35,379 bases of DNA from Candidatus Symbiothrix sp. Lineage in GTDB: Bacteria; Bacteroidota; Bacteroidia; Bacteroidales; Azobacteroidaceae. A program made the translations under genes and the position numbers. Positions 1 through 35,379 of this stretch are shown piece by piece (position 1 is the first letter of the stretch; the number at the start of each line of letters is the position of its first letter). Under the pieces are notes generated by a model. That model saw only the letters and a program-made list of their open reading frames with translations. It was not told the DNA's origin and did not search any database. The stretch lies in the NCBI GenBank assembly GCA_031261285.1, contig JAISKM010000065.1, forward strand, positions 1 to 35,379. The letters are read 5' to 3'.

Positions 1-298
1 CTTTAACACCATGATAACAACCATCTTTCTTTAATACTTTTGCCTGTAATGCATACCAAACAAAACTACCTGTAGTTGTTTCAACAAAAATGTCTAAATC
101 ACTACCAAATTCATCCTCCTTATATCCGGGATTAGCCCAAACTCCACAATTTTTATTGTGTAGCAATTTTGCAATAATACGATTTGTAATCCCAATTTCA
201 GGCACATTGACTCCAACTTGGTGATGATAAATTATTTCATACCATATTTCGGATGCAATCTCTTGAAATAATGCACACCTTGTTGTTTTTGAATTCAT
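1..298 (-). CDS. Truncated hypothetical protein, possible PD-(D/E)XK-like nuclease fold (N-terminal 99 residues)
   Basis: An open frame runs from an ATG at 298 to the left edge without a stop, so only the first 99 residues are visible; it is missing from the ORF track because it is cut off. A GAGGAG ribosome-binding sequence lies 8 bases before the ATG, which is unusually strong for Bacteroidota and supports the start. The visible protein has a GSDLD motif (residues 65-69) followed about 16 residues later by a beta-strand-like ALQAK (83-87). This D...QxK spacing resembles the core of restriction-endonuclease-like folds, and the overall look recalls DUF6615-type proteins. That assignment is inference from motif shape. 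It is the last visible gene of a minus-strand run of AT-rich genes. Confidence 0.7.
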   Translation of the reverse strand, partial: MNSKTTRCALFQEIASEIWYEIIYHHQVGVNVPEIGITNRIIAKLLHNKNCGVWANPGYKEDEFGSDLDIFVETTTGSFVWYALQAKVLKKDGCYHGVK

Positions 299-327
299 AT
301 CCGTTTCTCCTCATCTATATTCATGCC

Positions 328-1194
328 TTATTTTGCAAATGCAGTCTTGTTTTTGACGCAACGAACACTAAATAAGTAATGTTTCCACTCAGAGTAATCG
401 TCAATGCCCCACCCGCTAAAAAAATCTCCAGGAGCATTGAAACTCCGGCAAAATGCCTTTGTCGTATTAACGTCATTCGGATACTCGTAGCGTGTAACGC
501 TAGTCCAAAAATACGCTTTAGTACCCCAGAAACGGTTTTTGTAATAATAATCTGCCTCACCGACCAGCAAAACATTGAATCCTCCATCATCCGCAGCTTT
601 CGAAAAACCATCTGTAGCATTTTTTTCGTCCAAGCTGATTGTTGATTTAAATGCTTGCCCACTACTAAAATAATATTCGAACGGTTCCGTCAATGTGCTA
701 TATTTAACCGGATTTGCAGCAATTTCGACCTCTAAAATATCCCACTCATCATCAGTTGGTAAGTGCCAATTAGATGGACAAATGCCTTGATTGGACATAC
801 TTTGATTTGAAAAATCTTCTAATACATTACCATTTTTGAAATTCATCGCAGCAGCCCAAGTATACAAAAAACCTAAACGACCACCATTGTAATTTTGTTT
901 TTTTCCGGCGGCTTGATCTAAGCCATTAGGTGAGTAATAATACGGAGCATAATCATAAAAAGGAGGACCATATGGAGTAGGCAAAGCATATTTAGCCATT
1001 GGTGGCTCATAAGATAAATTTTCAGTCATCCATTCGCCCGCATCACCAAAAGTAGCTGTATGATACACCTGACCATCACGAGTATCTTTAAGTATGCCAA
1101 TTTTGGCACTGCCGTTACCCTCATTGCCCTCATCAATCGTTGCACAAGATGTCATCAATAAGCACATCACTATTTGCCATACAATATTTTTCAT
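328..1194 (-). CDS. FISUMP-domain lipoprotein
   Basis: This 288-residue protein begins with a lipoprotein signal peptide with lipobox LMTSC (Cys17), so it should be lipid-anchored in the envelope. The rest matches the Fibrobacter succinogenes major paralogous (FISUMP) domain: an opening DTRDGQVYHTATFGD and WMTENL, then YTWAAAMN, the hallmark GICPSNWHLPTDDEW (about residues 138-152), FWTSVT, and the closing SVRCVKN. FISUMP proteins are abundant surface or exported proteins of Fibrobacteres and Bacteroidota with no defined enzymatic role. The start ATG at 1194 directly precedes the signal peptide. The gene lies 28 bases after the upstream small ORF and 29 bases before the truncated gene at the left edge, so the three may be co-transcribed. 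Confidence 0.88.
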   Translation of the reverse strand: MKNIVWQIVMCLLMTSCATIDEGNEGNGSAKIGILKDTRDGQVYHTATFGDAGEWMTENLSYEPPMAKYALPTPYGPPFYDYAPYYYSPNGLDQAAGKKQNYNGGRLGFLYTWAAAMNFKNGNVLEDFSNQSMSNQGICPSNWHLPTDDEWDILEVEIAANPVKYSTLTEPFEYYFSSGQAFKSTISLDEKNATDGFSKAADDGGFNVLLVGEADYYYKNRFWGTKAYFWTSVTRYEYPNDVNTTKAFCRSFNAPGDFFSGWGIDDYSEWKHYLFSVRCVKNKTAFAK

Positions 1195-1222
1195 TTTATT
1201 TGTTTTTAAATTGTTGTTTTTT

Positions 1223-1354
1223 TTAGTAACTGTCAGTATATTTTAAGATGCGTCTTCCTATCTTAGCCAACTCATCATATTTATTGCAAATGTCATTTGC
1301 CGTTTGATTTAGATCAGTAACGACCTCATTGTATAATAATTTTTTGACTTTCAT
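1223..1354 (-). CDS. Small hypothetical ORF, 43 residues
   Basis: Too short for the ORF track. On the minus strand an ATG at 1354, inside the end of the BspA-like gene (29-base overlap, different frame), opens a 43-residue frame that starts MKVKKLLYNE and ends LKYTDSY. The composition is protein-like, mostly charged and helical, without signal peptide or membrane segment. It fills the only gap in this minus-strand gene run. It could be a translationally coupled small protein, the remnant of a longer gene, or chance. No family is recognised. Confidence 0.35.
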   Translation of the reverse strand: MKVKKLLYNEVVTDLNQTANDICNKYDELAKIGRRILKYTDSY

Positions 1355-2627
1355 TATTCACTTTCACAATATAAACACCCTTATTCAAAAGAATCTCAGC
1401 ATTTCCGTTAATAGTTGATTGATAGACTTTTTGCCCTGAAATGTTGACTATCGAAATAAGCGTTGTCTCTTTTGTTGCAATCGCTATACCGTTTGCAATC
1501 GTATTGATTGCGATTTTGTCTTTACTTATTGTGTTGATTGCGGTGGCATCCTCCTCAATAATATTGACAAAATCGCCCCAACCGACGGCAAGCCAATAAG
1601 TACTATAAGAGCCTTTTGGAACATATAAATTTGCAAGTTGTTTTATTGTCACAGAAAATTCATAACTAGCTATTTTTGGTGGAGTTGGATTTTTGCAGTG
1701 TATTTCTGTTAATCCTGTACAGTCCTGAAAAGCACTAGGAAACGAAAAAGCTCCAATCGAAGTTACGCTAACAGGAATAATAATAGAAATTAAACCTGTA
1801 CACCTTTGAAATGCAGCAGCTCCAATTGAAGTCACGCTATTTGGAATCGTATAAGTAGTTGCTTTTGCATTAGGATAAGCGATTAAAGTGGTTCTGTCTT
1901 TATTGAACAATACGCCATCTATTGTAGAATAATTTGCATTTTCTCCTAAAACAATAAATTCTTTCAACCCTGTACAACCCCGAAAAGCAGTAGCTTCAAT
2001 CGAAGTTATATTCTTAGGAATTTTAATTGCAGTTAATTTCGTACAACTTTGAAAAGCACTACTTCCAATCGAAGTTACGCTATTTGGAATAATAACTGAT
2101 GTTAAACCCGTACACCCCTGAAAAGCACTACTTCCAATCGAGGTCACGCTATCTGGAATAATAACTGATGTTAACCCTGTACAACCCTGAAAAGCAGCTG
2201 TTTCAATCAAAATCAGACTATTTGGCAAAATCACAGAAGTTAATCTTGTACAATTATAAAAAGCAAATTCTCCAAAGGAATTATTAGAAGTAGAAGAAAA
2301 ATTATTGCCGGAATGATAATAAGCTCCTCCTCCGCTAATAATATTTGCGTCTGCTAAATTAAGAATTGTCAATTTCCCATTTGTTGCATTTCCTATATAA
2401 TCACGCCCAGCCATTTCACGAATATACCGTATGTCTATTCCATTCAAATTGCCAGTTAGCGTTAAATTGATAATTTGATATTTTTTGCTTTCTGCAATGA
2501 AAGAAGATAATGACCCTGCATTTTCTACATGAATAGTAATAGATGGGACATCTTGTGCCTGTAAATTGAATGATAGCAATAAACCGATTATTGCCAATAA
2601 TGATTTGAATGTTGTTTTTGTTTTCAT
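1326..2627 (-). CDS. BspA-type leucine-rich-repeat protein with T9SS sorting tail
   Basis: The 433-residue protein starts with a Sec signal peptide (MKTKTTFKSLLAIIGLLLSF, cleavage after LQAQ). Residues about 118-325 hold tandem LRR_5 units of the form LTSVIIPxSVTSIGSSAFQGCTG, the BspA/TpLRR type seen in adhesins of Bacteroidota and Treponema. One unit is interrupted by a stretch near LFNKDRTTLIAYP, a common variant in this family. The last 60 residues, ISIVNISGQKVYQ to YIVKVNNESQKIIIQ, look like a type A sorting domain for type IX secretion, so the protein is probably exported across the outer membrane and attached to the surface. The gene starts 25 bases after the upstream membrane-protein gene. 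Surface binding is a family inference; the ligand is unknown. Confidence 0.87.
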   Translation of the reverse strand: MKTKTTFKSLLAIIGLLLSFNLQAQDVPSITIHVENAGSLSSFIAESKKYQIINLTLTGNLNGIDIRYIREMAGRDYIGNATNGKLTILNLADANIISGGGAYYHSGNNFSSTSNNSFGEFAFYNCTRLTSVILPNSLILIETAAFQGCTGLTSVIIPDSVTSIGSSAFQGCTGLTSVIIPNSVTSIGSSAFQSCTKLTAIKIPKNITSIEATAFRGCTGLKEFIVLGENANYSTIDGVLFNKDRTTLIAYPNAKATTYTIPNSVTSIGAAAFQRCTGLISIIIPVSVTSIGAFSFPSAFQDCTGLTEIHCKNPTPPKIASYEFSVTIKQLANLYVPKGSYSTYWLAVGWGDFVNIIEEDATAINTISKDKIAINTIANGIAIATKETTLISIVNISGQKVYQSTINGNAEILLNKGVYIVKVNNESQKIIIQ

Positions 2628-2652
2628 AAGAAACTTTTTTATTAAATTTATT

Positions 2653-3366
2653 TTATCTGCTTAATTTTGAAAGTTCAAGATTTAAGTATCCAATTACTTG
2701 TTGAGAAAAGTCTTCTATGGATTCGGATGATATATCTTTTCCTATCGCTGTAAAATTAAAAATACCATTTGATAATTGTGAGATGTGTATGATTATATGA
2801 ATGTATTTGCTCCTATCTTCTTGCTTGTATTCAATAGAAAATAAGTAATATTCTGTAGAGTGTATTTCTATTGACATATTATTATCAATATCACCTGCTA
2901 TTTTTGACCAAATACGACCCGCTAATTCTGCATATTTTCTATCATTAGGATTTTTAGAATTATATTTAGTTTTTAGATTATTCTCATTCTCAAAAGCATC
3001 AAGATTTTTTTCAAACACTTTTTCTAAGTTTTCGGATGTTTTGGATTCGCTATCCAATTTAAAGTTAATGAATGGGTTTTTATTAAACAATAATTTTTGC
3101 ATTTCAGGTGAATATTCTGAAGGAGAGTATAATTTTGCATGATGACAAACAACGAGATAAGCAAAAACACCAAGAAGCAATAGAGGAAATGCAATTATAA
3201 ACCAAATAACAGGAAGCCTCTCACTGTTTGTGGTTAAATAAGAAATATTTGAACTTAAAGTAATTGACCCTAAACCGTACAAAAGGGATATAAACAATGC
3301 AATTATTCCTAAAGGATTCCTTGTGAAATTCTTTGCAGACTTGACAAATTCAGATGTCTTATACAT
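2653..3366 (-). CDS. Hypothetical two-helix membrane protein
   Basis: The ORF track begins at 3468, but its first 34 residues are read from the 3' part and spacer of the structured RNA upstream, so the ATG at 3366 (MYKTSEFVKSAKNF) is preferred, giving 237 residues. Two hydrophobic segments, near NPLGIIALFISLLYGLG and VIWFIIAFPLLLLGVFAYLVV, are separated by a short polar loop. The remaining about 150 residues form a soluble, charged domain with alternating strands (YYLFSIEYKQ, YIHIIIHISQ). No family is recognised. It is the first gene after the RNA element whose U-tract ends 49 bases before this start codon, so its expression may depend on read-through of that element. Confidence 0.6.
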   Translation of the reverse strand: MYKTSEFVKSAKNFTRNPLGIIALFISLLYGLGSITLSSNISYLTTNSERLPVIWFIIAFPLLLLGVFAYLVVCHHAKLYSPSEYSPEMQKLLFNKNPFINFKLDSESKTSENLEKVFEKNLDAFENENNLKTKYNSKNPNDRKYAELAGRIWSKIAGDIDNNMSIEIHSTEYYLFSIEYKQEDRSKYIHIIIHISQLSNGIFNFTAIGKDISSESIEDFSQQVIGYLNLELSKLSR

Positions 3367-3413
3367 ATCTATAGTTTTTCCACCGTCCTGTCCCCTCGTT
3401 CGGCAATTTTTAA

Positions 3414-3645
3414 ATAAAAAAGAAGCATGGGATCTGTTATATCTTATTCCGGTTAGAGGCTCTGACAAAGCCTGACGATGGAATAAGCAAACGGTCCCAT
3501 GCCTCTTGTTTACAAAGACATGGAATATTTGCCTATCACCCTCATCGTCATTTTGAAACTGTCAGATTTCTAACCGAGGATAATATTATAAATACTTCTA
3601 ATCTAAAATGTCCTTCCGAAGTCCAACGCTTTGAACGTTCGGAAT
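3414..3645 (-). ncRNA. Structured RNA, copy A: 5' hairpin plus long bulged rod and U-tract
   Basis: This fills most of the gene-free stretch 3367-3810. Downstream of the minus-strand promoter at 3651-3681 the RNA would open with a hairpin (TTCCGAA 3614-3620 with TTCGGAA 3638-3644), then a GGACATT linker. A long imperfect rod follows: AGAAG 3421-3425 with CTTCT 3595-3599, GGTTAGA 3451 with TCTAACC 3569, TCTGACA 3461 with TGTCAGA 3560, TGACGATG 3473 with CATCGTCA 3543, and GCAAA 3487 with TTTGC 3528, with an asymmetric 9/5-base internal loop. It ends in CTTCTTTTTT. A mutually exclusive fold exists: GCATGGGA 3425 with TCCCATGC 3495 enclosing CTTATTCC 3443 with GGAATAAG 3480. Compared with copy B it shares GAAATCT-GACA(A/G)TTTC on the 5' arm, GTCA-GA-CCTC on the 3' arm, and the GACATT linker. 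A 6S-like small RNA is one possibility; identity is not established. Confidence 0.65.
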
Positions 3646-3650
3646 TGCAA

Positions 3651-3681
3651 CAAAGGTAGAAGTATTTTTTTAATCTACAAA
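3651..3681 (-). promoter_or_regulatory. Bacteroidota promoter for structured RNA copy A
   Basis: On the minus strand TTTG (3678-3681) is followed after 19 bases by TACCTTTG (3651-3658), a perfect match to the Bacteroidota primary sigma consensus TTTG / TAnnTTTG. Transcription should start near 3645, exactly at the base of the first hairpin of the RNA. Confidence 0.75.
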
Positions 3682-3749
3682 ATGTTTTAATGAAAAAATG
3701 GAATATTGAAAAAAATAAATGCGAAAATAATAGACCTCAAGAGTGAAAA

Positions 3750-3781
3750 TTTGCCGATTTCAAGAAAAAAGACTACTTTTG
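3750..3781 (+). promoter_or_regulatory. Bacteroidota promoter for fcl-gmd
   Basis: TTTG (3750-3753), a 20-base spacer and TACTTTTG (3774-3781) form a consensus Bacteroidota promoter. The predicted transcript start (about 3788) lies inside the N-terminal extension of the ORF-track frame and 23 bases before the ATG at 3811. This is the main reason to reject the TTG start at 3706. Confidence 0.7.
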
Positions 3782-3810
3782 TGGACTATTTAAAAAGTCA
3801 AACGTGCGTG

Positions 3811-4890
3811 ATGGAAAAAGATGCAAAAATAGTTGTTGCCGGACATTTGGGCTTGGTGGGTTCTGCCATACTCCGTAATTTGCAGGAAAAGGGATACACT
3901 AATTTCATTACCCGCTCATCGAAAGAGTTGAATTTATTGGATCAAAAAGCCGTTTTTGATTTTTTTCAAAAAGAAAAACCGGATTACGTTTTCCTGGCTG
4001 CAGCCAAGGTGGGCGGGATTATCGCCAACAGCACGTATCGCGGACAATTCATTTATGAAAATCTGCAAATACAAACTAATGTCATTCACGCATCCTATTT
4101 GAACGGTGTAAAAAAATTGTTGTTTCTCGGTTCCACTTGCATCTACCCCGGCGAAGCACCGCAACCGATGCCCGAAAATTGCTTGTTGACGTCACCTTTG
4201 GAGTACACGAACGAGCCTTATGCCATCGCGAAAATTGCCGGCATCAAGCTGTGCGAAAGCTACAATATTCAATACGGCACAAACTATATCGCTGTGATGC
4301 CGACCAATTTATATGGACCGAATGATAATTTTGATTTGGAAAAATCGCACGTGCTGCCCGCTTTAGTACGGAAAGTGCATTTGGCAAAAAGCCTGATGAA
4401 TGATGATTGGGAGGCTATTCGTCACGATTTTAACAAGCTGCCGGTCGAAGGCGTGTCGGGAAAAGACTCCGAAGCAGCCATCACCGAAAAATTGGATAAA
4501 TACGGCATTAAAAAAGAGAGCGTGGAAATTTGGGGAACAGGCAAACCGTTGCGCGAATTTCTTTGGAGCGAAGAAATGGCAGATGCCTGCGTGTATATCA
4601 TGGAACATGTCGATTTTAACGATTTGAAACCGGCAGGCAAAGAAATCCGGAATACCCACATCAACATCGGTACGGGGAAAGAAATTTCCATCGCCGGCTT
4701 AGCGAAAATAATCGCGAAAACCGTCGGATACACAGGGAAATTCAATTTTAACGCCGATAAGCCGGACGGCACCATGCGTAAATTGACCGACGTCACCAAG
4801 TTGCACAACTTGGGCTGGCATCATCAAATTGAGATAGAAGAGGGAGTTGAAAAATTATATAAATGGTACACATTGTCATTCCGTGCTTGA
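3811..4890 (+). CDS. fcl: GDP-L-fucose synthase
   Basis: NADPH-dependent epimerase/reductase that converts GDP-4-keto-6-deoxy-mannose, the product of the neighbouring Gmd, to GDP-L-fucose in the cytoplasm for surface glycans. From the ATG at 3811 the protein has 359 residues and opens with the Rossmann motif GHLGLVGSAI. The Ser/Thr region is STCIYP and the catalytic YxxxK lies in EPYAIAKIAG. GTGKPLREFLWSEEMADAC is typical of this family. A segment of about 45 residues (MNDDWEAI to KKESVEI) lengthens it relative to E. coli WcaG, as is usual in Bacteroidota. The ORF-track frame adds 35 residues from a TTG, but a promoter lies inside that extension. The last residues, LSFRA, and the stop codon come from an inserted palindromic repeat. 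It is followed by gmd after 87 bases. Confidence 0.95.
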   Translation: MEKDAKIVVAGHLGLVGSAILRNLQEKGYTNFITRSSKELNLLDQKAVFDFFQKEKPDYVFLAAAKVGGIIANSTYRGQFIYENLQIQTNVIHASYLNGVKKLLFLGSTCIYPGEAPQPMPENCLLTSPLEYTNEPYAIAKIAGIKLCESYNIQYGTNYIAVMPTNLYGPNDNFDLEKSHVLPALVRKVHLAKSLMNDDWEAIRHDFNKLPVEGVSGKDSEAAITEKLDKYGIKKESVEIWGTGKPLREFLWSEEMADACVYIMEHVDFNDLKPAGKEIRNTHINIGTGKEISIAGLAKIIAKTVGYTGKFNFNADKPDGTMRKLTDVTKLHNLGWHHQIEIEEGVEKLYKWYTLSFRA

Positions 4891-4960
4891 CACGGAATCC
4901 CCTGAATAAACGCGGGGGATTGCGGATCATCCTGGACTTGATTCAGGACCTCCAATGACA
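4874..4960. repeat. Composite palindromic repeat at the fcl-gmd junction
   Basis: An 87-bp block is bounded by TGTCATT (4874) and its inverse AATGACA (4954). Its left part has a perfect 8-bp hairpin, ATTCCGTG-cttga-CACGGAAT; the right part has TCCTG...CAGGA around gacttgatt. The left unit matches the repeat inside secD at 28808-28837 (TGTCATT-CG-GCTTGAC-CG-AATCCCCT). It encodes the fcl C-terminus and stop and fills the space before gmd, so it may also affect transcript processing. Confidence 0.75.
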
Positions 4961-4977
4961 GCAATAAAAACATTTTC

Positions 4978-6129
4978 ATGGGAAAAACAGCATTGATTAC
5001 CGGAATTACCGGACAAGACGGCGCCTATTTGGCTGAATATTTGATTAAAAAAGGCTATACGGTGCACGGCATCAAGCGGCGGGCATCTTTGTTTAATACC
5101 GATCGGATCGACCATTTATATCAAGATCCGCAATTGGATAATCGCAATTTGATTCTCCATTATGGCGACATGACCGATTCGCTCAATATCACCAACATCA
5201 TTGGCGATGTAAAACCCGATGAAATCTATAATCTGGCAGCACAAAGTCATGTGAAAGTCAGTTTTGACACGCCCGAATATACCGCCAACGTCGACGGTTT
5301 GGGTACGCTCCGTATCCTGGAAGCCGTTCGTTTGCTCGGTTTGACGGAGAAAAGCCGTATCTATCAGGCGTCAACCTCCGAATTGTATGGCTTGGTGCAA
5401 GAAATTCCCCAAAAAGAAACGACTCCTTTTTATCCGCGCAGTCCTTATGCCGTAGCTAAAATGTATGCCTATTGGATCACCGTCAACTACCGGGAAGCCT
5501 ACAATATGTTTGCTTGCAATGGCATTTTATTCAACCATGAATCGCCGTTGCGGGGTGAAACATTTGTCACCAGAAAAGTGACGCGAGCACTTTCGCGCAT
5601 TGCCTTAGGCATTCAGAATGACATTTACATGGGCAATCTGTCGAGCAAACGCGATTGGGGACACGCCAAAGATTACATCAAAGCGATGTATCTGATTTTG
5701 CAACAGGACGCTCCGGACGATTATGTCATTGCGACCGGTGTCACCACCACGATTCGTGATTTTATTACGATGGCGTTCAAAGAAATCGGCGTCACTGTAG
5801 CTTTCAAAGGCGACGGGGCAAACGAAACAGGCGAGATTGTAAGCATTGACGAGGCTGTGTTCGGCACAAAAATAGGCGAAACATATCTGGCTCCCCTGAA
5901 AAAACGGCTTGGCGAAAAAATCATTAAAGTAGATCCCAAATACTTCAGACCGACAGAAGTGGAATTGTTGATAGGCGATGCGACTAAAGCACGCACCAAA
6001 CTGTCATGGGAACCGCAATACACCTTGGAAACGCTCATCAAAGATATGATGCAAAGTGATGTCAAGGAAATGAAAAAAGAAGCCTATTTGAAAGAAGGCG
6101 GCTATCGCATCCTGAATTATTTTGAATAA
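4978..6129 (+). CDS. gmd: GDP-mannose 4,6-dehydratase
   Basis: Catalyses the first committed step to GDP-L-fucose: GDP-D-mannose to GDP-4-keto-6-deoxy-D-mannose. The 383-residue length is normal for the family. The N-terminal Rossmann motif is [14 protein letters not shown]; the active-site region has the catalytic Thr-Ser-Glu in QASTSELYG and the YxxxK in [30 protein letters not shown] and [14 protein letters not shown] are diagnostic for Gmd. The start ATG at 4978 leaves no room for an extension because the inserted repeat lies upstream. It follows fcl and probably shares its promoter. Its end is convergent with the minus-strand gene ending at 6148, with no obvious terminator hairpin in the 18-base gap. 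Confidence 0.97.
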
Positions 6130-6147
6130 AAACGTTTACCGGCAGTG

Positions 6148-7644
6148 TCACACTTTCACAACTTCGGCACTCGTAGTTTTAAGTTGCGGCATTGCCATTC
6201 CGATACTTGCGCCGGTGTAAGTGGGGTCGCAGACAATAAATTTGTTGCCCTTGATCGTCAAATAATCGCCTTGTATCGTTTCGTTAAAGTGCACTGCCGT
6301 CGCCAAATGTCCCGGATAGTGCAGCAAAACGACGTCCAAATGCAGCAAATCTTTCACCAAATTGGCAAACAGAATGGAGCGATCTTCACAATCGTTGGCA
6401 GGGTAAAAGAAACTTTCATCGGCAAATAGCGGACGTTCATAACCGAATTGTTGTTCGTCGGTTTGATAGTTGAAAGCCGTTTGCACGAACTGTAGCAATA
6501 TATTGGCGGCATCGCGTTCGCTTTTACCGGCTATCTGTTGCTGTAGTGCCGGATATAAATCCTGTTTGAGTTGTTCGCTCAGGGAAGCCTGGGCATAGAG
6601 GTTCCACTCATTACTCAACGGATAATTCTTGTAAAAATCAATGAGATTTTTGTTGGTTGAAACAGTTACGCGAAGGTCGCGATTGTATTTGGACGTGAAT
6701 GTTTTTGTTGGCGTAGCAACAACCGGAAAATTAGGTTGCGTGATTTTCAGCGAAGCCGGTTGCTCTTTTGGAAACTCGTGATTAAGTACATTAAATTGTC
6801 CGCCTTTGAACGATTTGTCCAGCACGTAATAGTTCAATCCATTGATTGGGATGTAAACGTATTGATACATCGTTTCCTGAAACGGCACGAGCAGCACTAA
6901 TTTATTTTCAATGCGTGCGATGCGTACTTTGTAGCCCGATTGTGAGAGAATAAACATCTGCATCAAAACGGCTTCATTGCACGGTTTTCCAAACTGTTTT
7001 TCCGACATCGTTTTCAACAGTTCCATATAGCCCCAGTCGCTGAGATTGAGTTCTTTGCGCAAGGTTAAGCAATCGTTTAGCAGGTCGTTGTAGCGACTAT
7101 CCGATAATGTTTCCCACGCATCTGCTACGCTATTTTCCGAAGCATCACGCAACAAAAAGCGGTGTGAAGCATCCAAACTCACTTTACCTTCAGAGCCGTA
7201 ATATGAAAACGTGAACCGGGGCTTCACAGGAGATGTCTTCGCTCCCTGCGGTTGGTCGACAGGACGTGGTGTGGGTGGAATCGGAGCTATGGGCTGCGGT
7301 TGTACAACCGGCACAGTGGGCAACGGTTTGATTTCCTTGAACGGAACCGGGTCAATCGTTGGCTTTCTATCAGGTGTTGGCTCCACTTTGGGTGGAATCA
7401 CAGGCTTCGGCTCTTTCGGGATAGGAATGCCTTGAAACGCCTGAAAACTCTCCCAAGATTGACGCACATAGTCTGCAAATTCGGCATTCGCTTTGTCACG
7501 GTAGTCGTTAAATTCCTTGACAGATTGGTCACGAAAACCTGTATATTCTTGTTGTGCCTGTTTTCTGTATTGCTCAAAATCATCTTGAGCATAAACACTT
7601 GTAAACGAGCAAATAAAGAGTAGAAATAAAATATTTATTTTCAT
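6148..7644 (-). CDS. Secreted transglutaminase-like cysteine protein
   Basis: A signal peptide (MKINILFLLFICSFTSVYAQ) is followed by a charged coiled-coil-like segment (FEQYRKQAQQEY to FADYVRQSWESF), a proline-rich linker (about residues 75-140) and a C-terminal domain. That domain has the transglutaminase/papain-like triad pattern: Cys in PANDCEDRSILFANL, His in GHLATAVHF, and Asp in FIVCDPTYTGA. Such bacterial transglutaminase-like domains act as cysteine peptidases or amidases; the substrate here is unknown. The ORF track starts at a GTG (7653), but the ATG at 7644 places the signal peptide correctly. A 21-residue leader frame (7719-7654) ends immediately before the GTG. A consensus promoter lies about 115 bases upstream, so it is transcribed separately from the barrel gene. 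Confidence 0.82.
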   Translation of the reverse strand: MKINILFLLFICSFTSVYAQDDFEQYRKQAQQEYTGFRDQSVKEFNDYRDKANAEFADYVRQSWESFQAFQGIPIPKEPKPVIPPKVEPTPDRKPTIDPVPFKEIKPLPTVPVVQPQPIAPIPPTPRPVDQPQGAKTSPVKPRFTFSYYGSEGKVSLDASHRFLLRDASENSVADAWETLSDSRYNDLLNDCLTLRKELNLSDWGYMELLKTMSEKQFGKPCNEAVLMQMFILSQSGYKVRIARIENKLVLLVPFQETMYQYVYIPINGLNYYVLDKSFKGGQFNVLNHEFPKEQPASLKITQPNFPVVATPTKTFTSKYNRDLRVTVSTNKNLIDFYKNYPLSNEWNLYAQASLSEQLKQDLYPALQQQIAGKSERDAANILLQFVQTAFNYQTDEQQFGYERPLFADESFFYPANDCEDRSILFANLVKDLLHLDVVLLHYPGHLATAVHFNETIQGDYLTIKGNKFIVCDPTYTGASIGMAMPQLKTTSAEVVKV

Positions 7645-7761
7645 TTTAATCACTTATCTATTCCGGGCGAAACTGTATATCGCTTGAATATTCTTCACTG
7701 ATAACATATCCTGTGTCATATTGTATATATTTTAACTATTCTTAGTATGTTTTTTACATCG

Positions 7762-7792
7762 CAAAGGTAATACAAATTTTTGAATTTTCAAA
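7762..7792 (-). promoter_or_regulatory. Bacteroidota promoter for the transglutaminase-like gene
   Basis: On the minus strand TTTG (7789-7792), 19 bases, then TACCTTTG (7762-7769) form a perfect consensus. The transcript would start near 7756 and have a leader of about 110 bases that contains a possible 21-residue uORF (7719-7654). Confidence 0.72.
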
Positions 7793-7829
7793 CTTTTGGC
7801 AATTAGTTTCAAACATTCATCATACAAAA

Positions 7830-8615
7830 TCAATCCCCCAACAGCGGCTGTGGCTTCACCTGTTGTGCTTTCGGCACAGGCGAATGTTTCGGACTACCGC
7901 CACCGAAAGCGATGCCGAGTTTGATGCCAATTGCATAGCCCACATCCATATAGATGCCTGTGTAAAGCGCGTTTTTCTCTGAAAGTTGCCATTTGGCACC
8001 GGCTTCTGCAGACAACATAAAAACTGTTTTAATGTCTAATTTGTCTGATAAAGAGACATCGTTTAGCGTTTCAAAACCGTGGTTGGGCATATTGGGATAG
8101 GTTTGTTTGGTGTAATCCGAATAGCCGGTGGTTGTCATTGTGGCAACGGTTTGCTTGTAGGTGGCAGAGAGCGGGATGCCTACTTTGCCGCCTGCGCCCA
8201 AGTAAAAAGCCGATTTACTGCTGATGGGTACTTGAACTTGCAACATCAAAGGGAGTTGCAACAGCATAGCGGTTTGTTTTTCTTCCACGCCGGCATAATG
8301 GGTGCGCAGGTAGAAATTGCCTTGCAATCCCGGAGGCGTTTCTATCAGTTGTTCGGTATTTTGGTCGTTTAAAGTCAGCGAACCGTTGTAGAGAGCCATC
8401 TCTAAGCCTGTGGAAAGTCCGGCATTGGATGAGAAGAAGTAGGTGTAATCCACGCCCAGATTGCCACCGATGCTTGATTTGACTGTTTCTTTTTCAAATT
8501 TGAACATGGAGTTTCCACCACCGGCGTGGATGCGCCATTCGCTGCCATATTGCTTTTGTGCAACCGCTGCGTGGGTGCAAATGAGTAAACCTATTAGTGT
8601 AATTATATTTTTCAT
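7830..8615 (-). CDS. Outer-membrane beta-barrel protein (PorT/OmpA-like barrel family)
   Basis: The 261-residue protein has a Sec signal peptide (MKNIITLIGLLICTHAAVAQ) and alternating amphipathic strands with glycine turns (GGNLGVDYTYFFSSNAGLSTGLEMALYNG, AFYLGAGGKVGIPLSATYK, FMLSAEAGAKWQLSEKNALYTGIYMDVGYAIGIKLGIAFGG), typical of eight-stranded barrels of the outer-membrane protein beta-barrel family in Bacteroidota. The tail KHSPVPKAQQVKPQPLLGD lies after the last strand. It starts 15 bases after the 1508-residue T9SS cargo gene, so the two are probably co-transcribed. A role in cargo anchoring or export is possible but not shown by sequence. Confidence 0.78.
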   Translation of the reverse strand: MKNIITLIGLLICTHAAVAQKQYGSEWRIHAGGGNSMFKFEKETVKSSIGGNLGVDYTYFFSSNAGLSTGLEMALYNGSLTLNDQNTEQLIETPPGLQGNFYLRTHYAGVEEKQTAMLLQLPLMLQVQVPISSKSAFYLGAGGKVGIPLSATYKQTVATMTTTGYSDYTKQTYPNMPNHGFETLNDVSLSDKLDIKTVFMLSAEAGAKWQLSEKNALYTGIYMDVGYAIGIKLGIAFGGGSPKHSPVPKAQQVKPQPLLGD

Positions 8616-8630
8616 CGTAATTCGTAATTT

Positions 8631-11600
8631 TTAATTTTTAATTACTTTCACTTGTTTTCCATTAACTTTCAGGATGTATGTGCCTCGTTTCAAGGTAGAT
8701 AAGTCGAGCGTCGTTTGCTTTTCGGCTGCTGAAAATTGCTGCACTAATTGTCCGTTTATGTTGTAAATTTCAATTTTATCGCCGGCTTGGATGCTTGCGT
8801 TTTCAACCGTGACGGTGCCGGAGGTTGGATTGGGGTAACTTTTGAGTGTGCCATTACCCAGTTTGACGGGGCAGGATTGGAATTGTTGCCCATTTTGTGT
8901 GGTCAGGCGAACGGAATAGTCTGCATCATAATCCTTGCCGGTTGCAAAATACAAATTTCCGGATGTTTCGCCCGCCATATCGACGCCATTCCGCTGCCAT
9001 TGATACGCCACAAAGGTGTGTCCGCCATTGCGCGCAGGGTCGTTGATCACCGACAGCACATCGTCCCAAACCTGCACCACCAGATTGGGCAGGCACGATT
9101 GTTTGAAACTGACGGCAATCGTGTGATTGGCGGTCACATTCGTAAAGATGTAACTGCCGCTTGAAACGGCACCCGCATTATTCACGCCGTCTATCAGCAC
9201 CTGATTGATTTCGTAATAGGTAGTTGGTGTGAACGTGAACGGTTGACTGTTCCCGTGATTAACGGTTTGGTCGGTTGCCGGCGAAATACTGCCGTTAGCA
9301 CCGGCCGAAACACTGATGGTGTATTGCTTTTGCTTGAACGATACCGAAATGGTATGATTGGCAGTGACATTCGTAAACGTATAACTACCCGCCGAAACCG
9401 CCCCCACATTATTCACGCCGTCAATTAACACTTGACTGATTTCATAACCCACATTTGGCGTAAAAGTAAACGTCTGACTGTTTCCGTGCGCAACAATTTG
9501 ATTAGAAGCCGGCGAAATCGCGCCCCCACTTCCCGCCAACACGCTAATCGTGTAAGTATTTTGTATTGCTCTTGCTTGCAAGGTTCTTGCTGCGGTTACG
9601 CTGAAACTGTAAGATTGAAGATTAGAAACTTTTGTAGCACCCTCATACCAACCGTCAAAAGTGTAACCATTTTGGACTGTACAATCAACGGTTGCGGTAG
9701 CACCTGAATTGTAAGTGCCGGAACCTGTTGTGGTGGAGATTCCTGTACCGGATTGGGTTATGATAGTGTATTGGTTTAGTTTGAACGATACGGCAATCGT
9801 ATGAGAAGCCGTTACATTCGCAAAGGTATAACTGCCGGTTGAAACGGCATCGGTATTATTCACTCCGTCTATTAAAACTTGGTCGATTTCGTAACTTGTA
9901 TTAGGCGTAAAGGTAAAAACTTGATTGTCACCATGTGTCACAGTTGGATTAGGTGGTGAAATAGTGCCATTAGCTCCTGCCGACGTCGTGATAATATAAG
10001 TCTTTTGTGTTGCTTTGGCTTGCAATGTTCTCGCTTCAGTCACAGCAAAACTGTAAGATTGATTGCTTGATACTTTTGTAGAACTTTCATACCACCCGTC
10101 AAAAGTGTAACCGCTTTGCACGGTGCAACCAACGGTTGCGGTAGCACCTGAATTGTAAGTGCCGCTACCTGTTGTGGCAGAAATGCCAGTGCCGGATTGA
10201 GTTGTGATAATGTATTGTGTTGGCGGATTTTGTATCGCTCTTGCCTGCAATGTTCTTGCTGCGGTCACAGTGAAACCGTAAGATTGATTGCTTGATACTT
10301 TTGTAGAGCCTTCATACCAACCGTCAAAAGTGTAGCCGCTTTGCACAGTGCAGCCAACGATTGCAGTCGTACCAGAATTGTAAGTGCCGGAACCTGTTGT
10401 AGATGAAATTCCTGTGCCGGATTGGGCAGTGATTGTATATTGTTTTAATTTAAAAGTTACAGAAATGGTGTGATTTGCAGTTACGTTTGAAAACGTATAA
10501 CTGCCATTTGCAACCGCTGTGGTATTATTCACGCCGTCAATTAACACTTGATTGATTTCATAACTACTATTAGGCGCAAAAGTAAACGTTTGACTATTTC
10601 CGTGTATCACGATTTGATTAGAGGATGGTGAAATATTGCCGCCACTTCCTGCGGAAACGGTAATGGTATATTGTTTTAATTTAAAAGTTACAGAAATGGT
10701 GTGATTTGCAGTTACGTTTGAAAACATATAACTGCCATTTGCAACCGCTGTGGTATTATTCACGCCGTCAATTAACACTTGATTTGTGGCATAACCACTA
10801 TTAGGTGTAAAAGTAAAAGTTTGGCTATCGCCTTGATTAACTGTTACGTTACCACTTGGGGAGATAGCACCATTACTTCCTGAGGATGCTGTAATGGTAT
10901 ATGTTTGAATGTTTTGCTGTTGGTATTTAAAAACAGGTAATCCCTGATTTGCAGAACCACTGTTTGACATAGCCCAAATAGTACTAAAGTCCCAGCCTAA
11001 ATTAGATTCAATCCATGGTTGTGATTGAAAAGAAGATAATTCCATGTCCTTTCCATCTTTTCCAGTAACATCTGTACTGCTTACTGTTGCACCATTTAAA
11101 ATTATTGTTGATAGTGCATAACAATCGGATATAGAAAGTTGTAAAACATCACTTGCTGTTATTCTCCCTACATAAGAAATATAATCACCACTATTTACGG
11201 TTGCAGTTATACTTGCATTTGCAACAAAACAATTTTTGATAGAGTTTTTAGAAGATCCATTAGAGGGCCTAGATCCGCAAATACCTCCTGCATAAGGATA
11301 ATACGAAGTTGAAGAGGAAATATTACCAAAATTATAGCAATTTGAAATTTGACCATAGAAAGACGCACCAGAAATTCCACCTGCATTAGCAGCAGATTTA
11401 GAAGCATCCGCAGAAATAGTACCGATATTATAGCAATTAGAAATTGGCAAATAATAAGTATCGCCACAGATGCCCCCTGCAGAAGCAACTGATGTGATTA
11501 TTGTAGAAGTAGTCGAAGCTGAAATATTGCCCTCATTATAACAATTTAAAATTGAACTACTAATAACGACTGAATTATCACAATAGGCAGAACCACAAAT

Positions 11601-13157
11601 ACCTCCTGCATACGCCGTCCCTGAGTCTAATGGTTTTCCCGATGATAACGCTGTAATATTTCCTAAATTGTAGCAATCTAAAATTGATTTTGAATCTGAA
11701 TAGGTATAAACTGCATACCCACAAATTCCCCCAATATTGGATTGTATTAAGGATGATGCGGAAATAGTTCCTAAGTTATAGCACTTAGAAATTGCACTTG
11801 ATATAGATTGTCCGCAAATACCTCCAAAATCATGGTAATTTGATGGGGTTGATGTTGAAATACTCCCTAAATTATAACAATTTGAAATTGAGCATTGATT
11901 AGCATCTCCACAAATACCACCAGCATAATTAACTGAAGTTGTAATTGTTGCCGTATTAGAACAATAACTTATTGTTGAATTCTTGGCTGCTCCGCAAATG
12001 CCACCTATTGATCCAGATGAAGCAGATAGAGTTCCTTTTACCGCTAAATTTTGGACGGTAGCATTAGATAAATATCCAAATACACCGCGCGTATTGTTTA
12101 GTTCAATTTCATGTTTTCCACCATCAAAAATTCCGCTAAATGGTTTAGTGTCGGAATTGCTGATAAATGTAGTTAATGCATTTGAACCTGTTAAGTCATT
12201 AGTAAGCAAAAAATACTTGCCGGAATAGGTCGTGCCACTATTTACCGAAGTAGCCAAAGTTTCCATATCTGCTTTGCTGGAAATCAGATAAGGCGATGTT
12301 TGTGTACCCGAGCCACCACTGTATGCAGGGAGTGTGTTTATTTTGAATGTCACAGAAATCGTATGATTAGCCGTGATATTAGTAAAAGTATAACTGCCAT
12401 TTGAAACGGCATTGGGATTATTTACGCCGTCTATTAGCACTTGGTCAATTTCGTAGCCTGTATTTGGCGTAAAAGTAAATATTTGACTACCGCCATGATT
12501 AATGGACACACTGCCACTTGGCGAAATATTGCCGTTGCTTCCTGCGGATGCTGTCATAGTGTATTGACTTGATGGTACAAACTCCATAATATTTGAGAAG
12601 TCTTTCCATTGTGTCGCTACTCTGTAGGTCGATACTGAACCTGTTGGCACATACAAAGTGCAGGTATTTTTATTAACAGAGGAAAAGACACCTTCACCTA
12701 AAAGTGCAGGAGTGGCATTATGAACATATATGGAGGTAAGAGAACTGCAATATTGAAAAGCACCAGGTCCAATGCGTGTAACGCTGTTGCCAATGGTAAC
12801 AGAGGTGAGACCACTGCAAGACCGAAAAACAGTCTCCCCAATTTCTGTAACACTGTTAGGAATGGAAATAGTGGTAAGACCGCTGCATCCTAAAAAAGCA
12901 GAAGCCCCAATACTTGTAGCACCCGTGTTGATGACCACTGTATTAATAGCAGAGAGGGAAGAATACCAAGGTAAAGTATTCTGAAAATAATAATTTGTCA
13001 TTGTGCCTGTACCGCTAATGGTAAGGGTATAGTTTGAGGAAGTACCGCTAAGCGTCCATATGAGGTTAGCCCCGCAAGAGCCGGTGTCTACGATTTGAGC
13101 AAATGTGCTTATTGTTGAAAAGAAGCAAATAAATAAAGTAATTAATATTTTCTTCAT
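8631..13157 (-). CDS. Giant secreted surface protein: LRR, GLUG and InlB-like repeats with T9SS tail
   Basis: The 1508-residue protein begins with a signal peptide ending STFAQ. In order it holds: BspA-type LRR_5 units (about residues 70-170, AINTVVINTGATSIGASAF); a first divergent InlB-B-like repeat (YTMTASAGSNGNISPSG); a GLUG-rich beta-helical region (about 280-720, units like GGICGxAxxxxISNCYNLGxIS); then a tandem run of two repeat types. Type A (GSNGxISP...QVLIDGVNN) occurs six times in total; type B (QSGTGISxTTGSGTYNSG) three times. The end, LKSYPNPTSGTVTVE to YILKVNGKQVKVIKN, is a type A sorting domain for type IX secretion. It is probably a surface adhesin. Its ATG lies only 3 bases after the DUF2971 stop, suggesting coupling to the genes upstream. 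Confidence 0.9.
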   Translation of the reverse strand: MKKILITLFICFFSTISTFAQIVDTGSCGANLIWTLSGTSSNYTLTISGTGTMTNYYFQNTLPWYSSLSAINTVVINTGATSIGASAFLGCSGLTTISIPNSVTEIGETVFRSCSGLTSVTIGNSVTRIGPGAFQYCSSLTSIYVHNATPALLGEGVFSSVNKNTCTLYVPTGSVSTYRVATQWKDFSNIMEFVPSSQYTMTASAGSNGNISPSGSVSINHGGSQIFTFTPNTGYEIDQVLIDGVNNPNAVSNGSYTFTNITANHTISVTFKINTLPAYSGGSGTQTSPYLISSKADMETLATSVNSGTTYSGKYFLLTNDLTGSNALTTFISNSDTKPFSGIFDGGKHEIELNNTRGVFGYLSNATVQNLAVKGTLSASSGSIGGICGAAKNSTISYCSNTATITTSVNYAGGICGDANQCSISNCYNLGSISTSTPSNYHDFGGICGQSISSAISKCYNLGTISASSLIQSNIGGICGYAVYTYSDSKSILDCYNLGNITALSSGKPLDSGTAYAGGICGSAYCDNSVVISSSILNCYNEGNISASTTSTIITSVASAGGICGDTYYLPISNCYNIGTISADASKSAANAGGISGASFYGQISNCYNFGNISSSTSYYPYAGGICGSRPSNGSSKNSIKNCFVANASITATVNSGDYISYVGRITASDVLQLSISDCYALSTIILNGATVSSTDVTGKDGKDMELSSFQSQPWIESNLGWDFSTIWAMSNSGSANQGLPVFKYQQQNIQTYTITASSGSNGAISPSGNVTVNQGDSQTFTFTPNSGYATNQVLIDGVNNTTAVANGSYMFSNVTANHTISVTFKLKQYTITVSAGSGGNISPSSNQIVIHGNSQTFTFAPNSSYEINQVLIDGVNNTTAVANGSYTFSNVTANHTISVTFKLKQYTITAQSGTGISSTTGSGTYNSGTTAIVGCTVQSGYTFDGWYEGSTKVSSNQSYGFTVTAARTLQARAIQNPPTQYIITTQSGTGISATTGSGTYNSGATATVGCTVQSGYTFDGWYESSTKVSSNQSYSFAVTEARTLQAKATQKTYIITTSAGANGTISPPNPTVTHGDNQVFTFTPNTSYEIDQVLIDGVNNTDAVSTGSYTFANVTASHTIAVSFKLNQYTIITQSGTGISTTTGSGTYNSGATATVDCTVQNGYTFDGWYEGATKVSNLQSYSFSVTAARTLQARAIQNTYTISVLAGSGGAISPASNQIVAHGNSQTFTFTPNVGYEISQVLIDGVNNVGAVSAGSYTFTNVTANHTISVSFKQKQYTISVSAGANGSISPATDQTVNHGNSQPFTFTPTTYYEINQVLIDGVNNAGAVSSGSYIFTNVTANHTIAVSFKQSCLPNLVVQVWDDVLSVINDPARNGGHTFVAYQWQRNGVDMAGETSGNLYFATGKDYDADYSVRLTTQNGQQFQSCPVKLGNGTLKSYPNPTSGTVTVENASIQAGDKIEIYNINGQLVQQFSAAEKQTTLDLSTLKRGTYILKVNGKQVKVIKN
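10441..10783. repeat. Near-identical internal duplication in the giant surface protein gene
   Basis: The roughly 113 bases starting at 10441 (TGTTTTAATTTAAAAGTTAC...) recur from about 10671 with a single visible mismatch, while other copies of the same repeat in this gene are much more diverged. This shows a recent tandem duplication or gene conversion between two type A repeat units. Confidence 0.8.
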
Positions 13158-13160
13158 GAT

Positions 13161-13979
13161 TTATGTTGTTTTATATTCTGAAAAATCCAAGCCAAATTGC
13201 CAATCTTTTTTTTTGGCAGAAGTAAATTTCAGATGATTCCAACCATTGTCTTGCGCAATCTTTACAAACTTACTTTTCTCTGAATCAAAGACTTGACAAC
13301 CAAAAATTACGTCAGTTATTGCTTCTTTATTTATATGGTAATCGCCACGTCCTTGTTTCATAATTCGCACCTCATTTTCATATTGCCAATCCAAAGATTT
13401 TGTTTCGACTAAAATTTTCGTCAAGTATCCACCTCCTTTGAAATAATCGTCTCTAACATCATTGAATATAGGGTATTGAATAATATAATTGATAGGATAC
13501 GGTGTCATAAAAAAACTCGTATCTTTAAGTATATCCAATTTCAGTACAATTCCATTATGTTTTTCTGCATAATGTGCCCACAGCAACAAATTGTCTTGTT
13601 GCAGTGAGAAGCAGGATATTCCTAATTCTTGCGTAGCCTCTTTCACTGCTTTATTTGTCAGCTTAAATCTATAGTCTGAATCTTGTATTTTAGTACGAAA
13701 TTCTGTTTTTTGCTTTTCTGTAAGCCCTCTCTCTTTAGCTAATAATTCAACATACAAATCTAATTCATCATCTGAATTATCTGTATCTATGGTCAGTTGA
13801 CAATCAAAAGGGTCATTGAAATCAGTAGGCACAGAAAATCTTATTTTCCCTGATTCTATAATTTTTAATCCTGTATCAAATGTAGTGTATTTATATAATA
13901 CAGGAGGGAGTTCACCGCTCTCTATGATCATCTTCATAACCGTTTCATGATCATCATAATTTATTGAATTATTTTCCAT
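13161..13979 (-). CDS. DUF2971 family protein
   Basis: The 272-residue protein matches DUF2971: an N-terminal LPPVLYKYTTFDTGLKIIESGKIRFSVPTDFNDPFDCQ, the central GISCFSLQQDNLLLWAHYAEKHNGIVLKLDI, and a late KSLDWQYENEVRIMK. No signal peptide or membrane segment is visible, so it is cytoplasmic. The family function is not established; DUF2971 genes recur in phage-defence and mobile contexts. The gene follows the AIPR gene after 37 bases and precedes the giant surface-protein gene by 3 bases. It and the AIPR gene are clearly more AT-rich than the envelope genes on either side, suggesting joint acquisition. Confidence 0.85.
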   Translation of the reverse strand: MENNSINYDDHETVMKMIIESGELPPVLYKYTTFDTGLKIIESGKIRFSVPTDFNDPFDCQLTIDTDNSDDELDLYVELLAKERGLTEKQKTEFRTKIQDSDYRFKLTNKAVKEATQELGISCFSLQQDNLLLWAHYAEKHNGIVLKLDILKDTSFFMTPYPINYIIQYPIFNDVRDDYFKGGGYLTKILVETKSLDWQYENEVRIMKQGRGDYHINKEAITDVIFGCQVFDSEKSKFVKIAQDNGWNHLKFTSAKKKDWQFGLDFSEYKTT

Positions 13980-14016
13980 ATCTTTCCAAATATTATGTTT
14001 TTAATCATTGATAGTA

Positions 14017-15795
14017 TTAAAACTTCGTGCTTTTTAAAACCTCAAAAATTCTATCTTTAAATTGAAGTGTTCTAATAATATTTCTCACTGGACCATTTTT
14101 GATTGCGCGTTCTTCTTTGATAGCTTTTTTAATTATATCAATAGAGCGATTGAATAGCCCTATTTTTTTATTCTCATCGTCTAGACTTGCTACTATATTT
14201 GAACAATATCTCTCAGCATCTCGTGAATTAAGCCATGGTATTTTCATGCTTTTTGATGCTAATATTCGATATATCATAATTGCATAATATCGAAAAAGTG
14301 CATAATCCGAATTTAACTTTCCTATATCAATCAATTTTTGAAAATTAAATAAAAGATAGTTACTCAAAAAATATGGATAAAAGGTATGATCCTCTTGAAA
14401 TATCTGAAATTCTCGCCGCCTTAATATTTCAGTTGGATTATTATTATAAACAAGATGTGGTGCAGATAAAAAGACCGCAGTAAAAGCCCTGATTTGACTA
14501 TGTAAATTGACAATCCTTGCTTTTTCAATTCGTTGTTCTGAATTGGCGTATTCTTTTGAACGTCTTTCGTAATACAATTTTTCGGGAAGTTCTACTGAAA
14601 TGTGGCTGTAAAATTCTTGCAATCTTTTATGAAATTTTTCAAGAGTAATAAAGGCTTCTTCCGGAACAGGAGTTTGTCTATTAGTTGCGCGAATTATACG
14701 AGTAATAACATCATTATCATTTGTGTGAATTATTTTAACTGGAATGAGAAAATTTGGCGATGATAAAATTGCATTTCTACATTGAAAAATCATATTACTT
14801 GTTTGACACCCATTTACAATTTGAAATTCCCGCATTTCATAATCATTAGAGCCTAAATTTTTAAAATGCTTAGCTACAATTGTTATTCCATTATTTAGCA
14901 AAATAAACTTATCCTGCAATTCTTTTGAATTTATTGTTTCTCCCATTTCTGAATTTACAGCATTATCAAAACCTTGAAAATCCCGAACATTTTCATAAAA
15001 TAAATTTCTTCGCAAATTTTGCTCATTATCACTAATCAATTTCATAAATTCAGGTACTGACAAATAGCCAATATAAGACTGTTCTACATGTTCTATTTTA
15101 TCCAATGATAAATTATTCTTAAAGTTTATAACAACGTCAAACCTATTTTCAATTTCGTTGTAAGCATCTATTATAAAGTCTGCGCCAATAGGATAGATTT
15201 TAACTTCTTTCAATTCAGGAACAACATCTTGTAGGGTTTTTTCTTCTTGTTTTACAATTCCTGCGATAGTATCGCTTGTGGAATCTTTTCCTGTTGTTGC
15301 ATAATACAAATAAATTGAGGGGCTTTGTTTACTCAAATATCTTGAGTTTTCATGTTCAAATAATTCATCATAAATATCCTTAAAATATTTAATTTCATCG
15401 GATAGAGGAATTGACGGTTGTTTAGAAAAGAAATTTTTGACCGCACCTATAAATTTGTACAAATCTCCACTATCGTAGTTTGACGATGTTTTAGATTGTG
15501 TGAAAATAATTTTCACATCCAGATTTTTTGATTTCCTTAAAATTTCCAATTCTTCTTTTGCTAAAACCAGATTATTATTGACAATTAGAGCAATACCGTC
15601 TATGCCGAAATTACTACCATTATCAACATCAAGTTCTTTTATACTTGTGGTGTCACCAAATGCTTCCGGATGCAGTTTGGATACAATCACATAATTGACT
15701 AAATATTCAAAAACTTTTGTTTCTGCTAAATCTGACAATTTAAAATCAGATTTAAATTCTTGAAGAATTCCATTAATAAACTTATTTTCTACCAT
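14017..15795 (-). CDS. AIPR-family (abortive infection phage resistance) protein
   Basis: The 592-residue protein has the conserved AIPR core: FILLNNGITIVAKHF (about residues 297-311), FQIVNGCQTSNMIF (324-337) and RATNRQTPVPEEAF (369-382). The N-terminal part has GIDGIAL (Asp66) and FTQSK (Gln100, Lys102), a spacing like the D...(E/Q)xK centre of PD-(D/E)XK nucleases. AIPR proteins were named from plasmid-borne abortive-infection phage resistance; the biochemical mechanism is not settled. The protein is cytoplasmic. It is the first of an AIPR-DUF2971 pair, 32 bases downstream of the PEGA/Sel1 gene on the same strand. No consensus promoter is evident before it. The strong AT bias relative to neighbours suggests insertion into an envelope gene cluster. 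Confidence 0.87.
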   Translation of the reverse strand: MVENKFINGILQEFKSDFKLSDLAETKVFEYLVNYVIVSKLHPEAFGDTTSIKELDVDNGSNFGIDGIALIVNNNLVLAKEELEILRKSKNLDVKIIFTQSKTSSNYDSGDLYKFIGAVKNFFSKQPSIPLSDEIKYFKDIYDELFEHENSRYLSKQSPSIYLYYATTGKDSTSDTIAGIVKQEEKTLQDVVPELKEVKIYPIGADFIIDAYNEIENRFDVVINFKNNLSLDKIEHVEQSYIGYLSVPEFMKLISDNEQNLRRNLFYENVRDFQGFDNAVNSEMGETINSKELQDKFILLNNGITIVAKHFKNLGSNDYEMREFQIVNGCQTSNMIFQCRNAILSSPNFLIPVKIIHTNDNDVITRIIRATNRQTPVPEEAFITLEKFHKRLQEFYSHISVELPEKLYYERRSKEYANSEQRIEKARIVNLHSQIRAFTAVFLSAPHLVYNNNPTEILRRREFQIFQEDHTFYPYFLSNYLLFNFQKLIDIGKLNSDYALFRYYAIMIYRILASKSMKIPWLNSRDAERYCSNIVASLDDENKKIGLFNRSIDIIKKAIKEERAIKNGPVRNIIRTLQFKDRIFEVLKSTKF

Positions 15796-15827
15796 AATAC
15801 CTATATTTTAAATTAATACTTTTACTT

Positions 15828-17192
15828 TTAAAGAATTTTTAATCTATCTCTCGCCTCTCTCACCCCCTGCCCCGCAGCCTTCTGATACCACTTCCTGGCA
15901 TTCGACTTACTTTGCTTCACGCCATAGCCAAATTCATAGAGCAGCCCCAAATTGTATTGCGCGGGCGCATAACCTTGATTGGCGGCGTTCTGATACAGTC
16001 GTGCGGCTTCTGCGTAGTTTTTTTGCTGTTCGTATTGGATGCCTTGCCGATTCCATGCTTTGGCATTTTCGGTAGCCGTGCGTTGCAATTCTGCTTTCAG
16101 TTCCACGATTTTCCCTTCTTCCACTTCTATTTCTTGCCGGTAGGATTGATAACCGCCCGCTTGCAATTCTATCGTATGCCGCCCCATTAGTACATTTTGA
16201 ATGATAGCCGGCGTCGTTTCTTTTTGTTTGACACCATCTATCATAAGGACAGCATCCACTACGTTTGAACTGATATTCAACGAGCCATAGATAGGCGTAG
16301 GTGCTTGCAGAGGGATTGTTTGGTTTTCGCCTGCTTTCACTTCAATGGAGGTAATCGAGGGACGGTGCGCCGGTTTTTTGACTTCCACTTTATACAGACC
16401 CGGCATCAGGCGACCGCTCCACGTGCTTGCCGCTTTGCGTTCGTCATTGACATAAATAGCACCGCCGCCGCTCAAGGTAATTACGGCAAAAGCGGGTTGT
16501 AATTCAGGCGTTAGATAGAATTTTTCGGATGCTTTTATCTCAACTTGCCCGCTCAGCGGATGATACATCGGGGCTTCAATCGTGTATTGATGCTTGCCGT
16601 AAGAAAGCAACTTTTGGAACGCACCGCCGGTAAATGGTTCAGACGGATTGCCGTCTATTTTTATCGTAGCGCCTTCAATGGGGCAATTGACAACAAGGTA
16701 TTGCAACGCCACATTTTCGTTGATAACGGTAGTGGTGGTGCCGGATTTCAGTTTCATAATATAGACGGTGGCTTCACGCAACGGTTCGCCAAAATTGTAA
16801 TTGCGCACCACGCCCAGGTCTTTGTGCTGAATGGTAAGGCGTTGCGTGCCCGGTGGCAACCACACCCAAATTTCGCCTGTGCCTTGCTTGGAGTTGACTA
16901 TGCCGATAGAGCCTGCATCAAAAGTCATATCTTGCAATTTCAAAGGCGTTTCTATCTTCACAATTGCACATACCTTGTTATTTTGGTCGGTGCGCGGGTC
17001 GGTAATGCGTGCCGATTGGTCGGTTTCATCTATCGCAAAACTTTCTACTGCGATGTTTTGCGAAAACGCTATTGTGCTGAATAACAGCATGATGATTGTG
17101 AGAAAACCCTTCTGCAACACTTGTGTGTAACTTCTGAGGTTGCTTATAAGGCTTTCAGCCTTACTGTTTGCTATAATCAACCCTTTTTGCAT
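15828..17192 (-). CDS. Exported PEGA-domain and Sel1-repeat protein
   Basis: A signal peptide core (FLTIIMLLFSTIAFSQ) is followed by a beta-rich domain, two PEGA-like domains (around VVNCPIEGATIKIDGNP and LNISSNVVDAVLMIDGVKQ), a short helical linker (GKIVELKAELQRTATEN) and C-terminal TPR/Sel1 repeats (NYAEAARLYQNAANQGYAPAQYNLGLLYEFGYGVKQ). PEGA domains occur in surface-associated proteins and Sel1 repeats mediate protein contacts; the partner is not known. The ORF track starts at 17234 inside the upstream gene; the ATG at 17192, 13 bases after that gene's stop, is preferred. The first about 30 residues (KAESLISNLRSYTQV) are encoded by a palindromic repeat inserted ahead of the hydrophobic core. 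It forms an operon with the two genes upstream. Confidence 0.85.
   Translation of the reverse strand: MQKGLIIANSKAESLISNLRSYTQVLQKGFLTIIMLLFSTIAFSQNIAVESFAIDETDQSARITDPRTDQNNKVCAIVKIETPLKLQDMTFDAGSIGIVNSKQGTGEIWVWLPPGTQRLTIQHKDLGVVRNYNFGEPLREATVYIMKLKSGTTTTVINENVALQYLVVNCPIEGATIKIDGNPSEPFTGGAFQKLLSYGKHQYTIEAPMYHPLSGQVEIKASEKFYLTPELQPAFAVITLSGGGAIYVNDERKAASTWSGRLMPGLYKVEVKKPAHRPSITSIEVKAGENQTIPLQAPTPIYGSLNISSNVVDAVLMIDGVKQKETTPAIIQNVLMGRHTIELQAGGYQSYRQEIEVEEGKIVELKAELQRTATENAKAWNRQGIQYEQQKNYAEAARLYQNAANQGYAPAQYNLGLLYEFGYGVKQSKSNARKWYQKAAGQGVREARDRLKIL
17113..17170. repeat. Palindromic repeat in the signal-peptide coding region
   Basis: TAAGGCT-ttc-AGCCTTA (17147-17163) forms a perfect 7-bp hairpin, flanked by a TTGCTTATAAG/CTTCTGAGG stretch and ACACTTGTGTGT. 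The block encodes residues between the likely start and the hydrophobic core of the PEGA/Sel1 protein. TGCAAAAAGGGTT on its start side and TGCAGAAGGGTTT on its other side look like a decayed short direct duplication. Confidence 0.55.
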
Positions 17193-17205
17193 CACTATTT
17201 TATTA

Positions 17206-19212
17206 TTAAAAATTTGAAATGTCATATAAGCCAAAATCGGGGTCTTTCTCCGGCTGCCATGTGCGAATATGGATGACCGGCTCTTCCGTTTTGTTCAAAT
17301 CCACCATCAGAAACAGATAGCCCGTGTCGCCGTAAGTCGTTGAGAAATAGTCCTGTTTCAACTGAATGCCGTAGATTTCACTACCTGTGCCGGCTTTCTT
17401 TACGCCCGTGTCTGTAAATTTCAGATTGACGTATTCGTTGCTTTTGAACACCGTGTTGAGTTTTTTCAGGTATTCTTCTTTCGTGTATTGTGTCAATTTT
17501 GTTTGGTTGGACGGCAAAGCATATTTCGCATTGTCCGCGCCCACGTGATTTTTCACTGTTTTGCCCACGATTATCAAGGCATTATCCGAAAATATCGACT
17601 CGATATAATCCAAGCGCTTCAAAGCATACGCCGTTTTGTAATTCTCAATAAAATTGATGATTGCCAAACGTGAATATTCGCCCCATTGGTCGTATTTCAT
17701 AATATCATCGCTCGTATTCGCCGACAACGCAAACGACAGCGACCGAATTTTGCCCTCACTTTCCGAGATGTTAAACACCACATCTTCGACAAATGCACGC
17801 CGGTTGTTGCTGAAACTAAACCGCATCGGCAGCGACCGCGCCAATATGCCATCCTCAAATTTCACAAACGAATACGTCGGTTTGGAAAGAATGACCGCAC
17901 GTCCATAGCGCACCAATTTTGTAAAAATATCGTAACCCTCTGCCGTGAAACAATCGCGCACCGATTCATAATTTTTGGTGCGGATGGCCGTTTCGACACG
18001 TTCCAATAACGGCAAATAATCCGAACCGTCCGTAGGGGCGACCCTTGCGGTCGCCCTTACCCCAACGGTCGTCCCATCCGCAATGTTTTGGGCAACCGTA
18101 TTTGGGACAACCGTATTTTTGGTAATTGCATTTTGAACAACCACATTTGGGGCGACCGCATTTTGAACAACCGTATTCAGGGCGACCGTATTTTGAACAA
18201 CCGCATTCAGGGCGACCGCAAGGGTCGCCCCTACGGGGTTTGTTAACGACACATTGGCATAACTTTTTTTGAAAATAATTGGTTCTACCTTATTTAACAC
18301 ATCATTGACTTCGTTGTCAATTTTCCATTCGTTCTCGAAGGCGTATTCGATTTTCAGCCGCACATCCTTGTGCTGTGTGGTGTCGCCAACCAATTCTGCC
18401 ATGCCTTTGCCGTCTTTTGCGCCGGTGACCAACGACCAATTTCGTCCGTCGAAAAACGAATAGTCGCAATTCACTACCGGATGGTTTTTGTAGGTAATTT
18501 TTAATAGATAGCGTGTCAGATTTTCATCCGGCTGTTTTTCCGTGACTTCAAAATCAAGATTTTCAATGAGTTCATTGATTTGTCGAGGCAAAAAAACATC
18601 CAATTTCTGCGTTTTATCTGCAATCGACATCGTAATACTTTCTGAATTTGGAAGACTTTGTAGCAACATCAATGCCCAATAATAATCCCGCAACGCATCT
18701 GCTATCTGATATTTTGATTCCGCCACCAGGGCTTCTTTCACAAACTCTTTCACTTTGTGTTCGCGCTCGTTAAATATTTTCCCGACTTCGCTTTTTTTGA
18801 CAAAGCGGAACACATGCACTTCCGGCTCTTCGCCCCAACTCAAAATCTCGGTGTTTTTGATGGTGGCGTTGGAATGGGTTTGCACCAAATTATTGACATA
18901 TTCTTTAAAATCAGTCTTCTTACCGTTCGTTTTTTGTTCGGAATAAACACTAAATTTACTCGCAACATTGACGGAAATACTGCCAATTAGCATCGACAGC
19001 GCCTCTTTATCCGCCAATGCAGTCGTTTTGCCAACGCCTTCGCCCCAATAGTAATGAGGGTTTTTCTTAATTTCGTCTACCGATTGTGAAAAAGCCGGTT
19101 GGACGCACAAGCATCCAATCAGCATTAATGTCCGCAGGTTTCGCTTCGCTCCACCTGCGGTTATGCAAATCTCACGCCTCCGGCGTTGCAAAACAGACAT
19201 CCAATTTGTCAT
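17206..19212 (-). CDS. Large exported protein with LPP20-like N-terminal domain
   Basis: The mature protein opens SVDEIKKNPHYYWGEGVGKT followed by a helix-strand domain like those of LPP20-type envelope proteins, with an ADKEALSMLIGSISVNV signature, then a helical segment (ALVAESKYQIADALRDYYWALMLL) and further beta-rich domains. A central insert of alternating VVQN/NTV residues (about 343-410) comes from an in-frame low-complexity repeat array. The hydrophobic stretch LMLIGCLCVQPAFSQ is the signal peptide core; the start is uncertain because repeats cover the N-terminus: GTG 19236, ATG 19212, ATG 19200 and ATG 19125 are all in frame. It sits between the lipoprotein gene (16-40 bases upstream, depending on the start) and the PEGA/Sel1 gene, probably one operon. 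Function unknown. Confidence 0.72.
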   Translation of the reverse strand: MTNWMSVLQRRRREICITAGGAKRNLRTLMLIGCLCVQPAFSQSVDEIKKNPHYYWGEGVGKTTALADKEALSMLIGSISVNVASKFSVYSEQKTNGKKTDFKEYVNNLVQTHSNATIKNTEILSWGEEPEVHVFRFVKKSEVGKIFNEREHKVKEFVKEALVAESKYQIADALRDYYWALMLLQSLPNSESITMSIADKTQKLDVFLPRQINELIENLDFEVTEKQPDENLTRYLLKITYKNHPVVNCDYSFFDGRNWSLVTGAKDGKGMAELVGDTTQHKDVRLKIEYAFENEWKIDNEVNDVLNKVEPIIFKKSYANVSLTNPVGATLAVALNAVVQNTVALNTVVQNAVAPNVVVQNAITKNTVVPNTVAQNIADGTTVGVRATARVAPTDGSDYLPLLERVETAIRTKNYESVRDCFTAEGYDIFTKLVRYGRAVILSKPTYSFVKFEDGILARSLPMRFSFSNNRRAFVEDVVFNISESEGKIRSLSFALSANTSDDIMKYDQWGEYSRLAIINFIENYKTAYALKRLDYIESIFSDNALIIVGKTVKNHVGADNAKYALPSNQTKLTQYTKEEYLKKLNTVFKSNEYVNLKFTDTGVKKAGTGSEIYGIQLKQDYFSTTYGDTGYLFLMVDLNKTEEPVIHIRTWQPEKDPDFGLYDISNF
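18032..18234. repeat. In-frame low-complexity array bounded by inverted GTAGGGGCGACC repeats
   Basis: The block starts with GTAGGGGCGACCCTTGCGG (18032) and ends with its inverse, CGCAAGGGTCGCCCCTAC (to 18234). Between them are degenerate 15-base units of the type GCATTTTGAACAACC / GTATTCAGGGCGACC. It is open in the gene's frame and adds about 65 residues (units like NAVVQNTVALNTVVQN). A third copy of the end sequence, with CAACC in place of CGACC, lies at 19226-19251. Confidence 0.85.
19132..19186. repeat. Palindromic repeat over the start of the large exported protein gene
   Basis: CCGCAGGT (19132-19139) pairs with ACCTGCGG (19153-19160) around a TTCGCTTCGCTCC loop, followed by a second small hairpin ACGCC-tcc-GGCGT (19174-19186). 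It encodes the basic stretch QRRRREICITAGGAKRN ahead of the signal-peptide core. The TCGCTTCGCT loop resembles that of the hairpin at 24087-24115. Confidence 0.7.
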
Positions 19213-19225
19213 AAATCTTGTATTT

Positions 19226-19251
19226 AGGGCAACCACAAGGGTTGCCCCTAC
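19226..19251. repeat. GTAGGGGCAACC palindrome between the lipoprotein and exported-protein genes
   Basis: AGGGCAACCACAAGGGTTGCCCCTAC is a near-palindrome homologous to the ends of the 18032-18234 array. It fills the gap between the two genes and supplies the GTG start (19236) of the ORF-track frame, which is therefore doubtful. Confidence 0.75.
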
Positions 19252-19252
19252 A

Positions 19253-19816
19253 TTATTGATTATCTAATTTTTTCATTTCTTCGTCAAACACTTTCTTAAA
19301 TTGCTGTTTGTCGAAATCCAACTGCAATTTGGAATCTTTTGAAATACGGTCGGCAATTTTGTTTGCAATAATTTCCTTACTCATTTCGATGGCAATGTAG
19401 TAGGTATAGTTATTTTTATTTTGAAAAACTTTGTCACCGATAATTTTCACATCGTTTAATGATTGATTGACAACCAAAATCGCATTTTCTTCAAATTTAT
19501 TTTCAAACTCCTGTTTGTCTGCCACCGACCGTTGGTTGGTGTACGCTTCCGTAACAGTCTTCACCGTGGTTTGAACATTACTTGCCAACTCCGTTTTGGC
19601 ATTGGTCAACGCAATTTTCTTTGCCGTCGCCAAATTGGGGCTGATGCCGGATTGTGTAGCCCGGAAAAAATCTTTAGTCGAGCGATACTCCTTGTCCGCA
19701 AATGGTACCACAACTTCCGTTGCGCCCTGTTCAACCGCTACTTTTTTACTTTTGCAACCCGTCACCATGACACCTGCACATACTGCTATTGCAGTGAGAA
19801 CCAAAATTTTCTTCAT
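19253..19816 (-). CDS. LPP20-like envelope lipoprotein
   Basis: A lipoprotein signal peptide with Cys21 in MVTGCKSKK anchors this 187-residue protein in the envelope. The rest is an alternating helix-strand domain with ATAKKIALTNAKTELASNVQTTVKTVTEAY and a late YYIAIEMSKEIIANKIADRIS, the pattern of LPP20/LpoB-type lipoproteins found before TPR or PEGA proteins in Bacteroidota. The C-terminus is charged and helical. It is the first gene of the operon continuing with the large exported protein and the PEGA/Sel1 protein, all envelope-directed. Its start codon lies 57 bases after the U-tract of structured RNA copy B, so the RNA could be a leader controlling this operon. The exact function is unknown. 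Confidence 0.8.
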   Translation of the reverse strand: MKKILVLTAIAVCAGVMVTGCKSKKVAVEQGATEVVVPFADKEYRSTKDFFRATQSGISPNLATAKKIALTNAKTELASNVQTTVKTVTEAYTNQRSVADKQEFENKFEENAILVVNQSLNDVKIIGDKVFQNKNNYTYYIAIEMSKEIIANKIADRISKDSKLQLDFDKQQFKKVFDEEMKKLDNQ

Positions 19817-19872
19817 TTGTCTTTTATTTTTTAATTTATATTAGTATTTATCTAACTTTCATTTTTGGACAT

Positions 19873-20120
19873 AAAAAAGCGCGGACAAAACTCAAATCAT
19901 TTGTTTTTATGAGGTTCTTGACTACCTTGACAATCAAATAATGAGTAAAGCCCACGCCAAACGGCGTGAGCGTCATCACTTTACTCTTGATTGTCAATTG
20001 AAATTGTCAAGATTTCATAAAAACAAGATGTAAGCTAAACGCTTTTCCAACAATGTCTCAATGTGCATATCAGCACATTATGTGTTTTATATCATAAGCA
20101 AAAATTATTTCGTATTAATA
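19873..20120 (-). ncRNA. Structured RNA, copy B: AATGTG hairpin, long rod and U-tract
   Basis: This occupies most of the 417-base gap 19817-20233. Reading the minus strand: GCTTATGA, a 7-bp hairpin AATGTGC/GCACATT (20060-20079) with loop TGATAT, a GACATTG linker, then AAAAGCG (20040-20046) closing on CGCTTTT (19875-19881) which runs into six U residues. Inside is a rod: TTGTTTTTATGA 19901-19912 with 20015-20026 (12 bp), CTTGAC 19917 with 20006, TTGACAATCAA 19927-19937 with 19987-19997 (11 bp), GAGTAAAG 19943 with 19979, and a CACGCC-aaac-GGCGTG cap. Copy C at 34724 has the same order of elements, including GCTTACATCTT, GACCTCAT/GAACCTCAT and GCGCTTTTTTATGTC, with stem bases changed in a compensatory way. 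No coding capacity is apparent. Confidence 0.8.
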
Positions 20121-20127
20121 CCGGGCG

Positions 20128-20160
20128 TAAAGATACAAAAAATATTAATAACAATAGAAA
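20128..20160 (-). promoter_or_regulatory. Weak Bacteroidota promoter for structured RNA copy B
   Basis: On the minus strand TATCTTTA (20128-20135) matches TAnnTTTG except for the last base; TTTC lies 21 bases upstream (20157-20160). Position relative to the RNA (28 bases to the conserved GCTTATGA) agrees with copy C (33 bases). Confidence 0.45.
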
Positions 20161-20181
20161 GGTGCAGAAATATTATTAACA

Positions 20182-20201
20182 AGGAGGTAATTTTACCTCC
20201 T
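20182..20201 (-). terminator. Palindromic stem after the AEC transporter gene
   Basis: AGGAGGTAA-TT-TTACCTCCT is a perfect 9-bp hairpin 33 bases beyond the transporter stop. The tail on the minus strand is TTGTTAATAATATTTC, only a weak U-tract, so it may be a terminator or an mRNA-stabilising stem. It also shields the promoter of RNA copy B. Confidence 0.5.
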
Positions 20202-20233
20202 ATTGTTTTGAAACAGTAGCTACCAAGAAATTA

Positions 20234-21145
20234 TTACAGCGCCCACTGCGATACAAAATACCAGACGGTGGACGTGATAAATCCGAAGACGATGCCCAAA
20301 CCTACCACCAACGAGCAATAGCGCGGATTGAGGTTGTATTGACTCGCCAACAGGCTGACGGTGATGTGCGACGACATGCCCGCTTCAAAAACGCTGATTT
20401 TCGCGAAATTACCACCGGATTGCATCACGATTGCCAATGCCAGCACCAAGCAAGGGGCTAAAATCAATTTGTAGAGCAAGCCTGCCGATAAAAGTCGCCA
20501 CTCGTGTTTCATTTCACCGAATTTCAACTGTAAACCAATGGAAAAAAGTGCCATCGGCGACATCGTAGCAATCAATTTATCAAACAGGGGATTGGCGACG
20601 GAAATATCCAAAAATAGCGGCAGAATCAGGGCACACAAACAACCGATAAACGGCGGAAAGCGAAACACTTTTTTCACCACAAACATAAAATTCAGTTCTT
20701 TCGATTTTTCGGCAGAACTTCTTAGCACCGTGATTACGCCAATGGTCGCAAACAAAATAAATGTGACTTGGTCGAAAATCACTGCATGATGAATTTCCGA
20801 TTCACCGTAAAATGCCGAAATCATCGGAAAACCAAGAAAAGCGGTATTCCCCAATCCACAAGTGACGAGCAAAGCCGTGCGTGATGCCATGGACAGCCGT
20901 TTTTTGCGGTCATAAATCTGCACAAACAGCCACGCACCTCCCCACACCAGCAACGATCCAAAAATGGGTAGCAGCACGTTCGCACTCCATTCAATTTCAG
21001 GAACAAATCGCAACGAAAATGCCGGCAACGCCGCATACAGTACCCACGCATTAACGCTCTTGTGGGCACCTTCAGGCAATAGTTGCAAGCGCGACATCGC
21101 CATTCCCGTCGCCACACAAAAGAATATCAGAATAAAATTGATCAT
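20234..21145 (-). CDS. AEC (auxin efflux carrier) family transporter
   Basis: An integral inner-membrane carrier of about 303 residues with roughly ten hydrophobic segments, beginning MINFILIFFCVATGMAMSRL and including ALPAFSLRFVPEIEW, TALLVTCGLGNTAFLGFPMIS and a C-terminal ASQYNLNPRYCSLVVGLGIVFGFITSTVWYFV. The pattern N-A-F-L-G-F-P after a glycine-rich helix is characteristic of the AEC family, whose members export organic anions such as malate; the substrate here cannot be told. The ORF track starts at 21184, but a TACATTTG promoter element (21165-21172) lies inside that extension, so the ATG at 21145 is the likely start. It is divergent from the M16 protease gene. Confidence 0.9.
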   Translation of the reverse strand: MINFILIFFCVATGMAMSRLQLLPEGAHKSVNAWVLYAALPAFSLRFVPEIEWSANVLLPIFGSLLVWGGAWLFVQIYDRKKRLSMASRTALLVTCGLGNTAFLGFPMISAFYGESEIHHAVIFDQVTFILFATIGVITVLRSSAEKSKELNFMFVVKKVFRFPPFIGCLCALILPLFLDISVANPLFDKLIATMSPMALFSIGLQLKFGEMKHEWRLLSAGLLYKLILAPCLVLALAIVMQSGGNFAKISVFEAGMSSHITVSLLASQYNLNPRYCSLVVGLGIVFGFITSTVWYFVSQWAL

Positions 21146-21164
21146 TGTTCTGCAATTTTGGATG

Positions 21165-21196
21165 CAAATGTACGCTTTTTTCACAAAATACTTAAA
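21165..21196 (-). promoter_or_regulatory. Probable promoter for the AEC transporter gene
   Basis: Minus-strand TACATTTG (21165-21172) is a perfect -7 element; TTTA (21193-21196) lies 20 bases upstream as an imperfect -33. It lies inside the ORF-track N-terminal extension and so fixes the start at 21145. Confidence 0.55.
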
Positions 21197-21213
21197 TATT
21201 TTTTCATTTTTAA

Positions 21214-21243
21214 TTTGTAATTAAAATATTATGCTTACATTTG
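21214..21243 (+). promoter_or_regulatory. Bacteroidota promoter for the M16 protease gene
   Basis: TTTG (21214-21217), 18 bases, TACATTTG (21236-21243) match the consensus exactly. The start codon follows 23 bases after the -7 element. Confidence 0.75.
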
Positions 21244-21266
21244 TGTCCTAAATAAATATACACAAA

Positions 21267-24068
21267 ATGAAAAAAATAGCTTTGTTCTTAGTCTTCGTTG
21301 CCCTGACCACGTTGGGGTATGCACAAGTGTTGCCGGTAGATTCGGCTGTGATTTATGGAAAACTCGACAACGGTTTGACCTATTATATCAGGCACAACGA
21401 ATATCCCGAAAAACGGGCGGATTTTTATATCGCTCAACGCGTGGGTTCGATGCTGGAAGAGGACGACCAGGCTGGTCTGGCGCACTTTTTGGAACACATG
21501 ATGTTTAATGGGACGAAAAATTATCCGGGCAAAAAGACGATGCTGAACTGGCTCGAAACCGTCGGCGTGAAATTCGGCACCAATGCTAATGCCTACACGT
21601 CGTTTGATGAAACGGTTTACAACCTGTCGAGCGTGCCTGTGACGCGTGAAGGCATTATTGATTCGTGCTTATTGGTGTTGCACGACTGGTCGGGATTTGC
21701 GTCGCTCACCAACGAACAAATTGACGAAGAACGCCTGATTATCAAAGAAGAATGGCGCACGCGCAATACACCGAGTTGGCGTACTGCCAATAAACAGTTT
21801 GAAGATATTTTCACAGGCAGTAAATATGCCAACCGAATGCCTATCGGCAGCATGGATATTGTGGAAAATTTTCCGTATCAAGCGTTGAAAGACTATTACA
21901 AAAAATGGTATCGCCCTGATTTGCAGGCGGTTATTATTGTCGGCGATGTAGACGCTAAAGCCGTAGAAGCCAAGTTGAAAACACTGTTTGCAGACGTTCC
22001 TAAGCCGGTTGACCCTGCCGAGCGAGTCTATTTTCCTGTACCTGATGCGAATGAAACCATCGTGTCGATTGCCCTTGACCCGGAAGCCACACGCACGCAG
22101 GTCAATCTTTATTTGAAACACGATTTGTTTCCCAAACAATACAAAAAAACAGCGGCGGAAATGTCGTTTAACATATTAAAAGGTTTGGCAACGCGCATAC
22201 TTGCCGATCGTCTCGAAGAAATTTCACAGACGGCCGATGCTCCATTTAGTGCCTCTACCGCATTTGACGGCAACTATGGCAGCGTGGCACAAACGAAAGA
22301 TGCCTGGACAACAATCGCGTTGAGCAAAGAAAATAAAGTGGGTGAATCATTAGCCGTTTTGGTGCGCGAAAATGAACGCGTCAAACAATACGGTTTCACC
22401 GATGCCGAAGTCGAACGCGCCAAAGCAAACGTGCTGCAACGCTACGAAACACAATACAACAACCGCAACAAAACGCAAAACGAAGTTTACACACAAGAAT
22501 ATGTGCGTTCGTTTACCCAAGAGGAGTCTATTCCGGGCATCGAATTTGAATACGATTTTGTAAAAGGTTTGCTTCCACAAGTCAGTGCACAAGCACTCAG
22601 TGATGTAGCAAAACAATTAATTGACGATAAAAACAGTGTCATTGCTGTGTCCGGACCGGAAAAAGAAGGCTTAGTCTATCCTACGCCCGACGAATTACGC
22701 GCCATTTACACGGCTACCGTTGCCGAAAAAGTGGAAGGTTACGTAGAAACGGTTTCCAACGAACCGCTCATCGCGCACTTACCTAAAGCAGGTAAAGTGG
22801 TTAAAACAGAGAAAGATGCGACACTCGACGCAACCGTTTGGACGCTTTCCAATGGCATGAAAGTCGTTTTGAAGAAAACAGACTTCAAAGACGACCAAAT
22901 TCTGATGAACGGACAGGCTTACGGTGGTACGTCCAACATTTCGGATGCCGATATTTTCAATGCGAATTTGGCAGATAATGTGCCCGAAATTGGTGGTGTA
23001 GGTAATTTCAGCGCTACCGACTTGAAAAAAGCCTTAGCCGGCAAATCCGTCAATGTGAATGCATCAATCATTACCTATACACAAGCTATAACCGGTTCAT
23101 CCACGGTTAAAGATGCCGAAACGTTGCTGCAATTGACTTATTTATATTTCACCGCACCACGCAAAGACGAAGCTGCGTTCAATAGCATCTGGACGCTGGT
23201 CAAAAATCAACTGAAAAATCAGGCTACAACTCCTTCGTTCATTATGGGTCAGCACCGTATAAAAGCGATGTATGGCGATAATCCGCGCATGAAACAGATG
23301 ACGTTTGAAGATGCCGAAACATTGAATTACGATCGCATCATTGAAATATATAAACAAATGTATGCCAATCCGGGGGCGTTTGTCTTCACGTTTGTCGGCA
23401 CAATTGACGAACAAGCGTTGAAACCTTTGGTAGAACAATATTTGGCATCTTTGCCGGCCGGCAACAAAAAAGCGACCTACAAATTGTCCAATCCGGAAAT
23501 TAACAAAGGTACGATTTCTGATATGTTCTCACAGGAAATGCAAGCACCTAAAACGACGGCCTTTGAATTGTATAGCGGTCAGTTGGAGTATAATCAGAAA
23601 AATGTATTGACAATCAGTGCGTTAAAACAAGTTCTTGACATCGTATTTCAGCGGGCTGTCCGTGATGAAGCCGGTGGAGCATACGGTGTAGGTACCCGTG
23701 GAAATTTAGAACGCACCCCAGCCGGTCGAACAACGTTACAGATAAATTTCGATACCAATCCGGATCGTGCTGCCACTATCACTCCAATCATTGATAAAGA
23801 AATCAAAAAAATAGCTGAACAAGGACCTGCAGCAGCTGATTTCCAAAAGGTTAAAGAATATATGCTCAAACAATTCCAGGAAGATGAAAAAGATAACGGC
23901 TATTGGGGAGGTGCTGTGTTGAGGAATAAGTATTTCTACAACGACGACACCTATTCTAACTACCGTGCCCTTTTGGATGCCCTGACGCCTGCTGATATTC
24001 AACAACTTACGAAAGAATTGATTTCACAAGGCAATTTCATTGAAGTGATTATGAATCCGGCAGAGTAA
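21267..24068 (+). CDS. Exported M16 family zinc metalloprotease (pitrilysin-like)
   Basis: The 933-residue protein has a Sec signal peptide (MKKIALFLVFVALTTLGYAQ), so it acts in the periplasm. The inverted zinc motif HxxEH is intact as HFLEH (His73, Glu76, His77), in the context GLAHFLEHMMFNGTKNYPGK; the third ligand is expected near Glu154 in NEQIDEERLIIKEEW. FGTNANAYTSFDETVYNL is typical of the catalytic M16 half. The second half (about 510-933) carries the inactive-type M16_C domain with RDEAGGAYGVGTRGN. Length agrees with two-half single-chain M16 proteases common in Bacteroidota. It has its own consensus promoter and is followed by a hairpin repeat before nadB. It probably degrades peptides in the periplasm. 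Confidence 0.95.
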   Translation: MKKIALFLVFVALTTLGYAQVLPVDSAVIYGKLDNGLTYYIRHNEYPEKRADFYIAQRVGSMLEEDDQAGLAHFLEHMMFNGTKNYPGKKTMLNWLETVGVKFGTNANAYTSFDETVYNLSSVPVTREGIIDSCLLVLHDWSGFASLTNEQIDEERLIIKEEWRTRNTPSWRTANKQFEDIFTGSKYANRMPIGSMDIVENFPYQALKDYYKKWYRPDLQAVIIVGDVDAKAVEAKLKTLFADVPKPVDPAERVYFPVPDANETIVSIALDPEATRTQVNLYLKHDLFPKQYKKTAAEMSFNILKGLATRILADRLEEISQTADAPFSASTAFDGNYGSVAQTKDAWTTIALSKENKVGESLAVLVRENERVKQYGFTDAEVERAKANVLQRYETQYNNRNKTQNEVYTQEYVRSFTQEESIPGIEFEYDFVKGLLPQVSAQALSDVAKQLIDDKNSVIAVSGPEKEGLVYPTPDELRAIYTATVAEKVEGYVETVSNEPLIAHLPKAGKVVKTEKDATLDATVWTLSNGMKVVLKKTDFKDDQILMNGQAYGGTSNISDADIFNANLADNVPEIGGVGNFSATDLKKALAGKSVNVNASIITYTQAITGSSTVKDAETLLQLTYLYFTAPRKDEAAFNSIWTLVKNQLKNQATTPSFIMGQHRIKAMYGDNPRMKQMTFEDAETLNYDRIIEIYKQMYANPGAFVFTFVGTIDEQALKPLVEQYLASLPAGNKKATYKLSNPEINKGTISDMFSQEMQAPKTTAFELYSGQLEYNQKNVLTISALKQVLDIVFQRAVRDEAGGAYGVGTRGNLERTPAGRTTLQINFDTNPDRAATITPIIDKEIKKIAEQGPAAADFQKVKEYMLKQFQEDEKDNGYWGGAVLRNKYFYNDDTYSNYRALLDALTPADIQQLTKELISQGNFIEVIMNPAE

Positions 24069-24086
24069 TAAAATCATTTTACTGAC

Positions 24087-24139
24087 ACCCCCAGTCGCTT
24101 CGCTTCACTGGGGGTTATTCATATTTACACCTTCGGTGT
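24087..24139. repeat. Double-hairpin repeat between the M16 protease and nadB genes
   Basis: ACCCCCAGT (24087-24095) pairs with ACTGGGGGT (24107-24115) around a CGCTTCGCTTC loop, followed by ACACC-ttc-GGTGT (24127-24139). The first stem is strong enough to terminate but lacks a U-tract. The loop resembles the repeat at 19132-19160, pointing to a dispersed repeat family. Confidence 0.65.
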
Positions 24140-24164
24140 GTAACAATAAAATAAGGTTAATAGT

Positions 24165-25745
24165 ATGGTAGATAAATTTGATTGTTTGGTCATTGGTTCC
24201 GGCATTGCCGGGATGAGTTATGCCTTGAAAGTGGCGGATAAGGCGAGCGTGGCGTTGTTGTGTAAAACGACGTTGGAAGAAGCCAACACGTTTTATGCGC
24301 AAGGCGGAATTGCCTCTGTGACATTGCCTTACGACGATTTTGAAAAGCATGTGCAAGATACGCTGGTTGCCGGCGATGGCATTTGTGACAAGGCTGTGGT
24401 TGAAAAAGTCGTCCGCGAAGCACCGCAGCAAATCAAGGAACTTGTCCGTTGGGGCGTGGATTTCGACAAAGATGCCAAAGGCGAATTTGACTTGCACAAG
24501 GAGGGCGGACATTCCGAATTTCGCATCCTGCACCACAAAGATAACACCGGTCAGGAGATTCAGGAAAGTCTGATTAATGCTATCAAACGGCATCCGAACA
24601 TCAAGGTGTTTGACCACCATTTTGCGATTGAAATACTCACACAGCACCACCTGGGGCAGAAAGTGACGAAAGACACGCCCGATATTGAGTGCTATGGTGC
24701 ATACGTGTTGGACGAAGGCACGAATGAAATTCACACGTTTTTGTCAAAAGTTACTATGATTTGCACGGGTGGTATCGGCTGTATTTATCAGACCACGACC
24801 AATCCGCTGGTAGCAACCGGCGACGGCATTGCGATGGTTTATCGCGCCAAAGGCTTGGTCAAAGACATGGAATTTGTGCAATTTCACCCCACGGCGTTGT
24901 ACAATCCGATGGAACGTCCGTCGTTTCTGATTACTGAGGCGATGCGTGGCTATGGGGCCGTTTTACGCACTCAGGACGGTAAAGAATTTATGCACAAATA
25001 CGACGAACGGGGCAATCTGGCACCACGCGACATCGTGGCACGCGCCATCGACAACGAAATGAAAAACAGCGGTGCCGATTGTGTCTATCTCGATGTAACG
25101 CACAAAGACGCCGAAGAAACTAAGCGCGAATACCCCACGATTTACGAAAAATGCCTGTCCGAAGGCATCGACATCACGAAACAATACATCCCGGTGGCTC
25201 CGGCGGCGCATTACCTCTGTGGCGGCATTGTGGTGGACATGAATGCACGCACAACTATCTCACGGCTGTATGCGGCAGGCGAATGTTCGCGTACCGGTCT
25301 GCACGGCGCTAATCGCCTGGCATCCAATTCGTTAATCGAGGCAATCGTCTATGCCGATGCGGCGTCCAAACATACGCTGGAGCATCTGAGCGACTACACT
25401 TTCAAGGACACCATTCCCGAATGGGACGATAAAGGAACGTCTTTGACGGAAGAAATGATCCTCATCACGCAGGAAGCGAAGGAAGTGGGCACCTACATGA
25501 GTAATTACGTGGGCATTGTACGCTCAAATTTACGTTTAGAACGTGCTTTTGAACGCCTGGAGCTCCTTTACCGGGAAACAGAAAGCCTGTTTGCCCGTTC
25601 CATCGTGTCGAAAGACATTTGTGAACTCCGCAACATCATCAACGTGGGCTACCTCGTCATCAAGCAGGCGATGGAGCGCAAAGAAAGTCGCGGATTGCAC
25701 TACACGATTGATTATCCGCGCAAAAATCCGGTGGCGGTGAAATAA
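24165..25745 (+). CDS. nadB: L-aspartate oxidase
   Basis: Flavoenzyme that oxidises L-aspartate to iminoaspartate, the first step of de novo NAD synthesis, in the cytoplasm. The 526-residue protein has the FAD-binding VIGSGIAGMSYALKVA at residues 8-23, EANTFYAQGGIASV, the substrate-site HSEFRILHHKDNTG, MEFVQFHPTAL, the conserved TEAMRGYGAVLR and RGNLAPRDIVARAID, and the C-terminal FAD signature AAGECSRTGLHGANRLASNSL. These distinguish NadB from fumarate reductase/succinate dehydrogenase flavoproteins, which are otherwise similar. The partner genes nadA and nadC are not in the window. Base composition is GC-richer than the cassette that follows. No promoter consensus is evident upstream. Confidence 0.96.
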   Translation: MVDKFDCLVIGSGIAGMSYALKVADKASVALLCKTTLEEANTFYAQGGIASVTLPYDDFEKHVQDTLVAGDGICDKAVVEKVVREAPQQIKELVRWGVDFDKDAKGEFDLHKEGGHSEFRILHHKDNTGQEIQESLINAIKRHPNIKVFDHHFAIEILTQHHLGQKVTKDTPDIECYGAYVLDEGTNEIHTFLSKVTMICTGGIGCIYQTTTNPLVATGDGIAMVYRAKGLVKDMEFVQFHPTALYNPMERPSFLITEAMRGYGAVLRTQDGKEFMHKYDERGNLAPRDIVARAIDNEMKNSGADCVYLDVTHKDAEETKREYPTIYEKCLSEGIDITKQYIPVAPAAHYLCGGIVVDMNARTTISRLYAAGECSRTGLHGANRLASNSLIEAIVYADAASKHTLEHLSDYTFKDTIPEWDDKGTSLTEEMILITQEAKEVGTYMSNYVGIVRSNLRLERAFERLELLYRETESLFARSIVSKDICELRNIINVGYLVIKQAMERKESRGLHYTIDYPRKNPVAVK

Positions 25746-25784
25746 TTGGGGGAAAAATAGTTTGATAAAAAATGTCATAATAAT

Positions 25785-25814
25785 GTTGTATGTTCGAAAA
25801 AATTTGTACCTTTG
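25785..25814 (+). promoter_or_regulatory. Bacteroidota promoter for the 25846-27887 cassette
   Basis: GTTG (25785-25788), 18 bases, TACCTTTG (25807-25814): perfect -7 and near-perfect -33 elements. It lies 31 bases before the ATG at 25846 and makes the cassette an independent unit. Confidence 0.65.
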
Positions 25815-25845
25815 CGGAATCAAAATTAATACAGCGAATTTATAA

Positions 25846-27366
25846 ATGATTGAAATTCAAGAATATAATAGCAAAGAAGAAGTTTTGAATTATCTTCCTA
25901 AGATGATTCAGGACGTTTTTGATATAGATGAATCTAAGGCAAAAAGACAATTAAAAGCAATTGTAGATAGGTTCATTGAAGACATAATTGCTATTGTGGA
26001 ATATCCTTATATAGATAAATATTATAGAGATACATACTATAATTTCTTTTCAAAAAAGCACATTTCTCATCAACGAGATTCTATCAGGGTTTCTTTCTTT
26101 TCCAATAGTGTAAATTTAGACAATTTTGTCGATGAGGAAAAAATTCAAGAAGTCCAAGATGCCTTTCTTGGTTTTATAACAATAAGACCTACCTCTGTTA
26201 GAATTATTGGACACTCTTTCATCTCTCCAAAAATTTTGGTTGAGAAAGACTTTGTATGCTGTCTTTGCAAAGAAAGGGTTTCTATTGGAGGAGTAGAATT
26301 ATCTGTTTATGGCTTTCCTTTTTGTTCTCAAGACAACGAATTCATTACTTGTGCAGAATGTGCTTTACTTGTGGTAACAGATTATTTTAGCAATAAATTT
26401 TCTGATTACCAAAGACCGCTACCTTCAAAAATTAATGAAATATTGAAAATTCGTAGTTATGAAAGACAATTGCCATCAACAGGCTTAACTGATAATGATA
26501 TTGCATTTGTATTGAAAGAACTTGGGTTTGGCTCAAAAATTTACACTAAAGGTTCTTCGTCTGCTGAAAAAAAATTATTCAAGAGATTATTATACATTTA
26601 TATTGAATCTGGAATACCTGTTATTCTTACCTTAGAAAACAAAGAGCATGCGGGTCACGCTGTAATAGCTATTGGACGAGAATCTGTAAAAAATAAGAAA
26701 ATGCCGAAAAAAAATTTTATTGAAAACAAGGCAAATTTTTCTGATTTATTTGATAAGATTCTTTTAATGAACGATAATTGTACACCATACGAACTCGTTG
26801 ATTATGAAAAACCTGTTCTGTCTGATCTTTCATATACAATCTCCTCGTTTATAGTTCCTTTACATAATAAACTTCATTCCGATGCATCTTTGTTTTTGAA
26901 TCATTTTGACGCAATTATAGAGGAATTTTCTAAAAAAGATAGCACGAGAACGATATTGTCAAGGGTTGGAGAAAAATACATGGTCCGTTATTTTTTAACA
27001 ACAAGTCGTTCGTATAAAAATTATATTTTAAAGTCAAAAGGTCTTTCACTTGACTTTAAGACAGTGTTTAATGATCAATCCATGCCTAAATTTATTTGGG
27101 TTGCTGAAATTATATATGGGAATGCTATCGTTTCACAAAATCAAATCGTCAATACGGTTGTCATTCTTGATGCAACAGAATCTAGTCTTTCTGGTAATTT
27201 GATTATTGCATTTAATGCGCATAATATTATTTGGAAGAACTTACATGTGGAAAGGAATAATTTTTATGCCTCCAACGAAAGATATTCTGTTACGGAAATA
27301 AATATTGGAGATTTATACACATTTGATAATAATTTAAAAGGAAGTCACACAACATGGTACAGTTAA
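25846..27366 (+). CDS. Uncharacterised protein with possible papain/C39-like cysteine protease core
   Basis: A 506-residue soluble protein without signal peptide, in no family recognised with certainty. Residues about 137-175 are Cys-rich: CCLC (138-141), Cys160, CAEC (169-172), which could bind zinc. The order Gln162...Cys169, His271 in HAGHAVIAIGRES and Asp310 in ILLMNDNCTPYEL resembles the oxyanion Gln, catalytic Cys, His and Asp/Asn of C39/papain-like peptidases, and GLTDNDIAFVLKELGF with YIESGIPVIL fits the intervening helix and strand of that fold. This is motif inference. The gene is clearly AT-rich compared with nadB and secDF, has its own promoter, and its TAA overlaps the ATG of the next small gene (TAATG). 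It may be the effector of a three-gene cassette. Confidence 0.7.
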   Translation: MIEIQEYNSKEEVLNYLPKMIQDVFDIDESKAKRQLKAIVDRFIEDIIAIVEYPYIDKYYRDTYYNFFSKKHISHQRDSIRVSFFSNSVNLDNFVDEEKIQEVQDAFLGFITIRPTSVRIIGHSFISPKILVEKDFVCCLCKERVSIGGVELSVYGFPFCSQDNEFITCAECALLVVTDYFSNKFSDYQRPLPSKINEILKIRSYERQLPSTGLTDNDIAFVLKELGFGSKIYTKGSSSAEKKLFKRLLYIYIESGIPVILTLENKEHAGHAVIAIGRESVKNKKMPKKNFIENKANFSDLFDKILLMNDNCTPYELVDYEKPVLSDLSYTISSFIVPLHNKLHSDASLFLNHFDAIIEEFSKKDSTRTILSRVGEKYMVRYFLTTSRSYKNYILKSKGLSLDFKTVFNDQSMPKFIWVAEIIYGNAIVSQNQIVNTVVILDATESSLSGNLIIAFNAHNIIWKNLHVERNNFYASNERYSVTEINIGDLYTFDNNLKGSHTTWYS

Positions 27367-27566
27367 TGAGAAAAATGTCTCCCAAATGTCGGAGTTTTCG
27401 GATTTTATCTGATTTAAACAACAATAACAAGATAACAGTTTTATCTAAAAAAGAATCGTATCAGATTGACAATAATCTTGAAGAAAAGTTTATAAAAATC
27501 AAAGAGGAGCATTTGGCACGAGAAAGGATGTCTAAACTATCCACAAAATCTTCGATTTTAATCTGA
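27366..27566 (+). CDS. Small hypothetical cassette protein, 66 residues
   Basis: The ORF track starts at 27354, but the ATG at 27366 overlaps the previous stop in a TAATG junction and is preferred (MRKMSPKCRSFRI). The protein is basic, with a Lys/Glu-rich helix in the second half (EEKFIKIKEEHLARERMSK) and no signal or membrane segment. No family is recognised. The tight coupling to the protease-like gene suggests a partner or regulator, such as an inhibitor, substrate or antitoxin; none of these is shown. It is followed after 6 bases by the small membrane-protein gene. Confidence 0.55.
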   Translation: MRKMSPKCRSFRILSDLNNNNKITVLSKKESYQIDNNLEEKFIKIKEEHLARERMSKLSTKSSILI

Positions 27567-27572
27567 TGTATT

Positions 27573-27887
27573 ATGTCCTCTATTCAGCATAAACACCCTA
27601 TTAAAAGAGGTAAAGTTGTGATATCCCCAGACAATCCATGCCCTGGATCAGGTAAGTTGGCTATTAATTATGAGGGAATTGTTACTATTTTTAAAATTGT
27701 TGTAGCATTGATATGTGTGTGCATTGGATCATATCTTTCATATAGAGGGGTCGTGGCTTCAGCATACTCAATGGAGGTACAATTTGGTAATACCTCATTA
27801 AAATTTACAGATACTCCGGCTGGAGTTGCCTTATTGATTTTATCTCTCATCCTTTTGTGGAGAACAAGGTTAGATATAAAAATTTGA
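27573..27887 (+). CDS. Small two-helix membrane protein, 104 residues
   Basis: A basic N-terminus (KHPIKRGKVVISPDNPCPGSGK) is followed by two hydrophobic helices, around IFKIVVALICVCIGSYLSY and GVALLILSLILLWR, separated by about 35 residues (VASAYSMEVQFGNTSLKFTD). This arrangement predicts a small inner-membrane protein with a short periplasmic loop. No family is recognised. It lies 6 bases after the 66-residue gene and is as AT-rich as the cassette's first gene, so the three appear to have arrived together. It ends 52 bases before secDF. Confidence 0.65.
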   Translation: MSSIQHKHPIKRGKVVISPDNPCPGSGKLAINYEGIVTIFKIVVALICVCIGSYLSYRGVVASAYSMEVQFGNTSLKFTDTPAGVALLILSLILLWRTRLDIKI

Positions 27888-27939
27888 AAAGACAAAGTGT
27901 CATACTTGACATACTAACAATAAAAAAAGAATAATACAG

Positions 27940-30900
27940 ATGCAAAACAAAGGTTTTATCAAGTTTCTGGCAGTCGCACTGACGTTGGTGAGTGTGTTTT
28001 ATTTATCGTTTACGGTAGTAACCAATAAATATTATAAGGACGCGAAAGCGTATTCCGGTGGTGATCCGCAATTGGAAAATCAGTATTTGGACTCGCTGAG
28101 TAAAAAGAAAGTGTGGCTGGGTTATACCCTTGAAAAATGCCGCGCAATGGAAATCAATCTCGGTCTCGACTTGAAAGGCGGGATGAGTGTGATCATGGAA
28201 ATCGCCGGTCAAGACGTGTTGAAATCCCTTGCGGACAACAATCCGGATGCAAATTTCAATCAGGCATTGGTCAATGCAACCGCTTTACAAAGTAAAGGTC
28301 AGAACGATTTTGTGGCATCTTTTGTCAACGAATATCAAAAATTAGATCCGAACGGCAAACTGGCTGCGATTTTCGGCACGTATGAATTGCGTGACAAAAT
28401 TCGTCCGGAAATGTCGAATAAAGAAGTGAGCGCAGTCCTGAAAACAGAACTGAAAAGTGCTTACGACCATTCATTTCTTGTCTTGCGCAACCGTATTGAC
28501 AAGTTTGGCGTGGTAGCTCCCAACATCCAAAACATGGATAAAGAGGGGCAAATTTCGATCGAGTTGCCGGGTGTGAAAGATCCCGATCGCGTGCGTACCT
28601 TATTACAAGGTACCGCCAACCTGGAATTTTGGGAAACATGGACGGAAGCCGAAATTCATTCAACGTTGATTGCGGCTAACAATATTATACGCGATTCGAT
28701 TGCAGCTTCGCATCAGTTACCGGTTACCGATAATCAGTTACCGGCAGAGGCAGACACTTTGGCGACGGCTGCGTTGAAGGATTTCGGTGCTAATATTGAC
28801 ACTGATGAGGGGATTGCGGGTCAAGCCCGCAATGACATGGCTGAAAATTCACAAATGCCTTTGTTTGCCGCTTTGGGCATCGACCCAAGTCAACCTTACG
28901 GCTATTGTATCGTAGCAAATGTTCCGAAAAGCCAGATGGCGAAAGTGGATTCCTATTTGAACAATCCGGCAGTGAAACAATTGCTGGAATCCAGCCTCAT
29001 CAGCTTGAAATGGACGGTAAAACCACAAAACGAAGAAAACGACATCTATCAATTAATAGCACTGAAAATCAACTATGTAGATGGCAGGCAAAAACCTATT
29101 TTGAGTGGTGATGTGATCGAAAGTGCAGAGGTTCAATTGGGAAGTCAAAATTCGATTGGTAGACAATCTGAAGCTTCTGTGAGCATGACGATGACAACGG
29201 ATGCTGCTAAAATTTGGGCACGTGTGACCGAAGAAAATGCACCTCACGGTAATTTACCGGGACGCTCAATCGCGATTGTCCTGGACGATGCCGTTTATTC
29301 GTATCCAACAGTTCAAACTGCAATCACGGGTGGCAGTTCAAACATCACAGGTAATTTCTCCATTGAAGAAGCAAATGACTTGGCAAATGTCTTGAAATCA
29401 GGACGCATGGCAGCTCGTGCTATCATAGTTCAGGAAGATGTTGTTGGCCCTTCACTGGGGCAACAAGCGATTACACAAGGATTTATTTCCTTTATCATCG
29501 CCTTACTTGTCTTGTTGCTTTATCTAATCGCCATGTATGGCTTGAAACCGGGTGCGATTGCCGATGGCGCCTTGTTGCTTAACTTGTTTTTCTCGTTGGG
29601 TGTCATGGCATCGTTTGGCGTGGTGTTGACACTGTCCGGTATTGCCGGTATCGTGTTGTCGCTGGCTTTGGCGGTGGATGCGAACGTGTTGGTTTACGAA
29701 CGTATTCGGGAAGAAATGCGTGGAGGTAAAGCATTAAAACCCGCAGTAGAAGAAGGTTATGCCAAAGCATTTTCGGCTATCTTCGACTCTAACTTAACGT
29801 CTTTGATTACCGGGATTATCTTGTTGATATTTGGCACCGGTCCTATTCGTGGTTTCGCATTTACCTTTATTATTGGTATTGTGGTGTCATTCTTTACGGC
29901 TCTTTATTTGACGCACTTGACTTATGACAAGTTGTTGGCAAAAAACAAATTGAAGAATATTAAATTTGAAACGAAACTGTCCGAAAATTTATTGTTGAAT
30001 CCGAACTTCAATTTCTTGAAGACAATCAAATGGCAATATAGTATTTCCGGAGCCATTGCTTTGATTTGTATCATTTCTTTCTTCCCGGCATTGGGCGGTA
30101 GAGGGTTACAGCAAGGTATTGACTACACCGGTGGACGTAATTACGTTATCAAGTTCGATCATCCGGTTAATACGGTGGAAGTAGAGGAAAAGTTGTCTCA
30201 AGAATTTGAAGATAATACGCCAAGTGTGATCACCATTGGAAACGATAATCAGATACGTGTTTCAACCAACTACCTGATTGACTCTCAATCGCTTTCAGCA
30301 GACAGTGCTATCCAGGTAAAACTGTACGATGGTTTGAAAAATGATTATTTGCCGAAAGGAACGAGTTACGACCAGTTTATACAGGGCGATTATATTCAAA
30401 CGCAATCGAAAGTGGGTCCGAGTATCGCTGATGATCTGACACAAAAAGCCATTTGGGCGGTTCTGTTATCTGTGTTGGGTATTGGATTATATATTTTATT
30501 CCGGTTCCGTGATATTTCGTATTCAATTGGTACGATTGCTGCTTTGTCGTTTGACACCATATTTGTCATTGGTGCTTATAGCATCTTGTGGGGACGTGTT
30601 CCTTTCTCTCTGGAGGTGGATCAGACGTTTATCGGGGCGGTGCTGACAGTCATTGGTTATTCTGTGAACGATAAGGTGGTCATCTTCGACCGTGTGCGTG
30701 AATATGCCCAGCTGTATCCGAAACGAGGGAAATATGACTTGTTCAACAGTGCGCTGAATACGACTTTGGGTCGAACGTTTAATACCGGTATGGCTTCTTT
30801 ATTAGTGTTGTTTATCATTTTCTTCTTTGGTGGCGAATCCTCTATCCGCAGCTTCTCTTTCGCCATGATATTAGGAATTATTATCGGAACGTTCTCGTCA

Positions 30901-30972
30901 TTGTTTATCGCAGCTCCGGTTGCTTACAATTTGCAAGAGAGCAAAATCCGAAAAGCCGCATTAAAGAAATAA
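27940..30972 (+). CDS. secDF: Fused SecD-SecF protein translocase subunit
   Basis: Proton-driven accessory subunit of the Sec translocon that helps complete protein export from the periplasmic side. The 1010 residues hold SecD first (TM helix near FLAVALTLVSVFYLSF, the signature NLGLDLKGGMSVIMEI, a large periplasmic domain, LANVLKSGRMAARAIIVQEDVVGPSLG, then five TM helices with ALAVDANVLVYERIREE) and SecF second (from about residue 690; GIDYTGGRNYVIKF, GPSIADDLTQKAIWAVLLSVLGIGLYI, VIGYSVNDKVVIFDRVRE). A fused SecDF is usual in Bacteroidota. Residues about 259-310 are a low-complexity insertion made of two DNA repeats (QLPVTDNQLP and GIAGQARNDM). A good terminator follows. Its own promoter was not found; it could be partly read from the cassette upstream. 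Confidence 0.97.
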   Translation: MQNKGFIKFLAVALTLVSVFYLSFTVVTNKYYKDAKAYSGGDPQLENQYLDSLSKKKVWLGYTLEKCRAMEINLGLDLKGGMSVIMEIAGQDVLKSLADNNPDANFNQALVNATALQSKGQNDFVASFVNEYQKLDPNGKLAAIFGTYELRDKIRPEMSNKEVSAVLKTELKSAYDHSFLVLRNRIDKFGVVAPNIQNMDKEGQISIELPGVKDPDRVRTLLQGTANLEFWETWTEAEIHSTLIAANNIIRDSIAASHQLPVTDNQLPAEADTLATAALKDFGANIDTDEGIAGQARNDMAENSQMPLFAALGIDPSQPYGYCIVANVPKSQMAKVDSYLNNPAVKQLLESSLISLKWTVKPQNEENDIYQLIALKINYVDGRQKPILSGDVIESAEVQLGSQNSIGRQSEASVSMTMTTDAAKIWARVTEENAPHGNLPGRSIAIVLDDAVYSYPTVQTAITGGSSNITGNFSIEEANDLANVLKSGRMAARAIIVQEDVVGPSLGQQAITQGFISFIIALLVLLLYLIAMYGLKPGAIADGALLLNLFFSLGVMASFGVVLTLSGIAGIVLSLALAVDANVLVYERIREEMRGGKALKPAVEEGYAKAFSAIFDSNLTSLITGIILLIFGTGPIRGFAFTFIIGIVVSFFTALYLTHLTYDKLLAKNKLKNIKFETKLSENLLLNPNFNFLKTIKWQYSISGAIALICIISFFPALGGRGLQQGIDYTGGRNYVIKFDHPVNTVEVEEKLSQEFEDNTPSVITIGNDNQIRVSTNYLIDSQSLSADSAIQVKLYDGLKNDYLPKGTSYDQFIQGDYIQTQSKVGPSIADDLTQKAIWAVLLSVLGIGLYILFRFRDISYSIGTIAALSFDTIFVIGAYSILWGRVPFSLEVDQTFIGAVLTVIGYSVNDKVVIFDRVREYAQLYPKRGKYDLFNSALNTTLGRTFNTGMASLLVLFIIFFFGGESSIRSFSFAMILGIIIGTFSSLFIAAPVAYNLQESKIRKAALKK
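28714..28744. repeat. In-frame CAGTTACCGG direct repeat in secD
   Basis: CAGTTACCGG occurs at both ends of this 31-base block with GTTACCG between, encoding QLPVTDNQLP within the periplasmic domain of SecD. It looks like a short dispersed repeat tolerated in a surface loop. Confidence 0.6.
28808..28837. repeat. In-frame palindromic repeat in secD
   Basis: A perfect 8-bp hairpin, ATTGCGGG-tcaag-CCCGCAAT, flanked by AGGGG and GACA. In reverse orientation it matches the left unit of the 4874-4960 composite. It encodes GIAGQARNDM, read in frame without disrupting SecD. Confidence 0.8.
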
Positions 30973-31016
30973 ATGTGAATTGAAGAAAATTCCAAGATTT
31001 GGGATATTATTTGTAG

Positions 31017-31045
31017 CCGTGGGTGTATAAAAAGCCCACGGTTTT
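31017..31045 (+). terminator. Rho-independent terminator after secDF
   Basis: CCGTGGG (31017-31023) pairs with CCCACGG (31035-31041) around a TGTATAAAAAG loop and is followed by TTTT, 45 bases beyond the secDF stop. Confidence 0.8.
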
Positions 31046-31059
31046 AATACAAGAGCAAG

Positions 31060-31374
31060 ATGAAACAGAGAGATATTATTCCTAAGATAAGGACAGTATT
31101 AAAGAAGGTTATTCCTAATGCTGAAGTAATACTCTATGGTTCTGTAGCTCGAGGTGAAGAAACAGAGGAGTCAGATATTGATCTCCTCATTTTGGTTGAT
31201 GAGGACAAATTAACGTATGATGACAAAGGAAAGATTATACAAAATTTGGATAATTTAGAAGCTAAGACAGGAGTTGCTATCAGTCCGGTAATTCGTACAC
31301 GGACAGAATGGCAAAATGTTCCTTTTAGAACGCCATTCATGATAAATGTTATAAATGAGGGAATAAGATTATGA
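31060..31374 (+). CDS. MNT-domain nucleotidyltransferase, probable antitoxin of a MNT/HEPN pair
   Basis: A 104-residue minimal nucleotidyltransferase with the intact active-site signature GSVARGEETEESDIDLLI (Gly-Ser, then the Asp-x-Asp metal ligands) at about residues 27-44; a third acidic residue would be supplied later in the domain. In characterised systems (MntA/HepT) the MNT protein neutralises its HEPN RNase partner by adding AMP groups to a tyrosine near the active site. The stop overlaps the HEPN start by 4 bases (ATGA), typical for these pairs. It lies 14 bases after the secDF terminator; no consensus promoter was seen. Both proteins are small and cytoplasmic. Confidence 0.9.
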   Translation: MKQRDIIPKIRTVLKKVIPNAEVILYGSVARGEETEESDIDLLILVDEDKLTYDDKGKIIQNLDNLEAKTGVAISPVIRTRTEWQNVPFRTPFMINVINEGIRL

Positions 31375-31790
31375 ATGCACGATTAACAGACGCAGAGAGG
31401 AGAGATATAATTGCTTATCGAATGCAACGTGCAAAAGATACTTTGCATGACGCAGACATCCTAATTGCCGAAAATGCCTATAATGCAGCAGTCAATCGTA
31501 TCTATTATGCTTGTTACTATGCTGTTAGTGCATTACTCTTAAAACATTCATTTGAATACAAAAAGCATCATGGAGCGAAGACGCTTTTTCATCAACACTT
31601 TATTGCAACCAAAAAAATAGAAATAAAGCACTCTGTCTTTTTTAGTCAACTATTTAACAGTCGACACGAAGGTGATTATGATGATTTCGTCTATTTCGAT
31701 CTTGAAACTGTAACCGCTTATCGGATAAAAGCAACGGAATTTATATTGACCATTCAAGATGAGTTAAAAAAACAAGATGAAGCCCTCTAA
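31371..31790 (+). CDS. HEPN-domain protein (UPF0332 type), probable toxin of the MNT/HEPN pair
   Basis: A 139-residue all-helical protein. It shows AVNRIYYACYYAVSALLLKH, the typical first HEPN helices, and FNSRHEGDYDDF, the conserved SRxxxDY of the UPF0332 branch; it lacks a clear R-x(4-6)-H, so RNase activity is less certain than in HepT. The ATGA overlap with the MNT gene supports a toxin-antitoxin or stress module. Its last 14 bases overlap the start of the SGNH gene in another frame (ATGAAGCCCTCTAA), so three genes may be translationally coupled. Confidence 0.88.
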   Translation: MNARLTDAERRDIIAYRMQRAKDTLHDADILIAENAYNAAVNRIYYACYYAVSALLLKHSFEYKKHHGAKTLFHQHFIATKKIEIKHSVFFSQLFNSRHEGDYDDFVYFDLETVTAYRIKATEFILTIQDELKKQDEAL

Positions 31791-33210
31791 AACACTGCTG
31801 TTTTTAGCTGGAGTACTGGTGTCGTTAGGAATTATCAGTGCAATTTTCCCGAAGCAAGGTCTTGCTTTGTGGGAGTTGCAGTTGTATTTTCCGACGCTGG
31901 AGGATGTTTTTGCACCACAGGAGGGTCAATCTACGGCGGTGACGGAGCAGATGGATGCGATGGAACTGAGCTTGAAGATGCAGCAGGATTCGTTGGCGGA
32001 AGCGGCTTACAATGATTCCTTGAAATTTTATCTCGACTTTTTTGCCAATCATCCGTCGCGGATGCACCTCCCCAATGATAATTGGAGCTATTTTGATGCG
32101 TTGTTCGACGCGTTCGATCATTGTCAGGAACAACAAAAAGTGGTTCGCGTGTTGCACTATGGCGATTCACAGATTGAGGGCGATCGCATCACGGGCTATC
32201 TCCGTCAACGATTGCAAGAGAAATTTGGCGGCATTGGTCCGGGACTGTTGCCTGCTGTGCAGGTTGTGCCAAGTACTTCGGTGGGGCAAACGGCTTCCGA
32301 CAATATTGCGCGTTACATTATTTCAGGCAATTTTGCCAACCGGGCGGGGCATCGCCGGTTTGGCGTTCTTGGACAGTTGGGCGTGGCAACGAGCAATGAA
32401 AGTCGCATCACAATCAAGGCGCGCGATTGGAAACAGAGCTTTGAAAATGGAAAGAAATTTCAGAAAATTCGCCTGTTTGTGGGACACACCAGTCCCTATT
32501 TTCGGGCAGATTTGACGATTCCCAAGAAAGGTTCTTTCAAAGAAACGATTTCAGACCCTAATTTGCCTGTCAGCGTGCTGCAATGGAATCTTCCGGATTC
32601 TATTTCGAAATTTACGCTCAATCTCTATGGACGTGGCGAAATCTACGGCATTGCTGCCGACGGCAGGAGTGGCATCGCTGTGGATAATATTCCTTTCAGG
32701 GGCAGTTCGGGTGATTTTTTCACAAAAATGGACTCGACCGTGCTGGCCTCTATGTTTAACGAACTGAATGCCCGGCTGATTTTGCTGGAATTTGGCGGCA
32801 ATATGACCCCATCCATTAAAAATAACAAGGCGGTGGAGGCTTATCAGCAAACAATGTCGAAGCAAATCGCCTTGCTCAAAACACTCTGTCCGCAAGCGAA
32901 AATCATTTTGATTGGTCCGGCGGATATGTCCACTAAAATACACGGTGCACTACAGACTTATCCCTATCTCGAAAAAACGATTGCTGCGTTGCGTGAGGCC
33001 GCTTTGAGTAATGGAGTTGCCTTTTGGAATATGTATGACGTGATGGGCGGTCATAATTCAATGATTAAATGGGTGAAAAATTCGCCGTCATTGGCAGCCA
33101 CCGACTACATTCATTTCAATGCCAAAGGTGCCGAACGCATTGCTGAGCTGTTTTATGAATCACTGGATATTTATTACGATTATCACCATTTTGTGAATGA
33201 TAAACACTAA
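31777..33210 (+). CDS. Exported SGNH/GDSL-type hydrolase
   Basis: A 477-residue protein with an N-terminal signal anchor (LLFLAGVLVSLGIISAIF), an about 80-residue helical spacer and an SGNH fold: block I RVLHYGDSQIEGDRI (Ser131), GGIGPG, an Asn-containing LLEFGGNMTPS, and block V ATDYIHFNAKGAERIAELFYESL with the catalytic Asp-x-x-His. SGNH enzymes of this look hydrolyse or transfer acetyl esters on envelope polysaccharides; the GDSQ form is common among cell-envelope O-acetyl enzymes of Bacteroidota, which often sit beside an MBOAT acyltransferase, but none is present here. It overlaps the HEPN gene by 14 bases and is followed after 12 bases by the helicase gene. Confidence 0.85.
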   Translation: MKPSKTLLFLAGVLVSLGIISAIFPKQGLALWELQLYFPTLEDVFAPQEGQSTAVTEQMDAMELSLKMQQDSLAEAAYNDSLKFYLDFFANHPSRMHLPNDNWSYFDALFDAFDHCQEQQKVVRVLHYGDSQIEGDRITGYLRQRLQEKFGGIGPGLLPAVQVVPSTSVGQTASDNIARYIISGNFANRAGHRRFGVLGQLGVATSNESRITIKARDWKQSFENGKKFQKIRLFVGHTSPYFRADLTIPKKGSFKETISDPNLPVSVLQWNLPDSISKFTLNLYGRGEIYGIAADGRSGIAVDNIPFRGSSGDFFTKMDSTVLASMFNELNARLILLEFGGNMTPSIKNNKAVEAYQQTMSKQIALLKTLCPQAKIILIGPADMSTKIHGALQTYPYLEKTIAALREAALSNGVAFWNMYDVMGGHNSMIKWVKNSPSLAATDYIHFNAKGAERIAELFYESLDIYYDYHHFVNDKH

Positions 33211-33222
33211 TTATCTCTGCAG

Positions 33223-34632
33223 ATGGCAACCTTTTTAGAGCTTATAAAAGAGCATTTTCCATTCGAACCAACTCCTGAACAGCAGCAGGCACTCGAAGCA
33301 CTCAACACATTTTTGTTGGACAAAAATCCGGATTCCATTTTTTTGCTGAAAGGCTATGCCGGCACCGGAAAATCGTCGCTGGTGGGCGCCTTAGTCAAAA
33401 CGATGACGGCACTGGAACAGAAATCCGTCCTTTTGGCACCAACCGGACGTGCAGCCAAAGTGTTTGCCGGATATGCGTGTCATAAAGCCTACACCATTCA
33501 CAAAAAAATATACCGGCAACGCGAATTTTCCAACGAGCCGACAGGGTTCATGCCTGACATCAATAAACATGCCCACACGCTGTTTATCGTTGATGAGGCG
33601 TCGATGATTTCCAACGACGGATTGGATTCGTTCAGTTTCGGAAGCGGACGGCTGTTGGACGATTTGATTCATTATGTCTACAGCGGACAGGGTTGTCGGC
33701 TGATTTTGTTAGGCGATTCGGCTCAGTTGCCACCGGTTTCGCAAGTCGAAAGTCCGGCATTGGATCCGGAGGTTTTGGCAGGCTATAACTTGGACGTGCG
33801 CACGCTGACGTTGACGCAAGTGGTGCGCCAAGCCGAAATGTCGGGCATCTTATACAATGCGACATTGCTGCGTCAAGCCATTGAAAAAGAGGCGGTTAAT
33901 GTGTTCCCAAAGATTCAAACAAAAAAATTCCCTGACGTCCAAATCATTCAAGGCGATACATTGATTGAAACCATCGAGAACGCCTATCAGCGCGATGGGT
34001 TGGACGAAACCATCATCATTTCGCGCTCCAACAAACGTGCCAATCTCTTTAATACCGGCGTTCGCAACCGCATTCTGTGGCGTGAGGACGAACTGACTTC
34101 CGGCGATTTGCTGCTCGTTGCCAAAAACAACTACTTTTGGGCAAAAGACACGAAAGAAATGGATTTTATTGCCAATGGCGACATCATGGAAGTCAAACGC
34201 ATCCACCGGACACAGGAACTCTATGGTTTTCGATTTTGCGACGTCACCGTTTATTTTCCCGACTACAATGTAGAGATGGACGTCAAAATACTGCTGGAAT
34301 CGCTACATTCCGATTCGCCGTCGCTGCCCAAAGAGCAAAACGACCAACTGTTTCAGGCGATTTTGGCTGATTATGCGCACCTCACCACCAAAAAAGAGCG
34401 GATGCAAGCCTTGAAAGCCGATCCGTTTTTCAATGTGGTGCAAGTGAAATACGCCTACGCCGTCACCTGCCACAAAGCGCAAGGCGGACAATGGAAAAAC
34501 GTGTTTCTCGACATCTCCTACGTCCCCGAAGACTACCTCGGTGCCGACTTCTACCGTTGGCTCTACACCGCCTTTACACGCCCCACAGAGCGATTGTATT
34601 TGGTCAATCCCGCGAAAGATTTGTTGGCATAA
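33223..34632 (+). CDS. RecD-like superfamily 1B DNA helicase
   Basis: A 469-residue single-protein helicase with the motifs in order: Walker A LKGYAGTGKSSLVGAL (residues 42-57), motif Ia LLAPTGRAAKVF, Walker B LFIVDEASMIS, motif III LILLGDSAQLPPV, VVRQ (motif IV region), motif V YAYAVTCHKAQGGQWKNVFLD, and motif VI RWLYTAFTRPTERLYLVN. These define the AAA_30 and UvrD_C_2 architecture of short RecD/Dda-like helicases. It probably translocates 5' to 3' on single-stranded DNA in repair or replication restart; no RecBC partner is in the window. It is the last gene of a plus-strand run. Confidence 0.92.
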   Translation: MATFLELIKEHFPFEPTPEQQQALEALNTFLLDKNPDSIFLLKGYAGTGKSSLVGALVKTMTALEQKSVLLAPTGRAAKVFAGYACHKAYTIHKKIYRQREFSNEPTGFMPDINKHAHTLFIVDEASMISNDGLDSFSFGSGRLLDDLIHYVYSGQGCRLILLGDSAQLPPVSQVESPALDPEVLAGYNLDVRTLTLTQVVRQAEMSGILYNATLLRQAIEKEAVNVFPKIQTKKFPDVQIIQGDTLIETIENAYQRDGLDETIIISRSNKRANLFNTGVRNRILWREDELTSGDLLLVAKNNYFWAKDTKEMDFIANGDIMEVKRIHRTQELYGFRFCDVTVYFPDYNVEMDVKILLESLHSDSPSLPKEQNDQLFQAILADYAHLTTKKERMQALKADPFFNVVQVKYAYAVTCHKAQGGQWKNVFLDISYVPEDYLGADFYRWLYTAFTRPTERLYLVNPAKDLLA

Positions 34633-34686
34633 GATCGCAGGCGGCATTCAAAATCTTGGAGGCAAAAAATATTTTTTGCAAATTAT

Positions 34687-34717
34687 TTTGATAATTCAAA
34701 AATTGTGTTTATCTTTG
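34687..34717 (+). promoter_or_regulatory. Bacteroidota promoter for structured RNA copy C
   Basis: TTTG (34687-34690), 19 bases, TATCTTTG (34710-34717): an exact consensus. It lies 54 bases after the helicase stop with no protein start nearby, so it serves the RNA. Transcription is expected near 34724. Confidence 0.78.
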
Positions 34718-34723
34718 CCACCA

Positions 34724-34976
34724 AGTTTAATAATAAAAAAGTAAAAATAGGCTTATGACATAAAATAATGTGTTGATACGCACATTGTAAGACATAGTAG
34801 AAAAGGCGTTTTTCGCTTACATCTTTGTTTGATGAAACCTGAGAAATTTCAAGAACAGCAAAGAGTAAATGAAGACGGTCACGTTTCGGCGCGAATCGGA
34901 TTCTGTTTATTTGGCTGTTCGGGTTTCTCAGGACCTCATCAAAGCAAATAAATTTGAATCCGGTTGGCGCTTTTTT
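34724..34976 (+). ncRNA. Structured RNA, copy C: AATGTG hairpin, long rod and U-tract
   Basis: This occupies half of the gene-free stretch 34633-35140. In order: GCTTATGA (34751), hairpin AATGTGT/GCACATT (34767-34786) with loop TGATAC, AAGACATAG, AAAAGGCG near 34801 closing on CGCTTTTTT (to 34976), then a rod: TTTGTTTGATGA 34824-34835 with TCATCAAAGCAAA 34936-34948, CCTGAGAAA 34838-34846 with TTTCTCAGG 34924-34932 (9 bp), and GAACAGC 34853 with GCTGTTC 34914. Copy B has TATGA/TCATA and CTTGAC/GTCAAG at the same places, so the stems are kept while the bases differ. The 69-residue ORF 34869-35078 in the track overlaps the rod and is not credible. It may be a free small RNA or a leader of the gene at 35141. 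Confidence 0.82.
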
Positions 34977-34996
34977 ATGTCTGTATGTGAGATATT

Positions 34997-35076
34997 CCCC
35001 CTTGCAGGGTTTGCAGTTCGTTTTGTTTTCGTTTCATTTTTTCGTTCGTTCAGATCGTGCAGGGGGAGTTTTTTTT
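34997..35076 (+). terminator. Terminator-like stem with long loop after RNA copy C
   Basis: CCCCCTTGCA (34997-35006) pairs with TGCAGGGGG (35058-35066), one bulged base, followed by AG and eight T residues (35069-35076). The loop of about 50 bases is T-rich. It separates RNA copy C from the gene at 35141. Confidence 0.6.
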
Positions 35077-35100
35077 AATGGTTAATGGTTAATGGTTAAT
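35077..35100. repeat. AATGGTT tandem repeat
   Basis: Three perfect 7-bp units (AATGGTT) and a partial fourth directly after the terminator-like stem; length-variable repeats like this can sit in leaders of surface-protein genes. Confidence 0.85.
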
Positions 35101-35140
35101 TGTAAATGAATATAAATTATTAATTTTAATATTATAGTAA

Positions 35141-35379
35141 ATGAAAAGAAATGTATTATTGTTATTGGCTGCTACGTTGTTGGTAGCCGGTAAGTGGTCA
35201 CCGGTAACTGCCCAAGTGGCTATTGGTGGCGACGGCACTGTGACACCGGGTGCGTTGTTAGATTTATCACAAGCCGTTGATGCCGGCGGCTTGTTGCTGC
35301 CACAAATTGAGAGTGCCGATACACTCTCTGATGAGTTAAAAAAGCCGGGCATGCTGGTTTACAACAAAACGGACGGCAA
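35141..35379 (+). CDS. Truncated exported protein (N-terminal 79 residues)
   Basis: An open frame from the ATG at 35141 runs off the right edge; it is absent from the ORF track. It starts with a Sec signal peptide (MKRNVLLLLAATLLVAG, processing probably after SPVTAQ). The mature N-terminus, VAIGGDGTVTPGALLDLSQA then GGLLLPQI and ELKKPGMLVYNKTDG, is the conserved opening of Bacteroidota exported proteins that often continue into FISUMP or tail-fibre-like domains. The rest is not visible, so the function is open. It lies downstream of RNA copy C, a terminator-like stem and an AATGGTT repeat, so its expression may depend on read-through. Confidence 0.8.
   Translation, partial: MKRNVLLLLAATLLVAGKWSPVTAQVAIGGDGTVTPGALLDLSQAVDAGGLLLPQIESADTLSDELKKPGMLVYNKTDG

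What the first reader, a model, noticed from the sequence alone, without database searches (positions are those of the whole stretch)
19873..20135. A three-copy family of promoter-driven structured RNAs in one 35-kb window
Copies A (3414-3645, minus), B (19873-20120, minus) and C (34724-34976, plus) share one layout: Bacteroidota promoter, 5' hairpin, GACAT linker, closing stem, long bulged rod, U-tract. B and C share primary sequence: GCTTATGA, AATGTG-TGATA-CACATT, GCTTACATCTT, CCTCAT, and GCGCTTTTTTATGTC at the end. A is more diverged but keeps GAAATCT-GACA and GTCA-GA-CCTC. Three copies of a rod-shaped RNA so close together do not fit a single-copy housekeeping RNA. I could not place it in a known Rfam family; a relation to 6S RNA or to the Bacteroidales-1 motif is possible.
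Basis: partly seen in the sequence, partly recalled or inferred. Interest (0 to 1): 0.9.

Follow-up and report, generated by a model that had tools for sequence, protein, structure and literature searches.

The report
Hundred-copy family of mRNA leader RNAs
The three odd RNA shapes in this window belong to a family of folded mRNA leaders not found in the RNA family library, with at least 138 copies in this one genome and relatives across the class Bacteroidia, mostly in front of genes for exported proteins, where they may tie expression to translation of a tiny 2-6 codon reading frame.

Summary
B (188 bits) and C (132 bits) are class I members of a structured RNA family; A is a member of a sister class (95.9 bits, E 5.8e-16, with a model built without it). 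The genome holds at least 138 copies. The family occurs in 145 of 393 sampled Bacteroidales genomes and in other orders of the class. No Rfam family matches. The fold has overwhelming covariation: 313 double-changed cells against 94 in shuffles and at most 39 when slid.

It is not a terminated sRNA. Two covarying helices use sequence beyond the U-tract, and 100 of 108 tested copies have a same-strand ORF about 66 nt downstream, mostly signal-peptide proteins. It is a 5' mRNA leader with a conserved start-stop mini-ORF.

Best model: ribosome occupancy of the mini-ORF selects between a local hairpin and a long-range helix that share a strand. Fold and mini-ORF are shown; regulation is inferred. 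Helix arms of near-identical paralogs are as different as independent draws yet stay complementary.

The parts
20128..20135 (-). -7 box TATCTTTA of the promoter of copy B
   Evidence: read; a -7 box occurs upstream of 89 of 99 copies against about 11 expected by shuffling
20087..20095 (-). start-stop mini-ORF of copy B (ATG ATA TAA)
   Evidence: conserved start plus in-frame stop in about 95 of 100 class I copies
20060..20079 (-). local hairpin P0 of copy B (AATGTGC..GCACATT)
   Evidence: folded; P0 covariation z 6.5 over 165 copies
19869..20053 (-). rod of copy B, class I, 188 bits with model R1
   Evidence: fold z -7.7
19868..19872 (-). ATGTC, partner of GACAT 20053-20057 (short form of P1 in copy B)
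19253..19816 (-). gene downstream of copy B: 187-aa lipoprotein-like protein, ATG 52 nt after the leader tail
   Evidence: no confident Pfam family
34710..34717 (+). -7 box TATCTTTG of the promoter of copy C
   Evidence: read
34755..34763 (+). start-stop mini-ORF of copy C (ATG ACA TAA)
34767..34786 (+). local hairpin P0 of copy C (AATGTG..CACATT)
34795..34980 (+). rod of copy C, class I, 131.9 bits with model R1
   Evidence: fold z -5.3
35141..35379 (+). gene downstream of copy C (cut by the window end): exported protein MKRNVLLLLAATLLVAGKWSPVTAQVAIGGDG..., ATG 160 nt after the tail
3651..3658 (-). -7 box TACCTTTG of the promoter of copy A
   Evidence: read
3614..3644 (-). 5' hairpin of copy A (class III head, followed by GGACATTTT)
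   Evidence: same GAAGGACATTTT head in other class III copies
3414..3606 (-). rod of copy A, class III, 95.9 bits with model R2 (built without A) and 39.1 bits with R1
   Evidence: fold z -7.0
3387..3406 (-). conserved class III tail of copy A (TTGCCGAACGAGGGGACAGG)
2653..3366 (-). gene downstream of copy A: 237-aa protein, ATG 47 nt after the rod
   Evidence: no Pfam family

Best explanation
It is a cis-acting 5' leader of mRNAs, mostly for exported surface proteins. Shown from sequence: a promoter box, then a 2-6 codon start-stop mini-ORF, a local hairpin P0, a strongly covarying rod, a U-tract, and the downstream strands of two further helices (P1, P7), with the protein gene starting about 66 nt after the tail. 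P0 and P1 compete for one strand. Inferred: when a ribosome initiates or terminates on the mini-ORF it covers the 5' side of P0, so the shared strand pairs with the distant P1 strand, closing the rod and hiding the U-tract. With the mini-ORF empty, P0 forms, P1 opens and P7 can form. This toggles elongation, decay or translation of the downstream gene. The conserved internal loops of the rod, including a GGY:RCC hairpin whose loop pairs with the opposite arm, probably bind a shared factor or ligand, so that one signal could control the whole regulon.
For: Two models built from different classes find A, B and C as one superfamily. Overwhelming covariation of the rod, far above shuffled and slid controls. 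Promoter box in 89 of 99 copies; same-strand ORF within 260 nt in 100 of 108 copies against 31 of 79 on the divergent side; 82 of those 100 proteins fit a crude signal-peptide rule against 44% of background ORFs. Start-stop mini-ORF in about 95 of 100 class I copies, with TAA, TAG and TGA all used and frame kept through length changes, and again in other families. P1 covaries across the U-tract (z 10.7 overall, 5.8 in other families), as does P7 (7.9 overall, 3.4 in other families); P0 z 6.5. In silico, masking a ribosome footprint on the mini-ORF lowers P0 from 0.20 to 0.04 and raises P1 from 0.49 to 0.63.
Against: No transcript, ribosome or reporter data. Class III copies, including A, have no evident mini-ORF, and some members in other families lack it too. 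B and C have a short or imperfect P1 and no clear P7. P7 does not covary within class I, where the search pattern fixed its 5' strand. P0 alone is weak in the non-own sets (z 1.3-1.5). The permutation tests do not remove relatedness. How P1 or P7 would act on the gene about 66 nt away is not shown.
Confidence: 0.55

Rival explanations
1. A riboswitch or protein-binding leader: the conserved loops of the rod sense a ligand or bind a regulator directly, and the mini-ORF is incidental or only stabilises the mRNA.
For: Conserved internal loops (GAAA, TTTCAA, AGGTA, ACCTC) amid variable helices and a pseudoknot-like core; many copies per genome before diverse exported-protein genes, as for c-di-GMP riboswitches in some species (own knowledge).
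Against: Does not explain the conserved frame of the mini-ORF. No factor or ligand identified. Class III lacks the mini-ORF but keeps the core, which is compatible with this rival.
Confidence: 0.25
2. A processive antitermination or transcript-stability element that acts on RNA polymerase or on decay, without switching.
For: It sits at the 5' end of transcripts with a large conserved fold; Flavobacteriales-like relatives sit before SusC-type TonB receptor genes.
Against: Mutually exclusive helices P0 and P1 with separate covariation suggest a switch; no factor identified.
Confidence: 0.1
3. An independent trans-acting small RNA that ends at the U-tract.
For: Own promoter, and a U-tract at the end of the rod.
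Against: P1 and P7 strands lie beyond the U-tract and covary; a same-strand gene start lies about 66 nt downstream in 100 of 108 copies. Partial termination is not excluded.
Confidence: 0.06
4. A mobile repeat (MITE or REP-like) that spreads as DNA and has no RNA role.
For: More than 100 dispersed copies, many near contig ends; some truncated copies.
Against: Compensatory changes in almost every helix, fixed sense position between promoter and gene, stable position before the same gene in two Alistipes genomes, absence of the tail pattern from viral contigs, and similarity that fades at both ends without a shared end sequence. Target duplications were not searched for formally.
Confidence: 0.04

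Closest known systems
tetQ leader of the Bacteroides conjugative transposon CTnDOT (Wang et al. 2005, cited in PMC5418344)
   Same: A Bacteroides mRNA leader controlled by translational attenuation (PMC5418344). From own knowledge, its leader peptide is only about three codons and acts through alternative hairpins; so it works in a similar way to the model proposed here.
   Different: A single resistance gene and inducer; no rod, no multi-copy regulon. The primary paper was not held, so the sequences were not compared.
Multi-copy riboswitch regulons such as c-di-GMP-I (own knowledge)
   Same: Many leaders per genome before diverse surface and exported proteins.
   Different: No Rfam hit to any riboswitch family; the leaders here carry a start-stop mini-ORF; ligand unknown.
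Bacteroidales-1, Bacteroides-1, Bacteroides-2, Flavo-1 (Weinberg 2010, PMC2864571)
   Same: Structured RNA motifs restricted to Bacteroidota.
   Different: No cmscan hit to any Rfam model in window copies or in relatives from other families and orders; Bacteroides-2 has no Rfam accession in the table of that paper, so it was not tested.
Palindromic candidates HMP2_1032 and HMP2_4205 in Bacteroidetes (PMC8040213)
   Same: Palindromic Bacteroidetes candidates, one (106 bp) near TonB and one (132 bp) near TPR genes; they could overlap the inner rod of some members.

Membership tests
6S RNA (RF00013) | Match to the Rfam covariance model | tested here: not met
   No hit in the window at E up to 5, nor in relatives at E up to 5-10
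6S RNA (RF00013) | One or two stand-alone genes per genome that mimic an open promoter | tested here: not met
   At least 138 copies, placed before genes on the same strand
Bacteroidales-1 (RF01693) | Match to the Rfam covariance model | tested here: not met
   No hit
Flavo-1 | Match to the Rfam covariance model in the most likely hosts | tested here: not met
   Relatives from other orders of the class scanned at E up to 5, no hit
Leader-peptide attenuator (tetQ/ermC kind) | Short translated ORF upstream, conserved as an ORF | tested here: met
   Start plus in-frame stop in about 95 of 100 class I copies, three stop codons, frame kept; translation itself not tested; absent in class III
Leader-peptide attenuator (tetQ/ermC kind) | Mutually exclusive alternative structures sharing a strand next to the short ORF | tested here: met
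   P0 and P1 share the strand of the ATACGCACAT type; P1 z 10.7, P0 z 6.5 over 165 copies, though P0 is weak in the non-own subsets
Leader-peptide attenuator (tetQ/ermC kind) | Ribosome stalling on the short ORF changes expression of the downstream gene | not testable with these tools
   Needs reporter and ribosome-profiling data; in silico footprint masking shifts P0 to P1
Riboswitch | Conserved aptamer fold in a 5' leader | tested here: met
   Conserved loops and covarying helices, leader position
Riboswitch | Direct ligand binding | not testable with these tools
   No ligand suggested by the diverse downstream genes
MITE or other mobile repeat | Sharp shared ends with target duplications, independent of gene orientation | tested here: inconclusive
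   Similarity fades at both ends and orientation to genes is fixed; target duplications were not searched for formally

The most novel reading that the evidence does not exclude
A class-wide (Bacteroidia) cis-regulatory RNA superfamily that couples ribosome traffic on a start-stop mini-ORF to a large exported-protein regulon, in which each leader of a genome carries its own unique self-complementary arms, diversified after duplication so that more than 100 similar rods do not pair or recombine with one another.
Probability: 0.3. Interest if true: 0.92.

Novelty: new variant of a known kind. Interest (0 to 1): 0.82.

Why it matters
If right, one RNA fold covering about 1% of this genome is the common front end of many exported-protein mRNAs in a dominant gut phylum, yet is missing from Rfam. 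Because relatives occur in an isolate (Alistipes muris DSM 112343) and in many other Bacteroidia, the function can be tested in the laboratory. It offers a handle on how Bacteroidota, which lack Shine-Dalgarno leaders, regulate surface proteins after transcription starts. It also raises a clean evolutionary question: why the paired arms are randomised between paralogs whose flanks are nearly identical.

Tried and rejected
6S RNA, Bacteroidales-1, Flavo-1 and every other Rfam family: no cmscan hit at permissive E. Stand-alone sRNA with a terminator: weakened by conserved pairing beyond the U-tract. Phage origin: tail pattern absent from viral contigs. P7 within class I shows no covariation (z 0.3-1.6), partly because the collection pattern fixed its 5' strand; its support comes from other classes and families. 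RNAalifold's UC:GG pairing (columns 62-157, 63-156) hardly varies and competes with the GGY:RCC hairpin, which shows compensatory types; the latter is preferred. Scanning all loci by fuzzy regular expressions timed out and was replaced by nhmmer. Literature searches found nothing that describes this element; most subscription papers were not searchable.

Full report
WHAT WAS CHECKED. All three are there, with a Bacteroidota -7 box upstream, and fold far better than dinucleotide shuffles (z -7.7 for B, -5.3 for C, -7.0 for A). Rfam has no match to any of them, at curated thresholds or at E up to 5.

A LARGE FAMILY. A blastn search of the window's own genome with copy B gave itself and 39 relatives at 72-86% identity over most of the element. 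A tail pattern gave 32 places, with none for the reversed control. Sixty-one rods from this and other genomes were aligned (A1) and made into a covariance model, R1. R1 finds 106 places in the own genome at E up to 1e-4, in score groups: about 50 class I copies above 118 bits, then shorter and longer variants. Reading these showed at least four subclasses with different heads and tails but the same core. A model of one of them, class III, built from 12 copies without A (R2), finds A at 95.9 bits (E 5.8e-16), and B and C at 62.2 and 51.8 bits. So all three window copies are homologous. R2 adds 32 places not in the R1 list at E up to 1e-4 (lists compared by hand), making at least 138 copies in 2.83 Mb, about one every 20 kb.

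WHERE ELSE. The exact tail pattern occurs in 59 stretches of the 85,462-species genome collection, nearly all Bacteroidales: many insect-gut-like MAGs (Candidatus Symbiothrix, Prevotellaceae, Dysgonamonadaceae, Tannerella and others), Alistipes including the isolate A. muris DSM 112343, Coprobacter, Culturomica, Prevotella. Two hits, in an acidobacterium and a clostridium, are not members (nhmmer finds no element there). R1 matches 145 of 393 sampled genomes of the order (82 of 204 genera; only six candidates per genome were scored). In a phylum-wide sample 28 of 297 match, most of them in other orders of the same class; several of those sit before genes of SusC-type TonB receptors. One 'same genus' genome, G002, has a contig of the same length with a match at the same place as JAISKT010000048.1, labelled Candidatus Symbiothrix sp., so the window most likely comes from a termite-gut Bacteroidales lineage (inference). 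The tail pattern is absent from viral contigs.

THE FOLD. RNAalifold on A1 gives 42 pairs, 21 of them with compensatory double changes. With a structure set by hand from that result, 95.5% of cells are paired, 313 cells have both sides changed (94 in shuffles, at most 39 when partners are slid), and the covariation score is 0.377 against at most 0.096 slid. Sliding keeps relatedness, so paralogy alone does not explain the score; the structure was derived from the same alignment, which favours it somewhat. A GGY:RCC hairpin (pair types UA, CG, AU) encloses the 3' strand of helix 3, which itself pairs with the opposite arm. Both are supported, so the core is a pseudoknot or a pair of exclusive states. 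A has the same module (GAAATCTGACAGTTTC ... AGGCTTTGTCAGAGCCT).

BEYOND THE ROD. Just upstream lies a start codon with an in-frame stop 2-6 codons on, in about 95 of 100 class I copies; the script assigned 90, and the rest were read by eye where it had picked the wrong start. All three stop codons occur, and length changes keep the frame (ATG ATA TAA; ATG AAG ACA TAA; ATG ATG ACA TGA; ATG ACA CAA AAA GCG TAG). ATG-ACA-TAA or ATG-ACT-TAA recurs in other families where the surroundings differ. The strand that follows (ATACGCACAT type) can form a local hairpin P0, or pair with ATGTGCGTAT right after the U-tract (P1). P1 varies in a compensatory way (for example GTGCGTACAT/ATGTACGCAC and ATACGCGCAT/ATGCGCGTAT) and beats permuted partners with z 10.7 over 165 copies and 5.8 in 28 copies from other families. 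P7 pairs TTGTCC before the U-tract with GGACAA after it (GTACC/GGTAC, GTGCC/GGCAC, AAGTCCC/GGGACTT, GTTTGCCC/GGGCAAAC; z 7.9 overall, 3.4 in other families, about 0 in class I outside the own genome). P0 has z 6.5 overall but only 1.3-1.5 in the sets from other genomes. These permutation tests do not remove relatedness. In the window, B and C have a short or imperfect P1 and no clear P7.

POSITION. A -7 box lies upstream in 89 of 99 copies against about 11 expected. A same-strand ATG ORF starts within 260 nt in 59 of 64 own and 41 of 44 other copies, median 66-67 nt; on the divergent side the figure is 31 of 79. A crude signal-peptide rule fits 50 of 59 and 32 of 41 of these proteins against 44% of background ORFs. 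Downstream genes are diverse: lipoproteins, an LRR/BACON protein, a PEGA protein, an FkbM methyltransferase, a UvrD-like helicase, TonB receptors, and a large exported family with TAQVAIGGDGTVTPGALLDLSQ. This is a 5' leader rather than a terminated sRNA.

HYPERVARIABLE ARMS. Among own class I copies, pairs with flanks 91-97% identical on both sides (L030/L034 97 and 91%, L006/L019 94 and 94%) agree at only 53-63% of variable helix columns, close to the 50% of all pairs, while unpaired rod columns agree at 86-90%. The nearest neighbour of each copy's arms is 0.74 identical at the median, as expected (0.72) if each pair were drawn independently. Most changed pairs changed on both sides and still pair. 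Some copies share an inner cassette but not the outer arms (sequences), so nested exchange between copies is probably part of the cause. Position can be stable between species: L042 and L067, before the same Alistipes gene, differ at one rod base; L055 and L062, also before a shared gene, have diverged rods. A reason such as avoiding cross-pairing between more than 100 rods is a guess.

MECHANISM. The most likely reading is a leader in which a ribosome on the mini-ORF blocks P0 and frees the shared strand for P1. In silico, masking a ribosome footprint on the mini-ORF lowers P0 from 0.20 to 0.04 and raises P1 from 0.49 to 0.63 (own copies: P1 0.33 to 0.67); this is an energy-model result on 69 copies with a strong P1. 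What P1 or P7 then does to elongation, decay or translation is not shown. A ligand or protein acting through the conserved loops is the main rival, and both may be true. The closest worked example is tetQ of CTnDOT, controlled by a translational attenuator (review PMC5418344; the primary paper was not held). The TAnnTTTG promoter box is as reported for flavobacteria (PMC9723704), and long 5' UTRs with short ORFs have been noted in B. thetaiotaomicron (PMC7366714), without a description of this element.

VERDICT. By every test available here it is a leader RNA family not yet described, with unusual features (copy number, start-stop ORF, pseudoknot-like core, randomised arms). The kind of thing it is, an mRNA leader with alternative structures, is known, hence 'new variant of a known kind'. 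Descriptions in papers that could not be searched are not excluded.

Noticed in passing
L009, L024, L039, L180, L183, L189, between the -7 box and the mini-ORF: A dispersed palindrome (ATTCCCGCG..CGCGGGAATCCC type) is inserted in many own-genome leaders, just after the promoter box.
   Followed up: no
L032, L184, L187, L195, first codons of the downstream gene: Palindromic inserts (TTGCGGATCAAGTCCGCAATGACA, or GGGCCAAACATGTTTGGCCC-like) lie in frame inside the signal-peptide coding region, giving LRIKSAMT or GPNMF..P segments.
   Followed up: no
L017, L027, L033, L038, downstream of the rod: A second dispersed repeat, GATCCCGCACAAAGTAGCGAAGAGCGTTTG, lies between leader and gene.
   Followed up: no
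Own genome contigs C116, C35, C169, C42, C25: A class II leader is followed about 1.3 kb later on the same strand by a class III leader, that is, tandem paralogous genes each with its own kind of leader.
   Followed up: partly
L040, L068, L097, L108: Truncated or mosaic copies that keep only the 3' part of the element.
   Followed up: no
Own genome, for example C130:22521-22753, C72:21324-21552, C81:5809-6038: About ten matches of 224-233 nt to the class III model at 46-76 bits may be a further subclass; they were not read.
   Followed up: no
L069:4315-4867 (CASFUX010000253.1): Two copies in tandem within 0.6 kb; the upstream one has an altered tail (GCGCCTCATTTGTATC).
   Followed up: no

Follow-up and report, generated by a model that had tools for sequence, protein, structure and literature searches.

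The window analysed here, a 35,379-nucleotide stretch of DNA from Candidatus Symbiothrix sp., carries three copies (A, B and C) of a structured RNA. In the reading that we favor, to which we assign a probability of roughly 0.6, each copy serves as the 5' leader of the gene that follows and acts as a two-state transcription attenuator. Comparison of sequences establishes a rod-shaped fold, a second set of pairings that excludes the rod, a U-tract, a promoter and a position before genes.

If this reading is correct, the family would represent an important level of gene control that has been overlooked: a phylum-wide leader, reaching more than 100 copies in a single genome and absent from Rfam 15, in Bacteroidota, which are dominant in gut, soil and water habitats. 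The leader precedes genes for surface proteins, TonB-type nutrient receptors, sigma factors and regulators, the control of which is poorly understood in Bacteroidota. It also occurs in genetically tractable species, which makes the attenuation model open to immediate testing.

Copies in the window and distribution of the family

The copies and the genes that follow them are located in the window as follows.

34748..34986, + strand: leader RNA core, copy C, a full match to the family model (R1 210.8 bits; R2 176.0 bits, E 5.6e-26)
35141..35379, + strand: gene 3' of copy C, encoding a signal-peptide protein (MKRNVLLLLAATLLVAGKWSPVTAQVAIGGDG...) and cut at the window end
19863..20102, - strand: leader RNA core, copy B (R2 203.4 bits, E 2.9e-30)
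19253..19816, - strand: gene 3' of copy B, encoding a predicted lipoprotein (MKKILVLTAIAVCAGVMVTGCKSKK...), with its start 46 nt past the RNA
3408..3645, - strand: leader RNA copy A, a divergent third copy (R2 76.3 bits, E 2.2e-10)
2653..3366, - strand: gene 3' of copy A (MYKTSEFVKSAKNFTRNPLG..., 237 aa), with its start 41 nt past the RNA

Pfam gave no match for the lipoprotein, the 237-residue protein or the fragment of the gene behind copy C. Elsewhere in the window, 8631-13157 (-) and 1326-2627 (-) encode large secreted proteins that contain BspA-like leucine-rich repeats; one of these proteins (1508 residues) ends in a sorting-domain-like tail, as judged from the translations.

Two copies alone are weak evidence for a conserved structure, and the set was therefore enlarged. 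A blastn search with copy C against its own genome returned dozens more copies, which were fetched with their flanks; 39 were aligned and used to build a covariance model (R1), and a second model (R2) was built on 56 diverse copies. A search with R1 indicated approximately 100 leader copies in the 2.83-Mb draft of the window's genome (the 'home genome'). Many of them are no more than a few hundred bases from a contig end (for example on contigs C111, C26, C37, C56, C45 and C80); the assembly therefore probably breaks at these repeats, and the true number in the genome is probably higher.

Among genomes sampled from the order, R2 matched 114 of 295, and in a sample taken across the phylum it matched 37 of 296; both are lower bounds owing to the stricter filters applied to many genomes. 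It found 106 copies in Candidatus Symbiothrix sp. Hs463_bin62, a congener of the home genome, and 78, 54, 50 and 33 in further genomes of that genus. It found 26 in one genome of another family, 6 in Chryseobacterium pennae and 3 in Flavobacterium johnsoniae strain CI04. From its kinship with Hs463_bin62, we infer that the window probably derives from a Bacteroidales bacterium of the termite-gut type. An exact-pattern scan of 84,980 species returned at least 80 loci; among the matches listed (80 loci), all were Bacteroidota or MAG records, and R2 confirmed 79. All named matches to the family are Bacteroidota. The same pattern had no match in 2.9 million viral contigs, and a viral origin of the RNA was set aside.

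Covariation and variability of the rod

The helices of the rod, and the hairpin that precedes it, are placed as follows.

20023-20015 / 19912-19904, - strand: rod-base stem of copy B, TTTTTATGA / TCATAAAAA (read in the sequence)
34828..34835 / 34936-34943, + strand: rod stem P3 of copy C, TTTGATGA / TCATCAAA (covariation)
34838..34846 / 34924-34932, + strand: rod stem P4 of copy C, CCTGAGAAA / TTTCTCAGG (covariation)
34853..34859 / 34914-34920, + strand: rod stem P5 of copy C, 5' arm / 3' arm (covariation)
34767..34786, + strand: hairpin H1 of copy C, AATGTGT-TGATAC-GCACATT (fold prediction)

The initial annotation had described compensatory changes between copies B and C, and every stem pairing that it named is found in the sequence where it had been placed. 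These include the second stem, which is CTTGAC / GTCAAG in copy B and the P4 pair listed above in copy C, and the 5' hairpin AAUGUG(C/U)-UGAUAY-GCACAUU, which closes with C-G in B and with U-G in C. Relative to shuffled sequence, the folding z-scores are -7.2 for copy B and -4.9 for copy C.

In the 39 aligned copies from the home genome, 96.0% of the cells in the rod helices are paired, as compared to 38-50% after displacement of the 3' partner by 1-3 columns; double-change cells number 254 as compared to 30-47. The same holds for 80 copies from named Bacteroidota recovered by the exact-pattern scan (97.0% paired versus 34-43%; 636 double-change cells versus 74-127). Because both alignments were fitted to the model, we added an unsupervised test, in which APC-corrected G statistics were computed for every pair of columns among 100 diverse sequences and compared with a null of within-clade column shuffles. 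The family-wise 95% level was exceeded by 21 column pairs, of which 19 are rod pairs of the model, one extends P3 and one adjoins the apical hairpin. The inference from B and C that selection acts on RNA structure is thus borne out by the 39-, 80- and 100-sequence sets, well beyond the two original copies, and an absence of significant covariation in a larger alignment, the outcome that would have refuted it, did not occur. The covariance model aligned two helices poorly, namely H1 and P1 (the closing helix of the rod, which sequesters the U-tract), so that column counts are too low there; alignment-free permutation tests instead indicated within-copy pairing for both (z -9.8 for the H1 region, which pairs with itself, and -3.6 for P1).

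Stems P3, P4 and P5 are hypervariable. All four Watson-Crick pairs are used at nearly every position, pairing is 91-99% Watson-Crick, and wobble cells make up 1-4% of these stems as compared to 10-18% in the remaining helices of the RNA. Between the members of 13 copy pairs that differ by less than 5% in the rest of the core, the stems differ by 34%; of the 81 stem pairs that changed, 78 did so on both sides, and no change was confined to one side. Nine pairs of copies that differ by less than 5% over 250 nt of downstream sequence have stems that differ by 42% (65 of 71 changes two-sided). We regard it as possible rather than probable that these stems serve as copy-specific self-pairing tags; if they do, they would point either to diversifying selection that favors private pairing among more than 100 leaders sharing a genome or to the copying of one arm into the other. 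Recombination between copies is an alternative that we could not exclude. Flanks and RNA modules seem to have been shuffled among loci (upstream sequences may be unrelated while downstream sequences are almost identical), and for that reason we do not claim the rapid change of the stems as proof of diversifying selection or of faster evolution. Stems that are nearly free of wobble pairs and quickly exchanged raise the general question of how paired RNA segments evolve.

In the helices outside the rod, G-U pairs (10-18%) greatly outnumber A-C mismatches (0.8-3.7%), which indicates that selection acts on RNA of the leader's own strand. This asymmetry argues against a DNA-level element, such as a mobile palindromic repeat or a recombination site, of which the RNA structure would be a mere by-product. 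The very high copy number, the dispersal and the many copies near contig ends would suit such an element. The promoter, the U-tract and the place before genes are nonetheless conserved, the viral contigs yielded no match, and neither terminal repeats, target duplications nor a linked transposase was noticed in the flanks that were read. We consider this explanation very improbable.

A second set of pairings and the proposed attenuator model

The conserved segments outside the variable stems form a chain of complementarities (T1:T2, T2:T3 and T3:T4; a':a, a:b and b:c). Those of copy C are located as follows.

34817..34827, + strand: segment T1, partner of T2 in the alternative fold (within-copy duplex test)
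34859..34869, + strand: segment T2, partner of T1 or T3 (within-copy duplex test)
34906..34913, + strand: segment T3, TTTATTTG, partner of T2 or T4 (within-copy duplex test)
34945..34953, + strand: segment T4, CAAATAAAT (within-copy duplex test)
34889..34903, + strand: segment a, the apical 3' arm, GCGCGAATCGGATTC (14 of 15 positions able to pair with b)
34956..34970, + strand: segment b, GAATCCGGTTGGCGC, immediately 5' of the U-tract (within-copy duplex test)
34971..34976, + strand: U-tract of the proposed terminator, TTTTTT (read in the sequence)

These pairings were assessed without alignment, by comparing the duplex energies of segments from the same copy with those of segments from different copies, in three sets of copies (56, 56 and 79 in number, with some loci common to the last two). 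T1:T2 gave within-copy z-scores of -9.5, -10.3 and -11.9 in the three sets, a:b gave -11.9, -9.3 and -8.1, and T3:T4 gave -5.3, -9.9 and -5.8. In the 56 diverse copies, T2:T3 gave -7.5 and b:c gave -4.5. The permutation ignores phylogeny, and control pairings were used to gauge the resulting inflation. Most controls were without a within-copy signal (a:c -0.7; T1:T4 -0.3, -2.7 and -0.5; T1:b -2.4 and -1.7; T2:b +1.6 and +1.8), with one value, for T1:T4, reaching -2.7. In the divergent copy A, segments a (GCATGGGA) and b (TCCCATGC) are both unlike their counterparts in B and C, and the pairing between them is retained.

T1:T2, T3:T4 and a:b are mutually nested, and a:b leads straight into the U-tract. 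T1 adjoins one end of the rod and T2 the other, from which we infer on geometric grounds that T1:T2 and the rod are incompatible. The existence of two covarying and mutually exclusive sets of pairings is thus well supported by the sequence comparisons. The initial annotation had also held that the apical parts of the rod have diverged. Their sequence has indeed changed in the lineage of copy C, but the apical hairpin is conserved across the family and has not simply diverged; in that lineage it changed jointly with a distant 3' segment that is an alternative pairing partner. The structural interpretation offered at that time is therefore supported but incomplete, in that the rod is one of two folds, the RNA is a 5' leader and the family extends across the phylum.

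Mutually exclusive pairings, together with an a:b hairpin that runs into a U-tract, match the way in which the segments of a transcription attenuator are arranged. Fold I (the rod) would comprise stems P3 to P5 together with the T2:T3 helix and the a':a apical hairpin; strand a would be occupied, the terminator blocked, and RNA polymerase would read into the gene. In fold II, pairing of T1 with T2 would free a for b, T3:T4 would also pair, and the long hairpin followed directly by the U-tract would constitute an intrinsic terminator. After readthrough, b may pair with a GGAC-type element (c) just 5' of the start codon. This element lies 3' of the U-tract and is missing or displaced in some copies, including C. 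Termination in fold II, readthrough in fold I, a regulated ratio between the two and the signal that controls it are all inferences, made without transcript or termination data. In ViennaRNA calculations the rod is, on average, more stable than the terminator conformer by approximately 8 kcal/mol, the terminator being favored in only 5 of 56 sequences, and fold II would therefore need kinetic or factor help.

The same architecture could belong to a leader that binds a ligand or protein, with the rod and its conserved internal loops serving as the sensor and the a:b hairpin as the expression platform. The internal-loop segments GAAA, AAUUUC, GGGUA and ACCUC are conserved between the hypervariable stems, and two alternative folds would suit such a switch. 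Those segments are, however, mostly accounted for by their alternative partners (T1:T2, T3:T4, GAAA:UUUC and GGY:RCC), and the regulated genes share no obvious common pathway. We rate this possibility as unlikely without ruling it out. Among unmodelled pairs in the unsupervised test, columns 87 and 226, located in the P2 hairpin loop and on the 5' side of the apical hairpin, ranked first while remaining below threshold (94% paired; GC 53, GT 15, AT 14). This suggests a contact of the P2 loop with the apical hairpin that would be compatible with the T1:T2 fold, and we treat it as a lead only.

Genomic position, minimal upstream ORF and comparison with known RNAs

Two further features of copy C lie near its 5' end.

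34710..34717, + strand: -7 promoter element, TATCTTTG, of the Bacteroidota type TAnnTTTG (read in the sequence)
34755..34763, + strand: minimal upstream ORF, ATG ACA TAA (read in the sequence)

The promoter motif TAnnTTTG is present 5' of 62 of 107 home-genome copies, as compared to 9.2 in shuffled sequences. A U-tract (at least six T in seven near the 3' end) is found in 88 of the same 107 copies (6 when shuffled), in 52 of 57 related copies (1 when shuffled) and in 24 of 29 copies from across the phylum (2 when shuffled); at some 3' ends it is interrupted (L063, L064 and L068). For 136 copies outside the home genome, the next gene is on the same strand in 115 and on the opposite strand in 8, with none assigned in 13. 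This meets the expectation of a same-strand downstream gene for a cis-regulatory leader, and the RNA is accordingly placed as a 5' leader and not as an isolated RNA.

A promoter of its own, a U-tract and a very stable fold would also befit a stand-alone small RNA that acts in trans, for which the terminator would be constitutive and the a:b hairpin simply the normal 3' end; the distance to the next start codon in Flavobacterium-type genomes, often 170-400 nt, is in keeping with this. Such an RNA would not account for the approximately 14-fold excess of same-strand downstream genes, nor for the tight spacing to the start codon in many Bacteroidales copies (mostly 40-70 nt past the RNA in the home genome). 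The b:c pairing moreover extends beyond the U-tract toward the gene, and the copies vary in exactly those stems that a trans-acting RNA should conserve. A stand-alone RNA is thus unlikely, although it cannot be dismissed.

The genes behind the leader are diverse. Of 109 downstream proteins scanned, 35 have a TonB-receptor-type domain and the others vary; in Flavobacterium and its relatives, most copies lie 5' of genes for SusC/TonB-type receptors. In the home genome, most precede secreted proteins of a common N-terminal type, some of which match Big_2 or, weakly, Fib_succ_major, and the remainder precede lipoproteins, Rhs-like proteins, regulators, a vWA-like protein and helicases (judged in part from their N-termini). 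The presence of copies before unrelated genes is better fitted by a regulatory leader than by part of one gene family.

Several copies display additional repeats in their surroundings. Short palindromic inserts (e.g. TGTCATTCCCGCGCAGGCGGGAATCC) occupy the interval between promoter and RNA in L012, L017, L019, L039, L040, L043 and L045, and correspond to REP-like repeats of the home genome. An inverted repeat at window positions 34996-35067 (TCCCCCTTGCA ... TGCAGGGGGA), between copy C and its downstream gene, has counterparts at the equivalent position in L009 and L045; it shifts the start codon from approximately 60 to approximately 150 nt past the RNA and resembles a small inserted repeat. 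A divergent subfamily (L120-L132 and similar copies) has a longer apical insert, and before its start codon a GCCG...AACACGGGAGGC element replaces the usual GGACAAAAC element.

Many Bacteroidales copies start with AUG-X-stop, most commonly AUG AUA UAA or AUG ACA UAA, and translation of this ORF may be the controlling signal of the attenuator in that order. A stop occurs within two codons of the AUG in 43 of 79 non-redundant AUG-bearing copies (13.9 when shuffled, with a maximum of 25) and within five codons in 63 of 79 (30.7 when shuffled; 22 and 31 in the other two frames). The second codon is variable (ATA, ACA, GTA, GCA, AAA and others). Conservation of AUG-X-stop merely through pairing with the U-tract is not supported (z +0.3), and part of the signal could reflect a conserved sequence motif. 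The ORF is absent from several subfamilies and from the Flavobacterium-type copies that were examined, and it therefore cannot be a universal sensor. In copy C its stop lies more than 50 nt 5' of T1; we infer that a ribosome at that stop would leave T1 out of reach, which does not fit control by a stalled ribosome. The lambda bar minigene is AUG-AUA-UAA, the same two-codon form as the commonest ORF of the leader. The latter differs in being the first element of a structured leader, with no known toxicity or effect involving Pth.

The closest analogy is with trp-type four-segment attenuators, of which Bacteroid-trp (RF01692) is an example from Bacteroidetes. In both, a 1:2 pairing and a 3:4 terminator hairpin with a U-tract compete with a 2:3 antiterminator 5' of the regulated gene, and a short upstream ORF is present (for the leader, in many Bacteroidales copies). 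The leader meets the structural expectations, with covarying, mutually exclusive 1:2/3:4 and 2:3 pairings and a 3:4 hairpin directly followed by the U-tract. It does not have a leader peptide rich in codons of the regulated pathway, since its ORF, usually AUG plus one codon and at most five, has no recurring set of amino acids. It differs further in its copy number of more than 100 in a genome, its unrelated targets, its three extra hypervariable stems supporting 2:3 and the absence of an Rfam match. T-box, ANTAR dual-hairpin and LoaP/RfaH-type leaders likewise choose between a terminator and another fold; the RNA described here is set apart from them by its size, its segment order and its phylum-wide dispersal, and no cognate protein has been identified.

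At the gathering threshold, Rfam 15 reported no family in the window and none for the leader element in 40 further loci, and relaxed E-values gave nothing credible for the element. No description of it was found in the literature, for which only open-licence papers were searched, and the family is apparently undescribed to date. Those Bacteroidetes motifs from Weinberg et al. 2010 that Rfam includes are excluded by the lack of an Rfam match, an exclusion that does not cover motifs that never entered Rfam (PMC2864571). Rfp18 of Flavobacterium psychrophilum and other unassigned Flavobacterium RNAs resemble the leader in being structured, conserved and without an Rfam match (the sequences were not compared); they have been described as independent small RNAs acting on protease mRNAs, in contrast to the leader position found here (PMC9723704). 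Within the home Bacteroidales genome, we also observed a match to Acido-Lenti-1 RNA (RF01687) at L040:1024-1068 (+), with 39.4 bits against a gathering threshold of 37, which lies outside the phyla given for that RNA in the 2010 list.
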